64,000 nt of DNA from Pseudoalteromonas sp. EB27 (lineage in GTDB: Bacteria > Pseudomonadota > Gammaproteobacteria > Enterobacterales > Alteromonadaceae). Where the stretch lies: assembly GCF_001974875.1 (NCBI RefSeq), contig NZ_MTQD01000014.1, positions 62,001 through 126,000 of the forward strand, given 5' to 3'. Below, one piece after another: positions 1-64,000 of this stretch. A program made the translations under genes and the position numbers. The notes below the pieces were generated by a model, which saw nothing but the letters and a program-made list of their open reading frames with translations, was not told where the DNA came from and ran no database searches. Position 1 is the stretch's first letter. Each line of letters starts with the position of its first letter.

Positions 1-1
1 C

Positions 2-151
2 GGTGTATTTAAAAGTAAAAAGGGTATTATAAGTATTGAAGAAATGCTTGAGGTTGCTGGTTTTGATGGGCAAACACCTATATTGCCAAGTGAAGTAATG
101 CACTGGAAAGAAATGCTAGAGCAGAAAAAGTTAAGTAACTTACCAAGGTAA
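2..151 (+). CDS. C-terminal end of an unidentified protein (5' end outside window)
   Basis: An open frame enters from the left edge and gives 49 residues ending LSNLPR before a TAA stop at 149-151. I do not recognise the family. The tail is hydrophilic and mildly charged, with no membrane segment or cysteines. A strong hairpin terminator follows 20 bp later, which supports this being the true end of a gene transcribed on the + strand. Confidence 0.55.
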   Translation, partial: GVFKSKKGIISIEEMLEVAGFDGQTPILPSEVMHWKEMLEQKKLSNLPR

Positions 152-171
152 TTAATACTCTCCAAATGAAA

Positions 172-191
172 AAAAGGCCTTTCGGCCTTTT
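172..191. terminator. Bidirectional rho-independent terminator
   Basis: The inverted repeat AAAAGGCC-TTTC-GGCCTTTT has an A-run on one side and a T-run on the other. It can therefore terminate both the gene entering from the left and the convergent ompW gene. Confidence 0.85.
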
Positions 192-236
192 AACACACAT
201 TGTAATTGGGTAACTACGTACTATTTTATATATGCT

Positions 237-890
237 TTAAAAGCTGTATCTAACACCGAACATAGCAACAACGGGGTCAAGCTCAACAGTTGATGTAAGT
301 GCTTTTGCACCATTTGCATAAACAGTGGCATCGGTATCAATATCCATAATTGATACCATAGCGTGTAAACCCCAGTTTTTATCAATTTTATAGTTAGCAC
401 CTACCTGAGCCATAAAGCCAAACGAATCATCTAGCTTTACTTCTACATCGTCTGTTCCTAGCGTCGTTTTAAGTGCTTGAGAAGGTTGCTCATCAAAAAA
501 TGCAGTGTAGTTTATGCCTACGCCTATAAAAGGTCTTAGCGCATAGCTGGTATCTAAAAAGTGATATTGCGCAACTAAAGACGGCGGAAGTTGTTTTATA
601 TCAGCAATTTTGTTGCCAGCTAAGCCTCCGGCACCATTCACATCGTGTGAAAACGGTGTTGCTGCTATCAGTTCCAACACCCATTGATCGTTAAAAGCAT
701 AATCTACTGTGATACCTAGTTGGGTATCTGAATCACCTTTAAGACCCAGTGTCGGCGCCTCATTAATTGCTGAGCTACTGTTATCTGGATTTACGTTAAT
801 AGCGCCAACATTTACGCTAAAGTTAGCGTGTGCAGCTGGAGAGATTGCTAATAAAGAGGTTAATAATGCGATGCTAATTTGGGTTTTCAT
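237..890 (-). CDS. ompW: OmpW family outer membrane protein
   Basis: Small eight-stranded outer-membrane beta-barrel of the OmpW family, thought to form a narrow hydrophobic channel. The 217-residue product has a signal peptide (MKTQISIALLTSLLAISPAA, cut near AHA), family features such as GITVDYAFNDQWVLEL and an ELIAATPF stretch, and a C-terminal aromatic YSF typical of barrels assembled by the Bam complex. I chose the ATG at 890 because GGAG lies 8 nt before it; a TTG four codons upstream overlaps that ribosome site. It stands alone, convergent to the partial left-edge gene. An FNR-like box lies about 115 bp upstream, which fits the known oxygen control of ompW in enterobacteria; that link is inference here. 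Confidence 0.9.
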   Translation of the reverse strand: MKTQISIALLTSLLAISPAAHANFSVNVGAINVNPDNSSSAINEAPTLGLKGDSDTQLGITVDYAFNDQWVLELIAATPFSHDVNGAGGLAGNKIADIKQLPPSLVAQYHFLDTSYALRPFIGVGINYTAFFDEQPSQALKTTLGTDDVEVKLDDSFGFMAQVGANYKIDKNWGLHAMVSIMDIDTDATVYANGAKALTSTVELDPVVAMFGVRYSF

Positions 891-1002
891 GTTGTTCTCC
901 AAGAACTACTGTTTAATTGGCGCTATTATTACCGAGCAATAAAAATGAAAACCTGTTCTAGATCAAAGTTTAAAAAATATTTTAACCTTGTGAATTGTTT
1001 TA

Positions 1003-1016
1003 TTGATTTAGATTAA
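1003..1016. promoter_or_regulatory. Putative FNR-type box between ompW and dapE-like gene
   Basis: TTGAT-TTAG-ATTAA matches the FNR consensus TTGAT-N4-ATCAA at 9 of 10 positions. A poorer copy, CTGTT-CTAG-ATCAA (7 of 10), lies near 955-968, closer to ompW. Both sit in the divergent spacer. ompW is a known FNR target in E. coli, so ompW is the likelier regulated gene. Confidence 0.5.
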
Positions 1017-1153
1017 TTTTAGTGTCGTTCTGTCTTTGTAACGATTGACATATATATTCCATTAACAGTCATATGAATGTATTAAGGCTGACATCGCTTA
1101 GTCATAAACTCACGTTTTAATAAAGGCACATTAAATAATAAAGTGTGTTTACC

Positions 1154-2338
1154 ATGTTTTTAGAAGCATTTGAAAAAAAATCAAAAACAACGGATATTCA
1201 AAAAGAAGTTGTAAAGCACTTACAAACACTAATTCGCTTTGAATCAGTAACCCCTAATCAAGCGGGTGCAATTGATTGGCTTGCAGATAAATTGGTGGAT
1301 TTAGGTTTAAGTTGCGAGCAATTTACTATAAATGGTGTAACTAATTTAATTGCCTGCATAAAATTCAAAGAAGGCCCATGTGTTGCTTTCTCAGGGCACA
1401 TTGATGTAGTACCAGCAACAAGTAGCGGTTGGCTAAGTCCTCCTTTTGAAGGGCGAGTGCTAAATGGTGCAGTATACGGTAGAGGAGCAGCCGATATGAA
1501 AGGTGGTGTTGCTGCTATGTTGAGTGCCACAAAAAAATTAATTGATAGTAAATCAGCTAAAGCAGGGACTCTTTACTGGCTTATCACGTCAGATGAAGAG
1601 GGAGAGGCTGAATTTGGCACTCAAGAAATAGTTAATAAGCTTGCCAAGCAAGGTGTTGTATTAGATGGCTGTATTGTAGGGGAGTCATCAAGTGTGGCAC
1701 AAGTTGGCGATACGGTTAAGAATGGCCGTCGTGGTGCGCTTTCAGCTCGGATTTTAGTTACTGGTAAGGCAGGTCATGTAGCTTACCCTCAAAACACACT
1801 CAATGCTGCTCATATTGCTGCAAAAATAGTAAGTAGCTTGAGTGATCAGATCTGGTTACTCGATGTGGCTAGCTCAAAAACCACACTGCAAGTGACTGGA
1901 ATTAACATAAATAATGTGGTCGATAATTTAGTGCCAAGTCATTGTGAAATCACATTTAATGTACGTTATAGCCATGGTTACAGTAGCACAGCAGTTAAAA
2001 CGCAATTAATGAAGACCCTAAACAAGTTTGCTGAGCGTTTTACGATTGAGTGGGAACGCCCATGCGAGCCTTATTATACAAGCCATAATACGGGATGGAG
2101 TTTACTTACTCATATTGAGCAAGCTATTTATAAAAACACATCAAGTCACCCATTACTAAGTACAGATGGAGGGACATCAGATGGACGATTTTTTGCCAGC
2201 CCCCATACTCAAGTCATTGAATGTGGTGTACGAAACAATACGATTCATCAAGTTAACGAACATGTATCTATTAGTGACTTACTTAAAATTGAAGCTATTT
2301 ATACAACTTTACTTGAGCAAATATTTATTAATAATTAA
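1154..2338 (+). CDS. dapE: Succinyl-diaminopimelate desuccinylase (DapE, M20 peptidase family)
   Basis: Zinc-dependent amidohydrolase of the M20 family, predicted to hydrolyse N-succinyl-L,L-diaminopimelate in lysine and peptidoglycan precursor synthesis. Visible DapE hallmarks in order: GHIDVVP (His and Asp metal ligands), GRGAADMKGG (bridging Asp), TSDEEGEAEFGT (catalytic Glu pair), GESSS, GDTVKNGRRG, GHVAYP in the dimerisation domain, GGTSDGRF, and a C-terminal TIHQVNEHV with the last His ligand. Length (394 aa) is slightly above the usual 375 because of an N-terminal extension. Start is uncertain: ATG at 1154 or GTG at 1145, neither with a strong ribosome site. A paralogue acting on another N-acyl amino acid cannot be excluded, as no other lysine gene is adjacent. 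Confidence 0.82.
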   Translation: MFLEAFEKKSKTTDIQKEVVKHLQTLIRFESVTPNQAGAIDWLADKLVDLGLSCEQFTINGVTNLIACIKFKEGPCVAFSGHIDVVPATSSGWLSPPFEGRVLNGAVYGRGAADMKGGVAAMLSATKKLIDSKSAKAGTLYWLITSDEEGEAEFGTQEIVNKLAKQGVVLDGCIVGESSSVAQVGDTVKNGRRGALSARILVTGKAGHVAYPQNTLNAAHIAAKIVSSLSDQIWLLDVASSKTTLQVTGININNVVDNLVPSHCEITFNVRYSHGYSSTAVKTQLMKTLNKFAERFTIEWERPCEPYYTSHNTGWSLLTHIEQAIYKNTSSHPLLSTDGGTSDGRFFASPHTQVIECGVRNNTIHQVNEHVSISDLLKIEAIYTTLLEQIFINN

Positions 2339-2384
2339 ATATAAATAGAGTACTTTATAGATATAAGGACCTACTTCTTATTGG

Positions 2385-4091
2385 TTATTCTAAATAACGT
2401 TTGGCTTTATTTTCTTTTACATTTTCAAGATCGACCAATACCAATCCATCAATACAATTATTAAAATCGGGATCAATACTAAAGCTTAAAAATTGCACTC
2501 CACCGGGTTTACAAAGTTCAGTGTATTGTTTAAATAAAGTAGGGACTTGAGCACCCATATTAGCTAGTACATGTTTTAGCTCTACAAAATCTTCTTTCAC
2601 GTCATTGCCGCTAAAAAGAGTATTACACTGGGTTAGCTGTAGCTCGGTTAACTTAAACTCATTATTAGGCGTAGCTAATTCAATGCCACTTTTATAATAA
2701 TGCTGATAATAATAAACGAGCATGGCCTTTGCTTGCTCGGGTAGAGCATTTGATACACTTACAGCACCAAACAAGTATCTGTACTGTGGATAGTTTTTGA
2801 TAAAAGCGCCAATGCCATACCATAAATAATCGAGGCTTTTACGTCCCCAATATTTAGGCTGCACAAAGCTGCGGCCAAGCTCAATTCCTTGTTGTAGGTA
2901 AGGGGCCATATCGTCGGTGTAAGAAAATAAGCTATCAGTATATAAACCTTTGCGGCCGTGCTTTTGTATTATCTCTTGTGCGCAGGCTAATCGATAAGCA
3001 CCTACCAGTTCTAGTTGCATGGGGTCCCACAGTACAAGGTGCTGGTAATCCATATCGTATTTATCTATATCACGACGTTTACCGCTACCTTCACCTACCG
3101 CTCTAAACGCGATTTCTCTCAGGCGCCCTAACTCTCTAAAAATAGGTGAGCTACCTACATACTGGTATAGATGAATATGCATACCGTCTTGTGTTTTACC
3201 AAGTAGTTGGCATTGCTCAATTGCTTTTTTTAGCTCCTTGCGGCACTCGGGAATAGCGATGGGTGTTTGTGTTTTTAGCGGTAGGGCTTTTTTTGTTGTA
3301 AGCCTATAAAGTTGTTTACGAATAAGGTTTACAACTTCTTTATCTTTAAGGTTTTCTATTAAGTAAGATTCAGGAGGGATAGAGGCACCAATCTCAAACT
3401 CTAAAGATTTTTGGCGTTGCTTAAACATTTCTGTTACTAAGAGCAAACTTGCCAACGGCTTATAAATCATTGATGTGCCATAAAAAAGTGGACTATTTTT
3501 GGCTTTAATATAAATAGGTAAGATAGGGCAGTTAGCTTTTTTTGCCATACGTAAAAAACCACTATTCCATTTGCAGTCTTTAATACCTGTTGGCCCTAAT
3601 CGCGATACTTCTCCTGCCGGAAATATAAGTAATGCACCTTCGTCTTTTAAATGGTTTTGTATATTACTAAGCTCTTGTTTATTGCTCATGCCTGATAAGT
3701 TATCTACGGGGAGTAAAAGTGAGTGCATTGGGGTAACCGACATCAACATGCGGTTTGCCACTACTTTTAAATCTTGTCTTACAGTTGAAAGTACTTTAAT
3801 AAGTGCTAAAGCATCTAATGAACCAATAGGGTGATTTGCAACGATAACAAGTTTACCCTCGTTAGGAATGTGCTCTATCTGCTTAGGTTTATAGCGGGTA
3901 TCAAAATTGAGTTCATCAAGCACTTGTTCAACAAATTCTAATCCTTGTAGGTGAGGGTAGGCATCACCAAAAGCAACAAACTCCTGTTCATGCAATAAGT
4001 AGCCTAGACCTTTTTTTACTAAACCTTTTACTTTAGGAGAGTTCTCTAGTTGTGGTAAGTTTGCAGCAATTACTTTATCAACACTTATCAT
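2385..4091 (-). CDS. olsF: OlsF-type bifunctional ornithine lipid synthase
   Basis: A 568-residue fusion. Residues about 30-290 form a PlsC-type O-acyltransferase (hemolysin-like): NHPIGSLDA with H87 and D93, then FPAGEVS around E161. Residues about 300-500 form a GNAT-fold N-acyltransferase related to OlsB (motifs FREIAFRAVGEGSGKR, DKYDMDYQHLVLWD, LELVGAYRL, ELGRSFV). Proteins with this layout (OlsF, described from Serratia) make phosphorus-free ornithine lipid: the C-terminal domain acylates ornithine on the amino group and the N-terminal domain adds the second acyl chain. It acts at the inner membrane. Start at 4091 has GAGG 6 nt upstream. Stand-alone gene. In marine bacteria such lipids often replace phospholipids under phosphate stress; no Pho box was established here. 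Confidence 0.82.
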   Translation of the reverse strand: MISVDKVIAANLPQLENSPKVKGLVKKGLGYLLHEQEFVAFGDAYPHLQGLEFVEQVLDELNFDTRYKPKQIEHIPNEGKLVIVANHPIGSLDALALIKVLSTVRQDLKVVANRMLMSVTPMHSLLLPVDNLSGMSNKQELSNIQNHLKDEGALLIFPAGEVSRLGPTGIKDCKWNSGFLRMAKKANCPILPIYIKAKNSPLFYGTSMIYKPLASLLLVTEMFKQRQKSLEFEIGASIPPESYLIENLKDKEVVNLIRKQLYRLTTKKALPLKTQTPIAIPECRKELKKAIEQCQLLGKTQDGMHIHLYQYVGSSPIFRELGRLREIAFRAVGEGSGKRRDIDKYDMDYQHLVLWDPMQLELVGAYRLACAQEIIQKHGRKGLYTDSLFSYTDDMAPYLQQGIELGRSFVQPKYWGRKSLDYLWYGIGAFIKNYPQYRYLFGAVSVSNALPEQAKAMLVYYYQHYYKSGIELATPNNEFKLTELQLTQCNTLFSGNDVKEDFVELKHVLANMGAQVPTLFKQYTELCKPGGVQFLSFSIDPDFNNCIDGLVLVDLENVKENKAKRYLE

Positions 4092-4220
4092 ATTAACCTC
4101 ATATTCCGTTTGGCCAATTCGCCATACATGTAAGATTAAAAAAAGGGTGTGACAGTTACTTTGCAGTAGTGTGACTTTTTAAAGTGCAAACTTATAAACA
4201 GTGTATTGTTAGGAGAATTT

Positions 4221-5141
4221 ATGTCTGTATTAGTTGCTATTACTGGGCGTGACAACACAAAACTAATGACGAAGTTACAAGAGCGGTTACCAAATACTCT
4301 GATAGAGCAATGGCCTGATTGCAAAAACGCACATGATGTGGATTTTGTACTTGCGTGGAAAGCGCCAGAATCTATGTGGCCACAGCTACCTAACTTAAAG
4401 GCTGTGTCGTCATTTGGTGCTGGCGTAGACAGTATCGATTTAACCTTACTCGACGAAAGTGTTGAAGTAGTCCGCATTGTTGACAATCAGCTAGCTGAAG
4501 ATATGGCGGAATATGTACTGACACATGTGTTAGCTCAAAAGTTACGTTTAAAAGAGTATTACATTAAACAAACACAGCAAACATGGAAGCCAAAGCGGGC
4601 ACATAGTAATAAACATGTCGGCATACTTGGGTTTGGTGAATTAGGTAAAGCATGCGCGCAAAAGCTTATAAATAATGGCTTTAAGGTAAGTGCTTGGGCG
4701 CAAAGTAATAAAAGCGCAACTAATGTCGAAATTTTTTATGGCGAGGAAGGCCTTAATTGTATGCTTCCTGAGGTTGACTATCTTGTATGTCTATTACCCC
4801 TTACGCAAGCAACGACAGGCATTATTAATCACTCAATGCTCGCTAAGCTACCTTCACATGCTGTTGTTATTAATGTGGCACGTGGTGCTCATGTTGTTGA
4901 ACAAGACTTACTAAGTGCATTAAATAACGATAGCTTACGCGCAGCTACACTCGACGTATTTGATCAAGAACCTTTAGCGTCGAATCACCCTTACTGGGGG
5001 AGCCCCAAAATAACGCTTACACCACATTGCGCGGCGATTTCTGATTTAAATAGTGTTATAGACCAAATAGCCGATAATATTGAACGTTTGAATAAGGGCT
5101 TAGCACTCAATAATTCAGTAGATAGAACTAAAGGTTATTAG
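4221..5141 (+). CDS. D-isomer 2-hydroxyacid dehydrogenase, GhrA-like glyoxylate/hydroxypyruvate reductase
   Basis: NAD(P)H-dependent 2-ketoacid reductase, 306 aa, cytosolic. The Rossmann motif GFGELG is at residues 137-142. The catalytic triad of the family is visible as R221 (NVARGAHV), E250 (DVFDQEPL) and H269 (LTPHCAA). The lack of a long N-terminal domain and the overall size match GhrA, which reduces glyoxylate and hydroxypyruvate. Start is ATG 4221 with AGGAG at 4211-4215; a TTG at 4206 lies upstream of that site and is rejected. Monocistronic, divergent from olsF with a 130-bp spacer. The substrate is inferred from similarity only. Confidence 0.82.
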   Translation: MSVLVAITGRDNTKLMTKLQERLPNTLIEQWPDCKNAHDVDFVLAWKAPESMWPQLPNLKAVSSFGAGVDSIDLTLLDESVEVVRIVDNQLAEDMAEYVLTHVLAQKLRLKEYYIKQTQQTWKPKRAHSNKHVGILGFGELGKACAQKLINNGFKVSAWAQSNKSATNVEIFYGEEGLNCMLPEVDYLVCLLPLTQATTGIINHSMLAKLPSHAVVINVARGAHVVEQDLLSALNNDSLRAATLDVFDQEPLASNHPYWGSPKITLTPHCAAISDLNSVIDQIADNIERLNKGLALNNSVDRTKGY

Positions 5142-5237
5142 CTGATAGCTAATTAGTTTAAAAAACAGCTTGTTAACATTTGTAATTTTCATTAGTGTAA
5201 AAGGTATTCTCACTAATAAAAATATAAAGAGGGTGTT

Positions 5238-5384
5238 ATGAAATCGAGTCAAAGTGGCGTTAAATTAAGCCTAGTTATTGTTTCAATTATTATACTAGGT
5301 GTTTCAGCTTGGTTTAATCAGGCTAACGCTGAAGATAATCCATCTAAAATACAAACCAAAAGCGAGTTAACAGTAGCGGACTAA
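5238..5384 (+). CDS. 48-residue single-span membrane protein
   Basis: A short frame starts at ATG 5238 with AGAGGG at 5228-5233. It encodes a basic N-terminus, one hydrophobic helix (residues about 9-25: KLSLVIVSIIILGVSAWF) and a polar tail rich in Asp, Ser and Lys. It is probably a small inner-membrane protein with the tail outside, or an exported peptide. I do not recognise a family. Support is a good ribosome site, a complete frame and its own spacing from ghrA-like; no homology could be checked. Confidence 0.55.
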   Translation: MKSSQSGVKLSLVIVSIIILGVSAWFNQANAEDNPSKIQTKSELTVAD

Positions 5385-5538
5385 CTTTACTTACTATGTA
5401 TTCCTCAGTTTTCGTGCTTCTTCGCATCATTTTTTTTGCAGCCCACTAGCACTACTTTCACAGTAGTGTTGGCGTGTCGTTTGAAGTTCTAATTTTCACC
5501 TTGGTTCAAAGTGCTTTTTAATATTTTTGAATTATTAA

Positions 5539-5563
5539 TAAAAAAGCCCAGCAATGCTGGGCT
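5539..5563 (-). terminator. Rho-independent terminator for the 81-aa membrane protein gene
   Basis: The stem AGCCCAGC-AAT-GCTGGGCT (5545-5563) is followed on the minus strand by a run of six U (5539-5544). It lies 25 bp past the stop of the minus-strand gene at 5588. Confidence 0.8.
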
Positions 5564-5587
5564 ATTAAATATTCTAGGGAAAAGTTG

Positions 5588-5833
5588 TTAACTTTGGGTT
5601 ACATTAAACTGCCCAAATGTATAAACTTTAAACAAGTAAAAAGTATTGATCAACACTAAACTCATATTTGAAATAACACTCGACGACATAAGATCTAAGC
5701 TAAATGATAAGAATAATAAACCACACGCACTAATGGCGGCAACGCGCAGCAGTGTTATCTGGTTAATAAAGAATGCACCTAAACCTAGTGCAAGTAGTGT
5801 AGTATTTAAAAGCCAATCTAGCTCGTTTAGCAT
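5588..5833 (-). CDS. Small inner-membrane protein of unknown function
   Basis: An 81-residue, very hydrophobic protein with about three predicted membrane helices (residues roughly 8-27, 30-48 and 55-72). I do not recognise the family. The ribosome site before ATG 5833 is weak. Support for expression is the consistent hydrophobic pattern and the well-placed minus-strand terminator just downstream. Confidence 0.6.
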   Translation of the reverse strand: MLNELDWLLNTTLLALGLGAFFINQITLLRVAAISACGLLFLSFSLDLMSSSVISNMSLVLINTFYLFKVYTFGQFNVTQS

Positions 5834-5939
5834 GGTCGTTTCAATAGTTCAGTTGTTGAAAAAAGGAGCGCCATTATGTTGATCTTTTGCGCACCTTTCA
5901 ACCAAGTAATTTTAAATTTTCAGATTAGTTTTTTTAATG

Positions 5940-6383
5940 CTAAAGGTAACTACCGATTGCTGAAAATAAACCATTATCAGCAATTACTTGATACTTTTGG
6001 CAGCTCTGCGGTTTTTGTAAGTCACTGCATAAATAAAGGGACTCACGGCTAGAATCATAGGTGGGGTGTAGGTTTGAATCAATCAAAGTAGCCCCCTTGC
6101 CAAAGAATCCGGGCCAGTAAACACTCTCACTTACCATCCCTAATTTTTTATAGGTGAGTAAGGTAGGTTTTGGAAAAGCTAAAATTATTACAGCAACGAC
6201 AGCGAGTGATATAAACAGTCCTTTTTTTTGCGTTGTTTTTTGGCTTGTATCATTCTTTGCACTGGAATTTAACTCTGCCGGTGAAGGGCGCTGAGTAGAA
6301 CGCTGTGGTTTTCTTTTTTGCGCTGTTTTTTTTCTAGCCGGTGCTTTACCTAGCAACGATTGTTTATTTGGGGTTTTAGACAT
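5940..6383 (-). CDS. Single-pass membrane protein with a basic cytoplasmic N-terminus
   Basis: A 147-residue protein of unknown function. Residues 1-55 are strongly basic and low in complexity (many Lys, Arg, Gln, Ser, Pro). One membrane helix follows at about 56-72 (LFISLAVVAVIILAF), then a periplasmic domain of about 75 residues with two cysteines (C119, C128) that could form a disulfide. It lies upstream of the 81-aa membrane protein on the same strand, about 100 bp away, so they may share a transcript. No catalytic motif seen. Confidence 0.7.
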   Translation of the reverse strand: MSKTPNKQSLLGKAPARKKTAQKRKPQRSTQRPSPAELNSSAKNDTSQKTTQKKGLFISLAVVAVIILAFPKPTLLTYKKLGMVSESVYWPGFFGKGATLIDSNLHPTYDSSRESLYLCSDLQKPQSCQKYQVIADNGLFSAIGSYL

Positions 6384-6496
6384 AAAGCAAATCTGGCCTT
6401 TTTTCCGTAGGTCTCTATAATTAAATGAGTAAATTTATATACTAAGCTAATTATTATGATAACTTAAAGTTAGCTTATAGCCTACGAGGAATAAAG

Positions 6497-6880
6497 ATGA
6501 ATACGCAGCTATCAATTTTAATTGTAGATGACGTTAGCACAGTGCGTAGTTTTTTGAGCCAAACGCTCATGCACTTAGGGATAGATAACGTAAAGGAAGC
6601 ATCTACTGCCTCACAATGTATTAGTGAGTGCCAAGCTGCAAATTATAATATCATTTTTTTAGACATTGAATTGCCAGACGGTGATGGTAAAGATTTGATT
6701 GCACAAATCAATGAATTAAGCCCAGAGACAAATGTGGTTATGGTATCTGCACATTCAGGTATTGAGAATGTTAAGGATGCAATTGATAAAGGCGCTAAAG
6801 GGTTTGTAGTCAAGCCATTTACACCTAAAAAAATAGCGGCAATGCTTAAGAAGTTTTATCCAGATTTAGAAAATGTCTAA
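6497..6880 (+). CDS. Orphan CheY-like single-domain response regulator
   Basis: A 127-residue receiver domain without an output domain. Phosphorylation pocket: acidic pair D11-D12 (LIVDDVS), phospho-acceptor D56 (IIFLDIELPDGDG), switch residue S84 (VMVSAHS) and K106 (VVKPFTP). It should work by protein-protein contact, like CheY or diguanylate-cyclase-linked receivers. No kinase gene is adjacent. The start has AGGA upstream (ACGAGGAATAAAG before ATG). Its partner is unknown. Confidence 0.85.
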   Translation: MNTQLSILIVDDVSTVRSFLSQTLMHLGIDNVKEASTASQCISECQAANYNIIFLDIELPDGDGKDLIAQINELSPETNVVMVSAHSGIENVKDAIDKGAKGFVVKPFTPKKIAAMLKKFYPDLENV

Positions 6881-6911
6881 TAAAGTAAGTACATTTAAAA
6901 TTTAAACAAAA

Positions 6912-6936
6912 AAAAACCGGCAAAAGCCGGTTTTTT
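6912..6936. terminator. Bidirectional terminator between the receiver gene and rpsT
   Basis: Stem AACCGGC-AAAA-GCCGGTT with A-run before and T-run after. It serves both convergent genes. Confidence 0.88.
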
Positions 6937-6955
6937 ATATTCTATCAAAAACAAA

Positions 6956-7216
6956 TTATAGAGCTTTAATCTTAGCTGCTATACGGCTCTTATGACGAGC
7001 TGCTTTGTTTTTGTGAATTAGACCCTTAGTTGCGTAACGGTCTAGGATAGGTGTAGCAACAGAAAAAGCTTGCTGTGCAGCTTCTTTATCGCCCGCTTCA
7101 ATAGCAACAATTACTTTTTTGAAGTAAGTGCGCATCATTGAACGACGGCTTGCGTTGTGCTGACGGTTTTTTTCGCTTGTGATAGCGCGTTTTTTTGCAG
7201 ACTTGATGTTAGCCAA
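6956..7216 (-). CDS. rpsT: 30S ribosomal protein S20
   Basis: 86 residues, lysine- and arginine-rich, beginning [20 protein letters not shown], the S20 signature; it binds 16S rRNA early in 30S assembly. The start codon is TTG (7216-7214) with AGGAG 6 nt before it. E. coli rpsT also starts with UUG, where the weak start is linked to autogenous translational control, so the rare start is conserved. It is divergent from murJ, as in many gammaproteobacteria. Confidence 0.97.
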
Positions 7217-7469
7217 GGTTTGCTCCTAACAATCTTAAAATAAAGCTTAAATTAAAGGCCGTGGAATATGCCTGTTTCTATCATGGATGTCAATTTAAAT
7301 TTAACAATCCAAGAAAAACTGCACCATATAACGAGCATCAATTTGCCGCTTTAGCAGTTAATACCGACATTGTAACAAAGCACAGACCCCCAGCCTAGTG
7401 CTTTAAAGCGATTTATAAAAAAGACTGTGGCATAATCGCCTATCTTGAGGATTTTTGAGTAGGTTTAAG

Positions 7470-9050
7470 GTGTCAAAAGGTTTATTTCGCTCCGGTATGA
7501 TTGTTAGTTGTATGACTATGATATCGCGTATTTTAGGGCTCGTTCGAGATGCGGTCGTTGCCAATTTATTAGGCGCAAGTGCGGCGGCTGATGTTTTTTT
7601 ATTTGCTAACCGTATTCCTAACTTTTTACGTCGTTTATTTGCAGAAGGCGCCTTTGCACAAGCATTTGTACCCGTGCTGAGTGAAATTAAAGAACAGCAA
7701 GGCGACGACAAGGTCAGGCTTTTTGTTGCACAAGCAGCAGGCACATTAGGAACCATTTTACTGGTTGTCACTATTATAGGTGTTGTTGCTTCACCCGTTA
7801 TTGCAGCATTGTTTGGCACTGGTTGGTTTATAGATTGGTGGCAGGGCGGACCTAATGCCGAAAAATTTGAGCTTGCAAGCTCATTACTTAAATTTACATT
7901 CCCATATTTGTTTTTTGTAAGCTTAGTTGCGCTCAGTGGTGCGGTAATGAACGTGTATAACCGCTTTGCTGTTGCTGCATTTACACCAGTTCTACTCAAT
8001 GTTTCTATCATCACATGTGCAATTTTTTTACATGATAAATTTAGTGTCGGGGCTTATTCTCTCGCAATTGGCGTATTTATTGGTGGCGTTGTACAGCTAT
8101 TGTTTCAACTTCCATTTTTATACCGAGCAAAAATGTTGGCGCGTCCGCGCTGGGCATGGCAAGACGAAAACGTAAAAAAAGTACGTAAACTTATGCTCCC
8201 TGCTTTGTTTGGCGTATCTATTAGCCAAATTAATTTGTTGCTTGATACCATGATTGCTTCATTACTGATGACAGGCTCGATAGCATGGCTTTATTATTCA
8301 GACCGTTTAATTGAATTTCCGCTGGGCTTATTTGGTATTGGTATTGCGACAGTTATTTTACCGGCACTCTCTAAGTTACATAGCAGTAAAAAAAGCAGTG
8401 ATTTTCAACATACCCTCGACTGGGGAGTGCGTTTTGTTATATTTTTAGGCCTACCAGCAATGATAGGTCTAATGATTATCAGCCCGCTTATTATCACCGT
8501 ATTGTTCGACCACGGTGCGTTTAAAGAAGACAGTGTTGATCATGTTAAAGCAGTAAGTTTAGGCGTAGTCGCGTATTCAGTAGGGCTTGTAAGCTTTATG
8601 CTGATTAAAGTACTTGCTCCTGGCTTTTATGCTCGTCAAGACACAAAAACGCCGGTGCGTATTGGTATTATCACCTTAGTACTGAATATGGTATTTAATA
8701 TTATGTTGGCTCCTTTCATTGGTTATTTAGGTTTAGCACTCGCTACTTCACTATCGGCTAGTTGTAATGCGTTTTTGCTGTATAGGCAGCTTAAAAAAGA
8801 AAATGTGTATCAGTTTTCATCAATGAGTATGCGCTTTACACTAAAATGTGTTGTAGCAAGTATTGTTATGGGAGCTGTTACATGGTTTGTGAGCAGTTAC
8901 TATTACTGGGCTACATGGGCTTTTACACAGCAGGTAATATTATTAATGGTATTAGTGGCTTTGGCAGGTATTAGCTACTTTGCAATGCTATTTTTGATGG
9001 GCGTTAGACTAAATACGATAAAAAGTGTAGCAATTACTGAATCAAACTAA
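7470..9050 (+). CDS. murJ: Lipid II flippase MurJ
   Basis: Polytopic inner-membrane protein (526 aa, about 14 helices) of the MOP/MVF family that moves lipid II across the membrane for peptidoglycan synthesis. The N-terminus SKGLFRSGMIVSCMTMISRI, the motif GLVRDAVVANLLGASAAADVF and FRRLFAEGAFAQAFVPVL are typical of MurJ. I chose GTG 7470 because it aligns with the family N-terminus; a TTG five codons upstream is the alternative. It is followed at 85 bp by ribF. Confidence 0.95.
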   Translation: MSKGLFRSGMIVSCMTMISRILGLVRDAVVANLLGASAAADVFLFANRIPNFLRRLFAEGAFAQAFVPVLSEIKEQQGDDKVRLFVAQAAGTLGTILLVVTIIGVVASPVIAALFGTGWFIDWWQGGPNAEKFELASSLLKFTFPYLFFVSLVALSGAVMNVYNRFAVAAFTPVLLNVSIITCAIFLHDKFSVGAYSLAIGVFIGGVVQLLFQLPFLYRAKMLARPRWAWQDENVKKVRKLMLPALFGVSISQINLLLDTMIASLLMTGSIAWLYYSDRLIEFPLGLFGIGIATVILPALSKLHSSKKSSDFQHTLDWGVRFVIFLGLPAMIGLMIISPLIITVLFDHGAFKEDSVDHVKAVSLGVVAYSVGLVSFMLIKVLAPGFYARQDTKTPVRIGIITLVLNMVFNIMLAPFIGYLGLALATSLSASCNAFLLYRQLKKENVYQFSSMSMRFTLKCVVASIVMGAVTWFVSSYYYWATWAFTQQVILLMVLVALAGISYFAMLFLMGVRLNTIKSVAITESN

Positions 9051-9134
9051 AAAAAAGATTATAATCGGCAACTCTGCGGCTTTAATAAATTTTTAGCCGT
9101 AATTAATAACTCGCTAAACAAGGCATTAGGTGGC

Positions 9135-10085
9135 ATGGAGTTAATTAGAGGTATACACAATATTCGCCCACACCACTTTGGTTGTGTGTTAACTATTGGT
9201 AATTTTGACGGTGTTCATTTAGGCCACGCAGAAGTATTAAAAGGCTTACTTAGTGATGCTAAAGCGCATAGTTTGCCTAGCACTGTAATGCTATTTGAAC
9301 CCCAGCCACAAGAATTTTTTGCTAAAAACAATGCACCAGCACGGCTAACACGCTTACGAGATAAGCTACGTTTGCTTCGTGATTTAGGTATTGAGCGAGT
9401 TATTTGCATTAGCTTTAATCAGCAATTTGCAAACATGCATGCTGAGCAATTTGTTAATGATATTTTGATTAAAAAGTTAGGTGTTAAAGCTCTCACTGTT
9501 GGCGATGATTTTAAGTTTGGGAAGCAGCGCCAAGGTAACTTTGACTTACTTGCTAGCATGGGCAAGCAAGCGGGCATGGACGTAAAAAGCACCGCGAGTT
9601 TTCGTCAATTAAATGCTAGAGTAAGCAGCACTTTAATACGAGATGCTTTGGCATCTGGTGACTTAGCAAGTGCTAAAATAATGCTTGGTCACGATTATGC
9701 TATTTCTGGGCGTGTTATACACGGCTGGAAAAGAGGACGTGAACTCGGTTTTAGAACGGCAAATATTGCCCTAAAACGCCAAGTGTGTCCTGTCAACGGG
9801 GTGTTTGCAGTGCAAGCAACGATTGCAGGAAAACAGATTTTTGGAGTTGCAAATGTAGGTAATAAGCCGACATTTAATGGAACTCGTGCATTATTAGAAG
9901 TTCACCTTTTTGATTTTGCACAGGATATTTACGGACAATTTATGCATGTGGAGTTAATAAAAAAACTTCGCAATGAAAAAAAATTCGAGACATTAACACA
10001 ATTAACGGCGCAAATAGCAACTGATGTTGCTGCCGCTAAGCAGTGTTTTGGTTTAAATCAGGTAGCCGATAGAGACGGAATGTAG
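9135..10085 (+). CDS. ribF: Bifunctional riboflavin kinase / FAD synthetase
   Basis: 316 aa. The N-terminal FMN adenylyltransferase domain shows TIGNFDGVHLGH (nucleotide binding) and a later SSTLIR; the C-terminal riboflavin kinase domain (about 185-310) shows GRVIHGWKRGRELGFRTANI and GVANVGNKPTFNG. It converts riboflavin to FMN and then FAD. Start ATG 9135. The gene ends 5 bp before ileS, so the two are translationally close, as in E. coli and Pseudomonas. Confidence 0.96.
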   Translation: MELIRGIHNIRPHHFGCVLTIGNFDGVHLGHAEVLKGLLSDAKAHSLPSTVMLFEPQPQEFFAKNNAPARLTRLRDKLRLLRDLGIERVICISFNQQFANMHAEQFVNDILIKKLGVKALTVGDDFKFGKQRQGNFDLLASMGKQAGMDVKSTASFRQLNARVSSTLIRDALASGDLASAKIMLGHDYAISGRVIHGWKRGRELGFRTANIALKRQVCPVNGVFAVQATIAGKQIFGVANVGNKPTFNGTRALLEVHLFDFAQDIYGQFMHVELIKKLRNEKKFETLTQLTAQIATDVAAAKQCFGLNQVADRDGM

Positions 10086-10090
10086 GATAA

Positions 10091-12919
10091 ATGAGCGACT
10101 ATAAACATACTTTGAACTTACCGGAAACACCGTTTCCAATGCGTGGCAATTTGGCACAACGTGAACCAAAAATGCTTAAAGCATGGTATGAAGACGACCT
10201 GTACGGTCAAATTCGCAGCGCTAAGAAAGGTAAAAAGACCTTTATTTTGCATGACGGCCCTCCGTATGCAAATGGCGATATCCATTTAGGCCACTCAGTT
10301 AATAAAATATTAAAAGACATTATTGTTAAGTCTAAAACATTATCTGACTTTGATTCACCATTAGTACCAGGTTGGGATTGTCATGGTTTACCAATCGAGT
10401 TAATGGTTGAGAAAAAAGTAGGCAAGCCGGGCGTAAAAGTAACCGCGAGCGAGTTTCGTGAAAAATGCCGTGCATACGCTAAAAAACAAGTTGAAGGTCA
10501 AAAAGTTGATTTTAAACGTTTAGGCGTATTTGCAGATTGGGATAAGCCTTACTTAACAATGAACTTTGACTTTGAAGCGAATGCCATTCGTGTACTTGGT
10601 CGTATTATTGAAAAAGGTCATTTGCATAAAGGTGCTAAGCCTGTGCATTGGTGTACAGATTGTGGTTCTGCATTAGCAGAAGCTGAAGTTGAATACCAAG
10701 ACAAGCAATCACCAGCGATTGATGTACGTTTTACATTTGTTGATCAAGATGCTGTTGTAAGTGCATTTGATTTGGCTGATGGTCACAAGGGTGAAGGCAG
10801 TGTTGGTACTGTTATTTGGACAACAACACCGTGGACGCTTCCAGCAAACCGCGCAGTAGCTGTGCATGCCGATTTAGAATATGCATTGGTGCAGGTTGAA
10901 GATGAAGGCGCACAACAACGTCTAATTTTAGGCTCTGAGCTTGTTAAAGATGCAATGGACCGCTTTGGTTTTAATCACTTTCACGTATTAGGTTATGTAA
11001 AAGGTGCTGCACTTGAAAACTTAACTGTAGCCCATCCTTTTTATGATTTTGATGTACCCGTGATTGTTGCAGAACACGTAACGACTGACTCAGGTACCGG
11101 TGTTGTACATACAGCACCAGGACATGGTCAAGAAGATTTCGTGGCTGGTTTAAATTACAACCTTGAAGTAGCTAACCCTGTTGGCGCTAATGGTGTTTAT
11201 TTACCAGATACTGAACTTTTTGCAGGTCAGCATGTATTTAAAGCAAATGCGAGCGTAATTGAAGTATTAAAAGAGCACGGTGCATTAATGCATCATCATG
11301 CTATAACTCATAGTTACCCACATTGTTGGCGCCATAAAACACCCATTATTTTCCGTGCTACACCACAATGGTTTGTAAGTATGGATCAGGCTAACTTGCG
11401 TCAAGATTCTTTAAAAGAAATTAAAAACACGCAGTGGTTGCCAGAGTGGGGCGAAAGCCGTATTTCAAACATGGTTGAAAGCCGCCCAGATTGGTGTATA
11501 TCTCGCCAACGTACTTGGGGTGTGCCAATTGCATTGTTTGCTGATAAAGATACCGGTGCACTTCATCCAAATACTCAAGAGCTAATTGAGCAAGCGGCAC
11601 AGCTAGTTGAAAAATCAGGTATTCAGGCATGGTATGATTTAGAACCAGCTACATTACTTGGTGAAGAAGATGCCAAGCAATACATGAAAGTGCAAGATAC
11701 GCTAGATGTATGGTTTGACTCAGGTGTTTCACACGCATGTGTTGTAGACGCACGTGAAGACTTGGTTGGTCCAGCTGATTTATACCTTGAAGGTTCTGAT
11801 CAACACCGTGGTTGGTTTATGTCATCAATGATGACATCAGTGGCTATTAATGGTCATGCACCATACCGCCAAGTATTGACCCATGGTTTTACCGTTGATG
11901 AAAACGGCCGCAAAATGTCTAAGTCGCTAGGCAATGTTATTTCACCACAAAATGTGATGAATAAACTAGGCGCCGACATTCTTCGTTTATGGGTTGCTTC
12001 TACCGATTACACGGCAGAAATGACTGTGTCGGATGAAATATTTAAGCGCTCTGCCGATCGTTACCGCCGTATTCGTAACACGAGCCGTTATTTACTAGCT
12101 AACCTAAATGGTTTTGATCCAAAAACAGATCAAGTGGCTATTGATGACATGGTTGAGCTTGATAAGTGGATTGTTGGTCGTGCTGCTCAGTTGCAAGACG
12201 AAATTTTAGCCGCATACGATAGCTACCAAATGCTATTAGTAACGCAAAAGCTAATGAACTTCTGTACAGGTGAGCTTGGTTCGTTCTATTTAGACGTAAT
12301 TAAAGATCGTCAGTACACAGCTAAGAGTGACAGCCATGCACGTCGTTCTTGTCAAACAGCGCTTTATCATATTGCAGAAGCAATGACGCGTTGGATGGCA
12401 CCTATTATGAGCTTTACCGCACAAGAAATTTGGGAAGCTTTACCGGGTGAGCGTAGTGACTACGTATTTACATCTGTTTGGTACGATGGTTTACAAGCGC
12501 CAACAAATAGCCAATTTAGTAACGATGACTGGTTAGAGATTTTAACAGTTCGCGACGAAGTAAACCGCTTATTAGAAGCTGCACGTAAAGAAGAAGTCAT
12601 TGGTGCAACGCTTCAAGCAACGGTTAATTTATTTACTGGTAAAGAGCTTGCCGCTAAATTAAATGCGCTTGGTGATGAACTGCGTTTTGTATTATTAACA
12701 TCTGCCGTAAATGTTTCTGAAGTTGATAGTCAGCCAGCTGATACACAAGCTACCGAAATTGAAGGTTTGTTCATTAGTGTTGCTGCAACAGATGCTGCTA
12801 AATGTGAGCGTTGTTGGCATTACAGTGAAGATGTAGGTGTTAATCCTGCTCATCCTGAAATTTGTGGTCGTTGTGTAAGTAATGTTGACGGCGAAGGCGA
12901 AAAGCGTCAATTCGCTTAG
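10091..12919 (+). CDS. ileS: Isoleucyl-tRNA synthetase
   Basis: Class I aminoacyl-tRNA synthetase, 942 aa. The HIGH motif appears as HLGH (residues 65-68), the KMSKS motif follows ENGR, and the CP1 editing domain lies between them ([24 protein letters not shown]). The C-terminus has the zinc-binding cysteines CERCWHY...CGRC. The length is normal for the bacterial form. It lies between ribF and lspA, the usual order. Confidence 0.98.
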
Positions 12920-12931
12920 GAGTTATTCTTA

Positions 12932-13432
12932 GTGAGCAAACTAGCCCAAAAAAGTGGTTTAGTGTGGCTTTGGTTGAGTCTATTACTATTAGTAATAGAC
13001 TTTGCCAGTAAAACACTTGTTGTAGGGACTATGGCTTATCAAGAGTCGATAAACTTACTCCCTGTTTTTAGTATTACTTATGTGCATAACTATGGTGCTG
13101 CTTATAGCTTTTTAAGTGAAGCGGGTGGTTGGCAGCGTTGGTTTTTAAGTGCGATTGCCGTTGCTATTAGTGCTTTACTTGTGTGGTGGCTAAAACGCTT
13201 ACCTGCAACAAACAAAGTACTATGCGGTGCTTATGCACTGGTACTTGCAGGCGCTATTGGTAATTTATACGATCGTATTGCGTATGGTTATGTAATCGAC
13301 TTTATTCACGTATTTTATAAAGACTCACATTTTCCGGTATTCAATATTGCTGATTGCGCTATTTGTATTGGCGCAGCGTTATTGTTATTTGACGCCTTTA
13401 CCGGCGAGAGTCCGAAGGAGCATAAAGCATGA
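12932..13432 (+). CDS. lspA: Lipoprotein signal peptidase (signal peptidase II)
   Basis: 166-residue inner-membrane aspartyl protease with four predicted helices; it cleaves prolipoprotein signal peptides ahead of the lipidated Cys. Catalytic aspartates are D123 (YGYVIDFI) and D141 (FPVFNIADCAI), with GNLYDR before them. GTG start at 12932 with TTAGGAG overlapping the ileS stop. The stop overlaps the fkpB start by 4 bp, so translation is coupled. Several lipoproteins in this window (BamD, the YHYH protein, the transglycosylase-like protein) are its predicted substrates. Confidence 0.96.
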   Translation: MSKLAQKSGLVWLWLSLLLLVIDFASKTLVVGTMAYQESINLLPVFSITYVHNYGAAYSFLSEAGGWQRWFLSAIAVAISALLVWWLKRLPATNKVLCGAYALVLAGAIGNLYDRIAYGYVIDFIHVFYKDSHFPVFNIADCAICIGAALLLFDAFTGESPKEHKA

Positions 13433-13869
13433 GCCAAGCTGTAATTGGTGAAAACTCGCAAGTTATTTTCCATTTTTCTATTAAATTAGAAGATGGCTCT
13501 GCCGCTGATTCTACCAAGGTGCACAACAAACCTGCTAAATTAACAATGGGCGATGGCAGCTTAACGGCAAACTTCGAAAAGTGTTTATTAGGTTTAACTG
13601 CAGGCGAAAGTAAAACGTTTGAATTAGAACCTGAAGATGCTTTTGGTCAGCCAAATCCAGATAATATTTACTACGTTGACCGCAGTAAATTTGGCCCAGA
13701 AACACCAGCCAAAGTAGGTGCAATTATTGCGTTTACTCAACCTGATGGCACTGAGCTTCCTGGTTTAGTTCGCGAAGTGCAAGGTGAGTCGGTAACGATT
13801 GATTTTAATCACCCTTTATCTGGTCAGCGTTTAACGTTTGAAGTTGATATTATTGAGGTGGAAGGTTAA
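13429..13869 (+). CDS. fkpB: FKBP-type peptidyl-prolyl isomerase (SlpA/FkpB)
   Basis: 146 aa, cytosolic SlyD-like FKBP with an inserted IF domain (residues about 70-120). Motifs: [65 protein letters not shown]. It accelerates prolyl isomerisation and acts as a chaperone. The start ATGA overlaps the lspA stop and the stop overlaps the ispH start (TAATG), so it is embedded in the operon. Confidence 0.95.
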
Positions 13870-14798
13870 TGGAAATATTACTAGCTAATCCTCGCGGTTT
13901 TTGCGCTGGTGTTGACCGTGCTATTAGTATTGTTGAGCGCGCTCTAGATATTTTTGAAAAGCCAATTTATGTGCGCCATGAAGTAGTACATAACCGCTAT
14001 GTGGTTGATGGACTAAAAAGTCGTGGTGCGGTATTTGTTGAAGAGCTTGATCAAGTACCTGACGACAGCATTGTTATTTTTAGCGCACATGGCGTATCGC
14101 AAGCTGTTCGTTCTGAGGCTAAACGCCGTGATTTAAAAGTATTTGATGCAACGTGTCCGCTTGTAACTAAAGTACATATGGAAGTTACACGTGCGAGTCG
14201 TAAAGGTATTGAGTGTATTTTAATTGGACACCATGGCCACCCTGAAGTAGAGGGAACAATGGGACAATATGATAACTCAGCCGGTGGCATTTATCTTGTT
14301 GAAACCGTTGATGATGTTGTTGCGCTTAATGTAAAAAATGCTGAAAATCTTTTTTATTGCAGCCAAACAACACTCTCAGTTGATGACACCGCAGATGTTA
14401 TTGATGCACTACGTAATAAGTTTCCATCAATTGATGGACCGCGTAAAGATGACATTTGTTATGCAACGCAAAATCGTCAAGACGCTGTTCGTGACTTAGC
14501 TGATAAAGTTGATGTGCTATTAGTTGTTGGCGCTAAAAATAGCTCTAACTCTAATCGCTTACGTGAACTTGCAGATAAAATGGGCACAGTTGCTTATTTA
14601 ATTGATGATGCAACTGATGTACAAGAACAATGGGTTTCGGGTTCTAAAGCTGTAGGCGTAACTGCGGGTGCATCTGCGCCAGAAGTACTCGTACAACAAG
14701 TTATAAGCCGATTAAAAGAACTTGGTGGTACGCAAGTTGTTGAAAACCCGGGCGAGATAGAGAATATCGTTTTTGCTGTTCCTGTAGAGCTACGTTAA
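13869..14798 (+). CDS. ispH: 4-hydroxy-3-methylbut-2-enyl diphosphate reductase
   Basis: Last enzyme of the MEP isoprenoid pathway, making IPP and DMAPP. The three cysteines that ligate the [4Fe-4S] cluster are in their standard places: C12 (GFCAGVDRA), C96 (DATCPLV) and C197 (DDICYAT). Conserved HEVVHN and [11 protein letters not shown] are present. 309 aa, usual length. Start overlaps the fkpB stop by one base. Confidence 0.97.
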
Positions 14799-14837
14799 TT
14801 TAAATATATTAAACATTTAGATTAAAGGAGAGTCGTT

Positions 14838-15872
14838 ATGAGCAAGTCACTTCAAAATGATGGTTTGCTTTTTTCGGCTCTTTTTAATGAGCGAGGCGTA
14901 CTAGCTTCGCTTATTGTTTCTCAAGTTATTGCTATTGTTTTAGCTTTTGCACCCAATGTAGAAGGAGATATTTGGCTTCGGCTTGGGATCATTAGCTTGT
15001 TTATGCATTTAATTGTTTTATTCGGTACCTCTTCTTTATATTTTTGTAGAGCTTTTTTACAAAAACGTACTCAAACTTTTCAGTTAAGTATATTTTTTGC
15101 CTCTTTTTTATTATCTACCTGTATTTTTAGTATTTTATTTTCTCATTTTGCTTTTGATATAGATGATACAAATAACCTAATTTATTTCACACTTCGCAAT
15201 TGTATTATAGTGGCTTTACTGGCTGCTTTATTCGTCCAGTTTCTATTAATTCATTTTGAAAAAGAGCAACAAACTAAAGCACTCTCTCGTGCAGAACTTG
15301 ATGCCTTACAAGCTAGAATACGTCCTCATTTTTTATATAACAGTTTAAACACTGCTGCAGAGCTTACCCATCATGATGCAGATGCGGCAGAGCAAGCCAT
15401 TTTAGCTTTAGCCGCCTTATCGCAGGCTGCAATGCACTCGGGGAAGAATGTATCTCTTGAAGATGAAATAACGCTGAGTAAGCAATATATCGCACTTGAA
15501 ACGTGGCGTTTTGGTAATCGCTTAAGAGTTGATTGGCAAATACCTAATGAACTACCCGCATTGAGTATTCCTTGCTTAACCCTGCAGCCATTAATTGAAA
15601 ATGCGGTATGCCACGGCGTTGAAACAAGTGAGCATGGTGCAGAAATAAAAGTAGAGCTACATATCACTACCGGCTATATAACCATGATTGTTTCTAACCC
15701 TATAACAATTTCTAATGCTCAAACTAGGCCTAATAACGGAATGGCACTTGAAAATATTCGCCAGCGATTAAATATTTATTATAAAAATAAAGCGCAGCTA
15801 ACAATTACTAATAAAAATGATGTGTTTAGGGTCAAGGTCGTTATCCCTAAGCTAATTGAGGGCAGTGTATGA
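14838..15872 (+). CDS. LytS/AlgZ (FimS)-type sensor histidine kinase
   Basis: 344 aa. Residues about 20-145 hold four to five membrane helices with short loops, so the sensor is membrane-embedded. The His_kinase domain has RIRPHFLYNSLN, with the phosphorylatable histidine at 164, followed by an HATPase with PLIENAVCHGVE and NNGMALENIRQRL. This is the family of Pseudomonas AlgZ/FimS. GGAG precedes the ATG. The stop overlaps the downstream LytTR regulator by 4 bp. It sits directly upstream of the pilVWXY1E operon, whose counterpart in P. aeruginosa needs FimS/AlgR, so control of type IV pili is a strong inference. The ligand is unknown. Confidence 0.88.
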   Translation: MSKSLQNDGLLFSALFNERGVLASLIVSQVIAIVLAFAPNVEGDIWLRLGIISLFMHLIVLFGTSSLYFCRAFLQKRTQTFQLSIFFASFLLSTCIFSILFSHFAFDIDDTNNLIYFTLRNCIIVALLAALFVQFLLIHFEKEQQTKALSRAELDALQARIRPHFLYNSLNTAAELTHHDADAAEQAILALAALSQAAMHSGKNVSLEDEITLSKQYIALETWRFGNRLRVDWQIPNELPALSIPCLTLQPLIENAVCHGVETSEHGAEIKVELHITTGYITMIVSNPITISNAQTRPNNGMALENIRQRLNIYYKNKAQLTITNKNDVFRVKVVIPKLIEGSV

Positions 15873-16570
15873 ATGTACTCATTGTTGATGATGAACCTCT
15901 TGCGAGATCTCGCTTAATCCGTTTGTTAACACACGATAAAAGTATAGTTGTACAAGGTGAGGCAAGTAATGGTAAGGAAGCTCTAGTACTTGCTAAAAAG
16001 CAAACGCCAGATTTGATTTTTTTAGATGTTGATATGCCTGGTATGAATGGTTTACAAGTTGCTAATGAGCTCAATAGTTTAACTCTACCTCCTGCTATTG
16101 TTTTTATAACTGCCCACCCTGAGCATGCCTTCGATGCTTTACAATTAAGCGCTGCAGGTTATTTAGTTAAACCTATTTCAGAGCAATCACTGCAGAAGGT
16201 GCTTAAGCAAGTTGGGCGTTTAAATAAAGTACATATTCAAAAACAACAAAATGTAAAAATCTCTTATCAGCTAGCTGGTACTCTACGTAGTGTTGATATA
16301 AATGATGTTTTGTACTTTAGTGCCGAAGAAAAGTACACCAAAATGATATTCCCGGGTGGGGAAGCTTTACTGGAGCAAAGCCTAAAGCAATTAGAGCTGC
16401 AATATCCCACATATGTTTTGCGAATTCATCGCAATACATTGGTTAATAAACAAAAAGTAATTGCTTTGCATTCAAAAGGGAATAGCAATCATATGATTGA
16501 GCTACAAGGGTGCAGTGAGTTATTGCCAGTGAGCCGCCGCGAGCTTAAATTAGTTAAAAATACGCTTTAG
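15869..16570 (+). CDS. AlgR-type LytTR response regulator
   Basis: 233 aa. The N-terminal receiver has D7-D8 (LIVDDEP), phospho-acceptor D53 (LIFLDVDMPGMNG), the T of FITAHP and K of VKPISE. The C-terminal LytTR DNA-binding domain spans about 130-230 (DVLYFSAEEKYTKM, LRIHRNTLVNKQKV, VSRREL). It is translationally coupled to the histidine kinase. Two 11-bp direct repeats resembling AlgR sites lie 84-114 bp downstream of its stop, upstream of pilV. LytTR domains typically bind such direct repeats about two helical turns apart. Confidence 0.9.
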   Translation: MNVLIVDDEPLARSRLIRLLTHDKSIVVQGEASNGKEALVLAKKQTPDLIFLDVDMPGMNGLQVANELNSLTLPPAIVFITAHPEHAFDALQLSAAGYLVKPISEQSLQKVLKQVGRLNKVHIQKQQNVKISYQLAGTLRSVDINDVLYFSAEEKYTKMIFPGGEALLEQSLKQLELQYPTYVLRIHRNTLVNKQKVIALHSKGNSNHMIELQGCSELLPVSRRELKLVKNTL

Positions 16571-16653
16571 ACTTATTTCGCAATTAAGTTGCCTCTGACT
16601 TAAATACATTTACGCTTAATTACTACTGTTTTGTTGAATGAGCCGATTTAATT

Positions 16654-16684
16654 AACCGTTTATCAACAAATATAACCGCTTGTC
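16654..16684. promoter_or_regulatory. Paired direct repeats, candidate AlgR-type operator for the pilus operon
   Basis: AACCGTTTATC (16654-16664) and AACCGCTTGTC (16674-16684) are spaced exactly 20 bp apart. Each shares 7 of 9 bases with the Pseudomonas AlgR core CCGTTCGTC. They lie about 40-70 bp upstream of a TATAAT at 16723-16728. The layout fits a LytTR dimer activating from one helical face. This is a prediction from sequence. Confidence 0.5.
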
Positions 16685-16722
16685 TTAGTCCTCATTGATT
16701 CCTCAAATAAATAGCATAAACT

Positions 16723-16728
16723 TATAAT
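16723..16728 (+). promoter_or_regulatory. Candidate -10 element of the pilV promoter
   Basis: A consensus TATAAT lies 26 bp before the pilV ATG. No good -35 lies 17 bp upstream (the hexamer there is TCCTCA; TTGATT at 16695 is too far). An activator-dependent promoter would look like this. Confidence 0.4.
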
Positions 16729-16753
16729 CAGATAATTTTTATTTGGTTCTAAT

Positions 16754-17314
16754 ATGCAGTCATCTCAAACAAAAGTGCAAAGAGGCTTCACTCTAATTGA
16801 AGTGTTAATTGCATTTATTATTCTTAGTTTTGGCCTTTTAGGCGCAGTTGCCCTGCAAGCAAAAGCAAAGCAAGCAAGCTTTGATTCTATGCAGCGCGCT
16901 GCTGCAGTTGCACTTGGTAATGATATTGTGCAGCGTATCCGTGCTAACGATACCCCTCAAATAGCGGGACTGTACACACAAACATTTGATAGTGAAACTG
17001 CAACGACAACCTCGCAAACGTGCTTTACAAATACTTGTAGCGCAGCGCAAGTTGCGGCGTTAGATCTTGAGCAGTGGAAAAGAGCTATAAGAGCTCGAGA
17101 AAATACGGGATCTTTAGATGGTGCTACCGTATGTATTGCACCTACAGCAGTTGCTGGCTCGGGTGGTAAGGCATTTAATTTAGAAGTAATTGTTTCGTGG
17201 CAAGGTCGACAAGAGTTTAATGCAAATGATGCTACTGGCGCTATAAAGTGTGGAACGGCTGACAAAAAGCGCCGCTTAGTTGTTTTAACTAGTTATATTT
17301 ACCTTAGGAGCTAA
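16754..17314 (+). CDS. pilV: Type IV pilus minor pilin PilV
   Basis: 186 aa. A class III prepilin leader is cut by PilD after G11 (QRG|FTLIEVLIAF), with the +5 Glu present, then a hydrophobic helix and a small C-terminal head with cysteines (CFTNTC, CIA, CGT). PilV belongs to the minor pilins that prime pilus assembly and carry PilY1 to the tip. The ribosome site is weak. It is the first gene of pilV-W-X-Y1-E. fimT/fimU, which precede pilV in Pseudomonas, are absent here; two FimT-like genes lie at the far end in the opposite direction. Confidence 0.92.
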   Translation: MQSSQTKVQRGFTLIEVLIAFIILSFGLLGAVALQAKAKQASFDSMQRAAAVALGNDIVQRIRANDTPQIAGLYTQTFDSETATTTSQTCFTNTCSAAQVAALDLEQWKRAIRARENTGSLDGATVCIAPTAVAGSGGKAFNLEVIVSWQGRQEFNANDATGAIKCGTADKKRRLVVLTSYIYLRS

Positions 17315-17315
17315 C

Positions 17316-18311
17316 ATGAAGCAAAAAGGTTTTACACTTGTAGAAATGATGATTTCATTATTTATTGGTGGATTAATACTCGGTGGCGTTATGTTCACCT
17401 ATATAGGTATGAAAGTAACAACTAAAGATACGATGACTATTGGTGAACTTCAAGAATCAGGGCGCCTTGCAATTAACATAATGCAACGTGATATTGAACA
17501 AATTGGCTTTTGGGGAACTTATTATGACGATTCGTTCACTGCAGTAAATACAGATACACTAGCAAACCCTGGAACAGACTGCTTTGAAGGGTTAAATAAT
17601 GGGAGTTTTCCTGATTTTGCTACAGCTAGTAATTTTAGAACTATTTACGCAAAGGTTGCTGGAGAATCAAAAGAGCTTAACTGCCTAAATAATCCAATTA
17701 AAAGCACTGACATTATCCAATTAAAATTTTTACAAGGCAAGAGCTTAACAGTTAACGTAGCAACTAATGAGACTCAGGCTGATGAAAACTACTTTGTAGC
17801 TGAGCAAGAGAAAGCTCAATTTTTCCGTGGAACGGTTAACGCTGCTACTCTTAATGTTAATGCAACTGTTTGGCCTTATAGCCATCATGTTTATTATTTA
17901 TCAGAACAAACTTATAAAGTTAATAATAAGAATTTAACTGTACCTGCATTAATGAGAAAGCGCCTGGTTGGTGGAAGCATCAACACAGAAACTATTATGG
18001 AAGGTGTTGAGAACATGCGGTTTGTTTTTGGTCTTGATACTAACAGTGACAATCGTGTAGATACCTACCGAAGTATTCAAGATATGAAGTATACAGATTG
18101 GGAAAATCGTAAAGGTATTTTAACTGTTCAGGTTTTTTTATTAATACGCGCATTACAGCCAGACCCAGGAGTTAAAATTAAAAACCAAACTTATACATTA
18201 GGTGAAGATGAAGATAAGCGTGTATTAACATTTACCGATAATTTCAGACGCACGGTGTTTACTACTACTATTCGATTAAATAATGTTGGATCAAATTTAT
18301 GGCGTATTTAA
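17316..18311 (+). CDS. pilW: Type IV pilus minor pilin PilW
   Basis: 331 aa with a short leader cut after G5 (MKQKG|FTLVEMMISLF), +5 Glu present, an N-terminal helix and a large head domain (QESGRLAINIMQRDIEQIGFWG is typical of PilW). It is part of the minor pilin priming complex. The start follows the pilV stop by one base, with TTAGGAG inside the pilV end; the stop overlaps pilX by 13 bp. Confidence 0.93.
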   Translation: MKQKGFTLVEMMISLFIGGLILGGVMFTYIGMKVTTKDTMTIGELQESGRLAINIMQRDIEQIGFWGTYYDDSFTAVNTDTLANPGTDCFEGLNNGSFPDFATASNFRTIYAKVAGESKELNCLNNPIKSTDIIQLKFLQGKSLTVNVATNETQADENYFVAEQEKAQFFRGTVNAATLNVNATVWPYSHHVYYLSEQTYKVNNKNLTVPALMRKRLVGGSINTETIMEGVENMRFVFGLDTNSDNRVDTYRSIQDMKYTDWENRKGILTVQVFLLIRALQPDPGVKIKNQTYTLGEDEDKRVLTFTDNFRRTVFTTTIRLNNVGSNLWRI

Positions 18312-18802
18312 AACAATCACGAAAAAAACAGCAAGGTGTAGTTCTAATTACAGCTTTAATAATGGTTATTGCAGTGACCGGTATTGCTGTAACACTTATG
18401 AGCAGTAGTAGTATTGATATTAAAATTACCAATGCAGCACAAGAGCGCGAAGTAGCCGAAAATGAACTCATTGGTGAAGTGCAGCGCATGATCTCTGATG
18501 AGGCAAATCAAGGCGCTAATAATCAGTTCTTCCTGACTCCCGATGAAGTAACTGCAATCGCGGATGGTGATGACAAAGGTATGGTGATTGCAAATCATGC
18601 AGATATGCAAAGCAAAATGACTAATCTGAACAAGGGAGCGTTAGATTTAGAATGTCCTCGACGCTTTAATTTTACAGCTGGTATATCGTGCAATATGTTA
18701 CAGGTTGCGACCACAATAGAATATGGATCTAAAAGTAAGCATGAACTAACTATTGTTACAGGTATAGCACAAGAAATGGCCAGCGTAAGCAAGGGGATTT
18801 AA
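18299..18802 (+). CDS. pilX: Type IV pilus assembly protein PilX
   Basis: 167 aa. Begins with a basic stretch and QQGVVLITALIMVIAVTGIAVTLMSSSSID, the PilX N-terminal signature. The prepilin site is after G13. The +5 residue is Thr instead of Glu, as usual for PilX/GspK-like minor pilins that sit at the tip. The start overlaps the pilW coding end by 13 bp, so translation is coupled. pilY1 follows after one base. Confidence 0.9.
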   Translation: MAYLKQSRKKQQGVVLITALIMVIAVTGIAVTLMSSSSIDIKITNAAQEREVAENELIGEVQRMISDEANQGANNQFFLTPDEVTAIADGDDKGMVIANHADMQSKMTNLNKGALDLECPRRFNFTAGISCNMLQVATTIEYGSKSKHELTIVTGIAQEMASVSKGI

Positions 18803-18803
18803 G

Positions 18804-21800
18804 ATGAAATTTAAATTAAACAAAGTGTTAGCCTCTTTGCTTGGCTTAACAATAAGTATGTCGGTATTCGCTGAGGATATTGAGCTTTATGTAAATCATG
18901 ATGTAGAGACAGACGAAAATCCAAGAGTGTTAATGATATTTGATACCTCTGGCAGTATGGATTGGAGCGTTATCAATGGTGATGATCAAGTCTGTTACAC
19001 AAAGTATCAATATGAAGAGACAACTGGACGTGGCAGAAATCGTCAAACTGTTACATATGATGCTTACCAACAGGTTACATGCTTTGCAAGTAAGCCAGAA
19101 TATAATGAATACAATGAGCAATGCTATATAGGTGTAAATGGCGTTGCAGTTGCAGATTGCCATGACCGAAGAATCGATGTAGCTAAAAATGCGATGACAC
19201 AATTAGTCAATGATAATGATGATATTGATTTTGGTTTGATGCGATTTAAGGATAGTGCTGGAGGGTATGTAGTAGCTAAAGTTGGCGCTAATAAATCAAA
19301 TATTTTACAAGACATTGATGATTTACCTGCCAGTGGTGGGACTCCAATAACAGAGACATTATGGGAGGCTTATCGCTATATAACAGGGCAAAACCTTGAT
19401 TATGGTCGATTCTATAATGATCGAGATAAAAGTATCGATAACAATGTAACTTATAGCTCACCTTTTGAGCAGAGTAATGGTGAACCATTACGCTGTGATA
19501 ACTCAATTAATATTATTTTAATGACAGATGGTGATCCAACAAATGATGATGGAAGGGACGCTTCAATTGCAGCTGTCCATAACAACCTTTTTACTGATGC
19601 CATCCCTTTTGACAGTGGTCGCTATAGCGGAAGCTATTTAGTTGCAATGGCTAAAATATTACATGGTACCTCGGACACGAAAGTGGATTTATACACTCCA
19701 ACAAGTGATGTATTAGATACAGGCCGTGTATACACAATAGGTTTTGGCACAGGAATGAGTCAAGGGGGAATTGATCTACTAGACAAGGCGGCAAGTGTTG
19801 GTGGAGGGCAGTATATAGAAGCAAGAACTGCAGAAGCGCTTTCAGAAGCATTAAAAAATACTATTTCAAGAATTAGAGAAGTAAATGATAGTTTTTCATC
19901 GCCTTCAGTTGCGAGTAATAATGTAGATCAAACTCGTAGCCGGGATGCTGTTTATTTTGCCATGTTTTACCCTGAAACCGGTGCTCGTTGGCGTGGAAAC
20001 TTAAAAAAACTGAAAGTATCAGGGAATCAAATTGTTGATTCAAAAGGATTGTCGGCACTTGATGAGAATGGCTTAATTGACGAAAATGCAGAAACATTTT
20101 GGTTGCCAAGTGGGGAGCCAGCGGATGGTAACTTAGTTGCACAAGGTGGTGTGAACCTTCATTTAACGACATTAGATTCAGATAGCCGTAATTTATACAC
20201 TGATAATCAGGGAGCTATAGTAAATTTTAATACCTCAGTTGTGAGTGATATTCTCAATCTAGTCGATAACAATCCGCTAAGCTTATCGAGCAATGATATC
20301 AAGTGGGCAATGGGTATAGACGTTGATGATGAAGATGGTGATGGGTCTAGCATTGATCAGCGCAAAGATATTTTCGGTGATCCTCTGCATTCTAAACCTG
20401 TTGCAATCGATTATGGTAATGATGATATTCGAGTTTTGATAGGAACTAATGCTGGCTTTTTACATATGTTTAAGGATTCAGATGATAGCGTAAGTGAAAG
20501 TTGGGCATTTATACCGTCTGCTTTATACAACATTATTGAACCTCTACGTGAAAATCAAGCCGATACGAAAGTATATGGTATGGACGGTCCTATTAGTATT
20601 TATTTTGATAATAAAAACTTAAATAGTGATGGTTTAAATGACGGTATTATTGATGCGAGTGGCGACGATAAAGTGTGGGCTTTTGCGGGGATGCGTCGCG
20701 GTGGTAAAAATTACTACGGACTTGATATAACAAACCCGAACATACCAAAAAAATTATGGGACGCTCCAATCGAAGGTGGTAAAGGTGATTTTAAAGAGCT
20801 TGCACAAACCTGGTCAAAGCCACAAATAGCCTACATTAAAGCCTTTGGGGATAAACCCTTATTAGTTTTTGGTGCTGGTTATGACACTAATAAAGACGCC
20901 GCTATACGTAGTGAAGATAATATAGGGCGAGGTATCTATATTGTTGAAGCCGAAACAGGTAAACGAGTGTGGGCGTTAACACCCGATATTAATGGCTTTA
21001 AAGGTAAGCATAGTATTGCTGCAGATATAACCACGCTTGATTCAGATTATGATGGATATATAGACCGAATTTATGCGGCAGATACAGGTGGAGATATTTG
21101 GCGTATAGATATGCCTGGTAGTAATACTAGCGAGTTTAGCCACTTTAAATTAGCTGAGCTTGGTAGTAATAAAGCAACTGAGGACCGACGCTTTTTCTAT
21201 AAACCACTCGTAGCACGCACAATTTATAGTAAAGTAAGCGAGTCAACAGTTAATGGCAGCACTGTTATAACACGCTTAGATACACCGTATGATGCGATAG
21301 TTATTGGCAGTGGTAATCGCTCAAAACCAACTGGGACCAATGAAAAAGATCAATTGTTTATGATCAGAGATGAAAATACGGTTACTAAATCGTATAAAAC
21401 GAATGCTCCAGATACTATTGTACCTGCTGATTTGATGCAAATGAACTCAGATCCATTTGGTAATGCGTTAGATGACGTTGATGATTTTGTTGATTTGGAA
21501 GTCGATTTAGCTAAATTTAATGGTTGGAGATATGAGTTAGGAACGGGTGAAAAGTCATTAGCTGCTGCTACCGTAGTTGGAGGTGTTGCTTATTTTACAA
21601 GCTTCACTCCTGCATCAGATACATCGACTGAAAATCAATGTTCGCTAAGTGGTGGTGGTGGTTCTTTATACGCTTTTCACTTACATTACGGTACTAAGGT
21701 GTATGACGACCTTAAATTTACAACCAGCTATGATGTACCAGATACACCTCAGTTATACTTTGGTGAAAGCCCTTCATGTGTAGATGGTAATGGCGATGGT

Positions 21801-22040
21801 AAATGTGATGACGACCCAACAGTTGACGTAATACAAGAAAGTCAGTTTTATTTAATTGGGCCGGGTATTAAGGGTGAAAATGCGGAAAATCCAATGAAAC
21901 CTGTAGAAATAAAAGGTCCTGGTTTAACTGTCGTTGATGGTAAAGTAGTGTTAGTTAATGACGATGCTGTAGGATTTGGCTTTAAAACCCAACAAACATA
22001 TATCTATAAACGTGAAGAAAATGACGAAGTTAATAATTAA
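18804..22040 (+). CDS. pilY1: Type IV pilus tip adhesin / mechanosensor PilY1
   Basis: 1078 aa, exported: signal peptide cut near VFA|ED (residue 23). Residues about 40-360 form a von Willebrand A domain with a MIDAS motif D47-T-S49-G-S51, ILMTDGDPT and GGTPIT. The C-terminal half is a beta-propeller of the PilY1/PilC type (DPLHSKPVAI, GTNAGFLHMF, WAFIPSALY, VFGAGYDTN, IYAADTGGDIWRID). A calcium loop D746-x-D-x-D-G-x-x-D754 (DSDYDGYID) matches the site that controls pilus extension and retraction in Pseudomonas. More Asp-rich loops occur near 505 and in the tail (DGNGDGKCDDD). It is thought to cap the pilus and sense surfaces. Confidence 0.94.
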   Translation: MKFKLNKVLASLLGLTISMSVFAEDIELYVNHDVETDENPRVLMIFDTSGSMDWSVINGDDQVCYTKYQYEETTGRGRNRQTVTYDAYQQVTCFASKPEYNEYNEQCYIGVNGVAVADCHDRRIDVAKNAMTQLVNDNDDIDFGLMRFKDSAGGYVVAKVGANKSNILQDIDDLPASGGTPITETLWEAYRYITGQNLDYGRFYNDRDKSIDNNVTYSSPFEQSNGEPLRCDNSINIILMTDGDPTNDDGRDASIAAVHNNLFTDAIPFDSGRYSGSYLVAMAKILHGTSDTKVDLYTPTSDVLDTGRVYTIGFGTGMSQGGIDLLDKAASVGGGQYIEARTAEALSEALKNTISRIREVNDSFSSPSVASNNVDQTRSRDAVYFAMFYPETGARWRGNLKKLKVSGNQIVDSKGLSALDENGLIDENAETFWLPSGEPADGNLVAQGGVNLHLTTLDSDSRNLYTDNQGAIVNFNTSVVSDILNLVDNNPLSLSSNDIKWAMGIDVDDEDGDGSSIDQRKDIFGDPLHSKPVAIDYGNDDIRVLIGTNAGFLHMFKDSDDSVSESWAFIPSALYNIIEPLRENQADTKVYGMDGPISIYFDNKNLNSDGLNDGIIDASGDDKVWAFAGMRRGGKNYYGLDITNPNIPKKLWDAPIEGGKGDFKELAQTWSKPQIAYIKAFGDKPLLVFGAGYDTNKDAAIRSEDNIGRGIYIVEAETGKRVWALTPDINGFKGKHSIAADITTLDSDYDGYIDRIYAADTGGDIWRIDMPGSNTSEFSHFKLAELGSNKATEDRRFFYKPLVARTIYSKVSESTVNGSTVITRLDTPYDAIVIGSGNRSKPTGTNEKDQLFMIRDENTVTKSYKTNAPDTIVPADLMQMNSDPFGNALDDVDDFVDLEVDLAKFNGWRYELGTGEKSLAAATVVGGVAYFTSFTPASDTSTENQCSLSGGGGSLYAFHLHYGTKVYDDLKFTTSYDVPDTPQLYFGESPSCVDGNGDGKCDDDPTVDVIQESQFYLIGPGIKGENAENPMKPVEIKGPGLTVVDGKVVLVNDDAVGFGFKTQQTYIYKREENDEVNN

Positions 22041-22049
22041 GGAAGTTAA

Positions 22050-22466
22050 ATGAAAAAACAACACGGGTTTACCTTAATTGAGCTGATGATAGCCGTTGCT
22101 ATCGTCGGCATACTCGCTTCAATTGCGCTGCCTAACTATACTGAATATGTAAAGCGGGCTTCGCGCGCTGAAGCTGCTGCAGCATTATTAGATGCTGCAA
22201 ACAAGGAGGAGCAGTATTTTGTGGATAATAGGGAATATACAGAGACATTTACTGATTTAGGATTGCAAAGTAAAACCGAAAATGGTCACTTTGAGCTATC
22301 CATAAAGGTAGTCGATAGCAATACCTTCACTATTACAGCTAAGCCTATAGCCGGTGCTGTAAAGGGGGATAACGATTGTAAAGAGCTTACAATTACTGAC
22401 ACAGGTCTCAAAGGTGCAAAAGGGTCTAAAGGAGACTCAGATGTTGACTATTGCTGGGGTCGATAG
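22050..22466 (+). CDS. pilE: Type IV pilus minor pilin PilE
   Basis: 138 aa. Leader MKKQHG cut before [24 protein letters not shown]; +5 Glu is E11. Family features AYTEYV-like start and the disulfide-bonded C-terminus ([10 protein letters not shown]...DYCWGR) match PilE minor pilins. GGAAG precedes ATG 22050, 9 bp after the pilY1 stop. pilY2, found between them in Pseudomonas, is absent. The last gene of the operon; the next genes are convergent. Confidence 0.93.
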
Positions 22467-22472
22467 CCTAGA

Positions 22473-23003
22473 TTACTTCTTCTGACACTTATCAGTTGAT
22501 TTGATGCGAATTCTACCCGTTTGACTTACAGATAAAGCCAATCCTTCGAGATTGGCTTTATCGCTATTGGGGCAATATATAAAAGTCCCATTTTGAAAAC
22601 CATTTAAAGAACCATCTGGACGAAATGTAATGGCGTTGCGCGGATACTCTAAAGTATCAGCATCATGAACATCCTCGAAAGTGCTTAAGAGTAACTCATC
22701 ATCATCTAGAGTCGTTGATTTATCTTTGTCGATAAAGAGTGACATTTGACCATCCCACTCGTCCTTTGTGCATTGACTGCCTTTTAGTGCGCAAAGCGTG
22801 ACGTAAGTACCATTTTCAATTGCGTAAAGACGGCCATAATTTATATTTCGGTGTAGTAGATTCACATGGTTATCTAATCGGTTTTTAGCCAAGAAGTCTG
22901 GATAAAACCACATCGATAATTGACTGATTACACTGACAACAGCAATTGAAACCATTAATTCAAGAAGTGTCACTCCCTTGTTTTTTGATATTGATAATCT
23001 CAT
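22473..23003 (-). CDS. FimT/GspH family pseudopilin (FimT-like 1)
   Basis: 176 aa. Prepilin leader cut after G10 (KNKG|VTLLELMVSIAVV) with +5 Glu, followed by the GspH/FimT head: RNINYGRLYAIENGTYVTLC, ITFRPDGSLNGFQNGTFIYC and a Cys near the end. FimT proteins act in minor pilin complexes and, in some bacteria, bind DNA for uptake. It converges on pilE with only 6 bp between stops and probably has its own promoter in the 80 bp behind it. It is a paralogue of the next gene. Confidence 0.85.
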   Translation of the reverse strand: MRLSISKNKGVTLLELMVSIAVVSVISQLSMWFYPDFLAKNRLDNHVNLLHRNINYGRLYAIENGTYVTLCALKGSQCTKDEWDGQMSLFIDKDKSTTLDDDELLLSTFEDVHDADTLEYPRNAITFRPDGSLNGFQNGTFIYCPNSDKANLEGLALSVSQTGRIRIKSTDKCQKK

Positions 23004-23082
23004 CCTTGAAGACCTGAGTTAATAAATGATTAACTCAGTCTAGTAAATGATACAAATATGACAAGATTAATTTGTATGTTTT

Positions 23083-23634
23083 TTAACCGCAAGTCTGAGC
23101 TGTATCACCAGTATAAAAAGAAGTACCAGATTGAGATACTGTTAAAGCTTTGTTATTTTCATTATCACTATTAGGGCAATAGATAAAGTCTCCCGGATTT
23201 GTTGTAATACGACCACTGGTATTAAAACGAAGACTTGTCTCATTACCACTATAACTAAGGCTATCAGTTGCAGGAATATCCTCTATAACTCTCAACAGGG
23301 CATCGTTAGCTACGTTATAACTTCCATTGTTATCAGCATCAACAAAAACAACAATGATTTTATTCGTGTCCCATTCTGGTTCACATTCAAACTCATCTTT
23401 AGCTTGTTTAATAGCGCCTTCTTGTGCGGGACATAAAATAACTATTTCATCCGTACTTGCAGCTTGAGAGCGAGCATAAGTAATATTTCTTTTTAATTCC
23501 AACAAAAAATTCTCAGCTCTATTTTCTTCTAGCATATCGCTGCTATTCCAAATCGCAATGGATGCAATGATCCCAACGATAGCAACGGTTACCATGAGCT
23601 CTAAAAGAGTGAATCCGTTTTGTTTATTTTTCAT
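23083..23634 (-). CDS. FimT/GspH family pseudopilin (FimT-like 2)
   Basis: 183 aa. Leader cut after G7 (NKQNG|FTLLELMVTVAIVGIIAS), +5 Glu present. The head resembles its neighbour at 22473 (NITYARSQAASTDEIVILCP, LRFNTSGRITTNPGDFIYCPNS, final TCG), so the pair likely arose by tandem duplication. GAGAT precedes ATG 23634. Both lie on the strand opposite to the pilus operon, unlike the fimT-fimU-pilV order of Pseudomonas. Which one is the FimU equivalent cannot be told from the sequence. Confidence 0.85.
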   Translation of the reverse strand: MKNKQNGFTLLELMVTVAIVGIIASIAIWNSSDMLEENRAENFLLELKRNITYARSQAASTDEIVILCPAQEGAIKQAKDEFECEPEWDTNKIIVVFVDADNNGSYNVANDALLRVIEDIPATDSLSYSGNETSLRFNTSGRITTNPGDFIYCPNSDNENNKALTVSQSGTSFYTGDTAQTCG

Positions 23635-23719
23635 ATTAATCTCATTTACTGCTAGTCATTTAAGTATCGCTATTTTTATACAATAAATTATACCATGATC
23701 GGTTGTTTTATCACCGTAA

Positions 23720-24133
<414 letters not shown>

Positions 24134-24151
24134 TATTTTCTTCTACGCAGT

Positions 24152-24179
24152 AAAAAGGCGCTTAGTAAGCGCCTTTTTT
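24152..24179. terminator. Bidirectional terminator between glnB and bamD
   Basis: Long perfect stem AAAAAGGCGCTTA / (G)TAAGCGCCTTTTT with A- and T-runs built into its ends, shared by two convergent genes. Confidence 0.9.
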
Positions 24180-24181
24180 AT

Positions 24182-24946
24182 TTATTTAGTTCTTTTATTT
24201 AGTCTTCTTGTTTGCTTTGCGTGCTCACTAAGCTCAGTTAAGCCTAATTGATTATAACTTTTTTCCATCATTTCAAGCGCTGGATCTAAGTAACTGCTTT
24301 GTGAGTAATGTTCAACAACAAATTTACCTCTATTAGCAGCAGCTAAATAAGCTTCACGTTCGTAATAGTAAGTTGCTACTTTTAATTCATAACGTGCCAT
24401 ACGGTTTAAAAGCCATACTAAACGACGCTTAGCTTCAGGTGCGTAATCACTTTTCGGAAAGCGTTTTACTAGTGTTGATAAATCGGTAAATGCAACACGA
24501 GTACGGTTAGCATCACGGTCTGCTCTATCTACACCAAAGTATTCTTGGAACGCATTTTTATCAGCTTTAATGTTTACTAAACCACGCATGTAATACATGT
24601 AATCTAGGTCTTTATGGTTTGGATTTAAGCGAATAAAGCGGTCAATGGTTGCAAGTGCTTGTTCAGTATTACCTGATTGGTAATGTGCATACACTAAGTC
24701 CATTTGTACTTGTTTAGAGAATGGCCCAAACGGGTAGCGAGAGTCTATTGCACTCAAAAGTTCGATTGCACGAGCATATAGGCCAGAATCTAGTGTTTCT
24801 TTTGCATCTTCATATAAAGCGTGTGCAGATTTATTCGGTACACGTTGAATGTCTTCTTGGTCTGGAGCAGACGAACAAGCGCCTAAACTAAGTACAGAAA
24901 CTGAAAAAACAATGGCAAATGCACGTTTCCCTATTTTATTTATCAT
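24182..24946 (-). CDS. bamD: Outer membrane assembly lipoprotein BamD
   Basis: 254 aa. Lipoprotein signal peptide with lipobox LGAC (lipidated C24). Five TPR-like repeats follow, including LYEDAKETLDSGLYARAIELLSAIDSRYPFGPFS, the BamD signature, and YYMRGLVNI. An essential part of the BAM complex that inserts beta-barrels such as OmpW; located on the inner leaflet of the outer membrane. It is divergent from rluD, the standard arrangement (bamD/rluD/pgeF/clpB). Confidence 0.97.
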   Translation of the reverse strand: MINKIGKRAFAIVFSVSVLSLGACSSAPDQEDIQRVPNKSAHALYEDAKETLDSGLYARAIELLSAIDSRYPFGPFSKQVQMDLVYAHYQSGNTEQALATIDRFIRLNPNHKDLDYMYYMRGLVNIKADKNAFQEYFGVDRADRDANRTRVAFTDLSTLVKRFPKSDYAPEAKRRLVWLLNRMARYELKVATYYYEREAYLAAANRGKFVVEHYSQSSYLDPALEMMEKSYNQLGLTELSEHAKQTRRLNKRTK

Positions 24947-25087
24947 TTTATTTGTTACCTTCGATGTCTTCGGCTAGGCCAAGTCGGTAAAACCGAGTAA
25001 ACTATGCGTATTATATTATGCTTTTATTAAAAGCGATTCTAACCCAGTCGAGCAAAGCTTGCACTGGTAAATTGGGTAAAGTTACTA

Positions 25088-26065
25088 ATGTCAGAGCAAA
25101 TTTCTCTTCAAGCCGACGTTCCAACCGAATTAGGTGGTAAACGTCTAGACCAAGTATTAGCACAATTGTTCCCTGATTATTCACGTTCTCGTATAAAAAC
25201 GTGGATTTTGGATGATAAAATCACCGTAGACGGTGAAATTTTCAACACTCCACGCGAAAAGCTACTAGGTGGTGAAGTTGTAAGTGTTGAAACAACAATT
25301 GAAGCACCACGCGAATACGAAGCACAAGATATCAAATTAAACATTGTTTATGAAGACGATGATATTTTGGTAATTAATAAACCAATGGGCCTAGTGGTTC
25401 ACCCTGGTGCGGGCAATCCTAATGGAACAGTGCTAAACGCATTACTACATTACTACCCTGAAATAATTAACGTGCCACGCGCAGGTATTGTGCATCGTTT
25501 AGATAAAGACACGACCGGTTTAATGGTTGTAGCTAAAACGATTCCAGCACAAACGCATTTAGTAACAGCGCTACAAAAGCGTGAAAACTTCACGCGTGAA
25601 TATGAAGCACTGTGTAATGGCACTATGACCGCAGGTGGTATGGTTGAAAAAGCGATTGGCCGCCATCCGACTCAGCGTACTCATATGGCAGTACATGAAC
25701 TGGGTAAACCGGCAATTACACATTACCGTGTTGCTGAAAAATTCCGTGCTCATACTCGTTTACGTCTGCGCTTGGAAACAGGTCGTACTCACCAGATTCG
25801 TGTGCATATGGCACATTTAAATCATCCGCTAATTGGCGATCAATCTTATGGCGGCCGTCCGCGTCCACCTAAAGGTGCAACACCTGAATTATTTGAGTTA
25901 CTTCGTAGCTTTAGACGCCAAGCACTACATGCTGTAAAATTGAGTATTGCGCACCCAATCACCGGTGAAATGATGACGTGGCAAGCACCTATCCCAGACG
26001 ATATGGTCGCGATGACACATGCACTACGTGAAGATACTAAAGCTAATCCTGATATCGATAGATAA
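25088..26065 (+). CDS. rluD: 23S rRNA pseudouridine synthase RluD (U1911/1915/1917)
   Basis: 325 aa. N-terminal S4 RNA-binding domain (GKRLDQVLAQLFPDYSRSRIKTWI), then the RluA-family catalytic domain with the active Asp in HRLDKDTTGLMVVAKT and RLETGRTHQIRVHM. It modifies helix 69 of 23S rRNA. The stop overlaps the pgeF start (TAATG). Confidence 0.96.
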   Translation: MSEQISLQADVPTELGGKRLDQVLAQLFPDYSRSRIKTWILDDKITVDGEIFNTPREKLLGGEVVSVETTIEAPREYEAQDIKLNIVYEDDDILVINKPMGLVVHPGAGNPNGTVLNALLHYYPEIINVPRAGIVHRLDKDTTGLMVVAKTIPAQTHLVTALQKRENFTREYEALCNGTMTAGGMVEKAIGRHPTQRTHMAVHELGKPAITHYRVAEKFRAHTRLRLRLETGRTHQIRVHMAHLNHPLIGDQSYGGRPRPPKGATPELFELLRSFRRQALHAVKLSIAHPITGEMMTWQAPIPDDMVAMTHALREDTKANPDIDR

Positions 26066-26796
26066 TGCACTTATTGTCAGCGACATGGCAAAACCTTCAT
26101 AAAGTAGGAACGTTAAGTACTACTTGTGGAGGTGGTGTTTCAAAAATCCCATTTAAAAGTTTTAATTTGGGATTCCATGTTGGTGATAATCAAAATCATG
26201 TATTAAAAAACCGTTCACTATTAACCAAACACTTACCTAAACCTGCCGTGTGGCTAAATCAAGTTCATAGCTCTAATGTTGTTATTGTTGATGAGAATTT
26301 TGATTTTGATGAGTTACACAATGCTGATGCGCTTTATACTCAGTTATTAAATCAGCCTTTGGCTATAATGACTGCCGATTGCTTGCCTATTTTATTAGTG
26401 AGTGATGATGAAAAGGAAGTTGCAGCTATACATGGCGGCTGGCGAGGGCTTGAGCAGGGAATTATTAAAAATACTTTAGAATGTTTTAGCTCAAAGTATG
26501 AAAACATAAGTGCGTGGCTAGGGCCTGCAATTGGGCCAATTAAATTTGAGGTTGGGGCTGAAGTGCTTGAGTTATTTCAAAAAAGGTCTTCTTCATTTAT
26601 TCAAGCATTTACACCACAAGCTAATGGCAAATATCTTGCTGATATTTACGGTATTGCGCGTACTTTACTTACCCAGCTAGGAGTTAAAAATATTACGGGT
26701 GGCGACTATTGTACAGTCTCTCAAAGTGACTTATTTTTTTCTTATCGACGAGATGGGCAAACTGGACGTATGGCTAGTTTGATCTGGCGCAAGTAA
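26065..26796 (+). CDS. pgeF: Purine nucleoside phosphorylase / YfiH (LACC1) family
   Basis: 243 aa. Family motifs: LNQVHSSNV, DADALYT-like (NADALYTQ), MTADCLPILL (Cys and zinc-binding region), AIHGGWRGLEQGI with the metal His, and GPAIGPIKFEVG. Once called polyphenol oxidase; now linked to purine nucleoside cleavage and, in E. coli, to editing of peptidoglycan precursors. Translationally coupled to rluD. clpB follows after about 100 bp with its own promoter. Confidence 0.93.
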   Translation: MHLLSATWQNLHKVGTLSTTCGGGVSKIPFKSFNLGFHVGDNQNHVLKNRSLLTKHLPKPAVWLNQVHSSNVVIVDENFDFDELHNADALYTQLLNQPLAIMTADCLPILLVSDDEKEVAAIHGGWRGLEQGIIKNTLECFSSKYENISAWLGPAIGPIKFEVGAEVLELFQKRSSSFIQAFTPQANGKYLADIYGIARTLLTQLGVKNITGGDYCTVSQSDLFFSYRRDGQTGRMASLIWRK

Positions 26797-26830
26797 TTAG
26801 TATCTTTAATCATTATATTTCCTCCTACAC

Positions 26831-26859
26831 CTTGAACAAACACCTAAACATACCCATTA
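26831..26859 (+). promoter_or_regulatory. Heat-shock (sigma-32) promoter of clpB
   Basis: CTTGAAC (26831-26837), a 14-bp spacer, then ACCCATTA (26852-26859) closely match the sigma-32 consensus CTTGAAA-N13/14-CCCCATnT. The initiation site would fall about 25 bp before the clpB start. clpB is a classical RpoH target. Confidence 0.75.
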
Positions 26860-26892
26860 ATTAAGCAATTAGATTATTTAATAGGTAACACC

Positions 26893-29469
26893 ATGCGTTT
26901 AGATAGATTTACAAGTAAATTTCAATCTGCGCTTTCTGATGCGCAATCGCTAGCCCTTGGCCGCGATCATCAATTTATTGAACCCGTACATTTAATGTAT
27001 TCATTGCTAAAGCAAAGTGGCTCTAGTGTACGTGCATTATTTGCACAAACGGGTGTCAGCGCTGACGAACTCAACACCAAACTTTCACAAGAAATAGAAA
27101 AATTATTTAAAGTCGAAGGTGTCGGTGGCGATGTCCAGCTATCAAACAATATGGCATCACTTATTAACCTATGTGATAAGTACGCGCAAAAACGCAAAGA
27201 CAAATATATTTCAAGTGAATTATTTGTACTGGCGGCATGCGATGATAAAGGTCCACTTGGCGATATATTTAGGTCGTTAAATATTACCTCGACTAAAATT
27301 GAAACCGCAATTAAAGCGATTCGCGGTGGTCAAAAAGTTGATGACCCAAACGCTGAAGAAACACGTCAGGCGCTTGAAAAATTCACAATTGATCTAACTG
27401 AGCGAGCAGAGCAAGGTAAGCTTGACCCCGTTATTGGTCGCGATGACGAAATTCGCCGCACGATTCAGGTATTACAACGCCGTACTAAAAACAACCCTGT
27501 ATTAATCGGTGAACCAGGTGTTGGTAAAACAGCAATCGCCGAGGGGTTAGCACAGCGTATTATTAATGGTGAAGTACCTGAAGGATTAAAAAATAAACGC
27601 GTACTATCACTTGATTTAGGTGCTTTAGTTGCGGGTGCTAAATACCGTGGCGAATTTGAAGAACGTTTAAAATCAGTATTAAACGAATTGGCTAAAGAAG
27701 AAGGCCAGGTCATTTTATTTATTGATGAAATACATACTATTGTGGGTGCAGGTAAAAGTGATGGCGCAATGGATGCAGGCAATATGTTAAAGCCAGCATT
27801 AGCACGCGGTGAATTACACTGCGTTGGCGCAACCACGCTTGATGAATATCGTAAATACATAGAAAAAGACGCAGCTCTTGAGCGTCGATTTCAAAAGGTA
27901 CTTATTGAAGAGCCATCGGTTGAAGATACCATCGCAATATTGCGAGGCCTAAAAGAGCGATATGAGTTACATCATTCAGTAGAAATTACTGATCCCGCGA
28001 TTGTTGCTGCGGCGCAGTTATCTCATCGTTACATTAGCGACCGTCAGTTACCCGATAAAGCGATTGATTTAATAGACGAAGCAGGTTCTTCAATTCGATT
28101 ACAAATTGATTCAAAACCAGAGTCATTAGATAAACTCGAACGCCGTATTATCCAACTTAAGTTAGAAGATAACGCGCTAGCGAAAGAAAAAGACGAAGCA
28201 AGCCAAAAACGCCGAGCTGAAATGCAAGAGTTGATCACCGAACTTGATGGGCAATACCGTGAGCTAGACGAGATATGGAATGCTGAAAAAGCATCACTTC
28301 AAGGCACGCAAGTAATTAAAGCCGAGCTTGAACAGGCAAGATTAGATTTAGATGTAGCGCGAAGAGCAAGTGATTTACAGCGTATGTCAGAGTTGCAATA
28401 TGGACGAATTCCAGAGCTTGAGCGCAAGCTCGATTTAGCCTCACAAGCCGAAATGCAAGAAATGACTCTGCTTAAAAACCAAGTAGGTGAGGATGAAATT
28501 GCTGAAATACTGTCTCGCTGGACAGGTATTCCTGTTGCAAGAATGCTACAAGGTGAGCGTGAAAAGCTGCTGCAAATGGAAGATAAGTTACACAGTAAAG
28601 TAATAGGGCAAGATGAGGCGGTTGTTGCTGTTTCTAACGCAATACGCCGCTCGCGTGCCGGGCTTGCAGATCCTAACCGTCCTATTGGTTCTTTCTTATT
28701 TTTAGGCCCGACAGGTGTGGGTAAAACAGAGCTGACAAAAGCACTGGCTGGTTTTATGTTTGATACCGAAGATGCCATGGTGCGTATCGACATGTCTGAG
28801 TTTATGGAAAAACATTCAGTTGCACGCTTAGTAGGGGCACCTCCAGGCTATGTAGGTTACGAAGAGGGCGGTTATTTAACGGAGGCCGTACGTCGTAAAC
28901 CTTACTCAGTGATATTGCTTGATGAAATAGAAAAAGCACATCCTGATGTGTTTAATATTTTACTGCAAGTATTAGATGATGGCCGATTAACTGACGGACA
29001 AGGTAGAACGGTTGATTTTAAAAATACCGTTATTATCATGACCTCAAACTTAGGCTCAGATATTATCCAAGAGCAAGCGGGTAATAATGACTATACGACC
29101 CTTAAAGCTAAAGTAATGGAAGTGTTAATTAATGAGTTTAGGCCTGAGTTTATTAACCGTATAGACGAGACGGTCGTGTTCCATCCATTAGCTAACGAGC
29201 ACATAAAAGAAATAGCTGATATTCAGTTAATGAAATTACGTGAGCGTTTAACTGAAATGGGATATTTACTTGAAATAAGTGATGCGGCTCTTGAGCGAAT
29301 TGCAGAAAGTGGGTTTGATCCTGTGTACGGTGCACGTCCGCTTAAGCGGGCTATCCAACAAACGATAGAAAACCCACTGGCTCAAAAGCTACTTAATGGG
29401 GACTACATACCTGGTTGCGTGATTGTTATTGATGCAAATGACGACGCTTTGGTATTTACCAAACGCTAA
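26893..29469 (+). CDS. clpB: ATP-dependent disaggregase ClpB
   Basis: 858 aa Hsp100. N-domain (1-145), first AAA+ with Walker A GEPGVGKT at 206-213 and [11 protein letters not shown], the coiled-coil middle domain (about 410-525) that binds DnaK, second AAA+ with GPTGVGKT and [14 protein letters not shown], and arginine-finger regions. It lacks the ClpP-binding loop of ClpA, and the middle domain identifies ClpB. It rescues aggregated proteins with DnaKJ-GrpE in the cytosol. A sigma-32 promoter lies just upstream and a hairpin terminator downstream. Confidence 0.98.
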
Positions 29470-29489
29470 TTGTAAATAATTAAACTCTA

Positions 29490-29514
29490 AAGCCGCTAAA
29501 ATAGCGGCTTTTTT
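29490..29514 (+). terminator. Rho-independent terminator of clpB
   Basis: Stem AAGCCGCTA-AAA-TAGCGGCTT followed by TTTT. Confidence 0.88.
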
Positions 29515-29521
29515 ATGTTTG

Positions 29522-31084
29522 TTAAACTTTAAAAGTTAGTAATAAATCGTTCACTCTACGTGAGCCTTCAACAAGCTCAGCTGCACCTTTTGCCACATTA
29601 AAGCTTAAGCTTAAGTTGTTATCTCCAAAGTCTTTAATTTGCGAAACATTATTACTAATGTCGTTACTAACCATTTGTTGCTCTTCTGCAGCGGATGATA
29701 TTTGTATTGCCAAGTGAGATATTTCACTGATTTGGATAAAAATCCCCTCTAATTCAACTTGGGTTTTATCGGTTGTCAAAACACAGTTATCGGCTTGTGC
29801 TTTAGTGCTTTGCATTACTTTGGACCAGCTAAATAAAGTGTCTTGTATTTCTTTAATAGAGCTATGGATTTGTGTCGTAGCATTTTGAGTGCGTGACGAA
29901 AGAGTCCTTACCTCATCGGCGACTACAGCAAAGCCTCGGCCATGCTCTCCTGCTCTAGCTGCTTCAATAGCTGCATTAAGGGCAAGTAAGTTAGTTTGAT
30001 CGGCAATTCCCTCTATTTCACTCATTACTTTACCAATCTTATCTGCTTCGGAGGCTAAGCTGGTGGCTGTGGTTGCAGCCTTTTCTACTTGAAAAGCTAA
30101 ATCAGATACCATTTTACTATTATCTGCAATATGGTCTTTTATTTCAGAGCAACTTTGGTGGGTGTTATTCACTTTATCAGCTGTTTGGGCGGTATTCACA
30201 GATATTTCACCAATGGTAGAGCTCATTTGAGTCATCGCTGATGCAATTTGTTCTAAACGCTCACCTTGCGAAGAAATGCCTTTTTCAGTAAGCGTAGATT
30301 GTTTATCTAGATCAGTCGCAATGCCATTAAAGCTTAATGTAGAGTCTTTCATACGGCCAAGAACCGTGCGCAACTTTGCGCTTAGCATTTGCTCTCTATA
30401 ATCACTTACGCTATGCGGTGTGTGGCCGCTGTAAATATAGCGAGAGATTGAATCGGCTTGCGCTTTTTGTTCGCGTAATATTTTAGGGGTAATAATCAGT
30501 TCGTCATAATTTAGCACAATAACTAAAGCGCAAATAAATAGGCTAATTGCAGCGATAGTAATTGACCCAGCAACAGCAGTAAAAATTAGCCAAAATAATA
30601 GGCATATGAATGTGATGCTTTGTCTTATCGCCGTGTGTTCTCGCAGATTAAATGATGATTTGTTGGTATTTATTTTGTTGTAAAGAGCGTGTGCACGTTG
30701 TTTAAGTTGAGAGCTCGCTTTGGTTCTTACTGATTGATAACCAACAAGTCGGCTATGCTCAAAAATGGGTGTTACAAAGGCATCTACCCAATAATAACGG
30801 CCATCTTTACAGCGGTTTTTAACCATACCACGCCACGAGTGTTCTTTTTTTAATGTTGCCCACATTTCTTCAAAAGCAGCTTTTGGCATATCAGGGTGAC
30901 GAACAATATTATGATGCTGACCGATAAGCTCTTGTGCGCTATATCCTGCCACAGAGCAAAACTCTTGATTGACGTATGTTATTACACCTTTGAGGTCGGT
31001 AGTAGAAACAAGCTCTTGTGACTCATCAAAGTATACTTCTTCATTTTTTAAGCTTTTATCATTGTGCATTATGTTTATTATCAT
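29522..31084 (-). CDS. aer: Aer-type PAS-domain methyl-accepting chemotaxis protein
   Basis: 520 aa. N-terminal PAS domain (about 15-125) with [38 protein letters not shown], the sequence typical of FAD-binding Aer receptors. Two hydrophobic helices (about 155-195: [31 protein letters not shown]) anchor it without a periplasmic domain. The MCP signalling tip is [35 protein letters not shown]. Predicted to sense redox or oxygen and signal to CheA. Start: ATG 31084 has AAAGG directly against it, and ATG 31069 is a plausible alternative. A perfect FNR box lies about 95-107 bp upstream. Confidence 0.88.
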
Positions 31085-31177
31085 CCTTTATTGTTGCTGT
31101 CATTATATTGGTTACACACTACAAAGCAAAAAATAGCGTCATTCCTTGTATGCTCATAAGGCAAATAATTGTGTTTA

Positions 31178-31191
31178 TTGATCTAGATCAA
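31178..31191. promoter_or_regulatory. Perfect FNR box upstream of the Aer-type receptor
   Basis: TTGAT-CTAG-ATCAA is a 10 of 10 match to the FNR consensus, and the spacer CTAG makes it fully palindromic. The nearest start is the minus-strand aer gene; gshA is more than 400 bp away with a repeat in between. Confidence 0.7.
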
Positions 31192-31426
31192 ATTTAAATG
31201 TCGGATAGCTAAATTGAGCTCATTTTAAACAAGTTCCGGTCTATTATTTTAGGCTTATATTTTGCGTATTTAATTTATACTTAAATACGCATTTAAAGCA
31301 TTTGTATAATGCCCAGAGCAATGGCAATATTACGACTTAATATAATGATGTTGGTCATATCAAACGCATGTATAGAGTGGGTAAATAATTATTAACTTAG
31401 AAAAATTATATTGTTCTTAGCAATTT

Positions 31427-31587
31427 ATACCAGTTGCATTAAATAAGGATCTATTATAGCGCTAAGAAAATAGCACAATAGTAAGGCGAAAATTATGACA
31501 TATAGTTGTTCTATATGAATAATTTTTAACGCAGTGAGTGCGCTATTTAATGCGATAGAATGATCATATTTTCAATAAAATTGGTAT
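31427..31587. repeat. 161-bp MITE-like palindromic intergenic repeat
   Basis: The element begins ATACCAGTTGCATTAAAT and ends AAAATTGGTAT. The arms are imperfect inverted copies: both hold ATACCA, TT-ATT, GATC, a TATAGCGC/TATCGCAT block, AATAGC and AAAATTAT in order. They meet at a central perfect hairpin CATATAG-TTGTT-CTATATG (31499-31517), which is the exact midpoint. It holds no coding frame. Its form is that of a non-autonomous palindromic repeat family. It lies in the 539-bp gap between the Aer-type gene and gshA; the remaining gap shows only the FNR box. Confidence 0.75.
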
Positions 31588-31656
31588 TTATCTTGAGTCT
31601 AAGTAATTAGCCCCCATAACCTTATGATTAAGCCACGTGGCCCGAGGAAAGATTTT

Positions 31657-33234
31657 TTGACAACACATGATTTAGCTAACGCACTTGAAGCGTTATCAGT
31701 AAATGAGCACCAACATGCAGTTAAAGGCATTAAACGTGGCATAGAGCGAGAGTCGCTAAGAATACAAGATAATGGCGCTATATCACCTCAAGGTCACCCA
31801 AAAGGTGTGGGCAGTGCGTTAACTAACGGCCATATCACAACTGATTTTTCTGAGTCTTTACTTGAATTTATTACTCCAGTTAGTGAATCGTCAACGCAAA
31901 CGCTTAAGCAATTAAAAGACCTTCAAAAGTTCACTCTAGAAAAAATGGGTGATGAGCTGCTTTGGCCTATTAGCATGCCGTGTTTTATTGAGCACCAAGA
32001 CGATATAGTGCTAGCTCAATTTGGTAGTTCAAATACAGGCCAAATGAAAACACTATACCGTGAAGGATTAAAAAATCGTTACGGTAGTATGATGCAAGCA
32101 ATTGCGGGTGTTCACTTTAATATTTCATTTCCAGATACGCTTTGGCAGTCACTTCATTCGTTACAAAAAAGCAATGCAAACCTTCAAGATTTTATCTCAG
32201 AAGGTTATTTAGCGCTTATTCGTAACTTTAAACGCGAACTATGGCTAATAAGTTATATGTTTGGCGCATCGCCAGCATTGTGTAACTCATTTTTGCAAGG
32301 GCGAAAAACCGACTTACCATTTAAAAAACTAGGTAAAGGCACGCTTTACTTAGAAGTTGGTACAGCACTGCGTTTAGGTAATTTAGGCTATACAAATAGC
32401 GCGCAGTCGTCACTACGCGTAATGTATAACTCGTTAGATGAATATGTAGCGGGCCTTAAAAAAGCAATCAACACACCATCAGAAATTTATGGTGATCTTG
32501 ATGACTACAAGAGTGAAAACCCTAAGCAGTTAAATAAAAATATTCTGCAGATTGAAAACGAATTTTACTCGCCAATTCGTCCTAAGCGTAATGCAAAAAG
32601 TGGTGAAACGCCAACGGATGCATTGCTTCGAGCTGGCATTGAATACGTAGAAATTCGCGCATTAGACGTAAACCCGTTTAGTGAAGTTGGTATTGATATT
32701 GAACAAATTCACTTTTTAGATGTGTTTTTAACGTATTGTTTATTAAAAGATTCAGCTCCAATGGATTGGAAAGAACAAGCGCGTAGTACTGAAAATCTCG
32801 ACACAGTAGTAAACCAAGGTCGAGAAGAAGGGCTAATGCTTAACTTTAATAACACACAGCGTAGCCTTCAGTCGTGGGGCGATGAAATATTTACCCAGCT
32901 TACTGATGTCGCTAAATGGATGGATAATGCTTATGGTGTTAACTATTACTCGGATACTATAAAGCGCATGGCAACGTGGATACATAATCCAGAGCTTACT
33001 TACTCTGGACGTTACGTGTCACAGTTAAAAGAGTCTGGTTTAGACAACGGGCATTTTGCACTAGCATTGGCTAGTAAATATAAGCAAAGCCACGCAGATA
33101 CAGGCTACAGCGAGTTTTTAAAACCTTGGCTGGAACAACAAGTAGTAGAGTCTAACGAAGCACAAGCTGCAATTGAGCAGGCAGATACCCAGTCATTTAC
33201 CGCGTTTTTAGATGCGTATTTTGACGGTAAATAA
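31657..33234 (+). CDS. gshA: Glutamate-cysteine ligase
   Basis: First enzyme of glutathione synthesis, joining Glu and Cys with ATP. 525 aa, close to the 518 of E. coli. Motifs of the gammaproteobacterial GshA: GIKRGIERESLRI, HITTDFSESLLEFITP, GDELLWPISMPCFI, SNTGQMKTLYREGLKNRYGSMMQAIAGVHFN, YVEIRALDVNPFSEVGI. I prefer TTG 31657 because GAGGAAAG sits 5-6 nt before it and the product then matches family length; ATG 31624 is in frame and would add 11 residues but has no ribosome site. Monocistronic. Confidence 0.95.
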   Translation: MTTHDLANALEALSVNEHQHAVKGIKRGIERESLRIQDNGAISPQGHPKGVGSALTNGHITTDFSESLLEFITPVSESSTQTLKQLKDLQKFTLEKMGDELLWPISMPCFIEHQDDIVLAQFGSSNTGQMKTLYREGLKNRYGSMMQAIAGVHFNISFPDTLWQSLHSLQKSNANLQDFISEGYLALIRNFKRELWLISYMFGASPALCNSFLQGRKTDLPFKKLGKGTLYLEVGTALRLGNLGYTNSAQSSLRVMYNSLDEYVAGLKKAINTPSEIYGDLDDYKSENPKQLNKNILQIENEFYSPIRPKRNAKSGETPTDALLRAGIEYVEIRALDVNPFSEVGIDIEQIHFLDVFLTYCLLKDSAPMDWKEQARSTENLDTVVNQGREEGLMLNFNNTQRSLQSWGDEIFTQLTDVAKWMDNAYGVNYYSDTIKRMATWIHNPELTYSGRYVSQLKESGLDNGHFALALASKYKQSHADTGYSEFLKPWLEQQVVESNEAQAAIEQADTQSFTAFLDAYFDGK

Positions 33235-33266
33235 CCTTGATATTTAGCAAAATTTAAGCAAAAAAA

Positions 33267-33288
33267 ACGCAGCCCAAGTTGGCTGCGT
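33267..33288. other. Hairpin downstream of gshA
   Basis: Stem ACGCAGCC-CAAGTT-GGCTGCGT preceded by seven A. The U-run needed for termination exists only on the minus strand, so it may end gshA poorly or act mainly as a 3' stabilising stem. Confidence 0.45.
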
Positions 33289-33379
33289 AAATATATTCAG
33301 GGATGAATTAATGCTGTACTGCTGCATTCATTGAGTCAGACCCACACTTTCTAAAAAAGTTCTGTGAGATCTTAGAAAA

Positions 33380-33991
33380 ATGAAAAAAAATGCAATTATC
33401 CTATCTCTCGCCATTACTTTAGCCGGTTGTGCTACAGCGCCTCCAAAGCAACCTAACGATTTATGTAAAATCTTTGAAGAAAAGCCAGATTGGTATTTCG
33501 ACGCAAAAGATGCACAAGAAAAATGGGGTTCTCCCAAGCATGTACTCATGAGTATGATGTACCAAGAAAGCTCATTTAAGCATGATGCCGCTCCGCCAAT
33601 GGAGTACTTCTTATGGATAATTCCTACCGGTCGCGCAAGTGATGCCTATGGTTACTCGCAAGCTAAAACACCAACATGGTCTGATTATATTCGTGAAACA
33701 GGCAACAACGGTGCTGATAGAGACGACTTTGACGATGCAATCGACTTTATGGCGTGGTTTGTTTATAAAACGCATAAAGTAAATAAAATATCTAAATGGG
33801 ATGCTTACGCACAATACCTTAATTATCATGAAGGTTGGGGTGGGTATAAGCGTGGCACATACAAAAAGAAAAAGTGGCTAATGGGTGTTGCGAACAAAGT
33901 TAAGCACAGAGCTAGCCGTTATGGTGCGCAATTAAAACACTGCGAAGAAGAGCTTGATAAAGGTTGGTTTGAACGTCTTATATTTGGCTAG
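33380..33991 (+). CDS. Lytic transglycosylase-like (SLT fold) lipoprotein
   Basis: 203 aa. Lipobox LAGC places the lipidated Cys at 17. The body has the SLT/goose-lysozyme pattern: catalytic-type Glu in MMYQESSF (E63), SDAYGYSQAKTPTW matching the GLMQ-type motif, and AQYLNYHEGWGGYKRG near the end. It is probably a murein-cleaving or murein-binding lipoprotein; Asp/Gly following family positions make activity likely but not certain. Short, ended by a strong terminator shared with the convergent yfjD-like gene. Confidence 0.8.
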   Translation: MKKNAIILSLAITLAGCATAPPKQPNDLCKIFEEKPDWYFDAKDAQEKWGSPKHVLMSMMYQESSFKHDAAPPMEYFLWIIPTGRASDAYGYSQAKTPTWSDYIRETGNNGADRDDFDDAIDFMAWFVYKTHKVNKISKWDAYAQYLNYHEGWGGYKRGTYKKKKWLMGVANKVKHRASRYGAQLKHCEEELDKGWFERLIFG

Positions 33992-34008
33992 ATAGTTATT
34001 AATGGATA

Positions 34009-34037
34009 TAAAAAAGGAGCCAATTGGCTCCTTTTTT
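34009..34037. terminator. Bidirectional terminator
   Basis: Almost perfect palindrome centred on CCAATTGG with AAAAAAGGAG and CTCCTTTTTT arms, between convergent genes. Its right end abuts the stop of the CNNM gene. Confidence 0.9.
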
Positions 34038-34039
34038 AT

Positions 34040-35308
34040 TTAGCGAGAACGCTTATTCGGCAGTATCTTCACTTGTTTTATCATGTTTTCTTTTACTTCG
34101 AGTACTTCAATAGGATATCCCGCGATACGCAAACTAATATTTGCATCAGGAATATTCTCCAAGTATTCAACAATTAAACCACTCAGAGTTTTAGGTCCAT
34201 CTAGCGGAAAATCCCAGCCCATTTCTTTATTTAAATCGCGTACGTTAGCGCCGCCATCCACAATGCATGAGCCATCAGTTTGTGTTTCTACTTCTTCGCT
34301 TGGCGTACGAGTTTGGGTAGTTGTAAAATCGCCAACAACTTCTTCTAAAATATCTTCTAGGGTCACTAGGCCTTGGATGTCGCCATACTCATCTACCACT
34401 AAGCCTATGCGTTCTTTAGATTGCTGAAACTTTAATAGCTGAGTATTTAGTGATGTTCCTTCAGGGATAAAGTAAATTTCACGTACAGCGCGTAGCAAAG
34501 AAGGTTTATCAAATTGCTCTTTTGTAAGTAGACGAAGCGCATCACGTGAGTGAATAAAACCTACTGCATCATCTATGTTATCGCGATACAACAACACGCG
34601 AGTATGTTGTGCATGGGTAAGTTGGCGACTAATTAGTTTCCAATCGTCATTAATATCAATGGCCACAATTTCGTTTCGTGGGATCATAATATCTTCAACG
34701 GTTACTTGTTCTAAATCTAAAATTGAAGTCAGCATACTTTGATGACGAGCAGGAATAAGTGCACCGGACTCATTGAGTACTGTTTTTAATTCTTCTTTAC
34801 TCATGCTGTGTTCGTCGATTTGAGCGGCACTAATACCAAATAACCGCAGTATACCGTTTGTCATCCAGTTAATAACCACAACAAAAGGGAACAGAATTTT
34901 TAGTAATCCCTTAAGTATTATTGAACTTGGAAAAGCAACTTTTTCAGGGTAGAGGGCAGCAAGGGTTTTAGGTGTTACTTCTGCAAATATAAGCACTACA
35001 AGAGTTAACACACCCGTTGCTATAGCAATACCTAGGTCACCGTAAAGGCGAATACCTATAATGGTTGCAACTTGGGCTGCTGCTATATTGACAAGATTAT
35101 TACCGATTAAAATTAAACCGATGAGCCTATCTGGACGGCTAAGTAATTTACTGACTCGTTTAGCTGCACGATGATCCTCTTTAGCGAGGTGTCGCAGGCG
35201 TATACGATTGATTGACATAATTCCGGTTTCTGAACCAGAAAAATAAGCAGAAAAAAGCACCAAAAAACCTAAAATGATAAATAGGGTACTTGTCGATATG
35301 TCGTCCAA
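34040..35308 (-). CDS. CNNM/CorB family (HlyC/CorC) membrane protein with CBS pair, YfjD-like
   Basis: 422 aa. N-terminal DUF21/CNNM membrane domain (about 1-190) with SGSETGIMSINRIRLRHLA and GNNLVNIAAAQVAT, two CBS domains (about 205-330; MIPRNEIVAIDIND, VVDEYGDIQGLVTLEDILEEVVGDF) and a C-terminal CorC_HlyC domain. Family members are linked to magnesium/cobalt transport. The start is TTG 35308 with AAGGA 7 nt upstream. It is followed by about 60 bp from ypjD, transcribed in the same direction. Confidence 0.88.
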   Translation of the reverse strand: MDDISTSTLFIILGFLVLFSAYFSGSETGIMSINRIRLRHLAKEDHRAAKRVSKLLSRPDRLIGLILIGNNLVNIAAAQVATIIGIRLYGDLGIAIATGVLTLVVLIFAEVTPKTLAALYPEKVAFPSSIILKGLLKILFPFVVVINWMTNGILRLFGISAAQIDEHSMSKEELKTVLNESGALIPARHQSMLTSILDLEQVTVEDIMIPRNEIVAIDINDDWKLISRQLTHAQHTRVLLYRDNIDDAVGFIHSRDALRLLTKEQFDKPSLLRAVREIYFIPEGTSLNTQLLKFQQSKERIGLVVDEYGDIQGLVTLEDILEEVVGDFTTTQTRTPSEEVETQTDGSCIVDGGANVRDLNKEMGWDFPLDGPKTLSGLIVEYLENIPDANISLRIAGYPIEVLEVKENMIKQVKILPNKRSR

Positions 35309-35369
35309 CGATGGATCCTTTTCTTATAAATCAATGCGTATTAAGCTAGAGTGAGCAAGCAGAGTCAAG

Positions 35370-36176
35370 TTAAAACTTATTTAGTATCACTTCTTGTATG
35401 AAACGGCTGCCAAAATAAGCGAGTGTGAGGACAAATGCAGCGACCATGATTGTAATAACCACCGGTTTACCGCGCCAACCCTTTTTCATATGCCCGATAG
35501 CTACAACGGCAAAAATAGCCCACGCAACTAACGATAATATTGTTTTATGAATGAACTCTTTAGCGAACATTCCATCAAGAAATACAAACCCTGAAAGCAA
35601 TGCAAATGTGAGTAATATAGTGCCTAAATTAAGAAGTTGGTAAAGCTGGCGCTCCACAACCATTAAAGGCGGAAGGTGGCTGTGCACAATTGCTAAATCT
35701 TTACGTTTTAAACGTTTATCAATAAAATAAAACTGTACACCATATAAAGTAGCAATAATTAAAATACAGTAGGCTAACAAAGATAAGGAGATGTGCGTTA
35801 CTAAACCAACCTCAATATTAATACTTTGTAATAAAATATGATGAGGAATAAATAAACTGGCAATGGTTAGTAAGGCACCAAAACCATAAACAACGGGCAA
35901 CAATAAAGTTGCAGGGAATTTTAGCGAGACAGCCGTCACCGAAACTACAATCACCCAGCAGGTCAAAAGAGCGACGTTTACGATACTTAAATCTTGACCG
36001 TCGGCTCTAAAAACAGAGTTAACTAACAGCAGCATATGCGCCACTATAGCAACCGTGCTTAAAATAACGGTTACTTTTTGGCTAGGGCCTTGTTGATGAA
36101 ACAGGCGTGAAAGCACGTGAGACGTTGCTAACACATAAAATAAACTGGCAATAATAGTTAAACTAATAATCAGCAT
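35370..36176 (-). CDS. ypjD: YpjD-like inner-membrane protein (CcsA/cytochrome c assembly fold)
   Basis: 268 aa with about eight helices and the CcmC/CcsA-like core (HISLSLLAYCILIIATLYGVQFYFIDKRLKRK). In gammaproteobacteria ypjD lies between yfjD and ffh, exactly as here. Some studies tie it to magnesium homeostasis with YfjD. No haem WWD motif is visible, so cytochrome assembly is not supported. Divergent from ffh. Confidence 0.88.
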   Translation of the reverse strand: MLIISLTIIASLFYVLATSHVLSRLFHQQGPSQKVTVILSTVAIVAHMLLLVNSVFRADGQDLSIVNVALLTCWVIVVSVTAVSLKFPATLLLPVVYGFGALLTIASLFIPHHILLQSINIEVGLVTHISLSLLAYCILIIATLYGVQFYFIDKRLKRKDLAIVHSHLPPLMVVERQLYQLLNLGTILLTFALLSGFVFLDGMFAKEFIHKTILSLVAWAIFAVVAIGHMKKGWRGKPVVITIMVAAFVLTLAYFGSRFIQEVILNKF

Positions 36177-36429
36177 TGTGCTTGGGCCACTTAATTTGAG
36201 ACAAAATAATCCTTGTTGTTATATAGCCATTGTATTTTATAGCAAAGCAAATGCATAGACCTTAAAAAAAGAAACTCAACAAGGTGCACTTGAACACTAT
36301 ATTGTAAGGCGCCATATACGGTATACTACTTTTAATTGAAACTTAATAAGTCAATCTAGGTTAATTGAAGAATCAAATTAACCGTAAAATTTAAATGGAT
36401 TGATATAAACGTCTTATCGGAACCGTTAC

Positions 36430-37809
36430 ATGTTTGAGAACCTCCAAGAACGATTAGGTAAAACCTTAAAAAATATCAGTGGCCGTGGCCGTCTGACGGA
36501 AGACAACATAAAAGACACACTTCGCGAAGTGCGTATGGCATTTTTAGAAGCCGATGTGGCATTGCCTGTTGTTCGCGAGTTTGTAAAACAAGTTAAAGAA
36601 CGTGCAGTTGGGGTTGAAGTTACAAAAAGCTTAAGCCCGGGCCAAGTATTTATAAAAATAGTGCGTGAAGAACTAGAAAAAGCAATGGGTGAGGCTAATG
36701 AAGAGCTAAGTCTAAATGCGCAACCGCCAGCCGTTGTAATGGTAGCGGGTCTACAAGGTGCGGGTAAAACCACCAGTGTAGCTAAGCTTGCTAAGTTTTT
36801 AAAAGAGCGAAAAAAGAAATCAGTACTTGTAGTAAGTGCCGATGTTTATCGTCCTGCGGCTATTAAACAGCTAGAAACGCTTGCAGCAGAAGTTGATGTT
36901 GATTTTTTCCCAAGTGATATTTCGCAAAAACCAGTTGATATTGCAACCGCTGCAATTTCACATGCTAAAAAGAAATTTATAGATGTAGTACTTGTTGATA
37001 CTGCAGGTCGTCTACATGTTGATAGCAACATGATGGATGAAATTAAAGATCTTCATAAAGCAATCAATCCAATTGAAACCTTGTTCGTTGTTGATGCAAT
37101 GACAGGTCAAGATGCGGCGAATACAGCTAAAGCATTCGACGAAGCATTACCACTTACCGGTGTTATATTAACAAAAACCGATGGTGATGCACGTGGTGGC
37201 GCAGCTTTATCGATTCGTCATATTACTGGCAAGCCTATTAAGTTTATGGGTGTGGGTGAGCGCACTGACGCACTTGAACCTTTCCACCCAGACCGCATAG
37301 CGTCACGTATTTTAGGCATGGGTGACGTACTTTCATTAATCGAAGAAGTCGAAATGAAAGTCGACAAAGAGCAAGCTGCTCGAGTTGCTGAAAAAGTATT
37401 TAAAGGCGCAGGTTTTACCCTTGACGACTTTGCTGATCAATTAAAGCAAATGAAGAATATGGGTGGCATGATGTCAATGCTTGATAAGCTCCCTGGTATG
37501 TCTAACTTACCAGATGCTGTTAAAGGTCAAATGGGTGATAAAACATTTATCCAAATGGAAGCTATTATTAGCTCTATGACTAAAAAAGAGCGCGCACGCC
37601 CAGAAATCATTAAAGGTTCGCGTAAAAAACGCATCGCAGCAGGCTCAGGTACGCAAGTACAAGAGATCAATAAGTTGCTTAAGCAGTTTACGCAAATGCA
37701 AAAAATGATGAAAAAAATGAAAGGTAAAGGCGGCATGACTAAAATGATGCGCGGTATGAAAGGCATGTTACCACCTGGAATGATGGGCGGCGGCGGTCCT
37801 AAATTTTAA
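36430..37809 (+). CDS. ffh: Signal recognition particle GTPase Ffh
   Basis: 459 aa. N domain, G domain with P-loop GLQGAGKTT, DTAGRLH and TKTDGDARGG, then a methionine-rich M domain (QLKQMKNMGGMMSMLDKLPGM ... MQKMMKKMKGKGG) that binds 4.5S RNA and signal sequences. It targets membrane proteins to FtsY and SecYEG. The usual order ypjD / ffh / rpsP-rimM-trmD-rplS is kept. Confidence 0.98.
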   Translation: MFENLQERLGKTLKNISGRGRLTEDNIKDTLREVRMAFLEADVALPVVREFVKQVKERAVGVEVTKSLSPGQVFIKIVREELEKAMGEANEELSLNAQPPAVVMVAGLQGAGKTTSVAKLAKFLKERKKKSVLVVSADVYRPAAIKQLETLAAEVDVDFFPSDISQKPVDIATAAISHAKKKFIDVVLVDTAGRLHVDSNMMDEIKDLHKAINPIETLFVVDAMTGQDAANTAKAFDEALPLTGVILTKTDGDARGGAALSIRHITGKPIKFMGVGERTDALEPFHPDRIASRILGMGDVLSLIEEVEMKVDKEQAARVAEKVFKGAGFTLDDFADQLKQMKNMGGMMSMLDKLPGMSNLPDAVKGQMGDKTFIQMEAIISSMTKKERARPEIIKGSRKKRIAAGSGTQVQEINKLLKQFTQMQKMMKKMKGKGGMTKMMRGMKGMLPPGMMGGGGPKF

Positions 37810-37854
37810 AAAGTACCATTAAGTTACTTTTTAAAATAATAGCGAATCATATTT

Positions 37855-37877
37855 AAAGGAGCAAATAGCTCCTTTTT
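37855..37877 (+). terminator. Terminator downstream of ffh
   Basis: Stem AAAGGAGC-AAATA-GCTCCTTT followed by TTT. A weaker stem (AAAAGTA / TACTTTT, 37808-37832) lies just before it. Confidence 0.82.
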
Positions 37878-38069
37878 TGTTGAATAAATTATGCATGTAA
37901 TACACCTTTAACTCTTATTTGTCGTTGAGATCACGGTTTAACCTACTAAACTGCCTTTTTGGTTCACTTCTTACTTGCGTTATTGCCAAAAACTCGTACA
38001 ATTCCCCAGCTCCCCATTCTGGGGAGTAAATCTTATTAATGAAAACAGTCAATCTTTATAGAGGACGGT

Positions 38070-38318
38070 ATGGTAACTATTCGTTTGCAACGTGGTGGCG
38101 CTAAAAAACGCCCTTTCTATCAAATTGTGGTTGCGGATAGCCGTTTCTCGCGTGACGGTCGCTTCATCGAGAAAGTAGGCTTTTTTAACCCAATTGCTTC
38201 AGGTCAAGAAGAAAAAATTCGTTTAGATTTACCACGTGTTGAACACTGGGTAGGTCAGGGCGCATCTCTTTCAGATCGCGTAGCTAAGTTAGTAAAAGAC
38301 GCTCGTAAAGCGGCTTAA
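38070..38318 (+). CDS. rpsP: 30S ribosomal protein S16
   Basis: 82 aa starting [20 protein letters not shown], the S16 signature. First gene of rpsP-rimM-trmD-rplS. AGAGGACGG precedes the ATG. Confidence 0.98.
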
Positions 38319-38335
38319 TAGGCGTAAGTGTAACC

Positions 38336-38872
38336 ATGAGTCAAGAGAACACCTCATCAATAATTGTCGTAGGAAAGCTCGGTGCCCCATATGGTATAAA
38401 GGGCTGGCTTAAGGTACATTCATTTACTGATGATCCCGTAGGGATCTTCGATTTCAGCCCGTGGTTGATAGGGCAGCAAGGTAAATGGCAGTCCTTAGAA
38501 GTGGTCGACTGGCGTCGCCACAACAAAGGCTTTATCGCTAAATTTGCGCAGGTAAACGACCGAGACGAAGCAATGGCTTATACCCATGCTGAAATCTCAA
38601 TGGATGCAGCGCATTTACCAGAACTCCCGCAAGGTGAGTTCTATTGGCGAGATCTCATTGGCATGTCTGTTGTAACCGATAAAGGTTATAGCTTAGGCAT
38701 TGTTGATGACCTGATGGAGACAGGATCAAATGACGTACTGGTTGTTAAAGCAAACAGTAAAGACGCATTTGGTCAAGCTGAGCGTTTGATTCCTTTTTTA
38801 ACTGATTCAGTTATTAAAGAAGTTAAATACGACGCAAGAGAAATTACCGTAGACTGGGATCCTGGTTTTTAA
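38336..38872 (+). CDS. rimM: Ribosome maturation factor RimM
   Basis: 178 aa, with N-terminal RimM beta-barrel ([24 protein letters not shown]) and C-terminal PRC-barrel ([12 protein letters not shown]...[13 protein letters not shown]). Assists assembly of the 30S head near S19. The stop overlaps the trmD start (TAATG). Confidence 0.96.
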
Positions 38873-39639
38873 TGACGCAAACTAGTTCATTATGGGTAGG
38901 GGTGATAAGCCTTTTTCCAGACATGTTTGACGCTATTACAGACCAAGGTGTTACCGGTCGCGCAGTAAAAAATGGCTTAATTGATTTTAACTGCTGGAAT
39001 CCGCGAGACTACGCTTTAGATAAGCATAGAACCGTAGATGACCGTCCTTACGGGGGCGGACCTGGTATGTTAATGATGGTTGAGCCATTAAAAAAAGCGA
39101 TTGCCGAAGCTAAAAAAGCAGCTGGTGATGGTGCTAAAGTAATTTATATGTCCCCGCAAGGGCGCAAACTTGATCAGCAAGGTGCTAGCGAACTCGCTAA
39201 CTCTAAAAAACTGATTTTGATTGCCGGTCGCTATGAAGGTATAGATGAGAGAATAATAGAATCATATGTTGACGAAGAATGGTCAATTGGTGATTTTATT
39301 TTGAGTGGTGGCGAACTACCTGCCATGACATTAATTGACGCAGTAGCGCGATTAGTGCCAGGTGTGTTAGGTCATAACCAGTCAGCGGAACAAGATTCAT
39401 TTTCGGATGGCTTGTTAGATTGTCCACACTATACACGACCAGAAACATTGGACGACAAACAGGTTCCTGCTGTATTACTCAGTGGCAACCACCAAGAGAT
39501 AGCAAAATGGCGGCTTATGCAGTCATTAGGCAGAACTTGGTTACGACGTCCTGACTTGTTGCATAACCTAGCTCTGACTGAGGAGCAAGCGGTATTACTC
39601 GCGAAATTTCAGCAAGAGTACCAAAAAGCTTGTGGCTAG
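38872..39639 (+). CDS. trmD: tRNA (guanine-N1-)-methyltransferase TrmD
   Basis: 255 aa SPOUT methyltransferase making m1G37 in tRNAs, which prevents frameshifting. Motifs: [71 protein letters not shown] (knot region). Overlaps rimM by one base. Confidence 0.97.
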
Positions 39640-39672
39640 AAGACAGTTACACCTAGGAAAGTGAGAAACATA

Positions 39673-40032
39673 ATGGCAAAAGTAAACCAAAATATTATTA
39701 AAGCGCTTGAAGATGAGCAGCTTAAAACAGACGTACCTGCATTTGGCCCTGGTGATACAGTGGTTGTACAGGTAAAAGTAAAAGAAGGTGCTAAAGAGCG
39801 TCTACAGGCCTTTGAAGGTGTTGTAATCGCTAAGCGTAATCGTGGTCTTCACTCAGCATTCACAGTTCGTAAAATCTCGAACGGTGAAGGCGTTGAGCGT
39901 GTATTCCAAACGCACAGCCCTCTTATTGATAGCGTAACAGTTAAGCGTCGCGGTGCAGTTCGCCGTGCTAAGCTTTACTATCTACGTGAGCGTTCTGGTA
40001 AATCTGCACGTATTAGAGAAAAACTTAACTAA
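39673..40032 (+). CDS. rplS: 50S ribosomal protein L19
   Basis: 119 aa with [31 protein letters not shown] and [23 protein letters not shown] chose ATG 39673 by alignment to the family; GTG 39661 directly abuts the AGGAAA ribosome site and is less likely. Last gene of the rpsP operon, with a strong terminator behind it. Confidence 0.97.
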
Positions 40033-40055
40033 TACGCGCTGTTTATCAACGCAAA

Positions 40056-40091
40056 AAAACGGGTTGCATCCTTCGGGTTGCAACCCGTTTT
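40056..40091 (+). terminator. Terminator of the rpsP operon
   Basis: AAAACGGGTTGCA pairs with TGCAACCCGTTTT around a TCCTTCGGGT loop. Confidence 0.88.
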
Positions 40092-40110
40092 GGTTTTAGA
40101 ATATTATCTT

Positions 40111-40145
40111 CTCAATTCTCAATTCTCAATTCTCAATTCTCAATT
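40111..40145. repeat. Five tandem copies of the 7-mer CTCAATT
   Basis: Five uninterrupted perfect units of CTCAATT, then a degenerate CCTCATT. It lies between the rplS terminator and the tyrA promoter region, about 130 bp before the tyrA start. Such short tandem arrays can change length by slippage. Confidence 0.9.
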
Positions 40146-40228
40146 CCTCATTAGTAAAATTTCCGCTTTAACCTTTTCTCAGTTAGCTGATCCTGTTAGT
40201 ATTTATCGTATTGATTAGTTTACTTTTA

Positions 40229-40246
40229 TGTAAATTTATATTTACG
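40229..40246. promoter_or_regulatory. TyrR box upstream of tyrA
   Basis: TGTAAA-TTTATA-TTTACG matches the TyrR consensus TGTAAA-N6-TTTACA at 11 of 12 conserved bases, including TGT and AC. It ends 28 bp before the GTG start, a position suited to repression. TyrR control of tyrA is established in enterobacteria. Confidence 0.65.
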
Positions 40247-40274
40247 TTATTTGGTTTTTTAAGGTGGGACGAAC

Positions 40275-41408
40275 GTGGCTGACATAAGTGATTTAGCACA
40301 GCTAAGAGAAGGTATAGATGAATGCGATGCACAACTTGTTGCCTTACTCGCTAAACGTAATGGTATTACGCAAAAAATTGGTGAGATAAAACAACAAACA
40401 GGCGCGCCTTTACATGCACCTGTCCGTGAAGCAGAGCTATTAGCGGCAAGACGACAAGAAGCAATAAATCAAAATGTAAGCCCAGATCTCGTTGAAGATA
40501 TACTAAGACGTATGATGCGAGAAGCCTATCAAAACCAACAAGCGAAACTTGCATGCGCAGCGCCAGAGCTTTCGCCAATTGTAATTGTGGGTGGTCAAGG
40601 TGCCATGGGGCAGTTATTTGCACAGCAGTTTATTCGCTCAGGTTACGAAGTTAAAATTTTAGATAAAGATCAGCAAAACGATGCTAAAAGTATTTTAAAA
40701 GGTGCCAAGCTGGTAATGATTAGCGTACCTATTAATGCATTAGACGCTGTCGTTGCTAAGTTACCTAAACTAGATGAAGACTGTTTACTTGTAGATATTA
40801 CATCGGTAAAGCAATCGCCTATTAAAGCATTAAAAGCTGCGCACAGTGGCCCTGTGGTTGGTTTACATCCAATGTTTGGGCCCGATATATCACATTGGGT
40901 AAAGCAAACAGTTGTTGTATGTGAAGGGCGAGAGCACCAAGCGGCAAAAGGTTTATTACAGCAGTTACAAGTATGGGGTTGCCAGCTTGTTGAGCTTGAT
41001 GCTAAAAAACATGATGAAGCAATGCAAATTATTCAAGTAATGCGCCATTTAACGACATTTGTGTACGGACAGTTTTTAGCAAAACAAAGTCATACGCTAG
41101 AAGAGTTGCGCAGTTGCTCGTCACCTATATATCAATTAGAGTTGATGATGGTCGGGCGTTTGTTTGCACAGTCGCCTGAGCTGTACTCAGATATTATGCT
41201 CGCACAATTTGATGATGTAGAGAACCTACTTGCACAGTACCAAGATACCTTTGCAAGTACATTAGCTAAATTAAAAGCGGGAGATAAAGCCGCGCTTATT
41301 GATTCTTTTGCTGAAGCTAAAGTTTACTTTTCTGACTCTACAGAACACTTTTTAACGCAAAGTCGAAGCTTATTAAATAAAGCGAATGATTCAAAAGTTT
41401 TAGATTAA
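40275..41408 (+). CDS. tyrA: Chorismate mutase / prephenate dehydrogenase (T-protein)
   Basis: 377 aa. AroQ chorismate mutase (1-90; LREGIDECDAQLVALLAKRN, REAELLAARR), then prephenate dehydrogenase with the NAD motif IVVGGQGAMGQLFA, and GLHPMFGPDI. It converts chorismate to 4-hydroxyphenylpyruvate for tyrosine. GTG start at 40275 with AAGGTGGG upstream. Convergent with pheA through a shared terminator. A TyrR box lies just upstream, so tyrosine repression is likely. Confidence 0.96.
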   Translation: MADISDLAQLREGIDECDAQLVALLAKRNGITQKIGEIKQQTGAPLHAPVREAELLAARRQEAINQNVSPDLVEDILRRMMREAYQNQQAKLACAAPELSPIVIVGGQGAMGQLFAQQFIRSGYEVKILDKDQQNDAKSILKGAKLVMISVPINALDAVVAKLPKLDEDCLLVDITSVKQSPIKALKAAHSGPVVGLHPMFGPDISHWVKQTVVVCEGREHQAAKGLLQQLQVWGCQLVELDAKKHDEAMQIIQVMRHLTTFVYGQFLAKQSHTLEELRSCSSPIYQLELMMVGRLFAQSPELYSDIMLAQFDDVENLLAQYQDTFASTLAKLKAGDKAALIDSFAEAKVYFSDSTEHFLTQSRSLLNKANDSKVLD

Positions 41409-41429
41409 TATTTGTTATACCGTTTGCTT

Positions 41430-41468
41430 AAGTATGGGGACTTAATTCGTTAAATTACTCAAATACTT
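41430..41468. repeat. Imperfect inverted repeat after tyrA
   Basis: AAGTAT...TTAATT-CGTT-AAATTA...AATACTT forms a long imperfect hairpin of 39 bp, flanked by ATACCG on the left and GGTACT on the right. It may be a short relative of a palindromic intergenic repeat; the T-run is missing, so it is not the terminator. Confidence 0.45.
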
Positions 41469-41491
41469 ATACAGATTGGTACTGGTTAACT

Positions 41492-41517
41492 AAAAAGGGC
41501 CAATATTGGCCCTTTTT
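41492..41517. terminator. Bidirectional terminator between tyrA and pheA
   Basis: Perfect palindrome AAAAAGGGCCAAT / ATTGGCCCTTTTT, serving both convergent genes. Confidence 0.92.
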
Positions 41518-41535
41518 GATTTGTAAAATTGCTTA

Positions 41536-42693
41536 TTAAGTATTAACGCTTACGGCCTGCAATGACTCGCTTTGGTAGCATCCTAAAATACGTACATATT
41601 GGGTGTGCTCTTTAAGCTCTTCTAGCGCTTCTTTTACTTGGCTTTCGGCTAAGTTTGCTTCTAGGTCAACATAAAAAACTTCTTCCCACGGATTACCCGG
41701 AGTAGGGCGAGATTCAAGTTTTACTAAATTAATCTTGTGCTGTTTAAAAATCATTAGCGCATCGGCTAGTGAGCCCGCTTGCTGTTTTGTCGACATGATC
41801 AAACTAGTTTTAGTTGGAATTTGGTTAGATACTTGTAGAGGCTTACGTGCAACAACAATAAAGCGGCTATGGTTTTCGCTTTGATTAGCTAGGTTTGATT
41901 TAATAACCTCAAGCCCTACGTTTTTCCCCGCTTGTGCAGAGCCAATTGCTGCACTATTTGGTGTGCTTAATGCCGATTGTAGTGCGCTTGATGTTGAGTC
42001 ACATGTTTCATGTTGTAAGTCACCTAAGCCCTGTAAAAAACGGCTGCACTGCGCAAATGGTTGTGGGTGTGCAAATATTTTTGTTAGTTGGCTAAGTTCT
42101 GTTTCTGGATTTGCTAGTAAACAATGCTCTACACTGTGAGTTACCTCACCAACAATTGATACTTGTGCGTGCTGTAATAAGTCAAACACCTCGTTAATAC
42201 TACCAGAGCTTGTGTTTTCAATGGGTAACAAGCCAAAGTCAGCTTGGCCGTTTTCTACTTTACCTGTTATTTCATCAAACGATGTACAGCCAATTTCAAC
42301 TAATTTACCCGGGCGGCGGCTAAAATATTTATGACATGCTAGTTGGCTATAAGAACCCTGACCACCTAAGTAAGTGACACGGTGTGTTTCACTGAGGGCA
42401 TCTGGATTCAGATTTTTTTGTAACATTGCTTGTTGGTGTAAAACAGAGTCTTCCAAAATAGTTTGGAAAACATTATTTACGTAGTAAGCATCTAAACCTA
42501 GTGATTTACCATAACCAATCAGTTTTTCTAAAAGTGCTAGTTCGCGAGCTTCATCGCGAATTGGTTTGTTGTTAGCAATTTTGTACTCAACCACACCATG
42601 GCTAATGCGGCGGCGTTTAGCTAATAACACGAGTAAATCAGAGTCTATTTCATTTATATCGTGTCTTAGGGTATTTAAAACATCATTTGTCAT
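41536..42693 (-). CDS. pheA: Chorismate mutase / prephenate dehydratase (P-protein)
   Basis: 385 aa. AroQ chorismate mutase (about 1-95; LRHDINEIDSDLLVLLAKRR), prephenate dehydratase (about 105-285; TYLGGQGSYSQLACHKYF, FGLLPIENTSSGSINEVFDLL, HPQPFAQCSRFL) and an ACT domain (about 295-375; ESRPTPGNPWEEVFYVDLE) that binds Phe for feedback inhibition. ATG 42693 has GAGGA upstream. Expression is controlled by the attenuator described below. Confidence 0.97.
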   Translation of the reverse strand: MTNDVLNTLRHDINEIDSDLLVLLAKRRRISHGVVEYKIANNKPIRDEARELALLEKLIGYGKSLGLDAYYVNNVFQTILEDSVLHQQAMLQKNLNPDALSETHRVTYLGGQGSYSQLACHKYFSRRPGKLVEIGCTSFDEITGKVENGQADFGLLPIENTSSGSINEVFDLLQHAQVSIVGEVTHSVEHCLLANPETELSQLTKIFAHPQPFAQCSRFLQGLGDLQHETCDSTSSALQSALSTPNSAAIGSAQAGKNVGLEVIKSNLANQSENHSRFIVVARKPLQVSNQIPTKTSLIMSTKQQAGSLADALMIFKQHKINLVKLESRPTPGNPWEEVFYVDLEANLAESQVKEALEELKEHTQYVRILGCYQSESLQAVSVNT

Positions 42694-42740
42694 TTTGGTA
42701 TCCTCATTCCAAAAGTAAGCTGTTATTACACAGCAAAAAC

Positions 42741-42767
42741 AAAAAAGCCTCCCGGTTGGGAGGCTTT
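42741..42767 (-). terminator. Attenuator terminator of pheA
   Basis: On the minus strand AAAGCCTCCC-AACC-GGGAGGCTTT is followed by UUUG and U-rich sequence, about 50 nt before the pheA start and 42 nt after the leader stop. The 5' arm AAGCCTC can instead pair with GAGGCTT (complement of 42800-42806) lying just after the leader peptide, giving the competing antiterminator. This is the classic transcription attenuation layout. Confidence 0.88.
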
Positions 42768-42808
42768 ACTATTCGATTGATTTTATCTCACAAACAGGGA
42801 AGCCTCTC

Positions 42809-42862
42809 CTATATAAAGAAGCTAAAAAACGAAAAAAAAGTGCGAGAGATAAATATTTTCAT
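42809..42862 (-). CDS. pheL: pheA leader peptide
   Basis: A 17-residue frame MKIFISRTFFSFFSFFI with seven Phe residues (positions 4, 9, 10, 12, 13, 15, 16). Ribosome stalling at UUU/UUC codons when Phe-tRNA is scarce would leave the downstream GAGGCTT free to form the antiterminator and let pheA be read. The composition and the position before the attenuator hairpin make the identification secure even though the E. coli PheL sequence differs. Confidence 0.9.
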   Translation of the reverse strand: MKIFISRTFFSFFSFFI

Positions 42863-43047
42863 GCGGTTAATGTATGGAGAGTTGCTAACAATGTCAATAA
42901 AGATCTAAATAAGCTTAGGGTACTATTTATTCCTCTATATTAGTTTTTATAGAAAGTTTACAAATAATTTATAAATATGAAACTGGATCTGGTATATTTC
43001 GTTAACTGGTTCAAATAATAACAATTATTAATAATTAAGGTTGACCC

Positions 43048-46000
43048 GTGGTTTACAGACGCCCTCCATCGCGTTTTGGATTGAATTCTTTAAGTGTAAA
43101 ACTATCGCTACTCATATCCGCTATTTGCCTAATAGCAGGGGTGTGTGCGGCTGCCTTAATGCTTAAATCTGAAGAGAAACAACTTGTTTTTGAAGAACAT
43201 GAGATTTTAAAAAGCTCGACAGACTTATTAGTGAAGCAATTTAATGAGCGCATTAAAACAAAAATAAATATTGCGCAGCAAGCTAATAACGTAGTGACAC
43301 AGCAACTTTTCCAACCCAATTCACCAATTAACTTAAGCAACAAATCACAGTTACAGTTTAATAGCGACGGTACGATTCGAAGTGCCTCGGCTGATGGCTT
43401 ATCAGCAGCATTTTTACCGCAGCAAAATTACTCTCCTTTTTATAAACGCCTATTTAATGATTCTGAGATGCTGTGGCGTATAATATCTCCTACACTGGTG
43501 CACGACTTTTTTAACTTTTATCTCATTACAGATGATGATTTTATTCGTGTTTCTCCTCCAAACTGGGCACTGAACGCACCAGCTGGTTTTAGAGCGACGA
43601 ATGGCTCAACTTATAAATCGATTAAGAGCACGCTTGAAACAGTAAGAGAGCCTGCATGGTCAAAAGTCTACTACGATACAGTATGGCGCAAGTGGGTTAT
43701 TAGCCTACTAGTACCTGTTTATGTTGATAATGAGTTTTTAGGTGTGACGGGGAGCGATATTTCCCTCAACAAACTTATTTCGTTTTTACCTGTTGGTGAT
43801 AAAGAAAAACACCTACTTGTGTTTGATAGCAAAGGGCAATTGTTGGCACACCCAGACTTAAATCCGACCTTACTAGCTGACTATGGTAGTGATAATAAAG
43901 CACTCGCTACTAACGAATTTGTAAACCCAGCGCTGCAGTCGATTATTGACGATGTTATTGCAGTGAAGTTACCTGAATACGCAAATTCATTTGAAAAAAA
44001 TGACGAAGCTCATATTATCAATATTCGTAAGATTGATGACTTAGATTGGTACATAGGGGTATATAAAAAGCGTTCCTCTACGTTATCTGCATTACAAGAT
44101 TTAAAACTGAAGTTTTTTGGTCTCTTTATTTTATACGCAATATTAGTTGCCTTATTGCTGCATCAAGCGCTTTATCAACTAGTCCTTCGCCGTTTACATA
44201 CTTTGGTTTATGCAGTTACAAGTTTTGGCAAAGGTCAATTAACTACAGAATTTCCACCAGAAAACAAAGATGAGATTGGCACGCTTAATGGCTCATTTAG
44301 AGACATGACGGTAGAAATTCGCAAACTTATCGATGGCTTAAACCAGAGAATTACAGAAAAAGAAATTGCTGAAAAAGCAGCTAACCGTTTATCTAAAGCG
44401 GTAGCATTCTCGGGCACTGGCGTTGTGATCACCGACGAGAGTTTTGTAATTGAATACGTAAATCCAAAAATGCTCGAAATGACAGGCTACCCAGAAAGCC
44501 ATTTCAACAGAGCGCCATTACTGAATATTATTGCCTCAGAGATGTCTATTTTAGTTGAAGACATAGACATAGATTTACGCAGCCGTAATTATTGGCGCGG
44601 TGATACATTAATCCAAGGCTTGAATAAAGAGCCAATTTGGGTGTCTTTAAGTGTTTCACCAATTCGTGAAGAGGGCGGTGAAATAACCAGTTATGTAGCA
44701 TCAGCACAAGACATTTCGTTTGTAAAAGAAAGCCAGCGTAAAATGGAGCAACTTGCTTACTTTGACACCCTTACTGGTCTTGCCAACAGAACGTTCTTTA
44801 GAATGCAATTACGCAAATCAATGGCATTAGCTGAACGTGGGCACTATGCGTTTGCATTGTTTTACTTTGATTTAGACGAATTTAAACGTATTAACGATAC
44901 ATTAGGCCACGATGCAGGCGATCAATTATTAATTGAAGTGGCAAACAGACTTAAAAAACGTTTACGAGCCGAGGACACCATAGCACGCCTAGGTGGTGAT
45001 GAATTTGCAGTGTTGCTCAGTGGTATAGAAAGCCAAGCTCACGCGACTGATGTTGCCAATACAATTCAAAAAACGCTAAATGTACCTATTAAACTAGGTA
45101 GCAATGAAGTTATTGTGAGCGCGAGTATTGGTATTACAATGGCTCCGTACGATAGCCTAGAAGAGGATCAGTTATTAAAACATGCTGACTTAGCTATGTA
45201 TGAGGCAAAAGCAAAAGGGCGTAATACATTCCACTTTTATAGCCAGGAATTGAACGCAGCTGCTAATGAGCGTTTATTTATTGAAAATGAGCTACGTATA
45301 GGACTAAAAGAAAAACAGTTTGTAGTTTACTACCAACCTCAAGTTGATAGTCGTACTCATCAGGTAGTTGGTTATGAAGCGTTATTAAGATGGTTCCACC
45401 CAACTGAAGGCGCAATCCCTCCAGATAAATTTATTCCTATTGCAGAAGCGACAGGCCTTATAGTTGAATTAGGCGAATGGGTGCTTCAAGAGTCTTGTGA
45501 TTTTGCCGTAAGATTAACAAAGCAAGGCTTAGAAAATAATATATCGATAAACTTATCGGCTCGCCAGTTCAAAGACTCAAGCTTAGTCTCAACACTGAGT
45601 AAAATGATAATTAGGACGGGTGTTTCGGCTAAGCGCCTTCATTTAGAGCTTACCGAAAGTATGCTAATGGGAAATGTAGAAGCTGCAATTACACAACTTC
45701 ACGAGCTTAAAGCTTTAGGTATATCTATTTCTATTGATGATTTTGGTACTGGTTATTCGTCGCTCAGTTACTTAAAACGATTCCCGGTTGATATATTGAA
45801 AATTGACCGTTCATTTGTAAAAGATATCCCTGAGGATACAAATGATATGGAAATCACTGCAGCTATTATTGCCATGGCGCAAAAGTTAAAGCTAGACGTG
45901 GTTGCCGAAGGAGTTGAGACAATAGAGCAGATGCAGTTTCTACAAAATAATAATTGCTTCATTGTACAAGGCTATTATTTTAGTAAACCCATTGCGGAGC

Positions 46001-46062
46001 ACGAACTACCAAAATTGTATGAAAGGTTAAGTGAGCTCTCAAATAGCGAAGTAAGTAGTTAA
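43048..46062 (+). CDS. dCACHE-HAMP-PAS-GGDEF-EAL bifunctional c-di-GMP protein
   Basis: 1004 aa. Membrane helix at about 18-42, a large periplasmic sensor (about 60-345; FLGVTGSDISLNKLISFLP is CACHE-like), second helix near 350-373, HAMP (to about 430), PAS (about 445-560), GGDEF and EAL. GGDEF is intact at 649-653 with an I-site RAED at 640-643 five residues before it. EAL is intact: YEALLRW at 776, NISINLSARQF, DDFGTGYSSLSYLKRFPVDILKIDRSFV. Both synthesis and hydrolysis of c-di-GMP look possible; many such fusions act mainly as phosphodiesterases. GTG start with AAGG upstream. Confidence 0.9.
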   Translation: MVYRRPPSRFGLNSLSVKLSLLISAICLIAGVCAAALMLKSEEKQLVFEEHEILKSSTDLLVKQFNERIKTKINIAQQANNVVTQQLFQPNSPINLSNKSQLQFNSDGTIRSASADGLSAAFLPQQNYSPFYKRLFNDSEMLWRIISPTLVHDFFNFYLITDDDFIRVSPPNWALNAPAGFRATNGSTYKSIKSTLETVREPAWSKVYYDTVWRKWVISLLVPVYVDNEFLGVTGSDISLNKLISFLPVGDKEKHLLVFDSKGQLLAHPDLNPTLLADYGSDNKALATNEFVNPALQSIIDDVIAVKLPEYANSFEKNDEAHIINIRKIDDLDWYIGVYKKRSSTLSALQDLKLKFFGLFILYAILVALLLHQALYQLVLRRLHTLVYAVTSFGKGQLTTEFPPENKDEIGTLNGSFRDMTVEIRKLIDGLNQRITEKEIAEKAANRLSKAVAFSGTGVVITDESFVIEYVNPKMLEMTGYPESHFNRAPLLNIIASEMSILVEDIDIDLRSRNYWRGDTLIQGLNKEPIWVSLSVSPIREEGGEITSYVASAQDISFVKESQRKMEQLAYFDTLTGLANRTFFRMQLRKSMALAERGHYAFALFYFDLDEFKRINDTLGHDAGDQLLIEVANRLKKRLRAEDTIARLGGDEFAVLLSGIESQAHATDVANTIQKTLNVPIKLGSNEVIVSASIGITMAPYDSLEEDQLLKHADLAMYEAKAKGRNTFHFYSQELNAAANERLFIENELRIGLKEKQFVVYYQPQVDSRTHQVVGYEALLRWFHPTEGAIPPDKFIPIAEATGLIVELGEWVLQESCDFAVRLTKQGLENNISINLSARQFKDSSLVSTLSKMIIRTGVSAKRLHLELTESMLMGNVEAAITQLHELKALGISISIDDFGTGYSSLSYLKRFPVDILKIDRSFVKDIPEDTNDMEITAAIIAMAQKLKLDVVAEGVETIEQMQFLQNNNCFIVQGYYFSKPIAEHELPKLYERLSELSNSEVSS

Positions 46063-46063
46063 T

Positions 46064-46092
46064 AAAATTGCGGGTTAACCACCCGCAATTTT
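46064..46092. terminator. Bidirectional terminator
   Basis: AAAATTGCGGGT / ACCCGCAATTTT around TAACC. It overlaps the 3' end of the convergent yciH coding region. Confidence 0.85.
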
Positions 46093-46404
46093 AACTTTAA
46101 ATTTTAACGCTTCTAAAATGGCTTTTAGTTTATCGCGGTCATCACCTTGCACTTCAATAATGCCTTCTTTTACTGCGCCGCCTTGGCCCATTTTGCTTTT
46201 TATAGTTTTAGCTAACTTTTTTAAATCGTGATCTTTTGGATCAATGCCTACAACTAACATTACGCCTTTGCCTTTACGCCCTTTTGTTTGACGTTCGATG
46301 CGAATAAAGCCATCTTTAAAAAGCTTAGCTTCTAACTCTTTTTCTGGTTTTGGCTGGTCAATGCGACCCGTACTTGTTGAATATACTAAGTGACTATCAC
46401 TCAT
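46075..46404 (-). CDS. yciH: SUI1/eIF1-like translation factor YciH
   Basis: 109 aa SUI1-fold protein: IRIERQTKGRKGKGVMLVVGID, KKLAKTIKSKMGQGGAVKEGIIEVQGD are the family signature. In E. coli YciH influences start codon selection and stress translation. Convergent with the GGDEF-EAL gene; AAGG upstream of ATG 46404. Confidence 0.93.
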   Translation of the reverse strand: MSDSHLVYSTSTGRIDQPKPEKELEAKLFKDGFIRIERQTKGRKGKGVMLVVGIDPKDHDLKKLAKTIKSKMGQGGAVKEGIIEVQGDDRDKLKAILEALKFKVKIAGG

Positions 46405-46539
46405 ACCTTACCTTTATGGATAAAAATTAATTAAATATTGGCGTAAATGATAGCAAATTTGAAGTTGTGTGTTTTTCTTTTTGCTAAATACTTTTAACAG
46501 GTTATATTTAGTTCAAAGGAAATATTATTGGAGTTTAAT

Positions 46540-46845
46540 ATGAGTTTAACTAAGAATGAATCAGTCGATGGCACTACATTAACAATACAAATCAAAGGTA
46601 AATTTGACTTTAATTTAGTGCAATCTTTTCGCCAAGCTTATGCTCAAATGAGTGAAAAAATTGTAAAGGTTATTATTGATTTAAGAGAGACTGACTACAT
46701 GGATAGCTCAGCACTTGGCATGTTACTTAACATGAAAAAAACCATTGATAGCCAAGTAAAAACTATCGAAATAAGCAATTGCCAACCACAGCTTAGAAAA
46801 ATTCTACAAATTTCACGTTTTGATAAAAAGTTTGATATTAGCTAA
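46540..46845 (+). CDS. STAS-domain anti-sigma factor antagonist (CrsA/HsbA-like)
   Basis: 101 aa STAS domain. The phosphorylatable serine is S56 in YMDSSALGML, the same position as in HsbA. Predicted to be phosphorylated by a switch kinase and to sequester it, or a target, when dephosphorylated. ATG 46540 follows TTGGAG; the TTG inside that site is not the start. Its last base overlaps the next gene (TAATG), which encodes the matching phosphatase-kinase, so the pair is a module. In Shewanella the CrsA-CrsR pair controls RpoS activity and in Pseudomonas HsbA-HsbR controls motility and biofilm. Confidence 0.87.
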   Translation: MSLTKNESVDGTTLTIQIKGKFDFNLVQSFRQAYAQMSEKIVKVIIDLRETDYMDSSALGMLLNMKKTIDSQVKTIEISNCQPQLRKILQISRFDKKFDIS

Positions 46846-48494
46846 TGATACATGTGTTAATTGTAGATGATCAGGCGCTCAATCGCATTTTACTCAGTAA
46901 AATGCTTGAGCAAGAAGGTTATAAAATATCAGTGGCTTATAACGGACTAGATGCGCTTAATGTACTTAAAAGAGAGCCAATAGACGTTGTTTTGCTCGAT
47001 GTTTTAATGCCTGTAATGGATGGTTTTGAAGCCGCTGAAAAAATAAAGCAGCAGTATAGTGAAGTTTACTTACCAATTATTTTTATAACCTCCTTAGAAG
47101 ATCAAGCAAGTTTTGAGCACTGCCTCGAGGTAGGCGGTGATGACTTTATTCATAAACCATTTGAAAAAGTTATTCTGCATGCAAAAATTAAAGCACATAT
47201 TCGCACCAGAGAGCTGAGTAAAAAAGCTAACCAGCAAAAAAAATTGCTTGAATATCATCATAATCAAATTGAACGTGAACACGAAATAATTGAACATATT
47301 TTTAATAACTCATTAGAAAATCAAGGTAAGTTTAAAGAGTATTTAGATTTTAATTTATCACCTGCCTCTATGTTTAACGGCGATATGTTTTTAGTAGCGC
47401 AAAGTCCTATCGGTAATTTGTATTGCATGTTGGGCGATTTTACGGGTCACGGCCTAGCTGCGGCTATAGGTGCATTACCAACTTCTCGTGTGTTTTATAC
47501 TATGGTACAAAAAGGTATGGCGGTTAACGATATTGCCAGCGAGCTAAATACACTACTGTACAACCTCCTACCTGGGCATATGTTTTGTGCTGCAACCATT
47601 ATAGAGCTTAGTGCATCAGGTAAAAGTGTTTCTGCATGGATGGGCGGCCTGCCAGATGCGTATCTAATAGATAAAGACGGTAATGTAAAACAAACATTAG
47701 AATCGCAGCATATGGCGCTGGGGATTTTAGATGAACAAGAGTTTGAATATGAAGTTATTCATTTTGAAACAAATAGTAATACACGCCTAGTATTAGCAAC
47801 CGACGGTATTATAGAAACGGCAAACAAAGAGGATATATTTTTTGGGGAAGAGCGATTTTTACAAACCTTAAAAAGTAAATCGATGATTAGTAGTGAAGAC
47901 ATAGTTGCTAACGTTACTAAGTTTGCCGATGGCACTAAACAGCAAGATGATTTAAGCATTGTTTTACTAAACTGCCTGCCTTTAATTCCTGAGGAACAAG
48001 AGCGGGAAGCCTTTTCTACTTTAGCCTTTAATTTATCTTTGAGCTTAAACTCAGAGCAAATAAAAAAAACTGATCCAGTGTACGACGTCGTTAATATTTT
48101 AAGCAGTGTTGAGGGGTTAAATACTCATCGCTCTAATATATTTTTACTGTTGTCTGAGGCGTATAACAACGCGCTTGATCATGGTGTATTAGGACTTAAT
48201 TCAGAAATTAAAAAACAAGAAGACGGCTTTTTTCGATATTACGAGTTGAGAGAGGCAGCCCTTGCTAAACTTACAGATGCCATGATTATTATTGATATGC
48301 GCTATTGCCCCGACACGCTCAGTTTATATTTTATTATTTGTGATTCAGGCCGAGGGTTTAGTAGTAAGCACGATGAGTTGGCAAAGGCTAATAACGAATT
48401 TGGCAGAGGGGTGTCTTTATTAGAAGAAATAGCCGAAAAAGTCACTTATAACGCCAGTGGTAACCAAGTTGAAATGTGCTACAAGTTGAGCTAG
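46845..48494 (+). CDS. Three-domain partner-switch regulator: receiver, PP2C phosphatase, HATPase kinase (CrsR/HsbR-like)
   Basis: 549 aa. Receiver (1-120) with D8-D9, phospho-acceptor D52 (VLLDVLMPVMDG) and KPFEK; a linking coiled coil (about 125-160); SpoIIE-type PP2C phosphatase (about 165-385; FNGDMFLVAQ, MLGDFTGHGLAAAIGAL, LVLATDGIIE, DDLSIVLL) and an RsbW-like kinase (about 400-549; LLLSEAYNNALDHGV N-box, DSGRGF, GRGVSLLEEIAEKV). Known homologues phosphorylate or dephosphorylate the partner STAS protein depending on the receiver. No sigma factor or separate histidine kinase is adjacent, so inputs and targets lie elsewhere. Confidence 0.88.
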   Translation: MIHVLIVDDQALNRILLSKMLEQEGYKISVAYNGLDALNVLKREPIDVVLLDVLMPVMDGFEAAEKIKQQYSEVYLPIIFITSLEDQASFEHCLEVGGDDFIHKPFEKVILHAKIKAHIRTRELSKKANQQKKLLEYHHNQIEREHEIIEHIFNNSLENQGKFKEYLDFNLSPASMFNGDMFLVAQSPIGNLYCMLGDFTGHGLAAAIGALPTSRVFYTMVQKGMAVNDIASELNTLLYNLLPGHMFCAATIIELSASGKSVSAWMGGLPDAYLIDKDGNVKQTLESQHMALGILDEQEFEYEVIHFETNSNTRLVLATDGIIETANKEDIFFGEERFLQTLKSKSMISSEDIVANVTKFADGTKQQDDLSIVLLNCLPLIPEEQEREAFSTLAFNLSLSLNSEQIKKTDPVYDVVNILSSVEGLNTHRSNIFLLLSEAYNNALDHGVLGLNSEIKKQEDGFFRYYELREAALAKLTDAMIIIDMRYCPDTLSLYFIICDSGRGFSSKHDELAKANNEFGRGVSLLEEIAEKVTYNASGNQVEMCYKLS

Positions 48495-48538
48495 CTCTGT
48501 AAAAATATCCATGCTATTATTCTCGAAACTTTAGATGT

Positions 48539-49210
48539 ATGGATGGCCAAGTGATTTCTTCTTACTTAAAACAAGCACAACTTAGTGCTAATCCAGCTTT
48601 GATTTCAACAGAGCTTGAAAAGCTTGATCTACATTTAGCAAACACTGCTTTGCCTGATGTGTGTTGGGAGTATCAAATACCTGAGCTTGGCGAGGGCGGT
48701 GCATGTAGTTTATTTGGTTACTTACAAGATGAGCCATTCAAATTAACTGACTATCTTAAAAGTGATGAGCAAACACAGTTCAAGCTAGCTAATTTACAAA
48801 GTATTGTAAGCTACATTGAGCAGCAAATAGGCGTTGATTGGTATGGTATTTATCAATCAACTAATACCCATGAAGGTAAGCAACTATTAAAATTGGCTTA
48901 TCATGGTGCGCCTAGTCGTCCGTTGTTTCCTTTAACGCAAGCATTTGCGGCTGGCAGTAACAACGTACAGGTTGCGCTATCTCACAAGGGCCGCATTATT
49001 AATAACGTTGAAGCGTATTTATCACAAGGTGGTGAATACTACACATGCGATCCTAAAGTTAAATCAGAAACCTGCCTACCTTTATTTAATGCACAAAATG
49101 AATGTGTTGGTATTGTAGATGCAGAAGCCTTTAAAAATGATTTTTTTGATGAAAAGACGCTTGCCGTTTTAATTGCATGTTGTATTAAAATTCCTCACTT
49201 TCTAGTGTAA
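48539..49210 (+). CDS. GAF-domain protein
   Basis: 223 aa (219 if GTG 48551 is used, which has GGAT 6 nt upstream; ATG 48539 has none). The C-terminal half is a GAF domain with DWYGIYQ, VALSHKGRIINNV, YYTCDPKVKSETCLPLFNAQNECVGIVDAEAF. The pattern resembles free methionine-R-sulfoxide reductase (fRMsr): the TCDP cysteine matches the catalytic one, but the resolving GVCG motif is absent, so reductase activity is doubtful. It lies between crsR-like and the aminotransferase and may be a sensor. Confidence 0.72.
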   Translation: MDGQVISSYLKQAQLSANPALISTELEKLDLHLANTALPDVCWEYQIPELGEGGACSLFGYLQDEPFKLTDYLKSDEQTQFKLANLQSIVSYIEQQIGVDWYGIYQSTNTHEGKQLLKLAYHGAPSRPLFPLTQAFAAGSNNVQVALSHKGRIINNVEAYLSQGGEYYTCDPKVKSETCLPLFNAQNECVGIVDAEAFKNDFFDEKTLAVLIACCIKIPHFLV

Positions 49211-49290
49211 ATAACGCTAGTCAATATGATGTGCTTTTATGTTAAGCTTAGCTTAACAGCTAACCCCTAAATAACGATAAGAGATAGCCA

Positions 49291-50481
49291 ATGTTCTCAG
49301 TATTAAAACCATTACCAACAGATCCTATTCTTGGCCTTATGGCGGCCTATAAACAAGATACGAACCCTAATAAAATTGATTTAGGTGTAGGTGTCTACAA
49401 AGATGAGCAAGGCAATACACCGGTTCTTAAAGCGGTAAAAAAAGCTGAAGCGTTTCGTCTTGAAAACGAAATGAGCAAATCTTACATTGGTTTAGCGGGT
49501 AATTTAGATTACTGCCAAAAAATGGAGCAGTTACTATTAGGTGAACACCAAGCATTACTAGCTAACCGCGTACGTACTGCACAAGCTCCTGGTGGTACGG
49601 GTGCACTTCGTGTTGCAGCTGAATTTATTAAGCGTTGCAATAAAGACGCGACTGTTTGGGTAACTAACCCAACATGGGCTAACCACATTAGTTTGTTTGA
49701 AGCTGCAGGCTTAACAGTAAAAGAATACCCATATTACGATTACGAAAATAAAGATTTACTGTTTGATGAAATGATCAACACACTTAAACAAGTGCCTAAA
49801 GGTGATGTGGTTTTAGTGCATGCATGTTGTCATAATCCAAGCGGTATGGATTTAAATGAAACACAGTGGAATACGGTTGCCGAACTTGCAAAAGAAGTTG
49901 GCTTTACACCACTTGTTGATATTGCATACCAAGGCTTTGGTGCTTCACTTGAAGAAGATGCACGTGGCTTACGTATTTTAGCCGATGCAGTAGAAGAGCT
50001 AATTATTTGTTCTTCATGTTCTAAAAACTTTGGCTTATACCGCGAGCGTATTGGTGCATGTTCACTAATTGCAAAAGACAGCGCAACAGCAGATATTTCA
50101 AACTCTGTAATGCTAAGCGTTGTACGTAGTATTTACTCAATGCCGCCAGCGCATGGTGCTGACATTGTTAATACTATTTTAAGCAGTACTGAGCTTACAC
50201 AATTATGGCACTCTGAGCTTGATGAAATGCGTAGCCGCATAAATGGCTTACGTAGCTTAATTAAAGAAAGCTTAGCAACTAAAGATATTGCTCAAGATTT
50301 CTCGTTTATCGAGCGCCAAAACGGTATGTTTTCTTTCTTAGGTATTAATAAAGAGCAAATTGCTCGCCTACAAAAAGAATACGGCATTTACATTGTTGGC
50401 TCTAGCCGCGTAAATGTTGCAGGTGTTAGTCATTCAAATATTGAATACTTTTCAAATGCTGTTGCTGACGTTTGTAAATAA
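49291..50481 (+). CDS. tyrB: Class I aromatic/aspartate aminotransferase (TyrB/AspC)
   Basis: 396 aa PLP enzyme. Motifs of the AspC/TyrB group: PTDPILGLMAAYKQD, LGVGVYKDEQGNTPVLKAVKKAE, QAPGGTGALRVAAEF, HACCHNPSGMDL, DIAYQGFG and the PLP lysine in SSCSKNFGLYRERIG. It interconverts aspartate or aromatic amino acids and their keto acids, the last step of Tyr and Phe synthesis. The neighbouring tyrosine permease and the tyrA/pheA genes 7-9 kb away favour the aromatic role. AspC function cannot be excluded. Confidence 0.87.
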   Translation: MFSVLKPLPTDPILGLMAAYKQDTNPNKIDLGVGVYKDEQGNTPVLKAVKKAEAFRLENEMSKSYIGLAGNLDYCQKMEQLLLGEHQALLANRVRTAQAPGGTGALRVAAEFIKRCNKDATVWVTNPTWANHISLFEAAGLTVKEYPYYDYENKDLLFDEMINTLKQVPKGDVVLVHACCHNPSGMDLNETQWNTVAELAKEVGFTPLVDIAYQGFGASLEEDARGLRILADAVEELIICSSCSKNFGLYRERIGACSLIAKDSATADISNSVMLSVVRSIYSMPPAHGADIVNTILSSTELTQLWHSELDEMRSRINGLRSLIKESLATKDIAQDFSFIERQNGMFSFLGINKEQIARLQKEYGIYIVGSSRVNVAGVSHSNIEYFSNAVADVCK

Positions 50482-50494
50482 ACGCAGTTAATAT

Positions 50495-50528
50495 AAAAAA
50501 CCGCACACCTGATGATGTGCGGTTTTTT
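50495..50528. terminator. Bidirectional terminator
   Basis: AAAAAACCGCACA / TGTGCGGTTTTTT around a short loop, between convergent tyrB and tyrP. Confidence 0.9.
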
Positions 50529-50553
50529 ATTATCTAAATTAAAACAAAAAACT

Positions 50554-51756
50554 TTAACCAATAGCAGGAATAAGCCCCACCATTTGCATAAACTGCGCAG
50601 CAATAATAGTTATGCCACATATAGCTGCTATACCAAGCCCAACATTCCCACTTTTTACTTTATAGCCTGTTTTATTTGATGTTGTACGCTGTTTATAAAC
50701 CATTGCTACAGGCAAAAATATAGCCAGCACGACAAGTGCTATTGCAGCGTAACCTAAAGCCATAATAAAGCCTTGAGGGTAAAATAGCGCAAAGCCAAGT
50801 GGCGGAATAAACGTAATTAAGGCCGTTTTTATTCGATCCGTTTTATTGTCACCTTTTTTAAATGCATCAGCAAAAAAATCAAATAACCCTAAACTCACCC
50901 CTAAAAATGATGTCGCCAGTGCTAAATCAGCAAATAACTTAACGGCCGTTGCCACACTTGGGTTATGCGCAATGCTTGCCACGCTAGATACAAACCCATT
51001 AAGCCCATGGCTGTTGAGTAAATCAGCTTGACTCATAATACCTTGGCTAAGTAGTTGCCAAAAAATATAAATGACTAAAGGTAGGGCAGCTCCAGCAATC
51101 ATTACTTTGCGCAGTACTTTTATTTCAACACCAACATATTTAACAATAGAGGGGATAGATCCATGAAAGCCAAACGAAGTAAATATAACCGGTATAGCTG
51201 AAAGGATTAACCCTTGCTCCACAGGCATCTCTAATAAGTGCTTACCTTGCACATAAGGGGTAAGCATGTAAAACAAGCTAGCTAACACAATAATTTTTAT
51301 TGTAAATAACACTCTATTTAGTTTATCTACCTTGCTAGTGCCTAGCGTTACTACACTTGCAATAATAACAGCAAGAATCACAGAGCCAAACTGTGGGGCT
51401 ATATCTACATCAAAGCCTATATTTATACGCGCTTGGAGTTGTGCACCACCACCTGCAATATAAGCAGCGCATAAAGCGTAAAATAAAAAAACCATCGAAA
51501 AATTCGCAATATATTGTCCGCGTTTTCCAAGCCATAATTTAGCCAATGTATTTAATGTAGCATCGCGTGGTGCATATTGGTGTAGCTCTAACATGAGTAG
51601 TGCGGTGTAGGTCATTAGTAACCAGCTAGCAATTATTAATGCAAGTGCAGTACTAAACCCAAGCCCGGCAGATGCAATTGGCAATGCCAACATACCCGCA
51701 CCAATAGTGGTGCCTGCAACAATTAACATGCTTCCAGTTGTTTTATTTTTAAGCAC
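50554..51756 (-). CDS. tyrP: Tyrosine-specific permease TyrP (HAAAP family)
   Basis: 400 aa, about 11 helices. The N-terminus GSMLIVAGTTIGAGMLALPIASAGLGFS, SAIPVIFTSFGFHGSIPSIVKYVG and LFADLALATSFLGVSLGLFDF match TyrP closely. Imports tyrosine with protons. GTG start at 51756 with AAGG 7 nt upstream. A near-perfect TyrR box lies about 92-110 bp upstream, in the spacer shared with the EamA gene. Confidence 0.92.
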   Translation of the reverse strand: MLKNKTTGSMLIVAGTTIGAGMLALPIASAGLGFSTALALIIASWLLMTYTALLMLELHQYAPRDATLNTLAKLWLGKRGQYIANFSMVFLFYALCAAYIAGGGAQLQARINIGFDVDIAPQFGSVILAVIIASVVTLGTSKVDKLNRVLFTIKIIVLASLFYMLTPYVQGKHLLEMPVEQGLILSAIPVIFTSFGFHGSIPSIVKYVGVEIKVLRKVMIAGAALPLVIYIFWQLLSQGIMSQADLLNSHGLNGFVSSVASIAHNPSVATAVKLFADLALATSFLGVSLGLFDFFADAFKKGDNKTDRIKTALITFIPPLGFALFYPQGFIMALGYAAIALVVLAIFLPVAMVYKQRTTSNKTGYKVKSGNVGLGIAAICGITIIAAQFMQMVGLIPAIG

Positions 51757-51847
51757 TTAATTACCTTAATTATTATTAATATTGATGCACCATATAACTA
51801 GTTGCTCAAATCTCAAATAGTTTTGTAATAAAAGAACGTTATTAAAA

Positions 51848-51865
51848 TGTAACTTACAATTTACA
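51848..51865. promoter_or_regulatory. TyrR box upstream of tyrP
   Basis: TGTAAC-TTACAA-TTTACA matches TGTAAA-N6-TTTACA at 11 of 12 bases. tyrP is a classical TyrR target. The distance from the start allows either repression or activation. Confidence 0.72.
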
Positions 51866-51971
51866 ACTGTATTTATTAAGGACTTTAGTGTTTAAAAAGT
51901 ACTAAAGCACAGTAGTGAGCGTATAATTTATTTTTTGTTTTATTCATTCATATAAAGCGTAGGGATGGCAC

Positions 51972-52865
51972 GTGCCAGTTAAAGTATCGTATTTTTTAAT
52001 GGTTCTTATATGGTCTACTACACCACTGGGTATAGTGTGGAGCAGTGACACTGTATCGCCAACACTTGCAGTATTAATGCGGATGCTGGTGGGGCTATTT
52101 TTAGGCGGGTTAATTGTTGCTATTACAAATATTAGAGTGCCTTGGAGCAAAAATGCATGCTTACTTTATTTTTATTCGAGTATAGGTATTTTTGGCGGTA
52201 TGTTGTTGAGCTATATGGCAGCTAAAACAGTCCCTTCGGGTATTATTTCGCTTATGTTTGGCCTTGCTCCTATTTTGTCAGGGTTGCTTGCTCAGCAATT
52301 ATTAAATGAACCTAAATTTAGCCCGATTAAATTAGTTGCGTTAGCGTGCGCCTTAATTGGCTTATATTTCGTTAGTTATAACCAAGTGCAAAGCTCGCAA
52401 ACTCAAGGGCTCGGGTTACTTTATGTGTTTATGGCTGTCTGCTTTTTTAGTTTAAGTGGTGTGATGATCAAGCGCGTGAAAATTGCGATTCATCCTATGG
52501 CAACAACATTTGGCGCATTGGTTTTTGTAACCCCACTCTTTTTTATTGCTTGGTGGTTATTAGATGGTGAATTGCATATACAAAACTGGAGTGCAAAATC
52601 ATTGTGGGCTATTGGTTATTTAGGAATATTTGGATCTTTAGTAGGGGCTTTGGCGTATTTTCATGTGCTGCAAAACCTAAATGCAAGCACGGTATCACTT
52701 ACTACACTTATCACCCCTAGCTTTGCGTTAGGCTTGGGAGCTTGGCTAAATAATGAGTCATTGAGCCAAGAACTAATAATTGGTGCGGTTATTATTTTAA
52801 TTAGTCTAGGTTTTTTCCAATTTGGTGATAAGTTTTTAAGGCGAAAGAAAGTAAACACAAATTAG
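51972..52865 (+). CDS. EamA/DMT superfamily transporter
   Basis: 297 aa with ten predicted helices in two EamA halves (about 5-135 and 145-285); typical MVLIWSTTPLGIVWS start and GxL-rich helices. A metabolite exporter or importer; substrate unknown. GTG 51972 has AGGGA upstream. Its 3' end has been tandemly duplicated (see the repeat at 52811). Confidence 0.83.
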   Translation: MPVKVSYFLMVLIWSTTPLGIVWSSDTVSPTLAVLMRMLVGLFLGGLIVAITNIRVPWSKNACLLYFYSSIGIFGGMLLSYMAAKTVPSGIISLMFGLAPILSGLLAQQLLNEPKFSPIKLVALACALIGLYFVSYNQVQSSQTQGLGLLYVFMAVCFFSLSGVMIKRVKIAIHPMATTFGALVFVTPLFFIAWWLLDGELHIQNWSAKSLWAIGYLGIFGSLVGALAYFHVLQNLNASTVSLTTLITPSFALGLGAWLNNESLSQELIIGAVIILISLGFFQFGDKFLRRKKVNTN

Positions 52866-52938
52866 CTTTACTACATTTTTTCAATTTAGTGATAAGTTTT
52901 AAAGCGAAAGAAAGTAAGCGCAAATTAGCTTTACTACA
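52811..52938. repeat. Tandem duplication of the EamA gene 3' end
   Basis: Unit 1 (52811-52875, 65 bp) contains the last 18 codons and stop of the EamA gene. Unit 2 (52876-52938, 63 bp) repeats it with about 6 differences including two 1-bp deletions that break the frame. A short third start (TTTTTTCTATTTG) follows. Unit 2 fills the whole gap and covers the motY stop codon. Confidence 0.9.
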
Positions 52939-53812
52939 TTTTTTCTATTTGAATAATTAAACGACGGTTTTTGTCTCGGCTTAAAATGTTATCGTTATTA
53001 TCAACAAAGCGTTTTTCGCCCAAACCGGTTGTTTGTACTTTTGTTTCATCAACACCCAAGCTCACCATATAATCTTTTATAGTTTTGGCGCGCTTGCGCG
53101 ATAAATCTAAGTTATTCCAGCGTCCGCCATAACTATCGGTGTATGAGTCAATACTAATGGACTCTATGCTTGCATCATTTTTTAAATACTCAGCAATCTT
53201 ATCAAGACGTTGTTGCGAGGATTTAGTTAATTTACTGCTGTTAGATTGATAGTTCATTACAGTAAACGAAATATCTTCAAAGCTGTAAGGGAGTAGCTCA
53301 TCACGGCATTGTAAAAAAGCCCAGTAAGCTTGTTTAAAGTTTACGCTCGATATACCAACGGCAATTTTATCGGCACTGTTTTGCCAGTCTTGATAATAAA
53401 AAGTAGGGTAGTAGCCTTTTTCAAGCTCGGTAAGCATTTCCCATGCGGTTTTATTGCCTAGCTCGCCATCAAACTTTTTAAGTAATTTCATATTTGCAAT
53501 ATCGCGAGCGGGCAATCCTGCACGCCATGTAGGTGGCACTGCTTTTAAACCTGCAATTGCGTAGTTATCTGGGCGTACAACCATATCTAAATTAAATGTT
53601 AAGTTTTTATTTTTACTTGCAGAAGCTTTAAATATAGCTTCACCGTAATAAGGAACCTCATGATTTAACTGGCATTGTAAGCGCGTTGTTTTAACGACTT
53701 CCCAGTTGGAGTTGTCTTGGGTTGCTGTGTATTGGCGCATAGCAGCTTGCGAGTGAGCACTGCAAAGCACTGCACTTATACTAAGGCTAATAAATAACAA
53801 CTTATACTTCAT
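52934..53812 (-). CDS. motY: Sodium-type flagellar protein MotY
   Basis: 292 aa. Signal peptide (cut near SQA), MotY-specific N-domain (QYTATQDNSNWEVVKTTRLQCQLNHEVPYYGEA, WRAGLPARDIANMKLLKKFDG, TAWEMLTELEKGYYPTFYYQDWQ) and a C-terminal OmpA-like peptidoglycan-binding domain (TDSYGGRWNNLDLSRKRAKTI, DKNRRLIIQI). It forms the T ring that anchors PomAB/MotX stators of the polar flagellum. GGAGAG precedes ATG 53812. Its last codons lie next to the tandem repeat and its stop is inside it. Confidence 0.93.
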   Translation of the reverse strand: MKYKLLFISLSISAVLCSAHSQAAMRQYTATQDNSNWEVVKTTRLQCQLNHEVPYYGEAIFKASASKNKNLTFNLDMVVRPDNYAIAGLKAVPPTWRAGLPARDIANMKLLKKFDGELGNKTAWEMLTELEKGYYPTFYYQDWQNSADKIAVGISSVNFKQAYWAFLQCRDELLPYSFEDISFTVMNYQSNSSKLTKSSQQRLDKIAEYLKNDASIESISIDSYTDSYGGRWNNLDLSRKRAKTIKDYMVSLGVDETKVQTTGLGEKRFVDNNDNILSRDKNRRLIIQIEKM

Positions 53813-54014
53813 GGTGCTCTCCAGCTATCCGGGAATGCCAATAATTTGGCAAATTAACGACTGCAATGATTAGTTTGTTCTCTATATAACTAACTTATAA
53901 GTTAAAGCAAGTTATGTGCCTATAATTTTAAAGCAATAAATACTTAAATCCCCTAGCCTAGGGGGCATCAATTTTGACATAATAGTCAGCTTACACGTAT
54001 AAACAAAGAAGACT

Positions 54015-54719
54015 ATGGCAAATACTGAGCAAACACCTTTCGCAAAACGCTTTCGTGGATTTTTTCCTGTTGTTATTGATGTTGAAACTGCAGGTTTTAA
54101 CAAAGAAACAGATGCCTTGTTAGAAATAGCAGCCTCTGTTTTAAAAATGGATGACGAAGGACTGCTCAGCATAGATCATACAGTTCATTTTCATGTTCAG
54201 CCATTCGAAGGCGCTAATATAGAACAAGCAGCTATCGACTTTAATGGTATAGACCCGTTTTCACCATTACGTGGCGCAGTACCTGAAGATGAAGTAATTA
54301 AAGAAATATGTAAAGTAGTACGCAAAGCGCAAAAGGCTGCTGGGTGCCAACGCTCAGTTATTGTGGCGCATAATGCCGCATTCGATCATGGCTTTTTAAA
54401 TGCAGCAATAGAGCGTAATAACATTAAGCGTACGCCATTTCATCCCTTCGTAAGCTTTGATACAACATCTTTAGCGGGTTTAGCGTTAGGGCAAACTGTA
54501 TTAGCAAAAGCATGTAGAGCGGCTGGTATCGAGTTTGATAACAGCCAAGCGCACTCAGCGCTTTACGACACAGAACGTACAGCCGAGCTTTATTGTTTAA
54601 TAGTAAACCGCTGGCAGCAATTAGGTGGTTGGCCATTAGCGCCGCTAGATGATGGCGACGCTGATGCCGAAGTTGACACTGAAACAAAAAATGACGAAGA
54701 AACTAAAACGTCTGAGTAA
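54015..54719 (+). CDS. rnt: Ribonuclease T
   Basis: 234 aa DEDDh 3'-5' exonuclease: [10 protein letters not shown] (Asp, Glu), [15 protein letters not shown] (Asp) and [15 protein letters not shown] (His, Asp). It trims tRNA 3' ends and turns over the CCA end. It has an acidic tail rich in Asp, Glu and Thr. Its coding end overlaps the convergent FapA gene by 17 bp. Confidence 0.96.
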
Positions 54720-56328
54720 TTTTACCCTCAGTTAGCTTAACTAGGTGGGGCGGGTAAATACGCGAAAATTGTTTAGAATCTTTCGCTATTTTAAGTTCCA
54801 CACCAGGGTGCATTAATTCATTTACTTTTAAACGACTACTGGCAAGTAATTGCACTATTTTTTGCTTAATAAGTAGTTTTTGACGATGAATATGCGCAGA
54901 GCGTATTTTTATATGCTTTTCATTTTCAGTTATTTTATTCATGAATTGCTGGCGCTGAGCAGCACTCGCAATTTTACTCGCTTTTTCACGAGCCTGTTGT
55001 AAAGCCGTTACTTTAGTCGCAAGTATTTTTTCAAAGTCAGTTATTTGAATTTGCTTTTGGCGAAGCTCAAACCAGAGTTGTGCTAAAAATACGCGTGTTT
55101 TAGTACCGGCTGGCGCGCCTAATTCACCTGTTTCAATGCGCATAGCATCTAAAATATTACCGCCAATAATTTTACCTCGCGGGTCATTTGCTTTGCCTAC
55201 ACGTATTAATCGCCTAGCACTTAAATCACAATGCAGAGCTTGGCGTTCAATAAATAAATCTTGTTCGGATTTAATATTGCAGTACTGGGCATAACCAATC
55301 GAAATAGTTCGCTGAGAGGTTATAGAGCATGTAAATGCTTCCTCGCCTTCACGTTTTCGGCCAATTGCGCCAAGCATAATGGTTACCGCACTTTTACTTT
55401 CAACAGTTCCTGACTCTACAAAACCAAGTACCGTAATATCACCGTTGGCTTTTACACGCATGCCGTCTTTAATATCGCCAGTAATAATTACGCTACCATC
55501 AAAGTCAACGTGGCCGGTGCTTACATCTACGTTATCAAAGCATAAAACATCATCTACACGCATACCACGGGGTAGGGCAACGGGCACACCTTTGCAGTCG
55601 GCAATAAGCATATTAGGATTATTAGGGTCTACTTTTGTACCTTCGAACGGCTGGAGTTGGTGATCTTTACCTGGTTTTGCACTAATTGAATCGCCAAATA
55701 CTGTATAGCCTTCTTCTCCAGGGGTAGCTGCAATACGCTGCATTAAGGGAGTGCCAGGTTTTACGGTGATAATAGCGCCAAGGTTTTTCATATCAACCTT
55801 ACCGCCTTCTTTAGCTTGTGGGCTGAGTACTCGGTCTTGGGCTGTTGAGCATAAACGCACAAATTTAGCATCGCGGCCTTCTTTAGGATTGCGCCCATGT
55901 GCAATTATGGCACTGTAAGAGCTTCCTGCTGGTTGCTCAAACTGCTGGCCTAAAAAGGTATCAAGCGCACGAGGACTTATTCCTTTTTTAATACCTGCAT
56001 CAGCAAGTGCTTTTTGCGCGCCTTCCATAGACAAAAGTGCGCCACCTTTAGCGGTAGTTAATGTTGCTTCTGCGACCATGTTTTTTTCATCAATATTAAT
56101 GACAATTGAAGCATCTACAGCTTTAGCAACGACAAGCGATACTTCCTGATAATTTTTAGTTGGCGCAAAAAGCTTTCCAATATTAGCAATTACAGCTTCG
56201 TACTCACTAAACTCAGATTGTTCGAGCATTTGCGTTAACTGAGTACTTGTAACAGGAAAACCACTATCAATAGGGTGACTTTCTAAAGAGACAAACCCTG
56301 TACTTTTATCAAATGAAAAAACCGACAT
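54703..56328 (-). CDS. FapA/DUF342 family protein
   Basis: 541 aa. The DUF342/FapA core has repeated beta-helix-like turns ([54 protein letters not shown]) followed by an alpha-helical coiled coil (about 420-500). In Vibrio, FapA is a flagellar assembly factor linked to glucose signalling. motY is close by, which suits a flagellar role, but that is inference. AGGGA precedes ATG 56328. The 3' end overlaps rnt. Confidence 0.85.
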
Positions 56329-56591
56329 TTATTAATTCCCTACTCTATGCCTGTTATTATTTTTATTTTTTACAACTAAAGGTTTAGAAATAGCAAAAAC
56401 CTTAACTCCTCATTTGAACACAGGTTAAACACATTGTTAAGTAAATGTTTATATAGGCTTGCATAAACTAAATTTTGCTTACTTAACGCGCGATTGACAT
56501 ATACAACTAAAATAAAGCGTTACTAGGCCTTGAGTATCAGTACTTTACTCAGTTATACTGTTTGTACGCTCTGAATTGAGTTACTAATTCA

Positions 56592-56948
56592 GGGGCTGAT
56601 TAGGATTCGACGGAATTCAAGAAGCCCAAGGTGCATGTCGAGGTGCGGTTTGCCTCGTTAAACAGCCGCAACCTAAAGTAATCGCAAACGACGATAACTA
56701 CTCTCTAGCAGCTTAGGCTGGCTAGCGCTCCTTCCATGTATTCTTGTGGACTGGATTTTGGAGTGTCACCCTAACACCTGATCGCGACGGAAACCCTGGC
56801 CGGGGTTGAAGCGCTAAAACTAAGCGGCCTCGCCTTTATTTACCGTGTTTGTCCGGGACTTAAAGGTTAATTAAATGACAATACTAAACATGTAGTACCG
56901 ACGGTCGAGGCTTTTCGGACGGGGGTTCAAATCCCCCCAGCTCCACCA
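56592..56948 (+). ncRNA. ssrA: Transfer-messenger RNA (tmRNA)
   Basis: 357 nt. The 5' end GGGGCTGATTAGGATTCGAC pairs with the 3' end ...CCCCAGCTCCACCA to form the tRNA-like domain, with a TTCAAATC T-loop and CCA encoded. The tag frame at 56684-56716 reads ANDDNYSLAA then TAG. It rescues stalled ribosomes with SmpB. A strong terminator follows. smpB, often adjacent in other species, is not in the window. Confidence 0.97.
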
Positions 56949-56985
56949 ATAAAGGTTTTTGAACTCGTTATTCGAAAACCATAAG

Positions 56986-57026
56986 AAACCCGCAAATTTG
57001 TTAATCCAAATTTGCGGGTTTTTTTA
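56986..57026 (+). terminator. Terminator downstream of ssrA
   Basis: Stem AAACCCGCAAATTTG / CAAATTTGCGGGTTT with a 6-nt loop, then a T-run. It can also serve the convergent gene at 57053. Confidence 0.92.
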
Positions 57027-57052
57027 TGGAATTTATAAAGTGAAAATAAAGT

Positions 57053-58186
57053 TTAAGAAATTCTAATTGCACGTAGCTTCATTTTTATTGCAATTACAAG
57101 CAGGCTAAATAATGACAGCATACTTATTAACAACGTTAGGTTAAGTATAGGGTTACTTGGCTCATAGGTAGCGACAGGAGAGTTGTTTATAGTTTGCGAG
57201 TTTTGATGTTGCCTAATATAGCTTTGGCTGATCCAATCTACCGCGTTTATCCATTGTACTTTGGCGGGGTCAGTATTGTTTAGCATCCCTATTGCGTGCT
57301 TATCGTTATCTAAGCTTTTTGAAAGTTGTATCAGTTGCTGCCAAAATTCATTTTTAGGGCCTAGGTCGTCTATCTCTTGCAGGTGCTGTTGTAATTTGTC
57401 ACCCCCCATCGTTTTTATATCAGCTTGCCCGGTAGTTTGCGCGTAGCTATTTATTAGCGATGAAAAGCGTCTAAAGTACTCATTACTTTTTTGCTGTGTA
57501 GGGTTAGTTGTTCGCTCGTTTGTTACTTTTTGTGCTGGTTGATTTAGGCTATTTTGATCAATCAAATATTGTTTATAATTTTGGTAACTTAAGTTGTTTG
57601 TAGTTGTGTTATTTGTAGTTCCGTTATTTAGAATGCCAAAGTTGTTTTTCAGTGCATTAACACTGATCACTACGCCTATTAAGGTAATAATACAAAGTGC
57701 GCTATAGCAAAAGTACAATGCGCTTTTTAAAGTGTTACGCAGTAGTTTATATTTATTATAACTTTGCTTAATAGCTGCAGCTGTATTTGGGGCTTTGCCC
57801 GTATCTAGGCGTTCACTTTGTATTGAGATACTTTTGCCTTCAGTACTTTCACTAATGTGTTTATCTGTATTTTTACTGTGCTCAGTGAGTGCTATTTGAT
57901 TATTTTGAGATTGAGAGATTACAGTAATTAGTTGAGGTTCTACTTTAGTAATCAAACCTAGCTTTTTAAGTGAGGATTCTGTTTTAACAGCATCAATACT
58001 CGATAAGTCTTTTTTTAAAGCGTAAGCTTTTCCATCAAATAACTGAACAACAATATTATGAGGAATATTAAGAAGTTGGCTGAGTTGTTCTTGGGCAGAG
58101 GTAAGGTCAGTATTTTGATATAACTGACCATTAAAAACAATTTTAAATGTGGCGCTCACGTTGGTACCTTGCTTGTGTAATTCCAT
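57053..58186 (-). CDS. Two-helix membrane protein with an N-terminal cytoplasmic domain, unknown function
   Basis: 377 aa (368 if GTG 58159 is used, which has AAGG 7 nt upstream; ATG 58186 has none). Residues about 12-90 form a compact domain (FKIVFNGQL, LLNIPHNIVVQLFDGKAYALKKDL, LGLITKVEP) that I have seen as a leading module in assorted membrane proteins of marine gammaproteobacteria but cannot name. Helices at about 150-172 and 345-367 enclose a periplasmic domain rich in Asn, Thr and Gln. It lies 36 bp after the ssrA terminator arm. No enzymatic motif. Confidence 0.72.
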   Translation of the reverse strand: MELHKQGTNVSATFKIVFNGQLYQNTDLTSAQEQLSQLLNIPHNIVVQLFDGKAYALKKDLSSIDAVKTESSLKKLGLITKVEPQLITVISQSQNNQIALTEHSKNTDKHISESTEGKSISIQSERLDTGKAPNTAAAIKQSYNKYKLLRNTLKSALYFCYSALCIITLIGVVISVNALKNNFGILNNGTTNNTTTNNLSYQNYKQYLIDQNSLNQPAQKVTNERTTNPTQQKSNEYFRRFSSLINSYAQTTGQADIKTMGGDKLQQHLQEIDDLGPKNEFWQQLIQLSKSLDNDKHAIGMLNNTDPAKVQWINAVDWISQSYIRQHQNSQTINNSPVATYEPSNPILNLTLLISMLSLFSLLVIAIKMKLRAIRIS

Positions 58187-58264
58187 TTTTGGAATTTTAT
58201 TTTTATTATTTGATACACAAAGTTAATTTAACAGATAAAGGTGATGCTTTCTAATAATTTGTAA

Positions 58265-58298
58265 TTAAAAAAGCCTTAACAAACAGCGTTAAGGCTTT
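58265..58298 (-). terminator. Terminator downstream of the YHYH operon
   Basis: Stem AAAGCCTTAAC / GTTAAGGCTTT followed on the minus strand by six U. Confidence 0.85.
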
Positions 58299-58320
58299 GG
58301 CGTGTAGCTGTTATTTTACT

Positions 58321-58617
58321 TTATAGTTTAGCGAGTGATTTAACTGATTGCTTTTGAGCACTTGCTGGTTGGGTTGCTTTGTCTATTAATGTTTCAAGTG
58401 GCTTATTTCGAACGCACATAAGTACTTTGTTCATCGCTTGGCATGTGCCTGTCGCTTTTTTATCATGGCTTGTGTAGCTGCAATCTTCATTAATGGCTTT
58501 TGCTTCACATGCTTCCCAAGGCGCATTTGAACCGTGGCCTGCATGACTTAGGGCTGAGCATGAAGTAGCAAGTAAAAAGCCAGTTGTTAGTGCTTTTATT
58601 ACGTTAAATATTTTCAT
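58321..58617 (-). CDS. Small exported four-cysteine protein
   Basis: 98 aa. Signal peptide cut near SHA|GHG (residue 26), then four cysteines (C37, C46, C59, C68) in a short domain beginning APWEACEAKAINEDCSYTSHDKKATGTCQAM, likely two disulfides in the periplasm, and a disordered tail. It lies 36 bp behind the YHYH lipoprotein on the same strand, so the two form an operon. I cannot name the family with certainty. Confidence 0.78.
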   Translation of the reverse strand: MKIFNVIKALTTGFLLATSCSALSHAGHGSNAPWEACEAKAINEDCSYTSHDKKATGTCQAMNKVLMCVRNKPLETLIDKATQPASAQKQSVKSLAKL

Positions 58618-58652
58618 TAGTATCTCAGTTAATTATTTAGCCAGAATGCGAC

Positions 58653-59657
58653 TTATCTTGCGGTAGCACCTTTAAAGCAACCAATAAACATGTTTTCAGA
58701 TACATCGGCTGCGTGGTAGTGGTAACCGCGTGTATCGTCGGTGTGGCCTCTACATTCGTCTAAATCAGTGGGTTCTAATCCATCTTCGTTAAGCATGCCA
58801 AATATACCAAATCCATCGAGTGCATAACCCATCATGGCGGCATGACCGTCTGATTGAATTTGTGTTTGGCTACAACCTGCTTCACCGTGGTAGTGATAAC
58901 CTGCTACTAAGTTAATATGCCCAGCGCAATCATCAAAAGCGGCAATAGTGTATGCGCCTAAAATAGCATCAACAGGGGCGGGTGCAGCAAGTACAACACC
59001 ATTGAGAGCAACACCCACATTGGCGTTACCAATACTGCTATTTTGAGTGGTTGCAACAGGCGTTATTGGAATTAAAAATGACTCTGATATACCGCCATCC
59101 ACATAATCAATAGAGCATTCTACGCAGTGGTTTTGGTATTGTTCTTCTACGTTTGGGCGTGCAGCGCCATCACACGATTCTTGTGTGTCGGTTACATTTA
59201 CAAGGCCTGTACCTTCGTCGTATAGCTGCCAATGACTATCGTTATATAATGTTGGTAGATTTAAAATAAAGTCACCGGTTATATCGTAAACCTCACCGGT
59301 GCCATCAAACCAAATACCAGCTTCGTCAGCTGTTGAGGTGATATTTCGAGGGCAAAATACACCAATCTCGTAATTTGAAGGCGCACCTGCTATATCAATT
59401 TTATAGCATGAGGCTTCATCGCCGTTACTTAGCGTACATGTTTGAGTGGTAATTGATGAAATGAGCGCATCGCTTTCAAAGTTAAAAGGGTCGACTTCTA
59501 CAACAAAATCGGTTGAAGTATCTGTTGTAGTTCCCTCATCGGTGGTTGTTTCAGTTACAACTGTACTTTCAGCATCGCTACCGTTACAGGCGGCTAAACT
59601 CAGTGTAAGTATGCACACTGCAAGTGGTGTTAAAATTGGTGTGTTAAATCTTTTCAT
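58653..59657 (-). CDS. YHYH-domain lipoprotein
   Basis: 334 aa. Lipobox LAAC with lipidated C24, then a Thr/Asp/Glu-rich linker and a YHYH domain. Two copies of the name motif are visible, GYHYHGEAGC and GYHYHAADV, plus DGFGIFGM. The function of the YHYH domain is unknown; the His clusters suggest metal binding. I chose ATG 59657; the TTG codon directly before it is unlikely. It is first in an operon with the four-cysteine protein. Confidence 0.83.
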   Translation of the reverse strand: MKRFNTPILTPLAVCILTLSLAACNGSDAESTVVTETTTDEGTTTDTSTDFVVEVDPFNFESDALISSITTQTCTLSNGDEASCYKIDIAGAPSNYEIGVFCPRNITSTADEAGIWFDGTGEVYDITGDFILNLPTLYNDSHWQLYDEGTGLVNVTDTQESCDGAARPNVEEQYQNHCVECSIDYVDGGISESFLIPITPVATTQNSSIGNANVGVALNGVVLAAPAPVDAILGAYTIAAFDDCAGHINLVAGYHYHGEAGCSQTQIQSDGHAAMMGYALDGFGIFGMLNEDGLEPTDLDECRGHTDDTRGYHYHAADVSENMFIGCFKGATAR

Positions 59658-59843
59658 CAAAAATATCCGGTAATGAAGTTGAATGTATAATATTTGTTAA
59701 ATGTGCAAACAAAGTGCAAAAACAACGCAACATAGTACATAGCCTGAGGTAGAGGCTGATAAAGTGGCTATAAATGTGTGTAGTACCTTTTTTATTATTT
59801 AAATACTGCGACTTAAAAGTATTTAAATAGGCAATGGAGTTTT

Positions 59844-60602
59844 ATGGATTTTTTATTTCCCGACAGCATGTCTTTATTTTTGTTTTTATTGTTAATGATC
59901 ACCGCTGGCTTTACTTCTTTTATATCTGCTGCATTTGGTGCTGGTGGCGGATTAATGCTGCTTGTTGTTATGGCGTCGTTTATGCCTATGGCAGTTGTTG
60001 TGCCAGTGCATGGTTTAGTACAGCTTGGCTCTAATGCAAATAGACTTTTACTCAGCTTTAAGCATATTGATAAAAGCATGTTTGTATATTTTGCGTTAGG
60101 CGGCTTAGTAGGGGCGGGGTTATCAAGTTTTGTAATTGATGATATATCGCTTGATGCCATGAAGTTAGTGGTCGCTATTTTTGTTATTTACTTACTGTGG
60201 GGTAAAAAGCCACCTATAAAATTAACCTCTAAGGTGTGGCGTATGGTCGCCGGTGGAATAACTACTTTTATTTCTATGTTTGTCGGGGCAAGTGGCCCAT
60301 TAGTTGGTAGCTGTTTATATATAAATAATTACGAAAAGTTAAAATTTACGGCAACGTTTTCGAGCATTATGAGTGTGCAGCATTTATTAAAAGCGATAAT
60401 TTATGGCGCTGTTGGTTTTAGTTTTTGGCAATGGATACCGCTTGTAATCGCTATGTTAATAAGTGGCGCTGTAGGAACTTGGTTAGGAATTAAATTACTT
60501 AAAAGGATGTCTGGGGATAAATTTAAGCGTATTTTTAGAGTCGTTTTAACGTTATTAACCCTGCAACTTGGTTGGCAAGGTGTAAAAGTATTACTCCACT
60601 AG
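59844..60602 (+). CDS. TSUP family (TauE/SafE) transporter
   Basis: 252 aa with about eight helices. AAFGAGGGLMLLVVMASFMP and VHGLVQLGSNANRLLLSFKHID near the start and GASGPLVG in the second half are the two TauE/SafE repeats. Members export sulfite, sulfoacetate or other anions; the substrate is unknown. GGAG precedes ATG 59844. Divergent from the YHYH operon. Confidence 0.87.
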   Translation: MDFLFPDSMSLFLFLLLMITAGFTSFISAAFGAGGGLMLLVVMASFMPMAVVVPVHGLVQLGSNANRLLLSFKHIDKSMFVYFALGGLVGAGLSSFVIDDISLDAMKLVVAIFVIYLLWGKKPPIKLTSKVWRMVAGGITTFISMFVGASGPLVGSCLYINNYEKLKFTATFSSIMSVQHLLKAIIYGAVGFSFWQWIPLVIAMLISGAVGTWLGIKLLKRMSGDKFKRIFRVVLTLLTLQLGWQGVKVLLH

Positions 60603-60636
60603 TAAAAGTGGAGTAATCGTCGTTAAATAATAACGT

Positions 60637-61272
60637 TTATTTTACAGCAGCTTTAATTGGCTTGTCGCCGTCGAACAACTTAAAAATGCGGTTACTAATA
60701 AATGAGTTGGTCGCAATATGTAATAATGCATTGGCTACATTTTCGCGGCTAATTTTAGCTTCTGAACGATCGCTTGGTTGCTGCGTAGTTACTTGCATTG
60801 AAGCGCTATCGTCAGTCAAAGTACCTGGGCGAACAATGGTATAATTTAAACCACTATTTATTAGGTGCTCGTCAGCCATGTGCTTAGCAACTAAGTAAGG
60901 TTTTAAATCACCTTGAATCGAATCTGGATCGTCAGCACCAATTGAACTGACCATAATAAAGTGGTTAACGCCGTGCTCTTTAGCGAATGTAGCTGCTTTT
61001 GTTGCAGCCCATAAATCAATGAGTACAGTTTTATCATCGCCTGTACTTCCACCAGAACCAGCAGCAAAAATCACTTGGTCACAGCCTTTCATTGCATCAC
61101 CAAAATCGCCTTCAAGATCTTGCTCAACAATAGTTAAAAAAGAGCTGTTTAAATCGCTTAGCTTATTTTTGTCGCGCACTAATGCCACAACATTTTGCTC
61201 ATTTTCTAAAAGTAGCTCAGTTGTCATTTTACCTATTTGTCCGCTTGCGCCAATAATTAGGGTCTTACTCAT
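60637..61272 (-). CDS. Atypical short-chain dehydrogenase-like NAD(P)-binding protein
   Basis: 211 aa. The nucleotide motif GASGQIG is at residues 8-14, followed by LVRDKNKL, IFAAGSGGST and VSSIGADDPDS, then LNYTIVRPGTLTDD. The family (NmrA/YwnB-like, SDR_a5) often lacks full catalytic residues. GGAAGGAG precedes ATG 61272. Substrate unknown. Confidence 0.87.
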   Translation of the reverse strand: MSKTLIIGASGQIGKMTTELLLENEQNVVALVRDKNKLSDLNSSFLTIVEQDLEGDFGDAMKGCDQVIFAAGSGGSTGDDKTVLIDLWAATKAATFAKEHGVNHFIMVSSIGADDPDSIQGDLKPYLVAKHMADEHLINSGLNYTIVRPGTLTDDSASMQVTTQQPSDRSEAKISRENVANALLHIATNSFISNRIFKLFDGDKPIKAAVK

Positions 61273-61455
61273 AATTAACTCCTTCCAATAAATAGTAAAA
61301 GTAATGTGCTTACAAACAGACCTTGGGGTAGGGGATTATTTTTAAAGGGTAAAAAAGAGTTTAAATGAGCTAATTTCAAAAAATACTTTAATTAAAGTGC
61401 GATGCTTAACTGAGTATTAAAATTAGCTGCTCTGGGAGTGTTTTTTTAGACCTTT

Positions 61456-61779
61456 TTATTCAACCATTATACTCACCTCGGTCACATAACTACGGCGGTA
61501 TAGACTAATACGTACTTTACGTTCTTGGTAATTATAAAACAAAGTGCGATATGTATTATTGCCATTTATTTTTAAAGGTTCCCCCAATTTTTGCTGATAA
61601 AAGCGAGTGATATCAGAAATTGAATCCGTTAAATAACCAGTGCGTACCATTGGGTATTCGCTTGCTACGTCCATCGTTGTAACAAATTCTTCAGGAAGTG
61701 GGATTTCAGTGACGTTTTGGCTGAGTGCGTTAAACGATAGAGTGCATAGCAATATTATTAAAAATGCTAAAGTTTTCAT
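61456..61779 (-). CDS. Small exported protein of unknown function
   Basis: 107 aa. Signal peptide (MKTLAFLIILLCTLSFNALS|Q), then a single small domain with VASEYPMVRTGYLTDSISDITRFYQQKLGEP, a pattern seen in short periplasmic proteins of this order but without a named function to me. Next to the displaced mnmC fragment. Confidence 0.7.
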   Translation of the reverse strand: MKTLAFLIILLCTLSFNALSQNVTEIPLPEEFVTTMDVASEYPMVRTGYLTDSISDITRFYQQKLGEPLKINGNNTYRTLFYNYQERKVRISLYRRSYVTEVSIMVE

Positions 61780-61842
61780 TAGAGTCCTTTGAGTAATAAA
61801 TTCCTTTTATTGGTACTTATTTTACCTCAATAAGCACCGATG

Positions 61843-61950
61843 TCATTTAAATTTTATTACGAATTAAATCTCGCACTATAAACCGGGCAGGGTGAATAGC
61901 TTGGCTTACACGTTCGCTTAATGGCCGGGGTTCGTTATTTAAACAGCTTA
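61843..61950. repeat. Displaced direct copy of the mnmC 3' end (left copy)
   Basis: 108 bp equal to 63632-63739 except A/C at 61898 and C/G at 61925. It spans from 4 bp past the mnmC stop to about 34 codons inside the gene. Past 61950 the sequence is unrelated to mnmC. The rest of the 318-bp gap (61780-62097) shows only a hairpin at 61812-61838. Confidence 0.95.
61847..61950 (-). pseudogene. mnmC 3' fragment
   Basis: Contains the last 34 codons and stop of mnmC in frame, with both substitutions at third codon positions and silent (Ala and Arg). It is cut off from the rest of the gene and fused to unrelated sequence, so it cannot give MnmC. Confidence 0.85.
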
Positions 61951-62097
61951 TTAAGCGACGCATTACACAAATCGTAATATGGCTGCACTCCAGTTATACA
62001 TTGAAGTTTGAAAAAGTTACGCAAATAAAGAGCGTTGAATTAAGTTTGCTCATTAGGCATAGTGCTAATGTAAATTAATACTTTAAAAGGAATTTCT

Positions 62098-63579
62098 ATG
62101 AAAAATAATATTATCAAAGTACTTTTAATTTGTACTACCTACCTGTGCTGCGTATTTAACCTGCAAGCAAAGCCACTATTAACGGCTTATCCCGATGCAA
62201 AACTAGAGAATAAAGTCATTTTAGAGGGTGAAGAAGCACAGTTTGTATCAGCCTTTAACCCTGCGCTAAAAAAATCTCAGCAGTTTGAATATAAAACATT
62301 TATTGGTGATGTAAGTCATTTTTCTTATCAAGTAAAGAATGTTGCTTCTTTAAAGGTAATGGAAAACTACAAAAACGCTTTAAGTGATGCTGGATTTAAA
62401 GTTTTGTATACATGCGCTTTAAGTGACTGTTATGGCAGGCGAGAAGATAAATTGCTGGCTGAGGAGTCGAGCTATTTCAACGTTTCTAGTTATTACGGGC
62501 AACCACATTATATTTATGCAACGAAAGGAGATCTTCCTGAAGCTGCCATTTCGTTATTTGTTGGACAATATAAAAATACGACACAAGTGCTTTTGACGAC
62601 AGTTAATATTAAAGAAATTGAAACGGGGCTAATAAAAGCTGATTTTGAAGCATTCAAGAAAAAATTTAGTAATAAAATAAAAAAATCTACACATGAAGAT
62701 CTTAAAGGTTCTGCAGATCATCCTTTATTAAGTCGCTACCCTGGTAGCTATATTGAGGATTATCAAAATGTTGATTATGAGGAATTTAGTATTCCAATTG
62801 GCAAATTTGATAAAAAAACGAAAGCCACTCCTGTGCTTGATGTTACTGGGGATTTAACGCGAATTACTTATATTGCTAATAAAGTATCGACGTTAAAAAT
62901 TTATCATAACTATGTGAGTGCTTTAACCAAAGAAGGTTTTGAAAGTGTATTTTCTTGTCAAAAAGATGAATGCGGTATAAAAAGAAAAGAGATTCAAGCA
63001 TTAGGCGATAAGTTGGCGATTAAATCTGTTTATAACTACTTTCGCGAACCTAGATATCAAGTCATGAAAAACACTGTAAATGAGCAAACTACCTACGTTG
63101 CTTTTTTTATCGGTAACTATAATGGCGATTCCCGTATTCAGCTTTTAGTTGCTCGTACAGAGCCTTTAGTGACAGGCTTAATAGAAACGAATAGTGATAA
63201 AGTACTTGAGCAGTTAGAGCAAAAAGGAAATGCGTCTATTTACGGTGTTTTATTTGATTATGATAAAGCCACTATCAAAGCTGAATCTAAAGAGGCGTTA
63301 GATATTATTGCTGAAGTTATGGAAAAAAATAAAAAATTGAGTTTATATGTTGTTGGTCATACCGATGATAAAGGTTCGCCTGATTATAATTTAAACCTTT
63401 CAAAGCGCCGTGCAGATGCGGTTGTTAGCGCATTAATTGCTGATTATGGGATAGCAAAAGCAAGATTATTAGCTCAAGGAGCGGGTCCTTATTCACCCGT
63501 TGCAACTAATAAAAATGATTTAGGTCGTGAACTAAATCGCCGTGTTGAATTAGTTGAAAGGTTGTCTAGTTCAAAATAA
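62098..63579 (+). CDS. DUF4892-like / OmpA-domain outer-envelope protein
   Basis: 493 aa. Signal peptide (cut near LQA|KP). Two homologous repeats follow, about 30-200 and 210-365: each has a start like L(L/S)..YP, a GD(V/L).(H/R).(S/T)Y..... K.(A/S)(S/T)LK....Y..AL...GF....(S/C).. pattern and a late NY..... (AR)TEP or VNI block. The C-terminal domain (about 380-490) is OmpA-like, with VLFDYDKATIKAESKEALDII, GHTDDKGSPDYNLNLSKRRADAVV and GRELNRRVELVE that bind peptidoglycan. It is the only gene between the two mnmC 3' copies, which suggests it was gained by that insertion. Confidence 0.82.
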   Translation: MKNNIIKVLLICTTYLCCVFNLQAKPLLTAYPDAKLENKVILEGEEAQFVSAFNPALKKSQQFEYKTFIGDVSHFSYQVKNVASLKVMENYKNALSDAGFKVLYTCALSDCYGRREDKLLAEESSYFNVSSYYGQPHYIYATKGDLPEAAISLFVGQYKNTTQVLLTTVNIKEIETGLIKADFEAFKKKFSNKIKKSTHEDLKGSADHPLLSRYPGSYIEDYQNVDYEEFSIPIGKFDKKTKATPVLDVTGDLTRITYIANKVSTLKIYHNYVSALTKEGFESVFSCQKDECGIKRKEIQALGDKLAIKSVYNYFREPRYQVMKNTVNEQTTYVAFFIGNYNGDSRIQLLVARTEPLVTGLIETNSDKVLEQLEQKGNASIYGVLFDYDKATIKAESKEALDIIAEVMEKNKKLSLYVVGHTDDKGSPDYNLNLSKRRADAVVSALIADYGIAKARLLAQGAGPYSPVATNKNDLGRELNRRVELVERLSSSK

Positions 63580-63596
63580 ATTATGTTTTAATTTAT

Positions 63597-63628
63597 ATGC
63601 ACATTAGATCTATTGTTTTAATGTGCAT
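63597..63628. other. Hairpin between the OmpA-domain gene and mnmC
   Basis: Stem ATGCACATTA / TAATGTGCAT with a 12-nt loop, no clear U-run. The left copy region has its own unrelated hairpin at 61812-61838. Confidence 0.5.
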
Positions 63629-63631
63629 ACC

Positions 63632-63739
63632 TCATTTAAATTTTATTACGAATTAAATCTCGCACTATAAACCGGGCAGGGTGAATCGCTTGGCTTACAC
63701 GTTCGCTTAATGGGCGGGGTTCGTTATTTAAACAGCTTA
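63632..63739. repeat. Direct repeat, copy inside intact mnmC (right copy)
   Basis: Right-hand member of the 108-bp pair with 61843-61950; 106 of 108 bases identical. It forms the true 3' end of mnmC. Confidence 0.95.
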
Positions 63740-64000
63740 CGAGGTGGTCTGCACTTAACGGTGCGCTACACAACGCGCGTGCGCCAAAACCGGTAAAAAT
63801 ATGCAGGCCTTGTTGTGGTTTATTAAGTTGCTCATATTGGTAGCGTTTACCTAAACGTAGATTAGCAAAAGCCATTATATAATCACTTTGCTCGCACCAT
63901 TGCCCTGCCATTGGCAGGTGATCTATAAATGTGCAGCGAACAGCCGCTTTTGCCGAGTTTATATTGCCAAGGGTGGAGGCAAATTCACTTTGCTTATAAA
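63636..64000 (-). CDS. mnmC: C-terminal part of tRNA modification enzyme MnmC (5' end outside window)
   Basis: The frame stays open to the right edge and gives about 120 residues. FIDHLPMAGQW and GLHIFTGFGARALCSAPLSADHL match the end of the FAD-dependent oxidase domain of MnmC, which finishes 5-methylaminomethyl-2-thiouridine at the wobble base of tRNAs. Most of the gene, including the methyltransferase domain, is outside. The stop is at 63636-63638, inside the direct repeat. Confidence 0.9.
   Translation of the reverse strand, partial: YKQSEFASTLGNINSAKAAVRCTFIDHLPMAGQWCEQSDYIMAFANLRLGKRYQYEQLNKPQQGLHIFTGFGARALCSAPLSADHLVSCLNNEPRPLSERVSQAIHPARFIVRDLIRNKI

Follow-up and report, generated by a model that had tools for sequence, protein, structure and literature searches.

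An OmpA/DUF4892 gene between two mnmC 3' ends in Pseudoalteromonas: a stranded gene end that appears old, with a probably renewed junction

Campbell-type insertion of a circle by a single crossover leaves the insert lying between direct repeats of the target, which is itself rebuilt. Integrative elements that enter the 3' end of a gene restore the gene end and leave the displaced end stranded. Passages of two papers (PMC3240628, PMC5361080) describe homology-facilitated illegitimate recombination of foreign DNA, with a homology anchor on one side and a non-homologous joint on the other, and there older gene ends left behind are proposed for the Vibrio T6SS immunity arrays. Circularisation and a single crossing-over are also mentioned in the abstract of PMC3240628. 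DUF4892, which is found at the locus described here, appears in a passage of PMC7716261, and our literature search returned no paper treating mnmC together with Pseudoalteromonas.

The analysed stretch of DNA (64,000 nucleotides, hereafter the window) contains two direct copies of 108 nt on the minus strand, at 61843–61950 and 63632–63739, with a spacing of 1789. Repeat comparison confirmed an earlier sequence-only reading in that the copies are identical at 106 of 108 positions; they differ at 61898 (A, against C at 63687) and at 61925 (C, against G at 63714). The right copy is the true mnmC 3' end, as had been claimed. It closes an intact mnmC of 669 codons (minus strand), which fills 63636–64000 and, beyond the end of the window, extends to position 65645 in the same numbering. 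The left copy is a stranded 3' end of mnmC. Only one gene was called between the copies, again in agreement with the earlier reading (62098–63579, plus strand). It encodes a 493-aa protein with Pfam matches to OmpA (1e-19) and DUF4892 (1.6e-7), and reading by eye suggests an N-terminal signal peptide. By eye, the N-terminal part of this protein also looks like two related DUF4892-like halves, of which Pfam marks one only.

On the left lies P107 (107 aa; 61456–61779, minus strand), which has no Pfam match at 1e-3 and directly follows mnmC in relatives with an empty site. The names given to neighbouring genes (NAD(P)-binding, TauE-like, fabB-like, greB, carB) are our presumptive assignments. A 10-bp inverted repeat, read from the sequence at 63597–63628 between the convergent OmpA gene and mnmC, is a possible shared terminator of the two; promoter and terminator scans gave no more than shuffles did, and this inverted repeat was absent from the scan output. 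RNA families gave no match at gathering score. A search of the 64 kb for direct repeats (seed 14, minimum 45 nt) returned, besides the mnmC pair, only a 54-nt tandem at 52834. There, a 54-base unit is present twice within 52834–52950, with a 63-base spacing and 93% likeness. The mnmC pair sits inside a 163-kb contig and its arrangement recurs in three other genomes, so an assembly artefact behind the structure is unlikely.

Both mismatches between the copies are transversions at third codon positions and are silent in the mnmC reading, as had been observed before. Their use as proof of selection is not supported. The pair 61898/63687 is a polymorphism among relatives, the left allele occurring in 12 and the right allele in 3 of 21 other clade ends, and at 61925/63714 the left copy has a base of its own (left allele 0/21, right allele 20/21). 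Silent changes make up 23% of the single changes here and 16% of the transversions, and the chance of two silent changes calculated from these fractions is 3–5%. The differences lend weak support to selection and are compatible with descent of the left copy from a different functional mnmC allele, an origin that the history preferred below also supposes.

The repeat was searched in 108 Pseudoalteromonas genomes, and 73 matched. Two matches per genome were observed only in the window's genome and in G060. The mnmC region was read in 61 of the 73 matching genomes (our own and 60 others), so that the survey covers every matching genome except the 12 that matched most weakly and none of the 35 that gave no match. 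The order P107, mnmC fragment, OmpA gene, mnmC was found at 4 of the 61 loci (the window, G005, G084 and G060), and in these four genomes the insert is flanked on both sides by an mnmC end or its remnant. The empty sites that the sequence-only reading proposed to look for do exist: the OmpA gene is absent from the close relatives G015, G086 and G017 and from further loci. In G015 and G086, about 70 bases and nothing else separate P107 from mnmC, and in G017 P107 matches in part only. In a tree of mnmC proteins (61 rows, built by a quick method), 22 members make up the clade of the window, with the four carriers standing among non-carriers. The window and G005 stand beside the empty G086, G084 is grouped with G015 and G017, and the placement of G060 is unsure because of its long branch.

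A profile search of the 61 loci for a second mnmC end returned only the window and G060. Other cargo between mnmC ends, for which a search had been proposed, was not found at these 61 loci with that profile, which also failed to detect the decayed ends in G005 and G084. Five further weak profile matches (E 0.18–5.1) were taken as chance. At locus L059 (G100), the tail of P107 directly follows the mnmC stop region and the N-terminal part is missing. The tblastn pattern of P107 is the same in G105, G091 and G095, and P107 seems to be truncated in this group.

In all four carriers, the sequence separating P107 from the OmpA gene can be aligned with the 3' end of mnmC, and at the same place the mnmC fragment is decayed in G005 and G084 and partly decayed in G060. 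We aligned the four remnants locally with five mnmC ends, and all 20 comparisons scored above every one of 300 dinucleotide shuffles (window 164–200; G060 122–169; G084 and G005 42–68). As the profile search misses them, the homology of the G005 and G084 remnants rests on pairwise alignment; these two fragments are alike at 100 of 107 positions. Because decayed forms lie at the same place in G005, G084 and G060, the stranded fragment is, as judged from these alignments, old and shared among the carriers. The left spacers of the carriers resemble those of empty relatives, where P107 abuts mnmC.

An alignment gap of roughly 11–15 bases falls in the same region in all four carriers. In the window, the 108-base match stops at this gap and a further piece follows on the minus strand. 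It can be aligned over 61951–61985 with mnmC ends, as well as with the remnants in G060, G084 and G005, and we place it at 61951–61975 with an approximate right edge. Against six mnmC ends, with 2000 single-base shuffles for each, 3, 11, 11, 13, 50 and 280 shuffles scored as well as this piece, and owing to these mixed counts we regard it as a probable rather than a certain remnant. The left copy had been described as stranded and fused to unrelated sequence. The first part stands and the second is doubtful, as the sequence after the left copy is probably an older, diverged mnmC remnant. On this reading, 108 bases would be the length of a renewed part and not the edge of an insertion.

These results bear on a recent single insertion into the strain's empty mnmC end by an unspecified vehicle. 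Such an event would account for the 106/108 identity, for the empty relatives and for the rebuilt mnmC, and the earlier description is upheld in that the right copy rebuilds mnmC and no integrase lies between the copies. However, decayed remnants occupy the same place in three other genomes, a probable older tail follows the left copy, no integrase lies between the copies, where the OmpA/DUF4892 gene alone was called, and 61400–64000 gave no match to phage records. A recent single insertion is largely refuted, and we hold it to be improbable. It survives only as the re-entry of an existing block into an empty strain, which would yield a product identical to that of the preferred history given below.

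The dS values of the OmpA gene differ from those of most genes around it. Between the window and G060 its dS was 0.46, whereas five of six neighbours, namely mnmC, P107 and three genes on the left, had values of 1.28–1.56; the fabB-like right neighbour was as low (dS 0.42, dN 0.010). Between G084 and G060 the value was 0.42, against 0.50–1.85 for all six neighbours. The window–G084 (0.22) and G005–G084 (0.15) values were each below those of 8 of 9 neighbours, and a 121-codon gene had a dS under that of the OmpA gene in both G084 pairs with data. The exception was the window–G005 pair, in which the OmpA gene (0.17) was above all nine neighbours (0.01–0.16). By dS, the OmpA gene is therefore younger than most of its neighbours in 4 of 5 genome pairs, and for this reason we consider that the block probably moved by recombination between lineages. 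The import proposed by the sequence-only reading is thus upheld as probable movement between lineages and not supported as a recent single arrival, given the decayed fragments of G005, G084 and G060. Codons 101–200 of the OmpA gene had a dS of 1.61 against G060, which indicates that the gene itself is mosaic. The P107 of G084 has a dS of 0.64 to its G060 counterpart and of 0.73–0.92 to its counterparts in the window, G005 and G015; being nearest to G060, it looks as if it had come with the OmpA block.

Homologues of the OmpA gene were found at E 1e-20 in 23 of the 108 genus genomes, and 17 of them are at least 58% identical. Thirteen of these 17 adjoin mnmC (the four window-type carriers and nine genomes of another clade) and four lie elsewhere, so a constant linkage of the OmpA gene to mnmC was rejected. 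In the second mnmC-linked clade, no mnmC remnant was found in the 5 of 9 carriers that were aligned, nor in any of the nine by profile. In an OmpA protein tree of 21 rows (the 17 good homologues and four distant ones), the four carriers (100/99) join the four genes placed elsewhere (90/98) and not the other mnmC-linked clade. This topology indicates that the mnmC linkage may have arisen twice or been lost. As the OmpA genes nearest to those of the carriers sit away from mnmC, a donor with OmpA–mnmC adjacency is not directly seen among the close homologues. At loci L100, L101 and L104, the OmpA gene of G050 and G036 lies beside what we take to be a greB/carB-like region, and G039 has a 70-residue fragment in the same neighbourhood. 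A family-wide search found a homologue in 8 of 196 genomes, 7 of them of other genera with 34–46% identity. A protein search gave 818 relatives, with many gammaproteobacterial ones among the 120 matches listed. The OmpA protein matched 201 plasmid records, all below 60% identity and none with 80% coverage, and 58 sequences of solved structures, through the OmpA domain region only.

The adjacency in nine genomes of another clade may be old, and it would suit a local tandem duplication of the OmpA gene with the mnmC end, followed by loss of the left OmpA gene. We judge this to be very improbable. The left P107–mnmC junction resembles that of empty-site species, which a fresh deletion would not recreate, dS differs between the OmpA gene and its flanks, and none of the 61 loci holds the full tandem. 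The sequence-only reading had tied local duplication to copies that pair by strain and to a lack of empty sites; the first of these holds for the window and for G060, but empty sites exist.

The left junction of the window is mosaic. Over 61772–61851, 19 sites separate the empty G086 from the carrier G005, and the window follows G086 at 17, neither at 2 and G005 at none; the comparison ends at 61851 as, beyond it, the mnmC ends of empty sites align to the right copy. With G005 and G086 as parents, the window tract 61488–61851 was equalled by 2 of 5000 permutations, and with G005 and G015 the tract 61772–61838 was equalled by 9 of 5000. Similar tracts were seen in other carriers: G005 is G084-like over 61756–61839 and G084 is G060-like over 61430–61679 (both 0/5000). 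In a second mosaic stretch, the window's own mnmC at 63662–63807 is G086-like at 11 of the 12 sites separating G086 from G005. Eight such permutation tests were made, uncorrected for number, and all eight gave at most 9/5000, which indicates that the mnmC locus recombines often.

A competing reading is intrachromosomal gene conversion, in which the strain's own mnmC end overwrote the old remnant with the right copy as template. Two genomes, the window's and G060, have a pair of clear copies, and in each of them the closest match of the left copy is the right copy of the same genome. In the window, the left copy matches its own right copy at 102/104 positions and G015 at 100/104, a closeness that gene conversion would also give. 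The right copy matches G015 at 100/104 and G086 at 99/104, so both copies are about equally near to relatives, contrary to the expectation of a local left copy and a foreign right copy. Over the first 72 bases compared, the G060 pair has one allele in common that none of 60 other ends carries. In the window, however, no allele common to both copies is rare (at most 1/21) among other clade ends. Moreover, the start of the empty-site tract, near 61772, falls 71 bp beyond the repeat, in sequence for which the right copy offers no counterpart, and conversion from the right copy leaves that part unexplained. We consider gene conversion unlikely, yet deserving of weight; conversion of the repeat alone with a separate exchange of the flank is possible. 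Over 61852–61950 the left copy matches the right copy at 97/99, G015 at 95/99 and G086 at 92/99, and either the right copy or an empty-site allele would fit as the source.

To the following history we assign a probability of roughly 0.58: an mnmC end was stranded by an old recombination, the block then moved between lineages, and renewal of the junction followed later in the window's lineage. The ancestral site would have been P107–mnmC. Donor DNA in which an OmpA gene was linked to the donor's mnmC end would have recombined with the recipient through homology within mnmC, and the far end of the donor DNA would have joined inside the recipient's mnmC end, or else a circle entered by a single crossover. 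Either course would give P107, the recipient's mnmC end, the OmpA gene and an intact mnmC. The joint at which one-sided microhomology would be expected has decayed. Recombination in shared flanks would then have carried the block from species to species, and the fragment would have decayed. Later, within the lineage of the window, an empty-site allele would have taken part in an exchange that ended near the remnant gap and renewed 61772–61950. This tract comprises the P107 start and empty-site-type spacer, seen by site comparison up to 61851, and then an undecayed mnmC end to 61950 through which we infer that the exchange extended; a junction renewed in this way would explain why the repeat looks fresh. 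The last exchange may have run in either direction, because the product is the same whether an empty-site segment entered a carrier or a carrier block entered an empty strain.

The block may instead be an integrase-free cassette, although we see this as a rather remote prospect. RecA recombination between the repeats would loop out the OmpA gene with one mnmC end, and the circle would re-enter empty mnmC ends. Loop-out would leave a perfect empty site, and each re-entry would rebuild mnmC and renew both repeats. If true, this would account for the patchy presence of the gene and for repeats that are fresh in some species and decayed in others, and it would show that a gene can spread although it brings no mobility gene along.

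On the preferred history of an old stranding followed by renewal, one stranded gene end can be followed as a series across related species, from empty to fresh, partly decayed and decayed. Near-identity of two repeat copies is no proof that an insertion is recent, as recombination can renew an old scar.

Compared with Campbell-type insertion, no circle, replication gene or vector sequence was seen here. Compared with integrative elements, there is no integrase between the copies and the decay of the stranded end varies between species. The likeness to homology-facilitated illegitimate recombination lies in the proposed one-sided homology anchor and the stranded gene end. Unlike in the Vibrio T6SS arrays, one housekeeping gene end lies here beside an envelope gene, and the joining is inferred from the sequence. 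The mechanism is probably ordinary DNA recombination among related marine bacteria rather than that of a dedicated mobile element, and the locus is probably a well-preserved example of it.
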